Shown here: one piece after another, positions 1 through 33,815 of the stretch
Layout: every line of letters starts with the position of its first letter
Position numbering within the stretch: position 1 is the first letter of the stretch
Origin: a virus
Virus record (IMG/VR): IMGVR_UViG_3300032304_001339
Span: 1-33,815 of that record
DNA: 33,815 nucleotides
Strand: one strand, 5' to 3'
Program-made: the position numbers and the translations under genes
Notes under the pieces: generated by a model
The model's input: the letters and a program-made list of their open reading frames with translations, nothing else
Told to the model about the DNA's origin: nothing
The model's database searches: none

Positions 1-12
1 ATGGCAAAGACA
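1..12. repeat. 12-bp terminal direct repeat, left copy
   Basis: ATGGCAAAGACA opens the window and is repeated exactly as its last 12 bases (33804-33815). Such a match is very unlikely by chance at both ends. It lies just upstream of the small terminase gene, where cos sites of lambda-type phages lie, so filled-in 12-base cohesive ends are one explanation. A circular assembly overlap is another. A 15-codon ORF starts at this ATG and stops at 46-48, but it has no ribosome binding site and I do not call it a gene. Confidence 0.8.
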
Positions 13-56
13 TTCGGTAATTATTCGAGTTTTGTGCAAAAACATTGAATGACGTT

Positions 57-548
57 ATGGGACGCCGACCAAACACCGCAATCCTAGCTCAAGCCGCCGC
101 CACTGGCGTCGGTTTGCGTCAGGCAAGGCGCCAGCTTGAGAAAGGGCAAGCAGTTGCGACCGCAAAGCCTATGAAGCCGATCGCCGGGATAGGATTAGAC
201 GGCGAGATCGATCGACTGGAATCGCTGGCCGCTACCCTGGGCGAGGCAGCCAAGGAGGCGAGCGGGCCGGAGCGGTCGTCACTAATAGGTGATTACACCC
301 GCGTCGTGGAGGCACTGCGAAAAATGAAGGGCGACCGGCCCGATATTAACGAGGCAGAGGGCAAGATGGTTCCGATCGACGAGGCAGACAAGATACTGGC
401 ACGCCGGACTAACGCCCTAATCCCGCTACTGCTTGGGATGCCCAAACGCCTAGCCCCGATCTGCGCTCACCGGCCAGCCGCTGAGATCCAGAAAGAGGTG
501 GAGAACGAGGTGGGGCAAGTAATGCGACAAGTGCAGGCCGCTCTGTGA
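57..548 (+). CDS. Terminase small subunit (candidate)
   Basis: This 163-residue protein probably recognises the packaging site and recruits the large terminase. The call rests mainly on position: it ends inside the GTG start of the GpA-type large subunit (GTGA overlap), the usual small-large terminase arrangement. The N-terminal 35 residues (MGRRPN...GLRQARRQLEKG) look like a helix-turn-helix with basic residues, as in Nu1-type DNA-binding domains. The rest is helical and charged, with a conserved-looking segment RRTNALIPLLLGMPKRLAP near residue 121. The reading frame is open from position 21, so a TTG start at 45 is possible; ATG 57 is preferred as the first ATG. No clear Shine-Dalgarno is visible. 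Confidence 0.7.
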   Translation: MGRRPNTAILAQAAATGVGLRQARRQLEKGQAVATAKPMKPIAGIGLDGEIDRLESLAATLGEAAKEASGPERSSLIGDYTRVVEALRKMKGDRPDINEAEGKMVPIDEADKILARRTNALIPLLLGMPKRLAPICAHRPAAEIQKEVENEVGQVMRQVQAAL

Positions 549-2293
549 AGGCGGCCGAACAGCTACTCAAACGCGAACGCGATCGCTGGAACTTTGAGCC
601 ACCTCCGTCCGTGATCGAGTGGGCAGAAAAGAACATCCAGCTCGATAGCAGGATCACGGCTCGCCCAGGTCTTTACTCAACCAAGTATACGCCTTATGTG
701 GCGGGCGTACTGGAAGCACTGGCCGATCCGGGCGTGCATACCGTCAGCCTTTGCTGGGGATCGCAGACAGGCAAGACGCTGACGCTGGCCATCTGGCTTG
801 CGTACAGAATCGCCAACGATCCAGCTCCCGCACTGCTCGTAATGCCTAACGCGGATCTGGCTAGGAGCTACAGCGAAACGCGACTGACTCCGATCTTTGA
901 GAAGTGCAAGCCAGTGCGGGCGCTGTTCCCATACGACAGCGACGATTTTAAAATCCTAGAGATGCAGTTTACCAGCATGACTCTCAGCTTGGTTGGATCG
1001 AATAGCCCGGCCAACATCAGCTCGCGCCCGATCTGCATTGCGGTACTCGACGAGCTGGACAAGTTCGCCCCACCGACCGAACGGGAAGCGGCCGCCTACA
1101 ATCTGGCGCTAGAACGCACAAAGGCTTTCCCCAACCGCAAGCACGTGCTGACTAGCACGCCGACGTTAAGCACGGGCGATATATGGCAAAACTATCAGGC
1201 AGGAACTCAGGAAACTTTCCACGTACCTTGCCATGCTTGCGGTGAAATGCAGGCGATGGAATTCGGGCAAGTGCGTTGGGCGGATAGCGCACGCAATCCT
1301 GACGGCAAATGGGACTTACAGAAAGTGGGAGAGACGGCCGCATACCATTGCACTAAATGCAACGAGCCTTGGACTGAGGGCCACAGGCGATCAGCCGTTG
1401 AGCAGGGCAAGTGGGTGGCGGCAAATCCAAACGCAGAACGTGGTAGGCGAAGCATGCGACTGCCTAGCTGGTACTCTCCGACCGTCACTTTCGCCGACTG
1501 CGCCAAACAGTTCCTAACCCAAAAGCATTATCTACACGGCTTGCAAGGATTCGTGAACGGATGGAGTGCGATGCCATGGGAGGATCAGTTTGATGACGAC
1601 AAAACAATCGACATTCCCGCCGGCGCATTTGCGAAAAAGCAAGATTGGGAAACGGAACATATCAAACTGGCGGCCATAGACAGACAGATCGACGAGTACT
1701 GGTTCGTGGTGAGGGCGTTTGCTAGGGATGGAACAAGCCGACTAATCGACGAGGGCCGGGCGAGAACGATCGAGGACGTAGCGCAACACCTACACACGCT
1801 AGGCGTTCAACCGAAGCACACGGCGATGGATAGCGGATATGAGACACAAGACTCCTACCGAATCTGCGCCCGCTACAAGTGGACTGCACTAAAAGGCGAG
1901 GAGCGTCCTGCCTACTGGATTGAAACGCCACGCGGGCGGATGAAGTCAGTACATTCAGCAGAGCAACCCACTGACGCGGGTTGCATGCTTCTGCTTCTCA
2001 GTTCGCCAGCCTGCCAGGACTTGCTGGCATGGTTGCGAAGAGGGCAGGGGCCACGCTGGGAAATTGCCCATGACGTAAGCCCGGACTATCGCGAGCACAT
2101 GAGCAGCCACAAAAAGGTGCATCGGATTAACCGAAAAACGGGTCGCGATCATTACGAATGGATACGGATCAAAAGCAGGCAAGATCACTTGTACGATTGC
2201 GAAACATATCTGGCTGGCTTTGCCGTGTACGGAAAAGTCATTAGGCCGACCGCTTCACTCGATGAGGAATCGTTGACACCCGTGGCGACATGA
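545..2293 (+). CDS. terL: Terminase large subunit, GpA family
   Basis: ATPase and nuclease of the DNA packaging motor (phage terminase GpA family, as lambda gpA); 582 residues, a normal length. The ATPase P-loop GSQTGKT is at residues 72-78 and a Walker B-like segment with acidic D169-E170 follows (LDELDKF). A four-cysteine zinc ribbon typical of GpA proteins is at C229, C232, C269 and C272. The C-terminal nuclease region has the expected spaced aspartates (AAIDRQ and TAMDSGYET). The GTG start overlaps the stop of the small subunit, and its own stop overlaps the ATG of the next gene, suggesting translational coupling. Confidence 0.95.
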   Translation: MKAAEQLLKRERDRWNFEPPPSVIEWAEKNIQLDSRITARPGLYSTKYTPYVAGVLEALADPGVHTVSLCWGSQTGKTLTLAIWLAYRIANDPAPALLVMPNADLARSYSETRLTPIFEKCKPVRALFPYDSDDFKILEMQFTSMTLSLVGSNSPANISSRPICIAVLDELDKFAPPTEREAAAYNLALERTKAFPNRKHVLTSTPTLSTGDIWQNYQAGTQETFHVPCHACGEMQAMEFGQVRWADSARNPDGKWDLQKVGETAAYHCTKCNEPWTEGHRRSAVEQGKWVAANPNAERGRRSMRLPSWYSPTVTFADCAKQFLTQKHYLHGLQGFVNGWSAMPWEDQFDDDKTIDIPAGAFAKKQDWETEHIKLAAIDRQIDEYWFVVRAFARDGTSRLIDEGRARTIEDVAQHLHTLGVQPKHTAMDSGYETQDSYRICARYKWTALKGEERPAYWIETPRGRMKSVHSAEQPTDAGCMLLLLSSPACQDLLAWLRRGQGPRWEIAHDVSPDYREHMSSHKKVHRINRKTGRDHYEWIRIKSRQDHLYDCETYLAGFAVYGKVIRPTASLDEESLTPVAT

Positions 2294-2586
2294 TGGCTAT
2301 TTCCCGCAGACTTACGCGGGCAGTTGCGACGAACTACCTGGCACAAGCCTCTGGGGTTACCGCAAGCGCCCTGACTAACCTTGCCACTGACCGCAACGCG
2401 GCAATGACGGGCGCAGCATCAGGCCGTGCACTGGTAGGATCTTCAGCGGGCGGGCAGTCGGCCAGCTTCCAGATTGATCTTAAACCGACCGAACGGGTTG
2501 AGTTATTTCAGGCCGCAATCGATTACCTAAATGGCGTACAGGTCACACGCACCAGCGCCTCATTTTCTTACATTTTGGATAGCTGA
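2290..2586 (+). CDS. gpW-like head-tail joining protein (candidate)
   Basis: A 98-residue protein between the GpA terminase and the portal, exactly where lambda W sits. W-type proteins join the filled head to the tail. The sequence is alanine-rich and helical in its first half, then has an extended DLKPTERVELFQAAIDYLNG segment. Assignment is by size and gene order, with no diagnostic motif. It starts at ATG 2290, overlapping the terminase stop by four bases; a second ATG follows immediately. Confidence 0.5.
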   Translation: MMAISRRLTRAVATNYLAQASGVTASALTNLATDRNAAMTGAASGRALVGSSAGGQSASFQIDLKPTERVELFQAAIDYLNGVQVTRTSASFSYILDS

Positions 2587-2588
2587 TT

Positions 2589-5051
2589 ATGGCACAGAAA
2601 CTTTCACTCGTGGCTCGGATGGGCGCAGGGATCAAAGCGTTCGGAGCTGGATTCGGCGCGGGCATCAGCACGTTCCAACCCTACGAAGGCGCAGGCTTTT
2701 CTCGTAAGCGCCCCGTCATCTACGGCGCCCATGCACGCGATTCACGGCTGGATCTAAACGAAGCGACACGGGTTGAGCTGCTAAAGCTCGCCCGGCACAT
2801 GTACCGCAACGTGGGGCTAATCAAAGGCGCGGTGGATTCTATTGCCACCTATTCAATCGGCCCAGGACTCCGGCCGCAGTATCGTGGGGCAGACCAAGAC
2901 TTTGGCAGACTCTGTGAGGAATACTGGCGCGACGTGGTTGTGCCATCGCCCGAAGTTACCGGGCGCATGACCTGGACGGATATGCTGCTGGCACTATCGC
3001 GATCGATCGACGTGGACGGTGACGTATTCGTCATTATGACCGAAAAGGGAAAGCTGCAAATTGTCGAAGGCCATCGCGTTTGCGAAGGCGATGACTACGG
3101 AACTTCTGACGGCGTGTTCCTCGGCAAGCTCGGCGAGCCTACTGGATACTTAGTTCAGACGGGCGAACTGTACCGAAAGCTAGGTGCGGATACCGTCATT
3201 CACCTAATGGAGCTGGAACGGCCAGATCAGATTCGCGGAGGATCCTCACTCGCTCGCGCATTAAACCACGTCCGCGATTTAAAAATGCTTGGCGAGTTTG
3301 AGAAGGACGCATTGAAATTGCAGGGGTCGATTGCCGCAGTAATCACCACCGACCAAGGCGACGAGCTGGCCGGGCAGGGCGGATTCTTTGGAACCGTGCA
3401 GGCTCAAGATACTGGCGAGCCAACAATTGCCCGCGAGGAGATCACCAGCTCGGCAACCATTCCGCGCCTTTCACCTGGCGAAAAGATTGAGATGATTGGG
3501 CCGAACCGACCGCACGCAGGCTTTGAGCCGTTCGCCAAGTTCCTAATTCGTGACGTGGCCATGGGACTGGGCTTGCCCGTTGAGTTTGTCTACGATCCAG
3601 CAAGCGTCGGCGGGGCTGGAATGCGGTTTATTGTAGCGAAGGCTCAGCGTAGATTTGAACAACGGCAACGCCTACTCATCGACAGATTCTGCAACCGCGC
3701 ATGGCGCTACTTCATCGGCGGTGCGATTGCAAATGGTGATCTACCGGCCGTTGAGGATTACGCAAAGGTAACGTGGCAAACTCCGAAGTCACTGACCGTG
3801 GACGCTGGGCGCGAGGCACAGCAGGAACGAGAGAACTATAAAGCGGGGCTATCCTCCCTCCAAACCTACTTTGGAGAATTAGGCCAAGACTGGGAAGAAC
3901 AGGTCAGACAGATTGCGAAAGAGCGTGAATTTGTAGCATCGATTGGAACAGTTGCGCCACAGACTGACGTGGCGGCCCCGGTGGAAGTAGTCAAAGAAGC
4001 ACCCGCAATCGATGAACCCACGCCAGTTAATCCAGAAAAAGATCCGAACGCTGGGCCGGATGCTGAGCTAAGCGCAAGGGTTGAGCTGGATTTACCAACA
4101 CAAAACGCAGGCGAGACTGATGACAAGTTTATGGATCGCTGCATGGGCAACCCAACAATGGTGTCCGAGTTTCCAGAAAACGATCAAAGGGCAGCCGTTT
4201 GTGCTAGGCAGATGAAGCTATCCGCCAAGCCACAGACAGAATCTTTTACCATGCGGGACGATCCCGACTACAAGCTCAGCGACAAAGAACTAGACATGAT
4301 CGCGAGCGCAATCGGGCTTAAAAAAAAAGAAAAAATAGAATTAGCTAAACCTACGGCCGGCATGATTGCCGAAGCCAAGAAGGGATTAGAATGGCGTCGG
4401 GAATACAAGCGGGGCGGGACTGAAGTCGGCGTTGCTAGGGCACGCGATATAATCAATAACGTAGACTTTCCAGATGAGACAATCGCCCGCATCAGCTCAT
4501 ACCTAGCGAGGCATGAAGTGGATAAAAAGGGGGAAGGCTTTAATCCTGGTGAACCGGGGTTTCCATCGGCAGGCCGGATAGCTTGGGCGCTATGGGGTGG
4601 CGATCCTGCCCAGAGCTGGGCAGCGGTACAGATGCGCCGGATCGCCCGTGAGATGGCGGCACGGCCGGGGCCGAAGTCAGCCAGCCAAACACCTGCGCCA
4701 GCAAGTGAACGCAAGAAGGGCAGTGAGACGAACCCAGCCGGCACAGCTTCCACTAGGTCAAAGGCAGGCGATATAGAGATCAGCCAAGCCGTTGAAGAAA
4801 CTTTAAAAAACAAAATAGCCGACTTTAAAAAGCGCCATCCCAACCGCAAGGCTCCCAGCCTAGGGGCACTTAAAAAAGTTTTTCGCAGGGGTGCAGGCGC
4901 TTTCTCAACCAGCTTCAGGCCAACCATCAGCGGCGGAAGGCCCAACAGCAGAACTGCCTGGGCGATTGCCAGGGTAAACAAATTCTTAAAGATGGCAGGT
5001 GGTGGCGAGGTAAAGAAAAGCTACCGCGAAGCTGACGGCGATCTGCTCTAA
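2589..5051 (+). CDS. Portal protein (lambda family) with long C-terminal extension
   Basis: The first ~450 residues are a lambda-family portal (gpB-like), the dodecameric DNA channel. Typical segments include the N-terminal R-x-L-x-R-N region (RHMYRNVGLIKGAVDSIATYSIG), a DVDGDVFVIMTEKGKLQIVEG block and AMGLGLPVEFVYD near residue 330. The protein is 820 residues, about 300 longer than usual. After a Pro/Glu linker three further modules appear: ETDDKFMDRCMGNPTM...DQRAAVCARQ (~505-540), a WRREYKRGGTEVGVARARD...GRIAWALWGGDP block (~588-681), and a C-terminal module with GAFSTSFRP and SRTAWAIARVNKFL (~734-820) resembling DUF5824. These small modules are familiar to me as separate phage protein parts, and their fusion to a portal is notable. 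Their functions are unknown. Confidence 0.88.
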   Translation: MAQKLSLVARMGAGIKAFGAGFGAGISTFQPYEGAGFSRKRPVIYGAHARDSRLDLNEATRVELLKLARHMYRNVGLIKGAVDSIATYSIGPGLRPQYRGADQDFGRLCEEYWRDVVVPSPEVTGRMTWTDMLLALSRSIDVDGDVFVIMTEKGKLQIVEGHRVCEGDDYGTSDGVFLGKLGEPTGYLVQTGELYRKLGADTVIHLMELERPDQIRGGSSLARALNHVRDLKMLGEFEKDALKLQGSIAAVITTDQGDELAGQGGFFGTVQAQDTGEPTIAREEITSSATIPRLSPGEKIEMIGPNRPHAGFEPFAKFLIRDVAMGLGLPVEFVYDPASVGGAGMRFIVAKAQRRFEQRQRLLIDRFCNRAWRYFIGGAIANGDLPAVEDYAKVTWQTPKSLTVDAGREAQQERENYKAGLSSLQTYFGELGQDWEEQVRQIAKEREFVASIGTVAPQTDVAAPVEVVKEAPAIDEPTPVNPEKDPNAGPDAELSARVELDLPTQNAGETDDKFMDRCMGNPTMVSEFPENDQRAAVCARQMKLSAKPQTESFTMRDDPDYKLSDKELDMIASAIGLKKKEKIELAKPTAGMIAEAKKGLEWRREYKRGGTEVGVARARDIINNVDFPDETIARISSYLARHEVDKKGEGFNPGEPGFPSAGRIAWALWGGDPAQSWAAVQMRRIAREMAARPGPKSASQTPAPASERKKGSETNPAGTASTRSKAGDIEISQAVEETLKNKIADFKKRHPNRKAPSLGALKKVFRRGAGAFSTSFRPTISGGRPNSRTAWAIARVNKFLKMAGGGEVKKSYREADGDLL

Positions 5052-5065
5052 AGTTGACGTTCGTT

Positions 5066-5974
5066 ATGGCCTATATGGCCAACAAACTAAACAGCGTTTC
5101 TATTTTAACGGTTGGAGAGGCTAGGGGCCACAACCTCAAGATCGACCAAACCTCGCTCGAACAAGCGCTCAAAGTGGCGCAAAGCATGAAGCGGATCAAA
5201 GTGACCATGGGCCACGGAGCACCCGTCACTGGCATCCTTGGTTACATCGATAATTTCTTAATCAAAGGCGACCGCCTGCTGGGTGATCTAAACCTCTTTA
5301 ACACTAACGAGGCGCAGTTTGTCGAGCAGCTGGCCCAAGTATTGCCCGAAGGTTTCGGCATATCCCTTACCTTTAGCGGCGTGCCTGAGATCATGGGCGC
5401 TGAACGTTTTGCCAGGGTGACTGAAATCTATGACTGCTCAATCGTTTCTGAGCCGGCCGCCAATCCCGCAGGAATGTTTTCTGCCTTCTCAGCAGTTGAC
5501 ATGAAAAAACTGCAAATGAACGAAGCACCCGTCGAAGTCAAAAAGGAGCTGAGCGAGCCTGCCGTTGTGGCAGTTCCCGCACCCGAAGCTCCTGCCATTG
5601 AAACTCCCGCCGTTGTCGAAGCACCGAAAGCCGAACTGGCTGAAATGCCCGAAGAGAAAAAGGACGAGCAGAAGATGGCCGAGCCTACTCTGACCGACAT
5701 CGCAGCCATGTTGACCAAACTAATCGGCATGCTGACTCCCAAGATCGAAGAGGACGAAGATGACGAGGAGATGGGTTACAAAAAAGAAGAAATGTCCAAG
5801 GCCGACGACAAGGCCGTGACCACTTTGGAAAAAGCCAAGGCCGACGCTGCTGGCGCAGTGGCGGTTCCCGCTGAATCGAGCCAACCGCTCGGCCGGGCAG
5901 AAATCCTCAATCAATTCAACGCGGAAAAGAATCCGGCCCGTCGGTCGGAACTTCTTCGCAAACTCGGACTGTAA
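5066..5974 (+). CDS. Prohead protease / scaffolding fusion
   Basis: Likely head maturation protease fused to scaffold, 302 residues from ATG 5066. The N-terminal ~140 residues carry a pattern like HK97/herpes-assemblin-type proteases: a His in VTMGHG (H50), a Ser in GFGIS (S100) and a following EIYDCSIVSEPAANPAG segment. I infer His and Ser as catalytic. The C-terminal half is Pro/Ala/Glu-rich, then strongly acidic (EEDEDDEEMG), ending in a basic helix GRAEILNQFNAEKNP...LLRKLGL, the layout of a scaffold with a capsid-binding tail. The gene sits between portal and capsid, as expected. TTG 5054 and ATG 5075 are alternative starts; none has a clear Shine-Dalgarno. Confidence 0.75.
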   Translation: MAYMANKLNSVSILTVGEARGHNLKIDQTSLEQALKVAQSMKRIKVTMGHGAPVTGILGYIDNFLIKGDRLLGDLNLFNTNEAQFVEQLAQVLPEGFGISLTFSGVPEIMGAERFARVTEIYDCSIVSEPAANPAGMFSAFSAVDMKKLQMNEAPVEVKKELSEPAVVAVPAPEAPAIETPAVVEAPKAELAEMPEEKKDEQKMAEPTLTDIAAMLTKLIGMLTPKIEEDEDDEEMGYKKEEMSKADDKAVTTLEKAKADAAGAVAVPAESSQPLGRAEILNQFNAEKNPARRSELLRKLGL

Positions 5975-5999
5975 TCCAGTCCACTAGGAGAACACTACA

Positions 6000-6890
6000 A
6001 TGGCCAACACAATCGGAACAACGAATGCCAATGTAATCGCTCAGAGGGCTCTCGAGATCCTCGTGGCAGATTACAGCTTCCTCAGAAATTCTGTAACGGA
6101 TTTCAGCAGCGAAGCAGCTAAATACAACGCGTCAGTCTTTACCCACCGGATCTCTGCGACGACCGCCCAGGACTACTCGCAGGCGAACGGCTACGTAGCG
6201 ACTGCAACAACCCAGACGGACGTGCAGATCACCCTCAACAAGTTTAAGCACGTTTCGTATTCTGTGGACGATCAAGAGCGCACCAGCTCCAACATCAACC
6301 TAATCGAGCGTTTCGCCGGCGCAGCCGCGCATGCTCTCGGTTTGCAGATGGTTGGGGATTTGCTCGCTCTCGTGACTTCCTCCACCTTCACCAGCGCATT
6401 GACGGTTGCTTCCAGCGCCTTCTCCTACCGCTCGGTAGTGTCGGCCGGAATCACCCTCAACAACAGCAACGTGCCAGTCAACGGCCGGTACGCTGTTCTT
6501 AACCCCAGCTTCTACGGCGCTCTCTTGAATGACACGACCGTCGTGGCCAATCCTCAGATCACCGGCGACCTCGTTCGCACGGCTGGGATCGGAAACGTTG
6601 CTGGATTCAACATCAACCAGTACAGCGCAGTGCCTTCCAACAGCATCACGCTCGGCGGATTCTTCGCCCAACAGGAAGCCCTGTTGATCGCGACCCGCGT
6701 TCCTGAGGTGCCAACAGGCGTTCCAATACCCGGAGAGATTTCTGTGGTAACGGAACCCCGCACTGGCCTATCCGTCCAAGTTCGTGAGAACTACGACGTG
6801 GTTAAGGGCCAGCTGCAGCGCACCTACGCTCTGATCTACGGCGTGAAAGCCGGAGAGCCCGCGAGCTTGGTTCGTATCAACGGTAGCTAA
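6000..6890 (+). CDS. Major capsid protein (HK97-type fold expected)
   Basis: Major head subunit, 296 residues. The evidence is position directly after the protease/scaffold and a composition typical of coat proteins: rich in Ala, Thr, Val and Asn, with no cysteine. Characteristic stretches are RISATTAQDYSQANGYV, HVSYSVDDQERTSSN, GRYAVLNPSFYGALLND and a C-terminal GLSVQVRENYDVVKGQLQ...LIYGVKAGEP, which resembles the P-domain end of P22/HK97-like coat proteins. A strong AGGAG Shine-Dalgarno lies about 11 bases before ATG, and a stem-loop follows the stop, both fitting high expression. It is unclear whether a separate decoration protein exists; none is seen. Confidence 0.85.
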   Translation: MANTIGTTNANVIAQRALEILVADYSFLRNSVTDFSSEAAKYNASVFTHRISATTAQDYSQANGYVATATTQTDVQITLNKFKHVSYSVDDQERTSSNINLIERFAGAAAHALGLQMVGDLLALVTSSTFTSALTVASSAFSYRSVVSAGITLNNSNVPVNGRYAVLNPSFYGALLNDTTVVANPQITGDLVRTAGIGNVAGFNINQYSAVPSNSITLGGFFAQQEALLIATRVPEVPTGVPIPGEISVVTEPRTGLSVQVRENYDVVKGQLQRTYALIYGVKAGEPASLVRINGS

Positions 6891-6902
6891 TTCACTCGGG
6901 GA

Positions 6903-6934
6903 GGGCGGTGGGCTGAAAGGCTCACCGCCCTTTC
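6903..6934 (+). terminator. Stem-loop after capsid gene, likely terminator
   Basis: GGGCGGTG (6903-6910) pairs with CACCGCCC (6923-6930). Four more pairs, including G-T wobbles, close a GAAA loop (6915-6918), giving a 12-bp stem. Only a short TTT tract follows. It may terminate part of transcription or protect the capsid message from decay. Confidence 0.7.
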
Positions 6935-6951
6935 CACTTTAAGAAATCCTC

Positions 6952-7251
6952 ATGTCTGAATTCACAGAAGCGTTAAAAGAAAGTCTGGCCGCTCTTTATA
7001 CTCAAACTGGCACAGCGGCCACCATTGGTTCTACTGGGGTTACTGGTATCCTTTCAACAATCACCCGCAAAGAAAGCGTGGAGCTGGGCGGGTTTGATCT
7101 GGATCTAAACTCCACCTTTACCATCGACGTGAGCGCCATCTCATCGGCGCCTACTATCGGATCTATCTTGCTGGCCAACTCGGTCAGCTATCGCGTGGCG
7201 TCGATTGATACTTCTATCGGCAGTTACGTGCTCGGGTTGCGAGAGATTTAA
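6952..7251 (+). CDS. Head-tail connector / head completion protein (candidate)
   Basis: A 99-residue protein after the capsid gene, in the position of lambda FII-type or similar connectors. It contains a helical N-terminus (EFTEALKESLAALY), then beta-rich sequence with FDLDLNSTFTIDVSA and a C-terminal SIDTSIGSYVLGLREI, in keeping with small beta-barrel head-tail joiners. Its start has no Shine-Dalgarno; instead GAAATCCT stands one base before ATG (compare 18706-18713). The next gene starts two bases after its stop. Assignment is by size and gene order. Confidence 0.5.
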   Translation: MSEFTEALKESLAALYTQTGTAATIGSTGVTGILSTITRKESVELGGFDLDLNSTFTIDVSAISSAPTIGSILLANSVSYRVASIDTSIGSYVLGLREI

Positions 7252-7253
7252 CC

Positions 7254-8939
7254 GTGGCAACTCGAAATCCTAAAATCTCCATCTACATGATCGCCGGGCA
7301 CGAGGCCCAATTTATCGACCGCTGCCTTACCGCCTTTAAACCATTCTGCGACGAGCTAGTCGTCTGCATTGCCCAAGGCGGCCGACCTGACGACGGCACG
7401 CGGGCAATCGCCGAGAAGTCAGGCGCCAAGATAGTTGAATATAAAAATGCACCGGCAGGAGCGAGCTGGCCGCACGTCGATAACTTTGCTGCTGCTCGCA
7501 ACACCGCACTGGATGCCTGCACTAGCGAATATGCGGTATGGGTGGATTGCGATGACTTGCCGCATAAAGACCTCAAAAACGCTCTTAAAAGGGGTGTAGA
7601 AGCATTTGAACAGAATCCCAAGCTCGGCATCTATGCAGGCGTCTATGACGTTATAAACGCCAAATTAAGGCCAGTACGTGAGCGCATGGTGCGGCGTATA
7701 GATGGCGTATGGTCTGGGAGGTGGAACTACGCAGTGCATGAGGCGCTGTTGCCTAATGCTGGGCTGGAATCTGTGGGCGAGCAGACGGTATGGGTTGAGC
7801 ATCACCCCGGCGGATATAAGCCAAACAGCGCCGATCGGAATCTCCGCATCTTGCAGGGCCAGTTAAGCGAAGCAGGCAAGTATGCCTACTACTATCAGCA
7901 GGAACTTTTCCTAGGCAATCGCAGGACAGAATCAGAGCCGTGGTCACACGTTGCGGCCGTCTGGCCGGGACAAGAGGCAACGCTGGCTTACGAGGCTGCC
8001 TGCAATCAAGCGACAGCCACGCAAGATCGCACGGTCAGGATCGGCTTATACCAAAAGGCACATCAGATGAACCCTGGGCGAAGGGAAGCGATTTACTATT
8101 TAGCCAGGGAAGAGGCCAGCGTGGGTGCGTGGTTGCAGGCTTACCACTTGCTAAAATCGGCAATGGTTCAGCCCGATCCGGGCGTGAAGATCTGGAACGC
8201 CCAGCGCACCGTGTACGACTTTGAGTGCATCGATCTATATCTTGCGGCATGTAAGGCCGTCGGCGATACGGCCGAGGCAGAAAAGATTGAGAACATGTGG
8301 CGGGCGCAGAAGCCCGTAAAGATTACCGTTTGCCACGCTACGCGAGGCCGCCCACAGGAAGCGATCAACGCCCGCATCTTGTGGATGAAAAAGGCGGCAG
8401 ATCCAGCGTCAGTCGAGTGGATCTACTCAGTCGACGATGACGACCCTAAAGCCGACATGCTGAAAAATTGGGGAATAGTTAAAGGCAAGGGCGGGTGTAT
8501 TGCCGCTTGGAACAGGGCGGCCGAAGTAGCCCGTGGGGAGATTATCATTCAAGGCTCTGACGATTGGGACCCTCCGCTACATTGGGACAAGATAATCAGC
8601 GATAGGATTGGCGATACCAGCAAGCCGAAGGTACTGGCGATTTCAGACGGCCACCGCAAAGACGATCTGCTGTGCATGGCAATCCTCACCAAAGCACGAC
8701 TGCAAGATCAGGGCGCCATATTTGCCGCTGAATATGACGCATGCTCCGGCATATTTTCGGATAATGAATTTTCCAAGAGAGCTGCTTACGACGGCGTCAT
8801 CATTCCTGCCAAGGACATCATATTCACTCACAATAATCCGCTCTTCACCGGCGCAGCACAGGATGCGGAATTTAAACGCCACAACGCCAAGGAGAACTAC
8901 GAGCTTGGCGAAAAGATATTTAAGGAACGCAACCCGTGA
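7254..8939 (+). CDS. Two-domain glycosyltransferase (GT2-like, with helical middle)
   Basis: Probable bifunctional glycosyltransferase, 561 residues. The N-terminal domain (~1-200) resembles the GT2/beta-1,4-glucosyltransferase type: SIYMIAGHEAQFIDRCL, a DDGTRAIAEKSGAKIVEY substrate loop, FAAARNTAL and an acidic metal site VDCDD (97-101). Residues ~215-345 look helical and TPR-like (AIYYLAREEASVGAWLQAYHLL). A second GT-A-type domain begins near 352 (ITVCHATRGRP), with DDDD (~393-396), GGCIAAWNRAAEVARGE and GSDDWDPP (~434). It is first in a five-gene overlapped run between head and tail genes. The GTG start is two bases after the connector stop, and its stop overlaps the next start. Likely role: adding sugars to a phage or host surface molecule; donor and acceptor unknown. 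Confidence 0.85.
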   Translation: MATRNPKISIYMIAGHEAQFIDRCLTAFKPFCDELVVCIAQGGRPDDGTRAIAEKSGAKIVEYKNAPAGASWPHVDNFAAARNTALDACTSEYAVWVDCDDLPHKDLKNALKRGVEAFEQNPKLGIYAGVYDVINAKLRPVRERMVRRIDGVWSGRWNYAVHEALLPNAGLESVGEQTVWVEHHPGGYKPNSADRNLRILQGQLSEAGKYAYYYQQELFLGNRRTESEPWSHVAAVWPGQEATLAYEAACNQATATQDRTVRIGLYQKAHQMNPGRREAIYYLAREEASVGAWLQAYHLLKSAMVQPDPGVKIWNAQRTVYDFECIDLYLAACKAVGDTAEAEKIENMWRAQKPVKITVCHATRGRPQEAINARILWMKKAADPASVEWIYSVDDDDPKADMLKNWGIVKGKGGCIAAWNRAAEVARGEIIIQGSDDWDPPLHWDKIISDRIGDTSKPKVLAISDGHRKDDLLCMAILTKARLQDQGAIFAAEYDACSGIFSDNEFSKRAAYDGVIIPAKDIIFTHNNPLFTGAAQDAEFKRHNAKENYELGEKIFKERNP

Positions 8940-9700
8940 TTCACACGCACAACGCACTGCGCCTAGGCGACAACCTAGTGCAGTTAAACTTTCTACGTCG
9001 GCTATGCCTTCAAAATCCAGATATCGAGATCACGCACTATCACAATCCAGAGCTGTGCAAGTTTGAGGAGATTGATGCGTTGCGAAGCGACATGTCTTTA
9101 CGGCTACACATTCGACCAATCAGCGAAGCGCCGGCCGATAGTATTGATTCTTGGCGTAATGCAGGCGGATATTGGGAGCGTCACCCCGAAAAATTAAACT
9201 TTGCCAAATTTCATCTATGTTGGTTTGAGGAACTGGCCAGCAGGATGTGCGTAAAGAATCCTATACGGAAAGTCGATGACCTTCTATTTGACTATCCAGC
9301 TTTAGATTCCTTTATTCCGATGGCGCCAGATTTCGACATCGTTGTGATAAATTCGCCAGGGCTGTCTGGTCAATTCACAAACTTTAACCCCGATGATTTT
9401 CGCAACCTAGTATCTAAACTAGTTAGCAAAGGGCATCGCGTAATTACCACAGTCGCTACTGGATTATGCCCGGCATTTGATGGCAAGAATGTGACTTGGA
9501 TCGGAGCCACTGCGGCCAAGGCAAAAGCTGTCATCGGAACATCCACCGGGCCGAGCTGGCCGTGCCTAAACGTTCACAACAAAAATGCCTTCCATTTGCT
9601 GTGTGCGGACACCGAAACAGTCGTATTTACTAAGCGCGGGCAGATGGCCAGGAGCGCATTTCACGCCCTCCATATTCTTGAAGAGGAGGGCTTGCTGTGA
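8936..9700 (+). CDS. Glycosyltransferase-like protein, GT-B / family 9-like
   Basis: A 254-residue protein starting at GTG 8936 in a four-base overlap with the previous gene. The N-terminus (LGDNLVQLNFLRRLCLQNPDIEITHYHN) matches the first Rossmann strand and helix of heptosyltransferase/GT9-type GT-B enzymes. A second half starting near residue 135 (DIVVINSPGLSGQFTNFNPDDF...LVSKGHRVITTVATG) resembles the nucleotide-sugar-binding half, with VIGTSTGPSWPCLN near residue 200 as a candidate donor loop. It is shorter than typical GT9 enzymes (~320-350), so substrate and activity are uncertain. Context beside a GT2-like enzyme supports glycan work. Confidence 0.6.
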   Translation: MIHTHNALRLGDNLVQLNFLRRLCLQNPDIEITHYHNPELCKFEEIDALRSDMSLRLHIRPISEAPADSIDSWRNAGGYWERHPEKLNFAKFHLCWFEELASRMCVKNPIRKVDDLLFDYPALDSFIPMAPDFDIVVINSPGLSGQFTNFNPDDFRNLVSKLVSKGHRVITTVATGLCPAFDGKNVTWIGATAAKAKAVIGTSTGPSWPCLNVHNKNAFHLLCADTETVVFTKRGQMARSAFHALHILEEEGLL

Positions 9701-10215
9701 AGAAGGAGCTGACGCAGGCAATGGATTTACTGGCGGCCGATCCGGCCGTTAGGTTCATAGGCTACGGGGTAAAGATAGGTGGGCGGGCAGCAGGCACGCT
9801 CAATAATGTTGCGGATTCACAACTGATCGAAACGCCTGTCGCTGAAAATCTGATGGTGGGCTTGGCTACTGGCTTGAGCCTAGCTGCACTCAAGCCTGTC
9901 GTTTTTATTGAGCGGATGGATTTTATTCTGAATGCACTGGACGCCATCGTAAATCACCTGGGCGCAGCTCAGCATATTAGCTGCAATCAATTCAAACCTG
10001 CCGCCATCTTGCGGGTAGTTATAGGAAACAAAAACAAGCCACTCTACACGGGGCCAACGCATACGCAGGACTTCAGCGAAGCTCTCAGGAGTATGATTGA
10101 TTTCCCAATCGTCGAACTAAAGAAGGAAAGCGTAGTGAACGAGTATCAAAGCGCACTGGATAGATTAAGCGAGGGAACTTCCACCATGTTGGTCGAGCGA
10201 AAGGATGAGTGGTGA
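9697..10215 (+). CDS. Thiamine-diphosphate enzyme, pyrimidine-binding subunit
   Basis: A 172-residue stand-alone Pyr domain, like the N-terminal part of transketolase C-terminal subunits or E1-beta. The signature is LIETPVAENLMVGLATGLSLAALKPVVFIE: the glutamate in AEN (E50) corresponds to the residue that activates the thiamine pyrimidine ring, and the following glycine-rich helix and MDFILNALDAIVNHLGA match the family. It lacks the transketolase C-terminal domain that normally follows in E1-beta (~320 residues). The partner PP domain is two genes downstream (11300-11914). It starts at GTG 9697, overlapping the previous stop. With its partner it would cleave or transfer a carbon unit next to a carbonyl; substrate unknown. 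Confidence 0.8.
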   Translation: MKKELTQAMDLLAADPAVRFIGYGVKIGGRAAGTLNNVADSQLIETPVAENLMVGLATGLSLAALKPVVFIERMDFILNALDAIVNHLGAAQHISCNQFKPAAILRVVIGNKNKPLYTGPTHTQDFSEALRSMIDFPIVELKKESVVNEYQSALDRLSEGTSTMLVERKDEW

Positions 10216-11303
10216 AGCAGAACAAGTACAGCGACCTCAAAATCTTTTCGTTTCCAGACAAGATAGCCAGTTTTCGCGACGACATTATCACCGCACCCAT
10301 CTACGTGCGGATTAAGCCGACGAATATCTGTAACCACGCCTGCCGTTTCTGCGTCTATTCTGACGGCACAACTCGGCACAAGGATCGGCCTGACTTGCAC
10401 CTACAGGCTGGCATGCACACCAGCATGAACGAACGGGACGTTATGCCACGAGATAAGGCGCTAGAACTAATAGAGGATCTTTCAAACATCGGAACTAAAG
10501 CCGTCACCTTCAGCGGCGGCGGAGAGCCTTTACTGCATAAAGACATTGTCGAGATTATGACTAAGACAGTTTCGTCTGGGTTGGATCTATCCATTATTAC
10601 CAACGGCCAACTGCTTGCAGGGGAAAGGGCAGAAGTATTGGGCAAGGCAAAGTGGGTGAGGATTTCGATGGACTACACAAGCGCAGAGCAGATGGCGTCT
10701 AGCCGTAACGTGCCCGACAGATCGTTTGATTCCGTAATGCAGAATATTAAAAACTTTTCCAACACGAAAACGGAGAGCTGCGATCTTGGGATTAACTTTA
10801 TTATTACCCGCTACAATTATGAGGGACTAGTTCCGTTCGCTAAGCAGCTCAAAGATTCAGGCGTGAGTAACGTCCGCTTCTCGCCCGTGTACGTGCAGAA
10901 CTTCAAAGAATATCACAACACGATTGCGACCAGGGTGCGGGAGCAACTAGCCGAATGCCAATCCTTTTGTGATTCAGATTTTACCATCAACACGACCTAT
11001 GATCTGGATAGCCCAAGTAAGTCGCCCGTTCGGCCATTCCATCGCTGTCTTTACGCTCAGGCCGTTTGCGTGGTAGGTGCGGATCTTAATATCTACGCAT
11101 GCCACAATACCGCATACAGCAATCACGGCCGGATCGCATCCATGAAGGATCAATCATTTAGCCAGGCATGGTTTGGAGAAGAGGCGAAAGCATGGCACAA
11201 GAACTTTAACCCTGGCGTTAGTTGCCTGCATGAATGCGCCAATCACGCAAAGGTGGCGCTGTTTGAAAAGCTGGCCACCGATAGTCACGACGCCTTTGTA
11301 TGA
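10209..11303 (+). CDS. Radical SAM enzyme with C-terminal cysteine-rich (SPASM-like) region
   Basis: A 364-residue radical S-adenosylmethionine enzyme. The [4Fe-4S] motif CX3CX2C is at C41, C45 and C48 (CNHACRFC). The SAM-binding GGGEP motif is at 103-107 (TFSGGGEPLLH), and the strand SIITNGQLL follows as in other members. The C-terminal part has further cysteines (RCLYAQAVCVV...NIYACHN near 279-300, and GVSCLHECANH near 337-347), suggesting auxiliary cluster ligands of SPASM/twitch type. It starts at GTG 10209 within the previous gene and ends overlapping the next ATG. Lying between the two halves of a thiamine-diphosphate enzyme and behind glycosyltransferases, it may act in sugar or small-molecule modification. 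The exact reaction cannot be told. Confidence 0.9.
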   Translation: MVKQNKYSDLKIFSFPDKIASFRDDIITAPIYVRIKPTNICNHACRFCVYSDGTTRHKDRPDLHLQAGMHTSMNERDVMPRDKALELIEDLSNIGTKAVTFSGGGEPLLHKDIVEIMTKTVSSGLDLSIITNGQLLAGERAEVLGKAKWVRISMDYTSAEQMASSRNVPDRSFDSVMQNIKNFSNTKTESCDLGINFIITRYNYEGLVPFAKQLKDSGVSNVRFSPVYVQNFKEYHNTIATRVREQLAECQSFCDSDFTINTTYDLDSPSKSPVRPFHRCLYAQAVCVVGADLNIYACHNTAYSNHGRIASMKDQSFSQAWFGEEAKAWHKNFNPGVSCLHECANHAKVALFEKLATDSHDAFV

Positions 11304-11914
11304 ACAAGCAGGATCTGATTGATTTTGAACTGCGCATTAAGGCGCTATTTGAGCAGGGCAAGCTGCCATATCTGATTCACCTATGCGGGGGGAATGAGGA
11401 TCAGCTCATCGAGATATTTAAAGACATCAAGCCAGGCGATTGGATCTTCTCAAGCCACAGATCCCACTACCACTATTTGCTCGCTGGCGGAGATCCTGAC
11501 ATGCTCGAGCAGATGATTAAAGAAGGTCGTTCCATGTTTGTCTTTGACCGTAAACTTAATTTCTACACGTCAAGCGTGTTGGCTGGCACTTGCGGGATAG
11601 CGGCCGGAGTGGCGCACGCATTAAAAGAGCAAGGAAGCTCGGCAAAAGTCTGGTGTTTCCTGGGCGATGGAGCTGAGGATGAGGGCCATTTTTATGAGGC
11701 CGTGAACTATGTGGCCGGGGCGGATCTACCCTGCACCTTTATTATTGAGGATAACGATCGATCCGTGGATACGCCAAAGGCAGTTAGGGGAAAGGCCACG
11801 ATGACTTGGCCTGATTGCGTCAAGCGATACCACTACACCCCAACATTTCCGCATGGTGGCGCTGGATGTAAAACCATGGTCACGTTTGATCCGTCGATTC
11901 GTCCGATCTGGTGA
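11300..11914 (+). CDS. Thiamine-diphosphate enzyme, PP subunit (E1-alpha-like, short)
   Basis: A 204-residue E1-alpha-like subunit. It has the thiamine-diphosphate motif GDG (122-124) followed about 27 residues later by N152, with the intervening EGHFYEAVNYVAGADLP typical of E1-alpha and transketolase N-terminal subunits. Upstream, WIFSSHRSHYHYLLAGGD and GIAAGVAHALKEQG match the same family. The usual C-terminal third of E1-alpha (~320-360 residues) is missing: after VDTPKAVRGKATMTW the protein ends at RPIW. The start overlaps the radical SAM stop (ATGA). The partner is the Pyr-domain protein at 9697-10215. Size and split resemble two-subunit decarboxylases more than full E1, but sequence motifs are E1/transketolase-like. 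Confidence 0.85.
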   Translation: MNKQDLIDFELRIKALFEQGKLPYLIHLCGGNEDQLIEIFKDIKPGDWIFSSHRSHYHYLLAGGDPDMLEQMIKEGRSMFVFDRKLNFYTSSVLAGTCGIAAGVAHALKEQGSSAKVWCFLGDGAEDEGHFYEAVNYVAGADLPCTFIIEDNDRSVDTPKAVRGKATMTWPDCVKRYHYTPTFPHGGAGCKTMVTFDPSIRPIW

Positions 11915-11931
11915 CAAGAGGAGTTTAGAAT

Positions 11932-12378
11932 ATGCCCGCCGTCACCATGCTTGATCGTTTGATTGAAGCTGCTTTCCAAGAGCTTCTAACTACAACCGTT
12001 ACCGGGGTGACCTATCACTTGTCCCACGACAAGACAGAGAACATGCCGCCCTCGATCGTCATTAAAGCCACGTTAGGAACCGAAGAGCCGGTGCAGGGAT
12101 CTGGCGTGTTTAGCGTTCCGGTTGAAATCGTGGTGGATGATTCTTATGACGACACAACTCTAGACGCACATACTCGAAAATGCTCCAAGGTGTTGCAGGC
12201 TTTCTATGATTCAAGCCCGTTGGCGACCAGGTTGAACGCTACCACGGCCATCGGATCTGCCCGTTGTTACAACGCCAAGGTGGATTCTATTGAGCCTGAG
12301 GCTGACGATGAAGAGCGTACAATGCGTCGTACCTATAAGCTGGCAGTCATCGCACAACCGAATTCGATCGCAAGTTGA
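11932..12378 (+). CDS. Tail terminator / gpU-like protein (candidate)
   Basis: A 148-residue protein opening the tail genes after the metabolic cassette. It has an N-terminal helix (LDRLIEAAFQELL), beta strands (YHLSHDKTENMPPSIVIKA, VPVEIVVDDSYDD), a helix TRKCSKVLQAFYDSSPLA and a final beta strand with MRRTYKLAVIAQ. This alternation fits the gpU/tail-terminator fold, and gene order (before tube, before G/G-T) agrees. A GAGGAG Shine-Dalgarno lies about 11 bases upstream of ATG, and GTGACA lies 21 bases before it. Assignment is by order and fold pattern. Confidence 0.55.
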   Translation: MPAVTMLDRLIEAAFQELLTTTVTGVTYHLSHDKTENMPPSIVIKATLGTEEPVQGSGVFSVPVEIVVDDSYDDTTLDAHTRKCSKVLQAFYDSSPLATRLNATTAIGSARCYNAKVDSIEPEADDEERTMRRTYKLAVIAQPNSIAS

Positions 12379-12381
12379 CAC
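12375..12381 (+). repeat. TTGACAC intergenic motif (one of five exact copies)
   Basis: TTGACAC occurs at 12375, 16961, 19861, 20823 and 23439, each time 22, 21, 22, 22 and 19 bases upstream of an ATG. Related forms GTGACA (11911), ATGACA (21308) and TTGACG (5054) stand 21 bases before ATG 11932, 21329 and 5075. In two exact copies (12375, 19861) the TGA is the stop codon of the upstream gene. The hexamer equals a sigma-70 -35 box, but no -10 box follows at 16-18 bases, so function is open. Confidence 0.6.
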
Positions 12382-12396
12382 AAAATTTAAGGCAAT

Positions 12397-12744
12397 ATGG
12401 CAGCCACAACAATCGGAACTCAAGGCCTTCAATTCGGTATCACTGCTGAAGCTGGTGGGCTCGTACAATCTTTCACAGAAACCCGTAACGTCGAGCGTGC
12501 AGAAATTCGCAACGCGAGCGGCGAGGTGGTTGGGGCGGCCATGTATAACCCCACGGATTCTTTCTCATTCTCTACCACCATCACAGGCGCTTATGCAACA
12601 ACCGCAGGCGCAATCCTCACAACCTTGGCAAATGCCACCAGCACCGGCGGCAAGATCGTAGTCGATAGCGTTACCGTTAATCGTACTAGTGAAGGATTCG
12701 TCACGGTGGACGTATCGGCGACTCGATTCCCTAACATGAGCTAA
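12397..12744 (+). CDS. Major tail tube protein candidate (short)
   Basis: A 115-residue, Thr/Ala/Val-rich protein between the gpU-like protein and the tail chaperones, the place of lambda V. It reads as beta-rich: IGTQGLQFGITAEAGGLVQSF, AMYNPTDSFSFSTTITGAY and a final TVNRTSEGFVTVDVSATRFPNMS. Lambda-like tube proteins are usually larger (~150-250), so this is a minimal form or another small tail structural protein. A weak AAGG precedes the start, and a stem-loop covers its stop codon, as for the capsid gene, consistent with a highly expressed protein. Confidence 0.5.
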   Translation: MAATTIGTQGLQFGITAEAGGLVQSFTETRNVERAEIRNASGEVVGAAMYNPTDSFSFSTTITGAYATTAGAILTTLANATSTGGKIVVDSVTVNRTSEGFVTVDVSATRFPNMS

Positions 12745-12760
12745 CCCGCTCCGGCGGGTT
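12743..12760 (+). terminator. Stem-loop after tail tube candidate
   Basis: AACCCGC (12743-12749) pairs with GCGGGTT (12754-12760) around a TCCG loop, beginning within the stop codon. No T tract follows, so it is more likely an mRNA-stabilising or processing hairpin than a clean intrinsic terminator. Confidence 0.55.
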
Positions 12761-12774
12761 AATGAGATCCTAAA

Positions 12775-13149
12775 ATGGTTGATAGCTTCTGGGGAACGAC
12801 AAACATTAAAGTAGCTGCGGCCGTCGCGGCCTTTGGCGCAAAACTTAGAGAATCCGATCCCGTTACGTGCATCGTTGAGGAAGGTGGCCACAGAAAATTC
12901 ACGTTCTGGTTCAACACTGGTGGCGATCAGGATGCTAAAGCCGAAATGGAACGCACCTGGGCGGATATGAAATCTGAGCCAGAGGCCGCGATTAGATACG
13001 TCAGAGCAGCACTAGAGAACAGGGAAACTCTGCTGAGCCTTATGAAGCGTGCCGAACCCATCCTATCGATCAAGCGTGGCAGCCAAACGTTGCTTATTTC
13101 AGAAAGGGCAAGCCCAGAACTAAAGCGGGCGATGATTAAAAAACTATGA
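12775..13149 (+). CDS. Small tail-region protein of unknown function
   Basis: A 124-residue protein not recognised with certainty. The N-terminus (FWGTTNIKVAAAVAAFGAKL), followed by a short beta pair (VTCIVEEGGHRKFTFWFN), weakly resembles the DUF5659-type layout; the rest is charged and helical (KAEMERTWADMKSEPEAAIRYV in part). It lies between the tail tube candidate and the G/G-T chaperone gene, and its stop overlaps the chaperone start by four bases, so it is probably translated with it. The start lacks a Shine-Dalgarno and has GATCCT three bases before ATG. Confidence 0.6.
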   Translation: MVDSFWGTTNIKVAAAVAAFGAKLRESDPVTCIVEEGGHRKFTFWFNTGGDQDAKAEMERTWADMKSEPEAAIRYVRAALENRETLLSLMKRAEPILSIKRGSQTLLISERASPELKRAMIKKL

Positions 13150-13529
13150 GCGAAGAAGCATTATTGCAGGAGCTGGACAACTCCCTTATTTCACCCGACC
13201 GCTACTTCAAAAATCAGAAGCTTGCGCCCTATACAGAAGGCAGCCGCCTGCTCATGCTTCAGGTGCGCGATGATAGTGATTCCGCCATCTACTTTGTCTG
13301 GTCGTTTATTTACCTACACATCCTACTGGCGGAAGATCGTAAAAGAGCGATCCGTCTAGCTTGGGATAAAGATGCGTTTAGAGAAAAGCTGATGGATTGG
13401 ATTGCCGAGATGAGCGAGGAAGATCGAAACACCGCCTCACTAATGTGCTCTTCGATCTTGTCAGAAGCTAATAAGGCAAGGGTAAATGTTATCCCTTCAG
13501 CCATAGCTGCACCGCCGGGAAACGCCTAG
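13146..13529 (+). CDS. Tail assembly chaperone, G-type (unshifted product)
   Basis: A 127-residue helical, charged protein in the place of lambda gpG. G-type chaperones bind the tape measure during tail assembly and are made in excess over a -1 frameshifted G-T form. The frame-0 product ends at TAG 13527-13529, two codons after a GGGAAAC slippery heptamer. The sequence includes SPDRYFKNQKLAPYTEGSR and FREKLMDWIAEMSEEDRNTA. Identification rests on the frameshift architecture and location just upstream of the tail genes, not on sequence similarity. Confidence 0.8.
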   Translation: MSEEALLQELDNSLISPDRYFKNQKLAPYTEGSRLLMLQVRDDSDSAIYFVWSFIYLHILLAEDRKRAIRLAWDKDAFREKLMDWIAEMSEEDRNTASLMCSSILSEANKARVNVIPSAIAAPPGNA

Positions 13530-13732
13530 CGCCAGGAGGAACCGCCGCGTGCGTGTTTGTCCTGGCAAAACATACGGGCTGGCCAATGGATTATATTCTG
13601 TGGGAATTACCACTGGTAGCAGTCAATCAGGCAGATCACGTCTTTATGTTTATGGACGGCGTGAAGCTAAGGCGTGCGGCTCATATTGAAGGAAAAGAGA
13701 TCCGTGACATGGAAAGGCTATTAGGATTATGA
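13146..13732 (+). CDS. Tail assembly chaperone, G-T frameshift product
   Basis: A -1 slip at 13517-13523 fuses the first 126 codons to an otherwise start-less reading frame from 13523 to TGA 13730-13732, giving about 195 residues. The 69-residue extension begins RLAPGGTAACVFVLAKHTGW and contains PMDYILWELPLVAVNQAD, a pattern typical of T domains of phage tail chaperones (GW followed by a WELPL-N-Q helix). The extension ends in the ATG of the next gene (ATGA). Conservation of this reading frame without its own good start supports programmed frameshifting. Confidence 0.82.
13517..13566 (+). promoter_or_regulatory. Programmed -1 ribosomal frameshift signal
   Basis: The slippery heptamer G GGA AAC is at 13517-13523 in the frame of the chaperone gene, an X XXY YYZ site close to lambda's GGGAAAG. 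Seven bases downstream GCCAGGA (13531-13537) can pair with TCCTGGC (13560-13566), a 7-bp stem with a 22-base loop that could form inner pairs or a pseudoknot. Spacer length is as expected for a stimulatory structure. The frame-0 stop lies between the two elements. Confidence 0.85.
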
Positions 13733-14574
13733 GCGCCAGTTTAACAGTCGACGCCAGCAAACTACAGAAAGCCATGAAGGCTTTTATTGGTAATACCAAG
13801 GCAGAAGCATCAAAGGAGATGCGAATACAGGCACGCATGCTTTGCGTTAGTTTGGCTAATTCCACGCAGCCGTTCGGCCTAGGCAATGACGTTAAGAAGG
13901 TAGGTGAAAAGGCAGTTACCAGAGACATCAATCGCGTTTACAAATCGGCTGGCACTGCCTCTAAAGAGATAGCCAAACTCTCGCTACCCAACGGCAAGAC
14001 TAAGACGCAAAACGCTGAACAGATGGCGAAGGCGCTGGCGGCTCTTGTGCTGGGCAAAACAGGCGGAAGTAAGCGCAGGCGAACCGAATCTGCCCAGCAG
14101 CTTTTAAATAGAATACGACAGCAACCTTACGTAGGGACGCAAGTCGGGCCGTTTGACGGCGGAAAACATCACGAATCAGCGCGGTATGGCAAATCAAAAA
14201 GAGTGCCTAAAAATCAATTTGTTCGGCAAATTGTTACAAAAGAAAATCCTCTCGCCCGATACTTTAAAGATAAGCGGGGAAACGTGGGTATCGCAAAGTC
14301 AGGCTGGGCAGTTTGTGCCGGTATATTAGGCGGCTTTCGCGGTATCCCTAAATGGGTATATAGGCACACGGGCGGCGGCCGCGTGAACGATAAGAGCCAA
14401 ACGGGGCTGGGTACTTTCTCTAAGCCCTATGTTCAAATGACTAATACTATCCCGTGGATTAACAACGTAATCAGCTCTGGAACGATCCAGAAGTCCATTG
14501 ACATACAAGTGTTAAAAATGATCAAGCGGCTAGGCATTATCGCTAATTACGAGAGCAAAAAGGCGGGGCTATAA
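13729..14574 (+). CDS. Tail protein of unknown function, possibly minor tail (Z/gp10-like)
   Basis: A 281-residue basic protein between the frameshifted chaperone and the tape measure. The N-terminus (ASKLQKAMKAFIGNTKAEAS...RIQARMLCVSLANSTQPFG) has the helix-then-Arg/Lys layout of HK97 gp10/lambda Z-type tail proteins, which act at the head end of the tail. The remainder is lysine-rich with GGSKRRRTESAQQLL, WVYRHTGGGR and a C-terminal helix IDIQVLKMIKRLGIIANYESKK. Lambda has Z earlier, at the place here occupied by the metabolic cassette, so a displaced Z is possible but unproven. It begins in the stop of the G-T frame and overlaps the tape measure start. Confidence 0.55.
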   Translation: MSASLTVDASKLQKAMKAFIGNTKAEASKEMRIQARMLCVSLANSTQPFGLGNDVKKVGEKAVTRDINRVYKSAGTASKEIAKLSLPNGKTKTQNAEQMAKALAALVLGKTGGSKRRRTESAQQLLNRIRQQPYVGTQVGPFDGGKHHESARYGKSKRVPKNQFVRQIVTKENPLARYFKDKRGNVGIAKSGWAVCAGILGGFRGIPKWVYRHTGGGRVNDKSQTGLGTFSKPYVQMTNTIPWINNVISSGTIQKSIDIQVLKMIKRLGIIANYESKKAGL

Positions 14575-16049
14575 TGGACGCAACAGCCACAGCCAAGCTC
14601 GCACTGGATGCCTCCGGACTGGATCGCGGCCTGCAATCAGCAACTGCCAGCCTAGATCGATTCGCCAAGCAAACCGGCTCAGTCTTAGCCGGAGCCTTTG
14701 CCTTTGATAAGCTCATCTCTGGCTTTAGTTCGGCTATTGAGAAGGGCGATCAGCTTCAAGACATTGCAGAGAAGTTCGGATTATCCGCCAGCAAGTTACA
14801 GATGCTGGGGAATGCTGCTTCAGTATTCGGAAGTGGAATTGAGAATGTTAGTACCGGCCTAAATAAACTTTCTCTTGCCCAACAAAAAGCAGTCACAGGA
14901 GAGCAGGGAGCTGAAGAGCTGGTCGCAATATTTAAAGAAGTCGGAATAAGCTTTGATGAATTGAGATCCATGAGTGCGGAAGATATATTCCTGCGAATTG
15001 CCGACAGCTTTGCCAGCGGAGCAAATGACGGCCGTCAGTTCGTAATTGTTAATGAACTACTTGGCAAGGCTCAAACCGACCTAATAAAGGTACTTAATCA
15101 AGGATCGGCTGCGATTATTTCCCAGGGGAACGAGATCGGAGTATTTTCTGACGAAACCATTGCAAGCCTGTCGGAACTATCCGATCAAATAAAAATATTA
15201 CAGAATAATATTACGATCGGGTTTGGGAATGCTGCCGGACTTTTAAACCCTTTTATTCAAGGACTACAAGCCGCGCTCGAGCTTGCCGTGATGCTCGGCC
15301 TGGCGGTAAAGGAAGCGGCTACGGGTAATGTTGCTGGCGCCAGGGAAATTTACAAGAGAGCGAGCAATTTAGGCACTGAGAAAATGGCCGATAGGGATAG
15401 AGCCGAAAAAGCCAAGAAGTCACCTAGCCGTGGAGATGCACGTGAGGCCATCGCAAATCAGAAGGAATTAGAAAAAGCCGAAAAAGAGGCAATCAAAGAG
15501 CGGACTGACTTGGCCCTTTACCTTCTCAAGCAAGAGGACGCCGAAAAGAAACTGGCCAACGATTCTTACGAACGCAAAAGGGACACTGAGCGCGATAGAA
15601 TGTTAGAAGCCGCCAATCTGGAAGTGAAAGCAGCGCAGGAAAAAATGAAAGCCGAGAAGGAACAGGCCGAAAAGGAGAAGGGCATGGCCGCAGGCCCAGG
15701 AGGAACTAGCAGGCAATTTGAACAAGCCAGAGCTGGCACAGCGGGCGAAGTGCTTAACTTTGCCGCTGGGCTCGGCGATCGGCGCATTTCGCAAACAGTG
15801 CAGAAAGAAAGAGACAAGGCGGCCAAGGAACAGCAGAAAATTAACAGAGAAGAGTTCGACGCAAAGGTGATGGAGCAAACTAGCGGGACAACGAAAGAAG
15901 GGCTGCAACGAACAATGGAAAGCCGTCGGAGAGAGTTCATCCAAAAAGAAGCGGGCAAGGAAGCCAAGGGCGGCAAAAGTCTATCCGACATCTACACTGT
16001 ATTAAACGATGCCCTATCTAAAATAGTTGCCGCCCCAATGGTAACCTAA
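14574..16049 (+). CDS. Tail tape measure protein
   Basis: A 491-residue tape measure, which sets tail length and takes part in DNA ejection. Evidence: position after the tail chaperones; an N-terminus typical of the family (LALDASGLDRGLQSATASLDRFAK); a mid part with DKLISGFSSAIEKGDQLQDIAEKFG, and NNITIGFGNAAGLLNPFIQGL as a hydrophobic segment (~210-245). A long Lys/Glu/Ala coiled-coil follows (~280-400; AEKEAIKERTDLALYLLKQE). It is short for the family (lambda gpH 853), implying a tail roughly 70-80 nm long if about 0.15 nm per residue applies. It begins at TAATG with the previous stop and ends the same way. Confidence 0.85.
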   Translation: MDATATAKLALDASGLDRGLQSATASLDRFAKQTGSVLAGAFAFDKLISGFSSAIEKGDQLQDIAEKFGLSASKLQMLGNAASVFGSGIENVSTGLNKLSLAQQKAVTGEQGAEELVAIFKEVGISFDELRSMSAEDIFLRIADSFASGANDGRQFVIVNELLGKAQTDLIKVLNQGSAAIISQGNEIGVFSDETIASLSELSDQIKILQNNITIGFGNAAGLLNPFIQGLQAALELAVMLGLAVKEAATGNVAGAREIYKRASNLGTEKMADRDRAEKAKKSPSRGDAREAIANQKELEKAEKEAIKERTDLALYLLKQEDAEKKLANDSYERKRDTERDRMLEAANLEVKAAQEKMKAEKEQAEKEKGMAAGPGGTSRQFEQARAGTAGEVLNFAAGLGDRRISQTVQKERDKAAKEQQKINREEFDAKVMEQTSGTTKEGLQRTMESRRREFIQKEAGKEAKGGKSLSDIYTVLNDALSKIVAAPMVT

Positions 16050-16696
16050 TGAGTGCCGTCATCGTTGGATCTCCATCGTCGGGCAGTAAAGTCTTGCGCA
16101 GGGCAGATTTTTCTACGGAGCGAAATGGGCTGGAAACGCTAAACGAAATCTACACCGTGCGCACAGCGGATCGTAGAACGTTGCAGCCTAGCTTTGGCAC
16201 TTTGCATTCCGCCTACTCCACCGCCTCCACAACGTTTGCCCGCATGGCAGTGGAGAACTTTTCATTTAGAGAGCAGGACGGCGACTTAACGGAAATAAAC
16301 GTAACCTATGTTGGGCTGACTTCTAGCAGTGGCCTCCCGCCAGCAGTTGTCAGGCTAATCCCCACGCCTGGTGCCGGCATATTTGGCCCAGACATGATTA
16401 TCGAAGCGGAGTTTATAAGCGATAAAAGCGAAACTGAATTTATCCAAACCGGGGCAGGCGGACTCCTAAAGCCAGGAGACAGACTTTCAAATCTAGGTCG
16501 TTATGGGTTTTTTATGCCAAAGTTAATCAATGGCACAAAAATGCCTTCAAACCCTAGAGAACCATTCCAGTTTGGCTCTCTAACCAATTTTGGTTACTTT
16601 GGGTACGTACAGCAATCTTTATCGTGTGAAAGGCGTGGTATTTTTTTAGTAGCAAGGGTTAATTACGCTGAAGAAAAGAAAATTGTTGGCGGGTAA
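16049..16696 (+). CDS. Tail tip / distal tail region protein, unknown
   Basis: A 215-residue protein directly after the tape measure (TAATG overlap), where distal tail or tip proteins are usual. It is beta-rich and not recognised at sequence level. Visible segments are DFSTERNGLETLNEIYTVRT, TFARMAVENFSFREQDGDL and INVTYVGLTSSSGLPPAVV, followed by an Asn/Phe/Gly-rich part (FGSLTNFGYFGYVQQSL) and a basic C-terminus. The 3-prime third of the gene is more A+T-rich than the start. Confidence 0.6.
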   Translation: MSAVIVGSPSSGSKVLRRADFSTERNGLETLNEIYTVRTADRRTLQPSFGTLHSAYSTASTTFARMAVENFSFREQDGDLTEINVTYVGLTSSSGLPPAVVRLIPTPGAGIFGPDMIIEAEFISDKSETEFIQTGAGGLLKPGDRLSNLGRYGFFMPKLINGTKMPSNPREPFQFGSLTNFGYFGYVQQSLSCERRGIFLVARVNYAEEKKIVGG

Positions 16697-16705
16697 TGAA
16701 TTCAA

Positions 16706-16957
16706 ATGAGAGAACCTGAACTAACAGAACTTTCCGGCGCTTCACGGCTGGCTCGTGAGTTTTTCAACGGGTTGATCCGCAGGATTGAATGTACGAAGCC
16801 TACGGCCGGTACAGGCATAATAGTCACCGAGGAGGACAATGGGTTTAAAATCTCTACCTCTGGTGGCGAATACAACGTCGTCACGCTGAACGTATGCAGC
16901 AATGGAAGCCCGGCCACTCTTCTTGTACTTACGCCAAAGCCAACGGAAGAAGAATAA
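16706..16957 (+). CDS. Small tail-region protein, unknown
   Basis: An 83-residue protein. It has an N-terminal helix (ASRLAREFFNGLIRRIE) and a beta segment GTGIIVTEEDNGFKISTSGGEYNVVTLNVCSNGSPA, ending in an acidic tail PTEEE. The pattern GTGI-V-x6-G-x-KIS resembles the short linking beta element seen in fibre-associated phage proteins. It sits between the tip protein and the first fibre gene. Confidence 0.55.
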   Translation: MREPELTELSGASRLAREFFNGLIRRIECTKPTAGTGIIVTEEDNGFKISTSGGEYNVVTLNVCSNGSPATLLVLTPKPTEEE

Positions 16958-16981
16958 GAATTGACACAATAGGAGTACCAA

Positions 16982-18685
16982 ATGGCTCAATCCCTAGATA
17001 TTTACATCGATACAACTAGCGGAACTTTAGTATCTCGCGGAGCCGCAAGGGATGGAATTTTGCCTACACTTACCCGCAACGACTCCTACAACCTTCGCAT
17101 CCGCTTGCAAGAGAGAGATCAGGAGGGCCTTCTGCGAGATTTAGATATAAGCGGTTCTTCGCTTAAGCTTGGGATCGGCGGGATTGATGGCGATCCAACC
17201 GACGGTCAATTCAGGCTAGTCCTCAATAGCATTACTTCATCAGCCATCTCTTTTAATGCGACTCCGCTTCAGGTTTACAACGCCATCTCCGCAATCGCAG
17301 GCACGGGCGTTACTGTCACAACCTACGGCAAGGAGAACTTTTCTTATCTAATCACAGCCGCCACGGTCAACACGGCTTTATCCTTTGGCGGTTCAGCCTT
17401 CACGCTGTTCCCGACCAGCTCTGTCCTAGTAAACACCCGTAGATTCCCCGCCGCATCGGTAGCGGCCCAGCAAGTCATTCGCCTGGTTCGCAACCCCGCC
17501 GTCTATGCGGATACGTTTACCGCGGCCAGTACGGCCGGAGTTATCAGCTTGACTCAGCTTCAAGTCGGATCGTCCGGTACAACTGGAACGAATCAGACAT
17601 GGCGGCTGAGCGTTGGCCCGGATGCAGAAGGCGGAAACATTGTTCTGAACTACGGTGCAAATAGCACGACCGGGATTGCCATCGGAGCCGCCGCGGCCAG
17701 CTTTTCTGAAGCGCTTTCGGCCGTTACAGGCATCGGATTCGGGAACATCAGCGTGGAGGCCGGCAACAATCAGGGCGACTATACGATCAGTTTTGTTAGA
17801 AATCTAGGCCAGCAGAACGTCACGACCGCTCTCACCCTGGACGCTAGTGGCGTAATCTTTGGCAACTTCCGGCAAAGCACGATCACCATGGCGACGGCCG
17901 AGCTGGACGAGCTTTTTGCCGAAGCCGGCACAGATACCGTCACGCCTAAGATTGAGGTCGAGCTTACCCAGGGCGGAACGCCTAAGACGGTTCTGCAATC
18001 TGATATTACAGTCAGGCGCGATTTAATTACCACGGGATCTGCCGTTCCGGCCGCTCAAGCCAGCTACTACACGAAAGCAGAGGCAGACGCTGCCTTTGTC
18101 GAGGACAGCGCCACAAACGTCGACGCGACCAACCGCAAGCTATACAACTCAAGCGGATCAGTGTTCCTCGATTGGCAAAATAACACGATTGGAACGGGGG
18201 CGACTGTATTGGATCTATCCGGCACGGCCGTCACAATCACAGACGGCTACAACATTGGGATTGGTTCAACCACTGGTACAAAGATTGGGGTTAGCACGGC
18301 CTCAAAACTTGCTTTCTTTGGCTCTACTCCAATCACTCAACCCGCCAATATCAATGTCGTCTCTGGTCTAATTAATGTTGGGCTGATTGCAAGCGGAGCA
18401 ACCTACGGAGTGTTGCCGCAATCTCCAAGGACACTTACAGCAGTAACTTATACCACATTTGGACTAGTTCCATCCAATAATGTTATTTCTAAAACAGTTA
18501 CAATTACTGGATGCCAACTGAATGACATTGTTTTGCTTGGGTTGCCCGCTGATATTGAGGAAGGACTTGCTTTTAGTGGTCACGTTGTTACTGCTAATCA
18601 AATTCATATTGATGCCCTAAATGTGACTGGAAGTGGAAAGACACAAAACGCAACAACATTCAGAGTCACCGTCATCGGTTATTAA
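16982..18685 (+). CDS. Tail fibre protein
   Basis: A 567-residue fibre. The N-terminal ~130 residues (AQSLDIYIDTTSGTLVSRG...PTLTRNDSYNLRIRLQE) look like a baseplate-attachment domain. The middle is repetitive beta-rich sequence with Ala/Thr/Gly. YYTKAEADAAF (~360) is the trimerisation-type motif common in phage fibres. The C-terminus from ~430 (TGTKIGVSTASKLAFFGSTPITQP...SGLINVGLIASGATYG) matches a widespread fibre tip, ending RVTVIGY. Base composition changes at about 18300: the last ~380 bases are clearly more A+T-rich, suggesting an exchanged tip. An AGGAG precedes ATG by 9 bases, and TTGACAC stands 21 bases upstream. Confidence 0.8.
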   Translation: MAQSLDIYIDTTSGTLVSRGAARDGILPTLTRNDSYNLRIRLQERDQEGLLRDLDISGSSLKLGIGGIDGDPTDGQFRLVLNSITSSAISFNATPLQVYNAISAIAGTGVTVTTYGKENFSYLITAATVNTALSFGGSAFTLFPTSSVLVNTRRFPAASVAAQQVIRLVRNPAVYADTFTAASTAGVISLTQLQVGSSGTTGTNQTWRLSVGPDAEGGNIVLNYGANSTTGIAIGAAAASFSEALSAVTGIGFGNISVEAGNNQGDYTISFVRNLGQQNVTTALTLDASGVIFGNFRQSTITMATAELDELFAEAGTDTVTPKIEVELTQGGTPKTVLQSDITVRRDLITTGSAVPAAQASYYTKAEADAAFVEDSATNVDATNRKLYNSSGSVFLDWQNNTIGTGATVLDLSGTAVTITDGYNIGIGSTTGTKIGVSTASKLAFFGSTPITQPANINVVSGLINVGLIASGATYGVLPQSPRTLTAVTYTTFGLVPSNNVISKTVTITGCQLNDIVLLGLPADIEEGLAFSGHVVTANQIHIDALNVTGSGKTQNATTFRVTVIGY

Positions 18686-18714
18686 GCTTGGGCTAATGCC
18701 CTAACGAAATCCTT

Positions 18715-19356
18715 ATGGCTTTTCTTTTTGCCAAGTCGTTTCCATTTTGCGTTGAGGAAAGCACCGCACAAACTGGCGAAGGAACAGACTATCCATTTGA
18801 AATGACGCTAGAAGATGCGATGGAGTTATACTGGAAATTTCTATCATTAAAAATAACAGACAATCTTGTTTATTCTTTTGTAAACAATGGTACTGCGGGA
18901 AGTTGCGTGGCCACCCACTCATTTTCAAATACCATAGAAACATTAAGTTACTGGCCTAACAAAATGAGCGAAATGATTTGCCCTCCTCCTCCATTCTTTT
19001 ATGGAGAGGCCATCGGCGTTGGATCAATGACAAGCACAAATACTACCAGCCCAACCAATACAACTGAATTTTATCAACTAGTATATGCTCAAAGTGTTAT
19101 TACAAAAAAAATAAATAATACTTACAAATTTTTTCCCAGTTTCCTTTTAGAAATATCAACTGATTTAGAGTATAGTTCACGTTATAGCACTAAAGATAAT
19201 GGTGGCATAGCGTCTCAAATAGTAACCCTTAAAACTAGCAATAAGGAATATAAAACAAATTTATATGCCAGCGGGTTCAATCCCGGCGATCATTCTGAAA
19301 TATCTTTGTCTGGTTCGGTAGTTATTGAGAAAGCAAGTGATCGCACTCCTGAATGA
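18715..19356 (+). CDS. A+T-rich tail-region protein, unknown
   Basis: A 213-residue protein with much lower G+C than the packaging genes. It begins AFLFAKSFPFCVEES and contains FEMTLEDAMELYWKFLSLKI, a Thr/Asn-rich stretch (MTSTNTTSPTNTTEF) and beta-rich tail (SEISLSGSVVIEKA). I do not recognise it; position among fibres suggests a virion adhesion part. GAAATCCT lies one base before the ATG, and a short GGGC/GCCC hairpin (18690-18701) precedes it. The last 32 bases overlap the next gene. Confidence 0.6.
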   Translation: MAFLFAKSFPFCVEESTAQTGEGTDYPFEMTLEDAMELYWKFLSLKITDNLVYSFVNNGTAGSCVATHSFSNTIETLSYWPNKMSEMICPPPPFFYGEAIGVGSMTSTNTTSPTNTTEFYQLVYAQSVITKKINNTYKFFPSFLLEISTDLEYSSRYSTKDNGGIASQIVTLKTSNKEYKTNLYASGFNPGDHSEISLSGSVVIEKASDRTPE

Positions 19357-19864
19357 TATTGCCAAGGCCGGAGGGTATTTTTGCGGAGGCTTTGTAAGAG
19401 ATTATCTTATCCGTGGTGAATCCTTTAACGACATTGATTTCTGTTTTGCTGGCAAGTGGCCTAGCCCTTATGCGTCTTGGCCTTTAATTAGAACAGAGAT
19501 TGGAAGGGAAACAGCGGAAACGCATATTGATGGGATGAAATATCATTGTGTAAATCTTGAGGCCATAGACTTAACTTGTAATCTGTTCTGCTTCGATGGG
19601 CTTAAGGTATATCCAAGACCTTGCTTTCAATACAGAGACAAGCCAGTAGATTATTTTAAGGCTTGGGAAATGCTTTTAGAAAAGAAGTTTGTGACGCAAA
19701 TCCCAGCAATTAAGAATTTAAAGCTACGAGCCAAGCTAACTAAAAGGGGCTGGATAGATTGCGGAATTGATTTGGTTGTGAATACTCTTGCAATACCCCC
19801 GCAATTCGGACCGTGGTCAGACTTTACCCTGGCGAAAGAAAGGTTTGATGCTCTAGCCCTTTGA
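19325..19864 (+). CDS. Nucleotidyltransferase, polymerase-beta fold (CCA/poly(A)-polymerase head-like)
   Basis: A 179-residue protein with the active-site signature of class II nucleotidyltransferases: GGYFCGGFVRDYLIRG followed by NDIDFCF (G-x-x-R-D, then D-x-D), the head-domain motif of tRNA CCA-adding enzymes and poly(A) polymerases. A third acidic residue may be in EAIDLTCNLF (~78-88). The RNA-binding domains of those enzymes are absent, so this is a minimal nucleotide transferase acting on an unknown RNA, protein or small molecule. The start is TTG 19325, overlapping the previous gene; GTG 19337 is an alternative. It is odd company for fibre genes. Its TGA stop forms part of a TTGACAC motif. 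Confidence 0.75.
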   Translation: MRKQVIALLNDIAKAGGYFCGGFVRDYLIRGESFNDIDFCFAGKWPSPYASWPLIRTEIGRETAETHIDGMKYHCVNLEAIDLTCNLFCFDGLKVYPRPCFQYRDKPVDYFKAWEMLLEKKFVTQIPAIKNLKLRAKLTKRGWIDCGIDLVVNTLAIPPQFGPWSDFTLAKERFDALAL

Positions 19865-19882
19865 CACGGTTTTTTAACTTAT

Positions 19883-19945
19883 ATGGCATACGCCGCCACC
19901 GTTTTTCTATTCGCCGCTGATATCGCTTACCTTTGGGCAAAATAA
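19883..19945 (+). CDS. Tiny hydrophobic ORF (20 residues)
   Basis: ATG 19883 to TAA encodes a 20-residue hydrophobic peptide (MAYAATVFLFAADIAYLWAK), a possible single membrane helix. It follows TTGACAC by 22 bases and ends three bases before the next ATG, so it fills the gap between two genes exactly. No Shine-Dalgarno is visible. It could be a real micro-protein or a leader for the next gene. Confidence 0.4.
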   Translation: MAYAATVFLFAADIAYLWAK

Positions 19946-19948
19946 GCC

Positions 19949-20818
19949 ATGTACCTCGGCCTCGGCCTGAGACTTGGCTCTGGAACGTTTGCTGGCTTTG
20001 ACGCTGACGCCGTTGCCTATTTTGATCGGGCAGGCGTGACTGACGCTACTGCAAAAAGTCAGATCAATGCGTTTGTGAAAGGCGTGAAGGATTTGGGACT
20101 TTACAATAATATGGTTTCTTGGCCTCTGCGCTCTGCTCAAAATGCTGGAACTGGATCGACCGCTTATAGCTTGGGTGGCCTTGGTATTTTTAACGCAACA
20201 AAGACAGCCGGCATTAGTTGGCAATCAAATGGGCTTTTAGCCAACACAGCCAGCCAAAGTGTATCATTTTCAAATCCATTAGATTTAGCAGCAATAAACA
20301 CGGCCTCATTATTTGCCGTTCTTGATGCCACATCAAATACTGGCTCTGGTTGGTTTTCAAATCTTTTTGCCATAAGAACTGATGGAGTTAATCCTAATAA
20401 CAAGGGGTTAAAATTTTTACTTTATTCTGACGCTTCTTCAAATACTTTAGAGGGCGGCGGCAGTAATATATTTCCAGATAACGGAGAATTGAAGAGGTCG
20501 TATAATAGGGGGGCTGGAGCATATATTGGAACTGGGTTTCATTCTTTGGGAGTATCAATCCAAGCCAACCCAAATACAGTAGAATTTACTTATGATGGTA
20601 GCTCGCAAGGAAGTTTAGCAGACACAACGACATCTACAACATTTATAAATGTTGGTTCTTCTAATTACTTTTTGGGAACAAGCGATTTTTCTGGAAATGT
20701 ATTAACGATGACTGGTTCTTTTTATTCTGTATTCAACACATATTTAAGTAATTCTGTACGAACATCATTAAGCACACTCTACAAAATCACCCTCGGCGAT
20801 GGCCTTGGATTGCCGTAG
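19949..20818 (+). CDS. Fibre-associated adhesion protein, lectin-like
   Basis: A 289-residue protein of a type common in tail regions. The N-terminus (FDADAVAYFDRAGVTDATA...INAFVKGVKDLGL...WPLRSAQNAGTGSTAYSLGG) is a well-known phage segment, and the rest resembles a concanavalin/LamG-like jelly-roll (FHSLGVSIQANPNTVEFTYDG). It probably binds a host surface glycan. The gene is A+T-rich from about 20200 onward, unlike its first 200 bases, again suggesting mosaic exchange. Confidence 0.65.
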   Translation: MYLGLGLRLGSGTFAGFDADAVAYFDRAGVTDATAKSQINAFVKGVKDLGLYNNMVSWPLRSAQNAGTGSTAYSLGGLGIFNATKTAGISWQSNGLLANTASQSVSFSNPLDLAAINTASLFAVLDATSNTGSGWFSNLFAIRTDGVNPNNKGLKFLLYSDASSNTLEGGGSNIFPDNGELKRSYNRGAGAYIGTGFHSLGVSIQANPNTVEFTYDGSSQGSLADTTTSTTFINVGSSNYFLGTSDFSGNVLTMTGSFYSVFNTYLSNSVRTSLSTLYKITLGDGLGLP

Positions 20819-20844
20819 CCTTTTGACACACGCCATCCAGAAGT

Positions 20845-21180
20845 ATGGCCGCTGGCGTATATAATTTAACTATTGAACAGGGCGTGGATCTCGCCTTGGA
20901 AGTAGCGGTTAAAGACGGCACCGGCGCGACGTATTCGCTTGTTGGCGCTACTGCCGCCGCTCAAATTCGCGATACCTACAACGGAAATCTGCTTGCGGAG
21001 TTTGCCGCCGTCACAGCTACCGGCACGACTGGCAGCCTTACCCTGGCGTTGAACGCTGCTACTGCCTCCGCCCTACCTATTAGCGGCGGAAAGTGGGATC
21101 TGCTTCTTACCACGTCGGCCGCCACAAAAGTCCGTCTCTTACAAGGCTCGGTCGTCATAGCGGGCGAGGTGACTGAATAA
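20845..21180 (+). CDS. Small beta-sandwich virion protein (candidate)
   Basis: A 111-residue Ala/Thr/Leu-rich protein beginning AAGVYNLTIEQGVDLALEV, with VGATAAAQIRDTYNGNLLAEF and a closing KVRLLQGSVVIAGEVTE. This NLTIEQG...R-L-GxVxIxxEVT layout is frequent in small phage tail proteins with an Ig-like or beta-sandwich fold. It is G+C-richer than its neighbours. TTGACAC lies 22 bases before ATG, and its stop overlaps the next small ORF (TAATG). Confidence 0.6.
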   Translation: MAAGVYNLTIEQGVDLALEVAVKDGTGATYSLVGATAAAQIRDTYNGNLLAEFAAVTATGTTGSLTLALNAATASALPISGGKWDLLLTTSAATKVRLLQGSVVIAGEVTE

Positions 21181-21311
21181 TGCCTATCACCGCCACAGTT
21201 TGCGGGCCTGCCAGCATCACGGTTGCCGTAGGCACGCCGATTGTGGCAGGGGTTGCTGGCACTGGCGTAACCACTGGCACGGCCGTGGCGCTTGCGATCG
21301 CTTTGGGATGA
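21180..21311 (+). CDS. Small hydrophobic Gly/Thr/Val-rich protein
   Basis: A 43-residue ORF coupled by TAATG to the previous gene. It is rich in Ala, Val, Gly and Thr (TVAVGTPIVAGVAGTGVTTG) and ends ALAIALG. It is either a tiny structural protein or a membrane-active peptide. It fills the space before the next fibre gene, which supports it as coding. Confidence 0.5.
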   Translation: MPITATVCGPASITVAVGTPIVAGVAGTGVTTGTAVALAIALG

Positions 21312-21328
21312 CAAGGAACATAATCTAA

Positions 21329-22402
21329 ATGAAACAGATTTGGCCTGACTACTCCTACTCGCCCACCACTAACGTCCTTACGCTCACCGGGCTAAACATT
21401 GATCGCGACCAGCTGCTGCTCGTAACCGCAGCGGATCGCGGTCGGATCATGTACAACTTTGCGGACAGCTCAGTCACCGCCTCCGCCTTTACATCCGGTG
21501 CAAATACTGCACTCACCCTGGTTGCAACGACTGCTGGGCTAACCACCACCGCCGCCCTCGTCATCTATTACGACGATCAGGTGGCCAGCAATTCAGTCAC
21601 AGGGACGGTCGAGCTGGGGCCAACATCGCTCAACGCACTTGAATCAATCACCGTTACTATGGGGCAGGTGACCGTTACTGGCGGCCTCACCGACACGCAA
21701 CTCCGAGCAAGCGCAGTGACGATTGGCGGTACGGTTACGATAGGCAACAGCCTAACTATCGGCTCGCTTCCCGCCATCTCCGGCACAGTAACGGCAAACC
21801 CAACTGGCACACAGACGATTGCGGGGTCAGTCACAATCGGGGCCGGTACAGCCCAGATTGGAAGCGTAACAGCCAGCATCAACGGAACCGTTCCAGTCAG
21901 CGGTACATTCTTTCAAGCCACCCAACCAGTATCACTCGCTACCCTGCCGGCATTAGTCGCTGGGACGGCACAGATTGGCTCTGTAACGGTTGGCAACAGC
22001 GTGACCATAGGAAACTTTCCCGCTACGCAAGCCGTATCACTTGCTTCTCTTCCAGCCCTAGTAGCAGGCACAGCTCAAATCGGTTCAGTTACGGCCTCAA
22101 TTTCAAACAGCGTAGTAACTTTTTACCCACTACAAGGCACAGCAGTATCTAATACCAACTTTACCAGCACCACGGCCTCAACCACGCTCGCCTCAGCAGT
22201 AGCGGGCAGGGAAGTTCTGACCGTGTTTTCAGAAGGGCCAGGCAATCTTTTCATTTCCAGCGGAGCGACCTGCACTACAATTTCGTATCAGGTACGACTA
22301 TCGGCTGGCGATTATTGGGAGTGCCCGCAGGGGCAGTTATCGTTACTTCACTCGGCCGTGTTTGCCACGGCGGGCACGGCTCGCGTTTGCCAAGTCAGCT
22401 AG
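21329..22402 (+). CDS. Repetitive tail fibre protein
   Basis: A 357-residue fibre-like protein. The N-terminus (IWPDYSYSPTTNVLTLTGLNIDRDQLLLV) is a globular beta domain. Residues ~95-255 are repeats of Val/Thr/Ile/Gly strands (TVTIGNSLTIGSLPAISGTV). The C-terminal ~90 residues (REVLTVFSEGPGNLFISSGATC...SAGDYWECPQGQLS) form a distinct compact domain, probably the tip. The repeat region likely forms a trimeric beta-helix or shaft. Confidence 0.65.
   Translation: MKQIWPDYSYSPTTNVLTLTGLNIDRDQLLLVTAADRGRIMYNFADSSVTASAFTSGANTALTLVATTAGLTTTAALVIYYDDQVASNSVTGTVELGPTSLNALESITVTMGQVTVTGGLTDTQLRASAVTIGGTVTIGNSLTIGSLPAISGTVTANPTGTQTIAGSVTIGAGTAQIGSVTASINGTVPVSGTFFQATQPVSLATLPALVAGTAQIGSVTVGNSVTIGNFPATQAVSLASLPALVAGTAQIGSVTASISNSVVTFYPLQGTAVSNTNFTSTTASTTLASAVAGREVLTVFSEGPGNLFISSGATCTTISYQVRLSAGDYWECPQGQLSLLHSAVFATAGTARVCQVS
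21929..22093 (+). repeat. In-frame direct repeat in fibre gene
   Basis: Two copies of a ~60-base unit encoding VSLA(T/S)LPALVAGTAQIGSVT start at 21929 and 22034, a period of 105 bases. A shorter relative (GTAQIGSVTA) is at about 21845. The copies differ at many third positions, so the repeat is old and kept by selection at protein level. Confidence 0.75.
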
Positions 22403-22411
22403 GAGTAGGCG

Positions 22412-22897
22412 ATGCCACTCTTTAAAAGACAAGATCCAATTAGGATTTTTAACAATGTAAGTGCGGCACAAACCGCAACAAGCCCAAGTGGTGAGTTTTT
22501 TGGAACCCTAGCCACAAATGTATCGGTAATTGATTTTCTGCCATCCAGAGTTTTGTTTTATGGCATTATTGGATTCACAACAACGCCAGCATCTATCGCT
22601 ACGTCAGCTTTTTCTGTAATAATTCCAGCCAGACAATTTTCAGCATCAAATCAAAACACTGGAAACACAAGAAATTGGAGCATTACAACAGAAAGCGTGA
22701 CTCTAATTGTGTCATCAACAAATAACTATAAAATCGTAGCTTCTAGCAATTCCGTTCCTTCGTCTTGGGTGACTGATTTTAATAACAACGGAATAATCGG
22801 GCCTTTGAATGATTCAAAGATAATCAATAGTTCTGGTGGTTCATTAACTACGATTAATGGTACTGGCGGTTGGACGGTTGCGGAGTTCTACCGCTAA
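22412..22897 (+). CDS. A+T-rich virion-region protein, unknown
   Basis: A 161-residue protein beginning PLFKRQDPIRIFNNVSAAQ, Ser/Thr/Asn-rich and beta-predicted in its middle (SVIIPARQFSASNQ, ESVTLIVSSTNNYKI), ending TGGWTVAEFYR. It is not recognised. It is the last gene of the fibre block, and its low G+C resembles 18715-19356. A TAGGAG Shine-Dalgarno is 9-14 bases upstream. Its stop overlaps the next start (TAATG). Confidence 0.6.
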   Translation: MPLFKRQDPIRIFNNVSAAQTATSPSGEFFGTLATNVSVIDFLPSRVLFYGIIGFTTTPASIATSAFSVIIPARQFSASNQNTGNTRNWSITTESVTLIVSSTNNYKIVASSNSVPSSWVTDFNNNGIIGPLNDSKIINSSGGSLTTINGTGGWTVAEFYR

Positions 22898-23019
22898 TGC
22901 CACTTCTCCTGCTTGCCTTATTGTTTTGCTCTTGCTCTCCAAAGAAGCGTGCCGACAACAATTCCCTCCCAGATTACGGGGAAATGGGAGCTGCTGCCGA
23001 CGCAGGCCAGGTTAAATGA
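22897..23019 (+). CDS. Small lipoprotein (40 residues)
   Basis: A short ORF coupled by TAATG to the gene above. It has a signal peptide ending in FCSC (MPLLLLALLFCSC, candidate lipidated C13), then a polar tail of 27 residues. It resembles tiny phage lipoproteins such as outer-membrane spanin subunits or surface lipoproteins. It is the first gene of the lysis region, and a second lipoprotein is at 23768-24016. Confidence 0.6.
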   Translation: MPLLLLALLFCSCSPKKRADNNSLPDYGEMGAAADAGQVK

Positions 23020-23175
23020 ATGACTGCGCCCGACGATCGCAACACGCCTGGCTGGCGTGAATTTATTGCCAGCCTTCGCTGGCTAGAGGCGGAAGGATAC
23101 ATTGAGATGTTCTACAACGAGAAGGGCGAGGAGATGGTGCGAATTGCGGCTGGAAGCGAAAACGCAGTTTTATGA
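23020..23175 (+). CDS. Small protein, unknown (51 residues)
   Basis: ATG 23020 immediately follows the lipoprotein stop. The product is soluble and acidic, with RNTPGWREFIASLRWLEAEG and a helix-beta layout. It overlaps the XhlA-like gene by four bases (ATGA). No family is recognised. Confidence 0.5.
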   Translation: MTAPDDRNTPGWREFIASLRWLEAEGYIEMFYNEKGEEMVRIAAGSENAVL

Positions 23176-23432
23176 GCATGGATCAGATCGCCGAACTTTC
23201 GGAACGCTTGTCAGAGGTAAGAATCTCTGTCGCAAGAATAGAGACTCGCCAGTCGGTAATCCTAGATTTACTAGAACGCTCGCAGGCCAGCCTCGGCGAG
23301 TACCACGGCCGCCTAACGAACATGGAGCGCGAAGCACACACGATTAAAACGAAACTATGGCTTGTGGCGTTAGTCTCCGGGGCAGTATTCAGCACGATCT
23401 GGGAACTTCTAAAACGTCGCCTTTCGTTTTGA
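23172..23432 (+). CDS. Coiled-coil membrane protein, XhlA/holin-accessory-like
   Basis: An 86-residue protein with an amphipathic coiled coil (~3-58; LSERLSEVRISVARIETRQ...LLERSQASLG), one membrane helix (~63-78; LWLVALVSGAVFSTIW) and a short basic end (ELLKRRLSF). This is the layout of XhlA/hemolysin-type proteins that aid holins. An alternative is a tail-anchored spanin-like protein. It lies in the lysis block, upstream of two small membrane proteins. Confidence 0.6.
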   Translation: MSMDQIAELSERLSEVRISVARIETRQSVILDLLERSQASLGEYHGRLTNMEREAHTIKTKLWLVALVSGAVFSTIWELLKRRLSF

Positions 23433-23457
23433 CCAGCTTTGACACCCCGCTAGGGGC

Positions 23458-23628
23458 ATGGAAACAATCATCCCCGCACTACTTAAGATCGATTGGTTGG
23501 CAGCGCTTGGCGCACTGACCGCCCTCTTGGCCGCCGTTGCTGCTGTGGCCTCGTTTATCCCTGGCGAAGAGCCAGAGCGCACGCTCCAAAAGATCGTCGA
23601 TTTCCTGTCCAAGTTCTCGAAAAAATAA
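23458..23628 (+). CDS. Holin candidate (56 residues)
   Basis: A short protein with one strongly hydrophobic Ala/Leu segment (WLAALGALTALLAAVAAVAS, ~13-32), then an acidic loop and a basic amphipathic C-terminus (LQKIVDFLSKFSKK). Size, single membrane helix and place just upstream of the spanin-like pair and endolysin fit a class III-like holin. TTGACAC lies 19 bases before ATG and AGGGG at a Shine-Dalgarno distance. Confidence 0.55.
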   Translation: METIIPALLKIDWLAALGALTALLAAVAAVASFIPGEEPERTLQKIVDFLSKFSKK

Positions 23629-23634
23629 CCCCAA

Positions 23635-23805
23635 ATGATCGCCGGAATCTTAACGGCGTTGGGCGGGATAATCGGGATCGTGCTCTGGTTCTTAAAACGT
23701 AAAACACCGCTTCAGCGTAACTTTGAGGCGATCGAACTTGAACGCAGGAAAAGACAAAGGGACATCGATGCCTGGTGGACTAAACGCCCTCCTACTAGTT
23801 CTTAG
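23635..23805 (+). CDS. Inner-membrane spanin candidate (Rz-like, 56 residues)
   Basis: It has an N-terminal membrane helix (AGILTALGGIIGIVLWFL) followed by a basic, helical periplasmic part (EAIELERRKRQRDIDAWW). The downstream lipoprotein gene starts inside it in another frame (38-base overlap), the classic Rz/Rz1 arrangement in which both link inner and outer membranes during lysis. It is shorter than most Rz proteins, so the span would rely on the outer-membrane partner. Confidence 0.55.
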   Translation: MIAGILTALGGIIGIVLWFLKRKTPLQRNFEAIELERRKRQRDIDAWWTKRPPTSS

Positions 23806-24016
23806 TCTGGCGCTCTGCTCCTGTGCGACAACCTCGCAAACTCAGGACGGCCCGCCGCCAAGCCCGGACACAATCAGCTACTTTATCTACGAGTGGGACA
23901 AGGCCGAGCGAACAAACAAGCCCTGCCCACAGGCTTACCGAGATCTGTTTGCGCAATCGCTCAAAGCGCTATCTGATAGCTTGGCAGAAACTCAACGCGA
24001 GCGAGCGAGGCAGTGA
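23768..24016 (+). CDS. Outer-membrane spanin candidate (Rz1-like lipoprotein)
   Basis: An 82-residue lipoprotein from ATG 23768. The signal peptide is MPGGLNALLLVLSLALCSC (lipobox LCSC, candidate C19). A Pro-rich segment (DGPPPSPD) like those of Rz1 proteins follows, then a helical part ending SLAETQRERARQ. It starts within the preceding spanin candidate and overlaps the endolysin start. An upstream in-frame ATG at 23723 would add a non-signal leader and is less likely. Confidence 0.6.
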   Translation: MPGGLNALLLVLSLALCSCATTSQTQDGPPPSPDTISYFIYEWDKAERTNKPCPQAYRDLFAQSLKALSDSLAETQRERARQ

Positions 24017-24534
24017 CCAGCCTTAGTGAGGCAAGCTCCCGCACCCTGCGGGCGATTGATTCGCTAGACGCCAGCTTCCAAAGGCAGGTGAGGGGATGGG
24101 TAAATGAAATGGTAACGAGCCGGATCGAGCCGCTGATCTACTGCGGCCGTCGCACCATGGAGGAGCAGGCCGCCCTTTATGCTAAAGGTAGAACGGACGG
24201 CAGCAGCAAGATCGTCACCAAGGCCAAGCCAGGGGAAAGCTATCACAACTACGGGCTGGCGTTTGATTGGGTGCCGTTAAAACAGTCAGGCAAAAACGCG
24301 GATCTGTGGATTGCAGACTGGAATAACGAGACGGCTTTTCGCCTAGGCGAGCACGTGGGAATTTCATTCCGTTTGGCTGGCATTAGCTGGGAAACAGGCC
24401 ACTTGCAAAGCAGTGACTATAAGAGCTGGCGTGACATCTCACGCAACCCTGTGGAACAAGTGAAGGCCAACGACATCCGTAAAAAGAGCAAGGCCACAAG
24501 CCTCGTCAGTAACCGCCCGTGGAGTTCACGATGA
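24013..24534 (+). CDS. Endolysin, M15 peptidase (L-Ala-D-Glu / VanY type)
   Basis: A 173-residue peptidoglycan peptidase. The family pattern is clear: RTMEEQAALYAKGRT, KIVTKAKPGESYHNYGLAFDW with zinc ligands H78 and D85, and a third ligand H130 in ETGHLQ. The layout matches T5-like/M15C endolysins. There is no signal or SAR domain, so release needs a holin, which fits the neighbouring small membrane proteins. The start is GTG 24013, overlapping the previous stop. The C-terminal 25 residues are basic. Confidence 0.9.
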   Translation: MTSLSEASSRTLRAIDSLDASFQRQVRGWVNEMVTSRIEPLIYCGRRTMEEQAALYAKGRTDGSSKIVTKAKPGESYHNYGLAFDWVPLKQSGKNADLWIADWNNETAFRLGEHVGISFRLAGISWETGHLQSSDYKSWRDISRNPVEQVKANDIRKKSKATSLVSNRPWSSR

Positions 24535-24845
24535 CGCCCGAGCACGAGAAGCACTTGGCCGGCATCTTGTCGGATCTAGTTAAGGACGTAGATGCCAAGT
24601 ACCGCAAGGGCCAAGAGGAGCACGGCGGTGCGTTGTGGCGCAGGCCGGTGTGGCGCGATGCTTATGAGGAAGTTTTGGATTTGGCGGTTTATGTCCACAC
24701 CCTGCGAATGCAGCTCGGCGTAATCGGAGACATCGCCCTGCAAGGGGCCAGCGACGAAAGTGTGGCGGCCGCTACGTCCCGGGAAGCATGTCGGCAAATC
24801 CTTGCCGTGCTCGAGGGATTTCCTTCGGCGGCCGATAAAAAATGA
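24531..24845 (+). CDS. Small acidic helical protein, MazG-like (candidate)
   Basis: A 104-residue protein from ATG 24531 (four-base overlap with the endolysin stop). It contains DAKYRKGQEEHGGALWRR followed by DAYEEVLDLAVYVHTLR; the E-E-x-x-D helix recalls the metal site of MazG/all-alpha NTP pyrophosphohydrolases, but the full set of motifs cannot be confirmed. The K-Y-x-K-G-Q-E-E-H-G-G segment is widespread in phage proteins of this type. A GTG start at 24519 is possible. Confidence 0.55.
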   Translation: MTPEHEKHLAGILSDLVKDVDAKYRKGQEEHGGALWRRPVWRDAYEEVLDLAVYVHTLRMQLGVIGDIALQGASDESVAAATSREACRQILAVLEGFPSAADKK

Positions 24846-25585
24846 AGATCATCCGCAAGTGGAAACGGTGGCTGGCCGTATCATGCAGTCACGGGCACCT
24901 GGCGAACGCGGCGGCCTGTAAGGCTACGCTGGAAATGAAGCGCAGATGGCAGCCAGATACCACTCTCCACCTTGGCGATTTTGTCGATCTGTCAGGGCTG
25001 ATGGGTAGCGCGAGGAAAGATCCAGACTCGCCCGAGCGCACTGCATCCATCCGCGAGGACTTCGACGCTGGCCTTAATTTCGTTCGAGAACTCGCGCCAC
25101 GCTACATCTTTGAGGGAAACCATGAGCACCGCCTAACGGCTCTACAATACTCGCCAAGCGCGATTGTGGCGCACTGCTGTACGTCTGCGAAGTCTGAGAT
25201 CTATAACATGTGCAAGGATCTAAAGGCGCAGTATGTCCCTTACGATATAGAGAAAGGCTGGCGGGATCTGGGCGGGACAGCATTCGGCCACGGGTTTATG
25301 TTTTCAGAATCAGCCGTGCGCGACCATGTAGAGATGGTCAGAAAGCCTGTCGTCATGGGCCACTTGCACCGGGTAGATAGAATCGCAGGCCGTAGCATTG
25401 GCGCACCCGTGGGTTGGTCGATTGGTTGTTTGGCCGATATTCCCAGCATGCACTACGCCCGGCGCCAGCGATCCGTTACCAGATGGCAGCACGGAGTAGC
25501 CTGGGGCGAATACGTAGAAGGCGGGCAGGGATGCACCGTGAACGTAGTTTCACCCATAGGAGGCGTATGGCGATACCCGGTGTAA
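24842..25585 (+). CDS. Metallophosphoesterase (calcineurin-like)
   Basis: A 247-residue phosphoesterase. Motifs in order: SCSHGH (14-19), HLGDFVD (43-49), EGNHEHR (91-97), a FGHGFMF segment and VMGHLHRVD, the two-metal site of calcineurin-like enzymes. In motif I the usual D-x-H is C-x-H, losing one metal ligand at that spot, so activity or metal content may differ. Substrate unknown; phage members include phosphatases and nucleases. It starts within the stop of the previous gene. Confidence 0.85.
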   Translation: MKIIRKWKRWLAVSCSHGHLANAAACKATLEMKRRWQPDTTLHLGDFVDLSGLMGSARKDPDSPERTASIREDFDAGLNFVRELAPRYIFEGNHEHRLTALQYSPSAIVAHCCTSAKSEIYNMCKDLKAQYVPYDIEKGWRDLGGTAFGHGFMFSESAVRDHVEMVRKPVVMGHLHRVDRIAGRSIGAPVGWSIGCLADIPSMHYARRQRSVTRWQHGVAWGEYVEGGQGCTVNVVSPIGGVWRYPV

Positions 25586-25866
25586 AGTCCGATTGGGCAA
25601 CCGTCCTGACTGAGTATGTCGCTGGGTATCGGGAGGAGGTAGTGCCACCTGGCTGGCTAACTAAAAACCAGATCGCCAAGCTGTGGGGAAAGTCGGCAAA
25701 TTACGCGAACAAGCTTTTAGCTCATTTGGTTAAAGACGGCAGAGCTGAGAAAAAAAGTTATGTCGTCCGCTTGCCTCACGTTGATTCAAAGGGAAAGAAG
25801 TTTTTAGGCCATTGCAGGAAAATACCCCACTACCGCCTGATTCCAGGCAAATCGCCCAAATCCTAG
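25567..25866 (+). CDS. Winged helix-turn-helix protein
   Basis: A 99-residue protein from ATG 25567. It includes PPGWLTKNQIAKLWGKSANYANKLLAHLVKDGRAEKK in part, a helix-turn-helix with a following wing (YVVRLPHV), typical of small DNA-binding regulators. The gene overlaps the phosphoesterase by 19 bases. The C-terminus is basic (GHCRKIPHYRLIPG). It may regulate phage transcription; the target is unknown. Confidence 0.6.
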   Translation: MAIPGVKSDWATVLTEYVAGYREEVVPPGWLTKNQIAKLWGKSANYANKLLAHLVKDGRAEKKSYVVRLPHVDSKGKKFLGHCRKIPHYRLIPGKSPKS

Positions 25867-25981
25867 CAGCCTTGCGACTGGACGTGCAGGGAAGGCTTTG
25901 GCGCCATCGCAAATAAATTTCACAATCGGATGCAGAAAACGCTTGCAGGGTTATTTTCTTTTCGATAATAAATCACACAAG
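25867..25981 (+). other. Intergenic region with A+T-rich end
   Basis: 115 bases between genes. The 3-prime part (25949-25981) is A+T-rich and holds the promoter candidate noted separately. The rest shows no clear gene; an ORF from TTG 25898 runs in frame into the next gene but is unlikely to be its start. Confidence 0.5.
25943..25969 (+). promoter_or_regulatory. Promoter candidate
   Basis: TTGCAG (25943-25948) and GATAAT (25964-25969), separated by 15 bases, resemble -35 and -10 boxes. With TAATAA (25967) instead the spacing would be 18. It would fire into the 25982 gene and the early small-gene run. Confidence 0.35.
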
Positions 25982-26200
25982 ATGAAGCCAGCAGTTCCGA
26001 TAATAGACTTTTCTCAGAGCGGAAACGGGGTGATTCTAGATCAAGTCGTCAACCCATTAACTGAGCCTAAAAAGGCTCACTACCAACAACTAAATTTAAA
26101 TTCGCGGGGCGGGTACGATTTAACGCCAGAAGCGTTCGTTTATCACCCTAACCCCGCCGTGTGCCGTATGTGGCACGCCCAGCACGAGGCCAGCAAATGA
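25982..26200 (+). CDS. Small protein, unknown (72 residues)
   Basis: ATG 25982 is chosen over the in-frame TTG at 25898, since the extra 28 residues are not protein-like and would span the promoter candidate. It begins KPAVPIIDFSQSGNGVILDQV and contains RGGYDLTPEAFVYHPNPAVC. No family is recognised. It overlaps the next gene by four bases. Confidence 0.5.
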   Translation: MKPAVPIIDFSQSGNGVILDQVVNPLTEPKKAHYQQLNLNSRGGYDLTPEAFVYHPNPAVCRMWHAQHEASK

Positions 26201-26349
26201 TCTCGTGGGAAGTCATGCGGGATCTTGCCCAGGTATCGGCCTTAATCCTTGGCTGGCTACTGGCGATCGGTTGCGGAATTACCGGCCTGACCATTGGCGC
26301 GGTGATCTTTTTTTGGGTTGTAGATTTTATCCGTAAGGAGTTGCTGTGA
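26197..26349 (+). CDS. Small membrane protein (50 residues)
   Basis: ATG 26197 overlaps the previous stop. Two hydrophobic segments (LAQVSALILGWLLAIGCGI and TIGAVIFFWVVDFI) suggest one or two membrane helices; the end is basic (RKELL). Function unknown; it is outside the lysis block, so not an obvious holin. Confidence 0.5.
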   Translation: MISWEVMRDLAQVSALILGWLLAIGCGITGLTIGAVIFFWVVDFIRKELL

Positions 26350-26537
26350 GCGTACGCGACCTAGAACAAGAGGGCGTATTGCCCATCAGTGCAGCCCAAT
26401 CCTACGGATCGGCCCAGCTCTCACAGACAACTGCTCTGATCGATCTGCAGACCAAGCATCGCGATCTCCGCAATCGCCTAGACCGCATAGAGGAGATTTT
26501 AGAAAGCCTCCTTAAGAAAAGCGGGGTGCAATCGTGA
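26346..26537 (+). CDS. Small coiled-coil protein (63 residues)
   Basis: A GTG start overlaps the membrane protein. The second half is a predicted coiled coil (LQTKHRDLRNRLDRIEEILE). No family is recognised; its stop overlaps the GTG of the nuclease gene. Confidence 0.5.
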   Translation: MSVRDLEQEGVLPISAAQSYGSAQLSQTTALIDLQTKHRDLRNRLDRIEEILESLLKKSGVQS

Positions 26538-26869
26538 GCGCATTATCCAAGAAATTCGTAGTGCTTTGGACGGTGGCTGGTGGCCCGGAGCTAGTGGCCG
26601 AGCACACGTTCCACCCCACACGTAAATGGCGTTTCGACTTTGCCTGCAAATCTGCCCGCTGTGCGATCGAGCTGGACGGCGGTGCATTCCTACCGTTTGG
26701 CGGCCGTCACGGTCGGGGCATGGGGATGGTGAAAGACTGCGAAAAATATCGAGCAGCCGCCGACCTTGGCTGGCGCATCTGGCGCTTCACAACCAAGTGC
26801 CTGACTGCCGAAGCAGTAGCAATGACCGCCAAGTCATTCCGCCTTTCGATGAAGGAGAAAACAAAATGA
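26534..26869 (+). CDS. PD-(D/E)XK-like endonuclease (VSR/DUF559 type, candidate)
   Basis: A 111-residue protein with FHPTRKWRFDFA (D35), CAIELDGGAF (E46, D48) and a following GRHGRGMGMVKDCEKYRAAADLGWRI. This is the catalytic core seen in VSR/DUF559-like small nucleases, in which a core Asp and a strand with E-x-D/K bind metal. The R-H-G-x-G-M-x-x-D-x-E-K-Y segment is common to phage members. A role in recombination or branched DNA cleavage is possible. The start is GTG 26534. Confidence 0.6.
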   Translation: MSALSKKFVVLWTVAGGPELVAEHTFHPTRKWRFDFACKSARCAIELDGGAFLPFGGRHGRGMGMVKDCEKYRAAADLGWRIWRFTTKCLTAEAVAMTAKSFRLSMKEKTK

Positions 26870-27006
26870 GCGAACCAAAGGAACCAACCAAATTTAACAA
26901 CGAAAAGCCGGACTACGAAACCGAGGCTTACGAGCGCGAGGAACGTGACTCGGATTACGACTTCCATCGCTTCGCCGATTACTACGGCAACAACCGCCGG
27001 GGCTGA
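26866..27006 (+). CDS. Small acidic protein (46 residues)
   Basis: ATG 26866 overlaps the nuclease stop. The product is very acidic and Tyr/Asp/Glu-rich (PDYETEAYEREERDSDYDF) and could mimic DNA or bind a basic partner. No family is recognised. Confidence 0.5.
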   Translation: MSEPKEPTKFNNEKPDYETEAYEREERDSDYDFHRFADYYGNNRRG

Positions 27007-27008
27007 TT

Positions 27009-27224
27009 ATGACTGACCTAACTAAATTCCGTCTGATCGAAAACATCGAAGTCATGGCCTGCCGCAACTCAGCCGAGCGGGTTGTGAAGGCCGTGAACCG
27101 TGGCGACTTAGCACAAGCCAAAGACTTAGCCCGCAAGCATGAGATCGCGTGGCACTTGGCCGACCGCGAGTTCCAAGACCTTAAGCAACCGCACCGAAAT
27201 AACGATTTTTGCGACGATGAGTAG
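27009..27224 (+). CDS. Small helical protein (71 residues)
   Basis: ATG 27009 follows the previous stop by two bases. It is helical and charged (FRLIENIEVMACRNSAERVV, LAQAKDLARKHEIAWHLAD) with an acidic end (NDFCDDE). Not recognised. The 53 bases after it are A-rich and end in GAAATCCT before the SSB-like gene. Confidence 0.5.
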   Translation: MTDLTKFRLIENIEVMACRNSAERVVKAVNRGDLAQAKDLARKHEIAWHLADREFQDLKQPHRNNDFCDDE

Positions 27225-27277
27225 TCGTTGCAAATCCAAGAAACAAAAACAAAGAAACCAAGAAAGGAAATCCTAGT

Positions 27278-27760
27278 ATGCCAATAGTAGCAAGCAGAGG
27301 GGGCACATATACGCCAGCCCCGGAAGGGAATCACGACGCAGTGTTCTGCGACGTTGAGGATCTCGGCGTGGTGGAAACGCAGTATGGAAAGAAGCACCAG
27401 ATCAGGTTGGTCTGGCAGATCGCTGAGAAGATGGAGGACGGGCGACCGTTCACCATCGGCCGGCGTTACGGACTGAGCCTGCATGAGAAGGCGGCTCTGT
27501 TCAAAGATCTGAAATCCTACGCCAAAAAGGCGCCACCGCAGAATCTGGATCTGGAAACGCTTATCGGTAAGCCGTGCCAGATCCTTGTGACACATGCGGA
27601 GCGGGATGGCTCTACATACGCAAACGTGCAGGCGGTACTGCCTGCCGGTGCGAACAAAATAAAAGTAGAGAAGGACTACGTCAGGAAATGCAATCGCCCT
27701 GGCGCACCGAAACCAGCCGTTGTCGAGTTAGATGCCGACGGAACACCTGTGCCGTTCTGA
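27278..27760 (+). CDS. Single-stranded-DNA-binding-like protein
   Basis: A 160-residue protein of the phage family often linked to SSB functions: PAPEGNHDAVFCDVEDLG, YGKKHQIRLVWQIAEKMEDG, RRYGLSLHEKAALFKDLKSY, LDLETLIGKPCQILVTH and GSTYANVQAVLP form an OB-like beta-rich body. The C-terminus ELDADGTPVPF is acidic and ends in PF, like the protein-recruiting tip of bacterial SSB. It lies among nuclease and replication genes. GAAATCCT is three bases before ATG, and the leader is A-rich. Confidence 0.65.
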   Translation: MPIVASRGGTYTPAPEGNHDAVFCDVEDLGVVETQYGKKHQIRLVWQIAEKMEDGRPFTIGRRYGLSLHEKAALFKDLKSYAKKAPPQNLDLETLIGKPCQILVTHAERDGSTYANVQAVLPAGANKIKVEKDYVRKCNRPGAPKPAVVELDADGTPVPF

Positions 27761-27765
27761 GTAAT

Positions 27766-27796
27766 TGGCCGGGGTGGGCAATCCCCACCTCGGCCA
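27766..27796 (+). terminator. Strong stem-loop after SSB-like gene
   Basis: TGGCCGGGGTGGG (27766-27778) pairs with CCCACCTCGGCCA (27784-27796), a 13-bp stem with one G-T wobble and a 5-base loop. It is followed by A-rich, not T-rich, sequence, so it is a weak intrinsic terminator on this strand; it may attenuate or protect mRNA. Confidence 0.65.
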
Positions 27797-27810
27797 GAAA
27801 GAAAACCAAA

Positions 27811-27906
27811 ATGGAAATCCTAACTTTGATAGTTCAAATCGTATTCCCAACCACCGCAGTCGTACTGGCTCTTATGACTATGCGATTGATTAAGGACTGG
27901 CAGTAA
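27811..27906 (+). CDS. Small membrane protein (31 residues)
   Basis: ATG 27811 to TAA 27904-27906, coupled by TAATG to the next gene. The product is a single hydrophobic helix (EILTLIVQIVFPTTAVVLAL) with a basic end. Its placement in the run and overlap with the next start support it as real. Confidence 0.45.
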   Translation: MEILTLIVQIVFPTTAVVLALMTMRLIKDWQ

Positions 27907-28670
27907 TGGCTGCGCTTATTGCCACGGCAAAGACGGAGTCGTCGCACTACTACCTGGCGTCAGGCGAGTCGTGCCACGGTGACTTGCGATCCGCCCGCAA
28001 GGTAGGGGCATATCCGTCAGTGACCACCATCCTCGGAGCAGCTGGCCCCAGCAAGCAAGGGCTGATGAATTGGAAGGAGGAGCAGGCGATTCTATCCGCC
28101 CTGTCGTTACCACGGAACGATGGCGAGGCCGACAGCGACTTTGCCAAGCGAGTGGTATTAGACAGCAGAAAGGAAGTGGAGGCCGCTGCTATTAGGGGCA
28201 CGCAGATTCATTCCCTGGCTGAAATCATAATCAACGGCGAGGAGCCGGGTGAGCTGGTGAAAGGATATGAGCCTCACTTCGCGTCGCTAAAGGAATGGCA
28301 CAAAGACGTCACAAAAGTCCACGCCAGTGAATCGGTAATGGTGAATGAGGCCGAAGGCTATGCAGGCCGAGTGGATCTGATTTGCGACATAAACGGCGAG
28401 ATTGAGGTGGTGGATTTTAAGACACGCAAATTTAAGAACGGCAAGGCGGCAGGCTATGAGACTGATCTGCTTCAGCTCAGCGCCTATGCGTACGCTTTCA
28501 CGGACGAGCACATGGCCTGTCGCAACGTATTGATCGATCCAGTGACGGGGCAGTTGGCAGAGGTCAAATACACGGCGGAGCAGGTCTGCTTTGCGTTCGA
28601 GGCGTTCACGTCCATCTGCAAAGTGTGGCGCTGGCTGAAGAAGTACGACCCGCGTGAGGTGAAGTTGTGA
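27906..28670 (+). CDS. RecB/Cas4-like PD-(D/E)XK nuclease
   Basis: A 254-residue exonuclease-like protein. Motifs: RGTQIHSLAE (H102), GYAGRVDLIC (D157), EVVDFKTRK (D170, K172) and LLQLSAYAYAF (Q190), the order of RecB-family nucleases. Such phage enzymes act in recombination, DNA degradation or genome processing. TAATG coupling upstream; its stop overlaps the next GTG. No annealing protein of the Red type was found nearby, so its partner is unknown. Confidence 0.85.
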   Translation: MAALIATAKTESSHYYLASGESCHGDLRSARKVGAYPSVTTILGAAGPSKQGLMNWKEEQAILSALSLPRNDGEADSDFAKRVVLDSRKEVEAAAIRGTQIHSLAEIIINGEEPGELVKGYEPHFASLKEWHKDVTKVHASESVMVNEAEGYAGRVDLICDINGEIEVVDFKTRKFKNGKAAGYETDLLQLSAYAYAFTDEHMACRNVLIDPVTGQLAEVKYTAEQVCFAFEAFTSICKVWRWLKKYDPREVKL

Positions 28671-28819
28671 TTGAGATCCTGCCCGAACAATCTACCCACG
28701 AGCAGTTAATGAACCGCGTGCGTTCGTTGGCCCGTGAGCTGGCGGAGGCGAAGGCTGCGCTGGCGGCTGCTGAAGGACGCGAAAACGATCTGATTGATCG
28801 CATGAGGCCGGGGCTATGA
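28667..28819 (+). CDS. Small coiled-coil protein (50 residues)
   Basis: GTG 28667 overlaps the nuclease stop. It is an Ala/Glu-rich helix (SLARELAEAKAALAAAEGRE), a probable coiled coil. Its stop overlaps the ATG of the 3D-domain gene. Not recognised. Confidence 0.45.
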   Translation: MIEILPEQSTHEQLMNRVRSLARELAEAKAALAAAEGRENDLIDRMRPGL

Positions 28820-29232
28820 GGACCCTGCTTTCAATCCTAGCGCTGTTCGGCCTAAGCACTGGCAAGCTAGGCAACGCTCTAATCGATTTGCGCCCGATCG
28901 CCAAAAAGATCGACGTAAAGAAAATCAAAGTTCGCATCACTGGCTACTGGCCGGGAGAAGATGAGTGGAGCAGCCGCTATCAATCGAGCACTGGCACAAG
29001 GTTGCGGGCTGGCCGTCACTGCGCAGTCGATCCAGACATCATTCCGCTGTGGAGCAAGATCCGCGTGATGGGCGGGAAGCGGGAGTGGGTGGCCGTGGAT
29101 ACAGGCACTGCCGTTAAAAGCAAAAAGGCAAGCGGTGGAAAGTTGCCCGTGGTGGACGTGTTTGCGGCCAGCGAAAAGCAATTTAACGCGATGCGGTTGC
29201 CCAAGGTGGCGATGGTGGAGGTGATGAAGTGA
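28816..29232 (+). CDS. 3D-domain (double-psi barrel) secreted protein
   Basis: A 138-residue protein with a hydrophobic N-terminus (MRTLLSILALFGLS) that could be a signal peptide. The later part is a 3D domain: CAVDPDIIPLWSKIRV, WVAVDTGTAVKSKK and LPVVDVFAAS carry the three aspartates of this RlpA/MltA-like barrel, known from peptidoglycan-acting proteins. It may be a second lytic or wall-remodelling enzyme placed in the replication block. It starts and ends in overlaps. Confidence 0.75.
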   Translation: MRTLLSILALFGLSTGKLGNALIDLRPIAKKIDVKKIKVRITGYWPGEDEWSSRYQSSTGTRLRAGRHCAVDPDIIPLWSKIRVMGGKREWVAVDTGTAVKSKKASGGKLPVVDVFAASEKQFNAMRLPKVAMVEVMK

Positions 29233-29510
29233 GTACGACAGCCGCTAGGCTCGCATCTAAACGCAATCGGGCTGCGGGCCTTGGCGATACACGGCCGACG
29301 TTCCGCCGCCTAGGTGTGATCGCTGGAATGCTGCGCCGGGATCTGACGCTGCCGAGCTGTGCCAGGTTGGGCGCTAAGCTCGAATGTAGCTACAAGACGA
29401 TCCAGCGGGACATCGATCTGCTGCGTGACTTCTTTGGTTATCCGCTGGAATACGACGCTAGCAAGTACCACTACAAACTGGCGGGGCCGCTGCCGAAGGC
29501 GGTGCTGTGA
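29229..29510 (+). CDS. HTH protein, WYL-regulator N-terminal-like
   Basis: A 93-residue protein from GTG 29229. ARLGAKLECSYKTIQRDIDLLRD is a helix-turn-helix very like the N-terminal domain of YafY/WYL regulators (K-T-I-x-R-D-I), followed by FGYPLEYDASKYHYKL. It lacks the WYL domain. Probable DNA-binding regulator. Confidence 0.65.
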   Translation: MSTTAARLASKRNRAAGLGDTRPTFRRLGVIAGMLRRDLTLPSCARLGAKLECSYKTIQRDIDLLRDFFGYPLEYDASKYHYKLAGPLPKAVL

Positions 29511-29752
29511 ATTTCGGAAAGTTATTTAAGGAGGTGAAGGCGCAAATTAAAAAACTAAAACTTCATCCCCGGCATGGCTTAAATTGCTACATACACATTG
29601 ATTCGCAGATTTGCACTTGTGGTCAGGAAGAGATTGAGGAAGAGCTGGCGCGCGAGCAGGCCGAAATAGAAACGCCTGAAGATAGGACAGACGACGCATT
29701 AGAACCTGATCTTAGAACGGCTTATTTGGAAGCAATTGAAAAGGATAATTAA
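29507..29752 (+). CDS. Small acidic protein with possible zinc site (81 residues)
   Basis: GTG 29507 overlaps the HTH stop. The N-terminus is basic (FGKLFKEVKAQIKKLKL). The middle has His and Cys residues (HPRHGLNCYIHIDSQICTCG) that could bind a metal, and the C-terminus is acidic (EEIEEELAREQAEIE). Not recognised. Confidence 0.5.
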   Translation: MNFGKLFKEVKAQIKKLKLHPRHGLNCYIHIDSQICTCGQEEIEEELAREQAEIETPEDRTDDALEPDLRTAYLEAIEKDN

Positions 29753-29881
29753 ATGACCCTTGCACAACTTCTATTTATGTTCTCCGCCCGCGTCATCGGT
29801 ACTTACACGCCGGAGCAGTACGCCGACTGTGTGCGAGAGGCCCGTGCCAATCGCCACCGCTGGGGAATGGGGCAGTGGTGA
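29753..29881 (+). CDS. Small protein (42 residues)
   Basis: ATG 29753 immediately follows the previous stop. Product MTLAQLLFMFSARVIGTYTP and on to a Trp-rich end, with a helical first half. It overlaps the following GTG by seven bases. Weakly supported but fits the packed run. Confidence 0.4.
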   Translation: MTLAQLLFMFSARVIGTYTPEQYADCVREARANRHRWGMGQW

Positions 29882-30174
29882 GAGACATAGTTCTTCCACC
29901 ATCTGTAGTCAGGCTGCTTGTTTTTTCTAAAACACAAAAATACAAACCTGCCACTACATTAAACCTAACCGCTAAAGAGCGGGGAATTACAAAACAGGCG
30001 ATCTCAAAAAGGCTGATTTCTTTAGCTGAAGAATTTGATGTGCGCCTTGACTTTCAGAGAAGCGACAAAGTTCGCGAGATTTACGCCAAACGCGCAAGGC
30101 GTATTCACAAGAAAAGAAAAAGAGAAATTCCTAAATTTAACATCAAATCGTTAATGGATGGTTTATGTCAGTAA
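29875..30174 (+). CDS. HTH DNA-binding protein, paralogue of 32813-33286
   Basis: A 99-residue basic protein (GTG 29875 or 29878). ERGITKQAISKRLISLAEEF is a helix-turn-helix resembling sigma-factor region 4. The C-terminal part (SDKVREIYAKRARRIHKKRK...PKFN) is strikingly like the end of the larger protein at 32813. It is a shorter copy lacking most of the N-terminal domain. Probable DNA-binding regulator; one of two related genes flanking the primase-helicase region. Confidence 0.65.
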   Translation: MVRDIVLPPSVVRLLVFSKTQKYKPATTLNLTAKERGITKQAISKRLISLAEEFDVRLDFQRSDKVREIYAKRARRIHKKRKREIPKFNIKSLMDGLCQ

Positions 30175-30341
30175 AACGCCTCACCTGGCATCTCGCCGTG
30201 CTCGAACGAGCGAAGAAGAATTTACTGAAGAAGCAGTATGATGCAGTAAGCACCAGGCTGGATCTGGCCGTTCTTATGGCTACCGAAATGTTGAAGCAGG
30301 CCGAGGTGTACAAGGCCAAGGCGATGGAGGCCAAAAAATGA
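30165..30341 (+). CDS. Small helical protein (58 residues)
   Basis: ATG 30165, overlapping the previous gene by ten bases. It is an Ala/Lys-rich helix (RLTWHLAVLERAKKNLLKKQ, LAVLMATEMLKQAEVYKAKA). Its stop overlaps the next ATG. Not recognised. Confidence 0.45.
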   Translation: MSVKRLTWHLAVLERAKKNLLKKQYDAVSTRLDLAVLMATEMLKQAEVYKAKAMEAKK

Positions 30342-30517
30342 AACTGCTTTCAATCCTGTTCTATTACTTGGGAGACATGGCCAGCCACACGATTGCCCAG
30401 TGGAGCTGGGGCGGGTGGCTGTATCAGCGGCTGATGCTGTTGTCTGTCGATTGCGACAAGAACTTTGAAATTTGGAAAGAAGTGAAGCCACGCAAAAAGA
30501 GGAGTAAACGCAAATGA
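30338..30517 (+). CDS. Small basic protein (59 residues)
   Basis: ATG 30338 overlaps the previous stop. It has a hydrophobic/aromatic N-terminus (KLLSILFYYLGDM, SWGGWLYQRL) and a very basic tail (PRKKRSKRK), possibly membrane- or nucleic acid-bound. Not recognised. Coupled to the next gene. Confidence 0.45.
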   Translation: MKLLSILFYYLGDMASHTIAQWSWGGWLYQRLMLLSVDCDKNFEIWKEVKPRKKRSKRK

Positions 30518-30705
30518 AGGATCTAGGCAAAATTACTTTTGGCAAAGCACGGCCTGCGCCGAAGCAGGTTTTGGTTGACGTAACCTATGACGCCAAGACG
30601 GCAAAGGCGTTGCACGCATTTGGGGTGAAGCAATTAAAGAAAGATCAAGAGGCAGTGATTGAGTACGTGATCGTCAAGGCGCTGGGGGCGTTTGCTAAAA
30701 AATGA
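30514..30705 (+). CDS. Small protein before primase-helicase (63 residues)
   Basis: ATG 30514, overlapping both neighbours by four bases. Begins DLGKITFGKARPAPKQVLVDV and continues with a helical part (AKALHAFGVKQLKKDQEAVI). Basic; not recognised. Strict coupling to the primase-helicase suggests a replication-linked role. Confidence 0.45.
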   Translation: MKDLGKITFGKARPAPKQVLVDVTYDAKTAKALHAFGVKQLKKDQEAVIEYVIVKALGAFAKK

Positions 30706-32663
30706 TCGCACCCCTGCCACCCGCAATCGAAGCCATCCATCGCAACGGAGCCGCTGAAGGCGAACGCAACACGCAGCTATTTAAACTGGCATGCCAGTGG
30801 CGTGACCAAGGGCTGACTGAGTTCGACGCAACGACCAACGCAGAGGAGTGGGCCTACAAGGTGGGTTTATCGCAGAACGAGGCAGTAGGTGCGGTTAGAT
30901 CCGCATTCAGTAAGCCAGCCAGGGAGGCGTGGAAACCAAAGGCCAAGTATGGTTATCAGAACGGGGCGATCGTTCGCGAGGATCTGCCAGTACCGCCTAT
31001 GCCCATCAGCGTTGAGAGTGGCCCGGTAGATAAGTTCCTGACTACTTGTTTCGACGTGGGCGATTACATCAACATCTGCCGATCGATTAAAGACAAGGAC
31101 GGCCGCGAGCGGCCAGATGGGGCAGGCGAGACGAGAAGCCGTGAGGAATGGCTAGAGCTGTTTAAGGCCGACGGGCTGAAGGATTGGCAAGGGGACGCAG
31201 TGGGCGTTTACGTATCGATCAACGCAAACAACGGAAAGAATCGGAAAGCGGAATCGATCGTCAAATATCGCCACTGCCTGATCGAGTTCGATGAAAGTAC
31301 GATGGCTGAACAGTGGGCGATCATAAAGCGCAGTGGGTTGCCGACGTCGTCCATCATAAAGAGCGGATCACGCAGTCTGCACGCCTGGGTGGAGATTCGG
31401 GCAGCCAATGCCAAGGAGTTCGCTGAACGTGTGGATTTTATCTACAAGCACCTAGAGCACAGCAAGCCCGATCCAGCGAACAAGGACGCTGGGCGGTTGT
31501 CGCGGTTGCCCGGTGCGATGAGGACGGCCACAGGCTTGCAGCAGGAGTTAGTCGAGTGTGGCGCACCTACGCTGACCTATATGGAATGGATGGAACGCAC
31601 GATTTACGGTGATATTCCTGAGCCGTATAGCTGGGAGCAGTTGGTCAATTTCAAGGAAGATGCCGACATCACGCAACTTCTAGGCAAGCGTTGGATATGC
31701 CGTGGCGGTTCAGCGTTGTGGGTGGGAAGCAGTGGCTTGGGTAAGAGCGTGCTGTGCTTGCAAGCCGCAATCACCTGGGCGGCCGGGCGCGATCTGTTTG
31801 GCATTAGCCCACATGGCAAGCCGTTGAAGTCGCTGATCGTGCAGGCCGAGAACGACGAGGGAGACGTGGCAGAAGCGTTGCAGGGCATTCTAAAGGCGTT
31901 GGATTTGACCGCAGAAGAGCTGGATCGGGTGAAGCAAAACATTGTTATCGTGCGTGACTGCACGTCCACTGGTGAGCGGTTCGTCGATCGTATGCGTCGC
32001 CTAGCTGAAAAGCATAAACCAGATTTAGCCTGGGTAGATCCGTTGCTCGCGTTTATCGGTGGCGACTTATCCAGCCAGGAGACGGCCGGTGGCTTTTTGC
32101 GTAATTTGCTTAATCCGCTCGCCCTATCTGGCGGATTTGCTTGGATGCTTATGCACCACACCCCAAAGCCAACACGCGACGGCAGTGGTTACCAAGGGCA
32201 CGACAAGGCGTACAGCGGATTTGGTTCAAGCGAGCTGACGAATTGGGCAAGAGCCGTTTTAATGCTATCGCCTTGCGGTCAGGATGAGCAAGGAACGTAC
32301 ACATATAAGCTTGAGGTGACCAAGCGCGGAAAGCGGTCTGGATTGCGTCCTGGCGTCACTGCGAGCGATTTTATTGCAACCAAGACGCAGCCCTTAGTCC
32401 ACTTAAAGCATGCCGACAAGGGGATGGCGTGGATTGAGGTAGGAGCGCCTGAAAAGTCAGTGGGCAGAAAGGCTATGTCGATCGATTGGGGTAAGTTACC
32501 CGAAGGGGCTAAATACAGCCAAGTGGTCGCATTTGTACAACAGGCCACCGGGTTGCAGGAACGGCAAGCGAAGGCCCGTCTGAAGCAGGCCAAAGAGGAC
32601 GGTTTAATCGAAGAAACTGAGGCTGGTTTATTCAGCAAAAAGGTGACAAATGAGCCGTTTTAA
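30702..32663 (+). CDS. Primase-helicase (AEP-like primase plus RecA-like helicase)
   Basis: A 653-residue replication protein. Residues ~1-75 resemble a PriCT-like helical domain. Residues ~105-305 look like an archaeo-eukaryotic-type primase core (VYVSINANNGKNRKAES, HCLIEFDE with acidic residues, SGSRSLHAWVEIRA). The helicase part (~325-570) has Walker A GSSGLGKS (~342-349), a Walker B-like LAWVDPLLAF (~446) and MHHTPK (~484), as in RepA/RecA-like AAA_25 proteins. The end is a winged-helix-like segment (~600-645). It probably opens the origin and primes synthesis; no DNA polymerase is encoded, so the host's would be used. The repeat array follows its stop directly. Confidence 0.85.
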   Translation: MIAPLPPAIEAIHRNGAAEGERNTQLFKLACQWRDQGLTEFDATTNAEEWAYKVGLSQNEAVGAVRSAFSKPAREAWKPKAKYGYQNGAIVREDLPVPPMPISVESGPVDKFLTTCFDVGDYINICRSIKDKDGRERPDGAGETRSREEWLELFKADGLKDWQGDAVGVYVSINANNGKNRKAESIVKYRHCLIEFDESTMAEQWAIIKRSGLPTSSIIKSGSRSLHAWVEIRAANAKEFAERVDFIYKHLEHSKPDPANKDAGRLSRLPGAMRTATGLQQELVECGAPTLTYMEWMERTIYGDIPEPYSWEQLVNFKEDADITQLLGKRWICRGGSALWVGSSGLGKSVLCLQAAITWAAGRDLFGISPHGKPLKSLIVQAENDEGDVAEALQGILKALDLTAEELDRVKQNIVIVRDCTSTGERFVDRMRRLAEKHKPDLAWVDPLLAFIGGDLSSQETAGGFLRNLLNPLALSGGFAWMLMHHTPKPTRDGSGYQGHDKAYSGFGSSELTNWARAVLMLSPCGQDEQGTYTYKLEVTKRGKRSGLRPGVTASDFIATKTQPLVHLKHADKGMAWIEVGAPEKSVGRKAMSIDWGKLPEGAKYSQVVAFVQQATGLQERQAKARLKQAKEDGLIEETEAGLFSKKVTNEPF

Positions 32664-32664
32664 C

Positions 32665-32799
32665 GTTAGTGCAGTAACCCTTATTGCACTAGTGCAGTAT
32701 TGCGGAGCATGTAGGTGCAGTAATAAAGGCCCTTTAGGGCCTATTATTGCACTAATGCATTACACCATTTCCATTACTGCACTAACGACTGCACTAGCG
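32665..32799. repeat. Iteron-like array of TGCAGT/TGCACT repeats (origin/operator candidate)
   Basis: Between the primase-helicase stop and the next ATG lie at least seven copies of a ~10-base motif TAGTGCAGTA or its reverse complement: GTTAGTGCAGTAA (32665), ATTGCACTA with TAGTGCAGTA back to back (palindrome TGCACTAGTGCA, 32685-32696), GTGCAGTAATA (32715), TATTGCACTA (about 32745), TTACTGCACTAAC (32774-32786, exact inverse of the first) and ACTGCACTAG (32788). The pair at 32715 and 32752 forms a hairpin around GGCCC. Such clustering outside genes points to a protein-binding array: replication iterons or an operator for the HTH protein encoded just downstream. Confidence 0.8.
32715..32752. 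promoter_or_regulatory. Large hairpin inside the repeat array
   Basis: GTGCAGTAATA (32715-32725) pairs with TATTATTGCAC (32742-32752), with one G-T pair; after an AA bulge GGCCC (32728-32732) pairs with GGGCC (32737-32741) around a TTTA loop. No T-tract follows. It may act as a cruciform/origin element, an operator or a transcriptional stop for the primase operon. Confidence 0.65.
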
Positions 32800-32812
32800 A
32801 GGTTAATCTAAT

Positions 32813-33286
32813 ATGATAGATCAGGAAGCAATCGAACGAATCCCAGCGGTTATTCCGCATCCAGCAAGCATGATCGATAGCCTGCAAGACTTGGTATTTG
32901 AGTCATGCGATGACCTAAAAATTACGGTCACTACCTCAACGGTTGCGACTATCACGAAAGTGATAGAGCACCTTATGGATAAGTCTGCCGATCACCCGGC
33001 TATGGCTAACCGAACGGACACGCTGGGGCATGCGGTCTTGAACATATCTCTTAACCGTTCGCCTGAATCAATGACTGCCGTGGCCAAGCGATACGGCATC
33101 ACTAAGCAGGCGATCAGTAAGAAAGTCACAGAAGTCTATGATCGGTTGGGTATCCGAGCACGATCGCAGAAGAGCGAGAAGGCCCGCGAATCCTACCGCA
33201 AACGGGCATACCGTGTTCACGCAAAGCGGCGGCGTGAAGCACCTAAATTCAACATGGCCGCACTAAAGAAAGGTATTAAGAAATGA
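32813..33286 (+). CDS. HTH DNA-binding protein, sigma-region-4-like, with N-terminal domain
   Basis: A 157-residue protein. The first ~75 residues (VIPHPASMIDSLQDLVFESCD...ATITKVIEHLMDKS) are an unrecognised domain. The HTH (SPESMTAVAKRYGITKQAISKKVTEVY) is near 85-115, and a basic tail (SEKARESYRKRAYRVHAKRRRE...PKFN) matches the paralogue at 29875-30174. Located right after the inverted-repeat array, it is a good candidate to bind it. No distinct Shine-Dalgarno beyond GAGG 15 bases upstream. Confidence 0.7.
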   Translation: MIDQEAIERIPAVIPHPASMIDSLQDLVFESCDDLKITVTTSTVATITKVIEHLMDKSADHPAMANRTDTLGHAVLNISLNRSPESMTAVAKRYGITKQAISKKVTEVYDRLGIRARSQKSEKARESYRKRAYRVHAKRRREAPKFNMAALKKGIKK

Positions 33287-33747
33287 AGCTACTATCCGTA
33301 ATAAACAAACTAAACGAAACGCGGGACAAGGCGATTGAGCTGGTAGGCAGGACTATCGCATTGGCATCTGACGCCGGCGAGATCATTGCTGTTGCACGCA
33401 CTGAAGGTAAGAACGTGCAGGCTATATGTGAGGAGGCAGGGATTACTGAGGAGGTTGGCAAACGATATGAGAAAGTTGCAGCTACTCAGAAGCGACTAAG
33501 TAGTGGCGATGCAGATCCAAGCCTTATGCGTCAGACATATCTGCGGATCGGAATCTTGCCCGACCCGATCACCATGAGCGAACCAAGCGAGCCAAAGCAC
33601 TTCCTGTTTCCAATAATGAAAGCAAGGCAGTGGCTTGCGTCGAGAGGCGCAAAATTTATTGCCCAGGATAAGGCGCTGAAGGAGCAATTCCTAGCGGAGG
33701 CCGAGCCGATCGTTAAGGCTTACAACGACCTGAGGGGGGCGGCCTAG
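33283..33747 (+). CDS. Unknown protein with N-terminal helical domain (154 residues)
   Basis: ATG 33283 overlaps the HTH stop by four bases. Helical throughout: RDKAIELVGRTIALASDAGE, NVQAICEEAGITEEVGKRYE (a helix-turn-helix-like segment), then FLFPIMKARQWLASRGAKF and a helical end. The DUF3102-like G-x-x-L-x-x-A pattern is only weakly similar. Last clear gene of the map, next to the terminase on a circular map. Confidence 0.55.
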   Translation: MKLLSVINKLNETRDKAIELVGRTIALASDAGEIIAVARTEGKNVQAICEEAGITEEVGKRYEKVAATQKRLSSGDADPSLMRQTYLRIGILPDPITMSEPSEPKHFLFPIMKARQWLASRGAKFIAQDKALKEQFLAEAEPIVKAYNDLRGAA

Positions 33748-33815
33748 GTGGCCAGCTTGCGTAAGTGCCTAAGGAATCTTTTAAAAATTTGCAACAGCTC
33801 GCGATGGCAAAGACA
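33748..33815 (+). other. Left-over space before the window end; possible junction-spanning ORF
   Basis: 68 bases after the last gene. GTG 33748 opens a frame that, if the ends are joined through the shared 12 bases, runs to TGA 50-52 (35 codons). It has an A/G-rich stretch (33733-33739) upstream but no recognisable product. More likely this is the region of the packaging (cos) site. The right copy of the 12-bp repeat is 33804-33815. Confidence 0.35.

Follow-up and report, generated by a model that had tools for sequence, protein, structure and literature searches.

A five-gene cassette beside a phage capsid gene may make a branched sugar and attach it to the virion

Why would a phage keep two glycosyltransferases, a radical SAM enzyme (rSAM), and a split thiamine-diphosphate (ThDP) enzyme among its structural genes? 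We analyzed a window of 33,815 nucleotides (positions 1 to 33,815 of the IMG/VR virus record IMGVR_UViG_3300032304_001339). Profile searches of the window identified a terminase, a portal protein, a P22-like major capsid protein, and a tape measure protein, and the five-gene cassette follows the capsid gene and precedes the tail genes (Table 1). We found no close cultured relative of this phage (the terminase matches are at 31% or less), and a literature search did not find a described cassette of this make-up. Our preferred reading is that the cassette is a resident phage pathway that makes a C-branched (C2-extended) sugar and attaches it, probably to the virion. We give this about even odds (a probability of roughly 0.5), and we infer both the chemistry and the target.

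Table 1. The cassette and its neighbors, with positions in the window.
Feature	Position	Strand	Basis
Major capsid protein, P22-coat-like	6000..6890	+	PF11651 1.2e-7; phrog_283 3.5e-31
Small gene between capsid gene and cassette	6952..7251	+	"Connector" by position only; conserved neighbor; no Pfam or PHROG profile match
GT2-domain glycosyltransferase, two-headed	7254..8939	+	PF00535 1.7e-12, aa 9-142; phrog_13126, aa 6-343; glycosyltransferase phrog_14945, aa 356-554 (second half)
Compact GT-B protein, GT9 (heptosyltransferase)-like fold (gene 2)	8936..9700	+	AlphaFold model and PDB fold matches
Pyr-domain subunit, putative minimal E1-type ThDP enzyme	9697..10215	+	PF02779 3e-6; PDH E1-beta relatives
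Radical SAM enzyme, twitch-like	10209..11303 (start probably GTG 10212)	+	PF04055 3.3e-19; weak SPASM
PP-domain subunit, putative minimal E1-type ThDP enzyme	11300..11914	+	PF00676 (E1_dh) 3.2e-18; phrog_34187 3.7e-72
Gene directly 3' of cassette	11932..12378	+	"Tail terminator" by position only; conserved neighbor; no Pfam or PHROG profile match

The five open reading frames are present where the first-pass annotation placed them (7254-11914), and they overlap as it described. The junctions are GTGA (GT2/GT-B), GTGA (GT-B/Pyr), and ATGA (rSAM/PP), and the Pyr and rSAM genes overlap as well. If the rSAM gene starts at 10209, as listed, this last overlap is 7 nt; if it begins with the GTG at 10212, the overlap is a GTGA of 4 nt. 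The GTG is the likelier start because of this overlap and because it matches the N-terminus of the homologs. The gap between the upstream gene and the GT2 gene is 2 nt. The GC content of the cassette (0.486-0.542) lies within the range of its neighbors (0.486-0.566), and about 50 relatives have the cassette at the same site, in the same order, and with similar composition, so the earlier impression that it is resident rather than newly arrived holds up. The first-pass annotation named two findings that would count against it, homologs that never co-occur and loss of active-site residues in most relatives. We checked both: the genes do co-occur in relatives, and their catalytic residues are conserved. 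Among the near relatives with enough flanking sequence, the order GTB-Pyr-rSAM-PP is intact in 40 of 40, and dN/dS for the cassette is 0.02-0.12, so the arrangement is not due to chance. The cassette is under purifying selection. Homologs do exist in cells, and one might imagine a non-functional piece of host DNA caught in passage, but low dN/dS, intact motifs, and the same site and order in all 40 relatives leave almost no room for this, and we rejected it.

The two-headed glycosyltransferase scores well above the cutoff for PF00535 (48 bits vs. 23.3). Gene 2 has no family match in our profile searches, which included the Pfam profile for GT9 (PF01075). Its AlphaFold model has a pLDDT of 94.1, and all of the top 20 PDB folds from Foldseek are GT9-type (WaaC, WaaF, TibC, and GT9; for WaaC, E = 1.2e-6 and TMq = 0.61). 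The predicted structure has a GT-B heptosyltransferase fold.

In the ThDP enzyme, E50 and H122 of the Pyr subunit are invariant across 18 sequences and align with the Glu and His of E1-beta, while PP has a GDG...DN motif whose GDG-N aligns with human PDH E1-alpha. The Pyr subunit (172 amino acids) stops after the Pyr domain, so the C-terminal transketolase_C domain is absent, and fused PP/Pyr forms in relatives have only 391-403 amino acids. Judging from these sequences, the pair is a minimal lineage without the E1 C-terminal domain. The lineage has at least hundreds of viral copies among the matches listed and few cellular copies (cellular rarity was searched separately). In four near relatives (L218, L223, L225, and L226), a transketolase-type pair occupies the slot of the E1-type pair, and the rSAM and both glycosyltransferases are retained.

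Given this homology to E1 and transketolase, and the label "transketolase central region-containing protein" in cyanophages, the cassette could be taken for auxiliary central-carbon metabolism, with a transketolase or pyruvate dehydrogenase that raises host flux. This is very unlikely, and we rejected it: besides the missing C-terminal domain, PP scores just 87 bits against the curated equivalog for PDH E1-alpha (far under the cutoff of 393.9), neither E2 nor E3 turned up in the portion of the window that was scanned, and the adjacent genes encode glycosyltransferases, a sugar oxidase, or enzymes for sugar nucleotides. E1-type alpha/beta enzymes are known to graft C2 from pyruvate onto keto-sugars (PMC12247030, PMC4425429, PMC4753412), and split transketolases are proposed to add a hydroxyacetyl group to keto-sugars, downstream of an oxidoreductase. 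By analogy, the phage Pyr/PP pair may ligate a C2 unit onto a keto-sugar. As a counterpoint to C2 grafting, E1 and transketolase enzymes can also cleave C-C bonds.

The CX3CX2C motif of the rSAM (C41, C45, and C48) and four further cysteines (C280, C298, C339, and C343, with a C-X17-C spacing) are invariant across 16 sequences. We liken the four to the auxiliary-cluster ligands of BtrN. Foldseek matches for the model include DesII (2e-16), BlsE (TM 0.65/0.71), and BtrN (3e-10), with DesII, SuiB, and BlsE ranking above BtrN; in a sequence-only search of the PDB, DesII, BlsE, MoaA, and BtrN match, with no single best among them. DesII, BlsE, and BtrN all use sugars or cyclitols as substrates; DesII dehydrogenates TDP-D-quinovose (PMC11434129) and BtrN oxidizes a cyclitol (PMC9012708). 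Since the peptide maturases SuiB and PqqE are also fold neighbors, sugar oxidation is not unique to this fold.

It is the exchange of the rSAM with a Zn-dependent alcohol dehydrogenase (Zn-ADH) that suggests oxidation of a sugar to a ketone. We compared 144 distinct ThDP loci. The rSAM family occurs in 83 of them and Zn-ADH in 54, and no locus has both. (The rSAM counts use the family profile, without a second family, rSAM-B, from L057.) Either partner is adjacent, with a median gap of -4 nt for the rSAM and -1 nt for Zn-ADH, and the partner switched at least five times on a tree of 41 clusters. Such exclusivity and repeated switching are expected of interchangeable sugar oxidases. The exclusivity is limited to this rSAM family rather than to all radical SAM proteins, because some Zn-ADH loci have a different, short radical SAM protein (such as L070:5437-6222), and another (L278) has a remote rSAM-like protein. 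Tree-independent switch events number about five, which is fewer than the raw locus counts. Many Zn-ADH loci also have an SDR, which is a candidate reductase for the branch ketone.

The enzymes might perform other chemistry: the ThDP enzyme could cleave a keto-sugar or make an unusual ketose or aldose (like transketolase or DXS), and the rSAM could epimerize, dehydrate, or deoxygenate. PP does match DXP synthase (PF13292) as well, and the relatives of the rSAM vary in what they do (BlsE decarboxylates; SuiB and PqqE cross-link). Also, in L338, PP and Pyr are in one operon with homologs of GmhA, a kinase, and an adenylyltransferase, which could mean a role at the precursor level. But a plain NAD/Zn alcohol dehydrogenase repeatedly replaces the rSAM, and dehydration or epimerization is not expected of both. 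Furthermore, L425-427, which are cellular split relatives that lack both oxidases, could obtain the ketone from the enzymes encoded beside them, one of DegT type and one of GDP-sugar epimerase/dehydratase type. We consider other chemistry rather improbable.

In the branched-sugar pathway that we prefer, the rSAM would abstract a hydrogen from a sugar carbinol, and its auxiliary Fe-S cluster would help to yield the ketone; in sister loci, the Zn/NAD alcohol dehydrogenase would do the same job. The Pyr/PP heteromer would form an acyl-ThDP carbanion, for which pyruvate or some other 2-oxo acid is the simplest source. It would add the C2 unit to the sugar ketone, which would leave a tertiary alcohol at the branch. 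The glycan would then be built or transferred by the two glycosyltransferases, the GT9-like one and the two-headed GT2. Ketone formation, the C2 donor, the identity of the sugar, and the virion target are all inferred. Several observations strengthen the earlier suggestion of an unusual sugar: the rSAM and Zn-ADH exclude each other, E1-type and transketolase-type pairs are swapped, heptose genes occur next to homologs, and gene 2 has a GT9-like fold. We treat heptose as a lead for the substrate rather than a result, because heptose genes are near only 11 of the 41 clusters (within the available flank), and the window encodes no recognized heptose synthesis genes.

What would the sugar be attached to? 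The first-pass annotation named the virion or a host glycan. Since the cassette comes right after the major capsid gene, its expression is expected to be late, and its product most likely decorates virion proteins. The cassette is directly downstream of a capsid gene in 12 clusters, which span four unrelated families of capsid proteins; in 24 of the 41 clusters, there was no match to a structural gene (with a small set of queries). Because of this recurrence beside unrelated capsid genes, gene context favors the virion. Alternatively, the same chemistry could act late in infection on the host's envelope (LPS or capsule), as a way, for instance, of preventing superinfection or of masking the receptors on debris. 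This would fit with the GT9-like fold, with the cyanophage copies, which lie in an LPS-type cluster away from the capsid gene (PMC3037559, which leaves the function of these LPS-type genes open), and with cellular homologs, which sit in ADP- or GDP-heptose clusters or, in some cases, among chromosomal genes for lipopolysaccharide transport. However, the five proteins include no membrane protein or flippase (there is one marginal hydrophobic 19-mer, in Pyr), and a late structural position beside four unrelated capsid families would be odd for an envelope modifier, so we view this as a serious but unlikely alternative. Glycosyltransferases and radical SAM enzymes also occur in phage pathways for base modification, so the cassette could conceivably decorate phage DNA. 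We rejected this as highly unlikely: we found no thymidylate-synthase-like protein or hydroxymethylase in the scanned open reading frames of the window (small ones were partly scanned), we know of no place for a ThDP C-C ligase in base modification, and the genes are beside capsid genes.

C2-branched sugars have been reported in antibiotics and in the LPS of bacteria; a viral route to such a sugar is not known to us. If virion decoration with a branched sugar is correct, then roughly 3-5 kb of a genome of about 34 kb is spent on capsid-gene-linked sugar chemistry, which would imply strong selection on the chemistry of the particle surface, and phage genes labeled "transketolase" would move from carbon metabolism to glycan making. 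More broadly, unrelated tailed phages may have independently placed beside their capsid genes a pathway in which an interchangeable oxidase (rSAM or Zn-dehydrogenase) and an interchangeable, minimal, largely viral ThDP enzyme (E1- or transketolase-type) add a C2 branch to a sugar that goes onto the capsid; this is tentative, at somewhat less than even odds. The natural swaps of both enzymes make the proposed order of reactions directly testable.

Several known systems resemble parts of this cassette. AviB1/AviB2, Pau11/Pau12, and KbDH-alpha/beta (E1-type, alphaKADH2) likewise have separate E1-alpha-like and E1-beta-like subunits (PMC12247030, PMC4425429). They belong to sugar-tailoring clusters and transfer C2 to a keto-sugar, and gene context suggests the parallel for the phage pair. 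Unlike them, the phage pair lacks the C-terminal domain (204 and 172 amino acids, vs. 325 and 345 for Pau11/Pau12), is in capsid loci, and adjoins a dedicated rSAM or Zn-ADH. For YerE (yersiniose), the proposed reaction is similar (a C2 graft on a keto-sugar, followed by ketoreduction), but YerE differs in its domain make-up: it is a flavoprotein with a single chain and belongs to the decarboxylase superfamily. BtrN, DesII, and BlsE share the radical SAM core and auxiliary-cluster cysteines with the phage rSAM and are fold neighbors of its model; BtrN and DesII oxidize sugar or cyclitol carbinols, but the phage rSAM is only about 13-17% identical to these three. Gene 2 shares the GT-B fold with GT9 heptosyltransferases, by its model, but does not match PF01075.

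Among phages, the "transketolase central region" protein of cyanophages S-SM2 and P-TIM68 (phrog_34187) is of the same ThDP family (42-57% identity), with PP and Pyr fused; its partner is Zn-ADH and its cluster is LPS-like, unlike the rSAM and capsid locus of the window. LR756501, an uncultured phage of 735 kb, has the same order of Pyr-rSAM-PP (51, 39, and 59% identity), and the genes around them encode C-methyltransferases and a protein of nucleotide-sugar epimerase type; the record carries no annotation. To our knowledge, no sugar-building rSAM or ThDP enzymes are described for virion glycosylation in mycobacteriophages. According to PMC11256854, which cites Freeman 2023, capsid or tail proteins in mycobacteriophages are decorated by phage glycosyltransferases. 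Prophage seroconversion (gtr) cassettes encode a membrane flippase and a membrane-bound glucosyltransferase, whereas the phage cassette encodes no membrane protein.

The earlier reading of these genes, that they make an unusual sugar or carbon unit and attach it to the virion or a host glycan, is supported and can be sharpened, and we are confident that the cassette functions in sugar modification. In the first step, an alcohol group of a sugar would be oxidized to a ketone by the radical SAM enzyme (rSAM), or by a Zn-alcohol dehydrogenase in sister loci. In the second step, the two-subunit thiamine-diphosphate (ThDP) enzyme (Pyr and PP) would graft a C2 unit onto the ketone. Ketone formation followed by a C2 graft is probable. 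We give a probability of roughly 0.5 to the joint statement of ketone formation, C2 graft, and the virion as the most likely target; this figure reflects the correlation of the parts and the wording of the last step as "most likely."

The window spans the complete IMG/VR record. The five genes reported by the first-pass annotation are real ORFs, and all of their junctions overlap by 4 nt, provided that the radical SAM gene starts at the position in the table. Profile searches identified neighboring genes for terminase, portal, tape measure, and a capsid protein of P22-like type. The flanking "connector" and "tail terminator" lack profile support. Relatives at 75-98% identity carry the cassette genes in the same position, with capsid genes on one side and tail genes on the other, and the order GTB-Pyr-rSAM-PP is kept in 40/40 loci from the window's own phage group that have enough upstream sequence. 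Compared to five relatives, and wherever dS could be estimated, dN/dS for the five genes was 0.02-0.12. Pyr-rSAM-PP also occurs in a 735-kb phage, with the same gene order as in the window.

Coordinates of features in the window and in related loci (L-numbers)
Sequence	Coordinates	Strand	Feature
window	7254-11914		Five-gene cassette
window	10212		Probable start of radical SAM gene
window	18001-21000		G+C 0.41-0.45 past the tail genes (neighbors about 0.5-0.58); two ORFs scanned there gave no Pfam match
window	24013-24534		VanY-type D-Ala-D-Ala carboxypeptidase; likely lysis enzyme
L057	5878-6930		rSAM-B gene beside ThDP enzyme
L061 (rSAM locus)	5145-7268	+	Radical SAM gene with intein-like insert of about 350 aa (first residues CLVAGTRVV, last VVHN ahead of C); it is inserted immediately in front of the third CX3CX2C Cys
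L061	7265-8005		Short (about 250-aa) distinct radical SAM protein, shared with L070
L067	3797-6961	+	1055-aa ORF; its single frame reads as methyltransferase, DNA-ligase-like domain, and XkdF prohead protease
L070 (Zn-alcohol dehydrogenase locus)	5437-6222		Short radical SAM protein, as in L061
L218	5203-7001		Pyr/PP slot with replacement genes

The predicted model of the radical SAM enzyme (pLDDT 85.8) has DesII, SuiB, BlsE, PqqE, anSME, and BtrN as fold neighbors in PDB. DesII dehydrogenates TDP-D-quinovose at C3' (PMC11434129), and BtrN oxidizes 2-deoxy-scyllo-inosamine (PMC9012708). To compare partners of the ThDP enzyme, we reduced 349 loci to 144 distinct PP sequences, which fall into 41 clusters at 80% identity, and scored genes within 5 kb of the ThDP gene. 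The partner was rSAM in 83 distinct loci, the Zn-alcohol dehydrogenase in 54, and both in none; another 4 had only the related family rSAM-B, and 3 truncated loci had neither. The naive probability of zero overlap is 1e-10, but the independent evidence amounts to about five switches: the maximum-likelihood tree implies at least 5 partner changes, and it places one rSAM locus (L252), with strong support, inside a cyanophage clade that otherwise bears the dehydrogenase. That two unrelated redox enzymes swap in one slot argues that they catalyze the same reaction, the oxidation of an alcohol. Pathways for 2-deoxystreptamine offer a precedent, with either BtrN or an NAD-dependent dehydrogenase. 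rSAM-B (24-28% identity) lies beside the ThDP enzyme in L057, L085, L086, L089, and L338, most of which are cellular or divergent. A run of several radical SAM genes adjoins LptB/RpoN-like genes in L086.

GTB, the second gene of the cassette, has no family match, and its predicted model has a GT9 heptosyltransferase-like fold. In two loci from the Prochlorococcus family, the dehydrogenase and a fused ThDP enzyme adjoin homologs of GmhA, HldD, HldE, and GmhB; a third (L088) has HldD, HldE, and GmhB. In L338, genes for an adenylyltransferase, a kinase, a GmhA-like protein, PP, and Pyr follow one another directly. A divergent split ThDP subfamily is encoded by picocyanobacterial genomes (loci L425, L426, and L427) within GDP-heptose-type clusters. 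Its neighbors are DegT, a nucleotidyltransferase, a gene of GDP-sugar epimerase type, and genes resembling GmhA, HddA, and GmhB. Both oxidases are absent from the loci of this subfamily, where the ketone might come from a dehydratase, as in yersiniose. These clusters also hold a B12-binding radical SAM protein. Because no heptose-type genes were recognized in the window, the cassette would act on a sugar nucleotide of the host or on a sugar that is already attached.

We searched for capsid genes, using identified capsid proteins as queries. In 12 clusters, PP has a capsid gene on its own strand, 3-7 kb upstream: P22-like in 2, HK97-type (PF05065) in 4, DUF6260/phrog_771 in 5, and Phage_capsid_4 in 1. 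Descent of the whole module would hardly explain why four unrelated capsid families share one neighbor, which fits co-expression with capsid assembly. Other clusters place the cassette close to genes for tape measure, terminase, or tail fibre. Seroconversion cassettes hold a membrane protein, whereas this cassette has none. Virion glycosylation is described for mycobacteriophages in PMC11256854, while the cyanophage copies lie in LPS-like clusters whose function was termed unknown (PMC3037559). On balance, we slightly favor the virion as the target.

Pyr is related to the beta subunit of PDH E1, and PP to the alpha subunit. Alignment with human and bacterial E1 matches the GDG...DN motif and the Glu (E50) and His (H122) of Pyr, all of them conserved. 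Split and fused (391-403 aa) forms alike lack the C-terminal transketolase domain, as both subunits stop short. In cyanophages S-SM2 and P-TIM68, the enzyme is fused and annotated as "transketolase central region." The PP family occurs in hundreds of viral stretches; a genome scan found at least 5 clear cellular relatives among the matches listed. Among sampled genomes, 6/300 from the Prochlorococcus/Synechococcus family were positive (three of these divergent), as was 1/395 from the phylum of L086.

Four contigs, the only ones of this kind found in the viral collection, have replaced this enzyme. L218, L223, L225, and L226 are close to the window (capsid 92-98% and rSAM 94-98% identical) and retain rSAM and both glycosyltransferases, yet they lack Pyr and PP. 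Three other genes fill that slot. They encode a methyltransferase-like protein, a 213-aa protein with a match to a split transketolase (its N-terminal chain; 6yak, E 1.6e-19), and a 151-aa protein that matches DXS/transketolase Pyr domains.

Among known systems, AviB1/B2 and Pau11/12 are E1-like pairs from antibiotic pathways, and in paulomycin synthesis a ketoreductase acts after the Pau11/12 step (PMC4425429, PMC4753412). Many dehydrogenase-type phage loci have an added SDR gene, a candidate for a similar final ketoreduction. A 2025 review describes two enzyme classes for C2 branching of keto-sugars (PMC12247030): E1-type enzymes, which graft acetyl from pyruvate (demonstrated in vitro for KbDH), and split transketolases, which are proposed to graft hydroxyacetyl once an oxidoreductase has made the ketone. 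These are exactly the two classes that are swapped between the window and its four relatives.

Follow-up and report, generated by a model that had tools for sequence, protein, structure and literature searches.

The window analyzed here, a 33,815-nucleotide stretch covering positions 1 to 33,815 of the IMG/VR record IMGVR_UViG_3300032304_001339, comes from a freshwater phage and carries, between its head (capsid) and tail genes, a cassette for a split thiamine-diphosphate (ThDP) enzyme (Table 1). Five overlapping genes (7254–11914) make up this unit, in which two glycosyltransferase genes lie upstream of the genes for the Pyr half of the ThDP enzyme, a radical SAM enzyme (rSAM) and the PP half. 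An earlier note on this DNA had described a unit of the last three genes; the coordinates, lengths and overlaps of these genes proved exact, the overlaps being 7 bases for Pyr/rSAM and 4 bases for rSAM/PP, but the scope of the note was too narrow.

Table 1. Genes of the cassette and its immediate flanks.
Position	Strand	Feature	Basis
6952..7251	+	Small conserved gene, 99 aa, head side of cassette	Same place between coat gene and cassette in siblings
7254..8939	+	GT2-type glycosyltransferase, 561 aa, with a second C-terminal glycosyltransferase-like region	Pfam Glycos_transf_2 1.7e-12
8936..9700	+	HEP, GT9/heptosyltransferase-like, 254 aa	Homologue at locus L099 matches Glyco_transf_9 at 1.6e-11
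9697..10215	+	Pyr half of ThDP enzyme, E1beta-like, 172 aa, GTG start	Pfam Transket_pyr 3e-6
10209..11303	+	Twitch-type radical SAM enzyme, 364 aa	Pfam Radical_SAM 3e-19
11300..11914	+	PP half of ThDP enzyme, E1alpha-like, 204 aa	Pfam E1_dh 3e-18
11932..12378	+	Conserved gene, 148 aa, tail side of cassette	Anchor for sibling comparison

The gene on the head side probably encodes a head completion or head-tail joining protein, judging by its position, while the one on the tail side, which served as the anchor for comparing 76 loci of sibling phages, may have a tail role given its place upstream of the tape measure gene. The GT2-type gene also matches the glycosyltransferase families PHROG 13126 (2e-18) and 14945 (6e-7) and is kept in all sibling phages covering the slot, with or without ThDP genes. 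HEP accompanies the split ThDP genes in many loci; the window protein itself gave no match in Pfam, nor did a search of the phage collection. For the genes tested against siblings dN/dS was 0.02–0.12, indicating that Pyr, rSAM and PP are all under purifying selection, and the recurrence of these three together in well over 100 loci shows that the arrangement is not due to chance.

That Pyr and PP are two halves of one enzyme, as the earlier note had proposed, is borne out by PHROG 34187, a family of 405-aa fused PP+Pyr proteins whose profile is matched by PP (3.7e-72) and Pyr (1.4e-42) in non-overlapping parts. Fused homologues occur naturally, and one of them gives a high-confidence predicted fold. 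The E1/transketolase-like motifs reported for both halves are likewise upheld by domain matches and conserved catalytic residues: Pyr matches the E1beta model PRK09212 (2e-11) and PP the pyruvate dehydrogenase (PDH) E1alpha (1e-24), the catalytic glutamate of the E1beta-type Pyr domain (E50, codon 9844–9846) is kept in 98% of relatives, and it and the GDG (residues 122–124, 11663–11671) and N152 of the E1alpha-type PP domain are 98–100% conserved over 63–64 distinct relatives. The window PP scores far better with E1_dh than with DXP_synthase_N (3e-8), which sets it apart from the transketolase/DXS type. A transketolase C-terminal domain is missing, as had been claimed, since the Pyr subunit stops at 172 aa and in fused relatives nothing follows the Pyr domain. 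The YerE/AHAS-type architecture was not found either: TPP_enzyme_N and TPP_enzyme_M gave no match and TPP_enzyme_C only one at 5e-4, below cut-off. No E2/lipoyl partner was present among the neighbors scanned in representative loci.

The note's comparison with two-subunit decarboxylases holds for size and fails for sequence. The subunits are presumably about as large as those of ComDE-type decarboxylases, and a two-subunit 2-oxo acid decarboxylase of the sulfopyruvate/phosphonopyruvate type could supply an aldehyde for a non-sugar modification; the E1-like sequences of Pyr and PP would fit plain decarboxylation too. We nevertheless consider this very unlikely, because the matches go to E1alpha and E1beta, TPP_enzyme_C stays below cut-off, and no PEP mutase was found among the neighbors scanned. 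An identity with ComDE/phosphonopyruvate-type enzymes was accordingly rejected, the likeness being in size only and the domain matches disagreeing. A phosphonate (Fom-like) pathway, which the combination of an alcohol dehydrogenase, a cytidylyltransferase-like gene and a radical SAM gene had brought to mind, was rejected on the same lack of a PEP mutase among scanned neighbors, and the 522-aa protein of cyanophage S-SM2 is an NTP transferase, which also counts against it.

The rSAM protein has a weak SPASM match besides its Radical_SAM domain. Its CX3CX2C motif (C41, C45 and C48, at 10329–10352) and four auxiliary cysteines (280, 298, 339 and 343) are all invariant among 45 homologues, the cysteine pattern of SPASM/twitch enzymes, and a single auxiliary cluster with four cysteines marks it as twitch-like. 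The solved folds nearest to its AlphaFold model (pLDDT 92.3) are DesII (top), SuiB and BlsE, with BtrN at rank 17; for DesII and BtrN the fold match is moderate (TM 0.39–0.61 by query length). By sequence the closest solved relative is BlsE, a decarboxylase (2.6e-7). In BtrN, a four-cysteine auxiliary cluster, thought to act as electron acceptor, accompanies a two-electron alcohol oxidation (PMC9012708), and DesII can dehydrogenate TDP-D-quinovose (PMC11434129). We infer a BtrN-like alcohol dehydrogenase function for the phage rSAM, for which its mutual exclusion with a Zn-dependent alcohol dehydrogenase, described below, gives indirect support. A role in RiPP maturation was rejected: many NCBIfam SPASM models matched, all far under their cut-offs, and a ThDP enzyme is always alongside.

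Members of the PHROG 34187 family, split or fused, occur in freshwater phages, cyanophages, jumbo phages, bacteria and DPANN archaea; a search of plasmids turned up generic E1alpha/E1beta proteins (27–32%) and nothing closely related. Loci with Pyr-rSAM-PP, with PP-Pyr-rSAM and with rSAM-(PP-Pyr fused) are all known, so the genes are not bound to one order, and what is conserved is only that they occur together. The interleaved order described in the earlier note is thus not diagnostic in itself and was rejected as a special trait, while the functional linkage with rSAM that the note saw suggested by this order is supported by constant co-occurrence and natural swaps. In scans anchored on rSAM, a ThDP gene was found at 69 of 69 loci with at least 3 kb on both sides (some contigs being counted repeatedly), and rSAM loci without PP proved to be truncated contigs. 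In four sibling phages (L210, L211, L218 and L239) a near-identical rSAM (about 97% identity, 97.5% in L211) lies beside an unrelated mini ThDP enzyme of transketolase/DXS type, a split Transketolase_N/Transket_pyr pair (4e-12 and 1.6e-22) without C-domain.

Relatives are found in gene clusters for sugar nucleotides, together with genes for SDRs, HldE-like kinases, epimerases and aminotransferases. The cyanophages S-SM2 and P-TIM68 encode a homologous PP+Pyr protein, 42–57% identical per half, which differs in being fused and next to a Zn-dependent alcohol dehydrogenase, and which is annotated only as transketolase central region. HldE-like kinases (19 loci, one exceeding the curated heptose-7-phosphate kinase cut-off) suggest heptose, for which we found no C2-branching precedent in this analysis. 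The ThDP enzyme might extend or rearrange a phospho-sugar chain by passing a ketol or acyl group to an aldehyde, in transketolase or DXS style, toward a heptose or octose precursor, with the dehydrogenase making the aldehyde or ketose. Replacement by a transketolase/DXS-type pair, the kinases, the GmhA-like genes of S-SM2 and P-TIM68 and the GT9-like transferase would all suit such a route. It seems rather improbable to us, given that the main family is E1-like rather than transketolase-like, that the kinase is missing from many loci including the window, and that hosts normally already make sedoheptulose-7-phosphate.

The alternation of rSAM with a Zn-dependent alcohol dehydrogenase (Zn-ADH) is strict. 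All 64 distinct main-family loci carry exactly one of the two, either a twitch rSAM (40 loci: 28 with the window type, 12 with an archaeal relative only) or a Zn-ADH (24), and none carries both. Parsimony places about five switches on the tree, and still five after support below 0.9 is collapsed. Some happened in place: L068 and L073 retain the order GT2-HEP-Pyr-X-PP with an ADH at X, where the window has rSAM. In L178 and L186 an rSAM lies next to a fused ThDP enzyme within a clade of ADH loci. Two ADH loci (L087 and L067) have other, non-orthologous rSAM genes alongside.

An auxiliary metabolic gene that raises host central carbon metabolism, through PDH or the pentose phosphate pathway, would be in keeping with the transketolase-like annotation of the cyanophage copies. 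This reading is scarcely credible, considering the lack of an E2/lipoyl partner among scanned neighbors and of a C-domain, the constant location in glycan clusters, the obligate pairing with rSAM or ADH and the placement among virion genes.

Taken together, the rSAM/ADH alternation, the glycosyltransferase operon and the phage context point to the likely chemistry. We propose, with slightly better than even confidence, that rSAM or ADH oxidizes a sugar to a ketone, to which the ThDP enzyme then adds a C2 branch, yielding an unusual sugar. The twitch rSAM would take two electrons from a hydroxyl of the sugar, probably a nucleotide sugar, to give a keto-sugar, a step that the Zn-ADH would perform in other lineages. 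Pyr and PP would come together, probably as Pyr2PP2, to form a minimal ThDP carboligase of the E1 type. From this enzyme the ketone would receive a two-carbon unit, probably an acetyl group taken from pyruvate, and the adjoining GT2 and GT9-like transferases may place the C2-branched sugar on the virion or host surface.

Against this proposal, several SPASM/twitch enzymes with similar cysteines are not dehydrogenases, nor are many members of the group (PMC9012708), and BlsE, the closest solved relative by sequence, is a decarboxylase. The heptose suggested by the kinases, the fit of E1-like sequences to plain decarboxylation and the non-orthologous rSAM genes of L087 and L067 also weigh against it. 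The exclusion could also set apart two pathways that have the ThDP step in common and end in different products, where rSAM performs another radical reaction on the sugar (deamination, decarboxylation or epimerization), and its nearest solved relatives do include a deaminase (DesII) as well as a decarboxylase. We regard such non-equivalence as unlikely, since no exception to the exclusion occurs among the 64 loci and the roughly five switches include some within one gene slot, a pattern that substitution of function produces, and since the four auxiliary cysteine ligands, as in BtrN, are invariant.

A broader form of the oxidation and branching proposal is plausible, at somewhat less than even confidence: a modular C2-branched-sugar pathway common to phages and uncultured microbes, in which both catalytic slots are replaced by unrelated enzymes (rSAM dehydrogenase or Zn-ADH for oxidation, E1-type or transketolase-type minimal ThDP enzyme for carboligation), and which serves a virion glycan in this phage. 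If our reading is true, it provides a new link between radical SAM and ThDP chemistry and explains both PHROG 34187, so far without a function, and the cyanophage 'transketolase'; to our knowledge there would be no smaller E1-type ThDP carboligase system and no earlier phage-encoded sugar-branching route. A literature search found no publication combining phage, radical SAM and transketolase/ThDP. The natural swaps provide matched enzyme pairs (rSAM versus ADH, E1-type versus transketolase-type) that make the chemistry directly testable.

Like the proposed rSAM, BtrN (the 2-DOIA dehydrogenase) and DesII are members of the radical SAM group whose substrates are sugar-like alcohols, and the four-cysteine cluster of BtrN parallels the four invariant auxiliary cysteines, at only 13–18% identity and with a moderate fold match. 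For the second step, the alphaKADH2 enzymes (AviB1/AviB2, Pau11/Pau12, EvdU5/EvdS3 and KbDH-alpha/beta) are likewise two-subunit E1alpha/E1beta-like ThDP proteins from sugar-modification clusters. C2 branching of keto-sugars has been proposed for the first three heterodimers, and acetyl transfer from pyruvate to a keto-sugar for the whole group (PMC4753412, PMC10338323, PMC12247030); the phage pair is likened to these enzymes by gene context and superfamily only. They are encoded in actinobacterial antibiotic clusters, whereas the phage family is spread across phages and environments, lacks the C-terminal domain, has fused PP-Pyr forms and comes with a radical SAM enzyme as its partner. No experimental structure exists of a ketone-accepting alphaKADH2 or transketolase enzyme, and the transketolase branching step is still unproven (PMC12247030). 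The split-gene transketolases of miharamycin and amipurimycin follow the same logic as the L211-type phages, a transketolase that would act after a keto-sugar-making oxidoreductase, with C2 branching proposed for the miharamycin enzymes once the ketone has formed (PMC12247030). The phages differ in that their main family is E1-type, that the C-terminal domain is absent from the L211 pair as well, and that their oxidoreductase is a radical SAM enzyme.

The window, an IMG/VR phage contig of 33.8 kb with a GpA-type terminase, a lambda-type portal and a P22-like coat gene, carries a cassette of five same-direction genes, each overlapping the next, flanked by the coat gene and a 99-aa gene on one side and, on the other, by a gene at 11932 that precedes the tape measure. 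The coordinates, lengths and catalytic residues that an earlier note gave for Pyr, PP (the two halves of a ThDP, or TPP, enzyme) and the intervening radical SAM gene (rSAM) are all exact.

Positions of the cassette and adjoining genes in the window
Feature	Position
P22-like coat gene	6000-6890
99-aa gene	6952-7251
GT2 (glycosyltransferase)	7254-8939
GT9-like HEP (heptosyltransferase-like)	8936-9700
Pyr	9697-10215
Radical SAM	10209-11303
PP	11300-11914

PP matches E1alpha (E1_dh, 3e-18) and Pyr matches Transket_pyr/E1beta. The proposal that they are halves of one enzyme holds, as they match PHROG 34187, a fused PP+Pyr family (405 aa, function unknown), in stretches of the profile that do not overlap, and fused copies occur in numerous viral contigs and MAGs as well as in cyanophages S-SM2 and P-TIM68; the transketolase C-terminal domain is absent, as had also been noted. 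Catalytic Glu50, GDG, N152 and several active-site His are 92-100% conserved in 63-64 relatives; in a distant PP/Pyr clade (L188-L193), GDM replaces GDG. The predicted structure of L173, a natural fused homologue (pLDDT 95, pTM 0.94), gives its best whole-chain overlay with human transketolase (TM 0.65-0.67, normalised by query length), compared with 0.33-0.39 for DXS chains, whose domain arrangement differs. By analogy, active sites would lie between two PP-Pyr units, and the split form would therefore be Pyr2PP2.

Clustering of 193 PP-bearing loci, with open reading frames as gene calls, left 70 distinct loci, 6 from the distant clade and 64 from the main family. In 64/64 main-family loci the TPP genes adjoin either a twitch rSAM or a Zn-alcohol dehydrogenase (ADH), with both in 0/64 and neither in 0/64: 28 have the window-type rSAM, 24 the Zn-ADH and 12 only a related archaeal-type rSAM, which has the same cysteines and is assumed here to share the function. 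Other rSAM genes adjoin the ADH in L087 and L067. The concatenated PP+Pyr tree (FastTree, with uneven support) requires five rSAM/ADH switches, and also five when nodes of support <0.9 are collapsed. In L068 and L073 the ADH sits between Pyr and PP, in the GT2-HEP-Pyr-X-PP frame of the window, while in L178 and L186, both nested among ADH-bearing phages, rSAM lies beside a fused TPP gene; L061 is classed as split solely owing to a truncated contig. When searches were started from rSAM, a TPP gene turned up in 69/69 loci having 3 kb or more of flank on each side, 60 of them E1-type and 9 TK-type; these totals count some contigs more than once, and the TK-type loci represent four contigs. All rSAM loci lacking PP are broken off at a contig end.

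Further small radical SAM proteins (RS44 and RS13 groups) lie beside TPP genes at L067 5437-6225, L058 7265-8005 and L088 1525-2409. In L188 of the distant clade, two SDR epimerase-type genes separate PP from Pyr, and upstream lie a SPASM rSAM and an aminotransferase; L188-L193 possibly represent a third route to a keto-sugar.

Sibling phages with differing cargo were collected through the downstream anchor gene, and GT2 is present in every sibling locus covering the slot. L222 and L224 hold methyltransferases and other glycosyltransferases, and L211 holds HEP, a methyltransferase, a split Transketolase_N/Transket_pyr pair (213 + 151 aa) that lacks the C-domain, and an rSAM sharing 97.5% identity with that of the window. 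L210, L218 and L239 have L211-like content (the complete gene list was read in L211), and PP', the PP-type gene of this pair, is 98-100% identical among these loci. One rSAM thus works with two ThDP lineages, as it stands beside an E1-type or a TK-type pair, and the main ThDP lineage, beside rSAM or ADH, works with two oxidoreductase types.

The second split mini ThDP enzyme (L211 5078-6171), unrelated and of transketolase/DXS type without C-domain, appeared in four contigs only (L210, L211, L218, L239) in the viral scan. Between the head and the tail genes, window 7251-11932 and the homologous slots in L198-L266 form a site of hypervariable glycan-gene content, with GT2 constant and FkbM methyltransferase, exostosin-like GT47, GT9-like and TPP/rSAM genes exchanged.

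Relatives' loci are glycan clusters containing SDRs, epimerases, DegT aminotransferases, HldE-like heptose kinases, GmhA-like isomerases and glycosyltransferases; large LPS gene clusters of unknown function were noted in cyanophages in 2010 (PMC3037559). As the cassette shares its strand with the virion genes around it, our first guess is late expression and virion decoration; modification of host surface glycans is a possible alternative. The nearest phage-collection relative of the coat protein is from Verrucomicrobia phage P8625 (31%), and a Verrucomicrobia MAG (L085) carries HEP, Pyr, rSAM and a PP 68% identical to the window's; the host may be a verrucomicrobium. On Azospirillum lipoferum plasmid AZO_p6 (L194), a full-length E1alpha + transketolase-C protein adjoins DegT aminotransferase and glycosyltransferase genes, a possible cellular E1-type sugar-branching locus.

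The seven rSAM cysteines (CX3CX2C plus 280, 298, 339 and 343) are all invariant in 45 homologues. DesII, SuiB and BlsE come nearest to the predicted model (pLDDT 92), and BtrN ranks 17th. BtrN performs two-electron alcohol oxidation, its four-Cys auxiliary cluster being the presumed electron acceptor (PMC9012708), and DesII is able to dehydrogenate a TDP-sugar (PMC11434129). The suggestion that the three proteins act on one substrate can be sharpened to a specific, testable pathway, in which rSAM or ADH would make a keto-sugar and the TPP enzyme would add a C2 branch. E1-type heterodimers and split transketolases are among the ThDP groups proposed for C2 branching of keto-sugars (PMC12247030, PMC4753412, PMC10338323), and in the transketolase case the ketone is proposed to come from an oxidoreductase (PMC12247030). 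The phage lineages, E1-type and split TK-type, resemble exactly two of these groups. With BtrN, whose role a published paper confirms, versus NeoA, 2-deoxystreptamine synthesis offers a parallel for an rSAM displacing a Zn-ADH.
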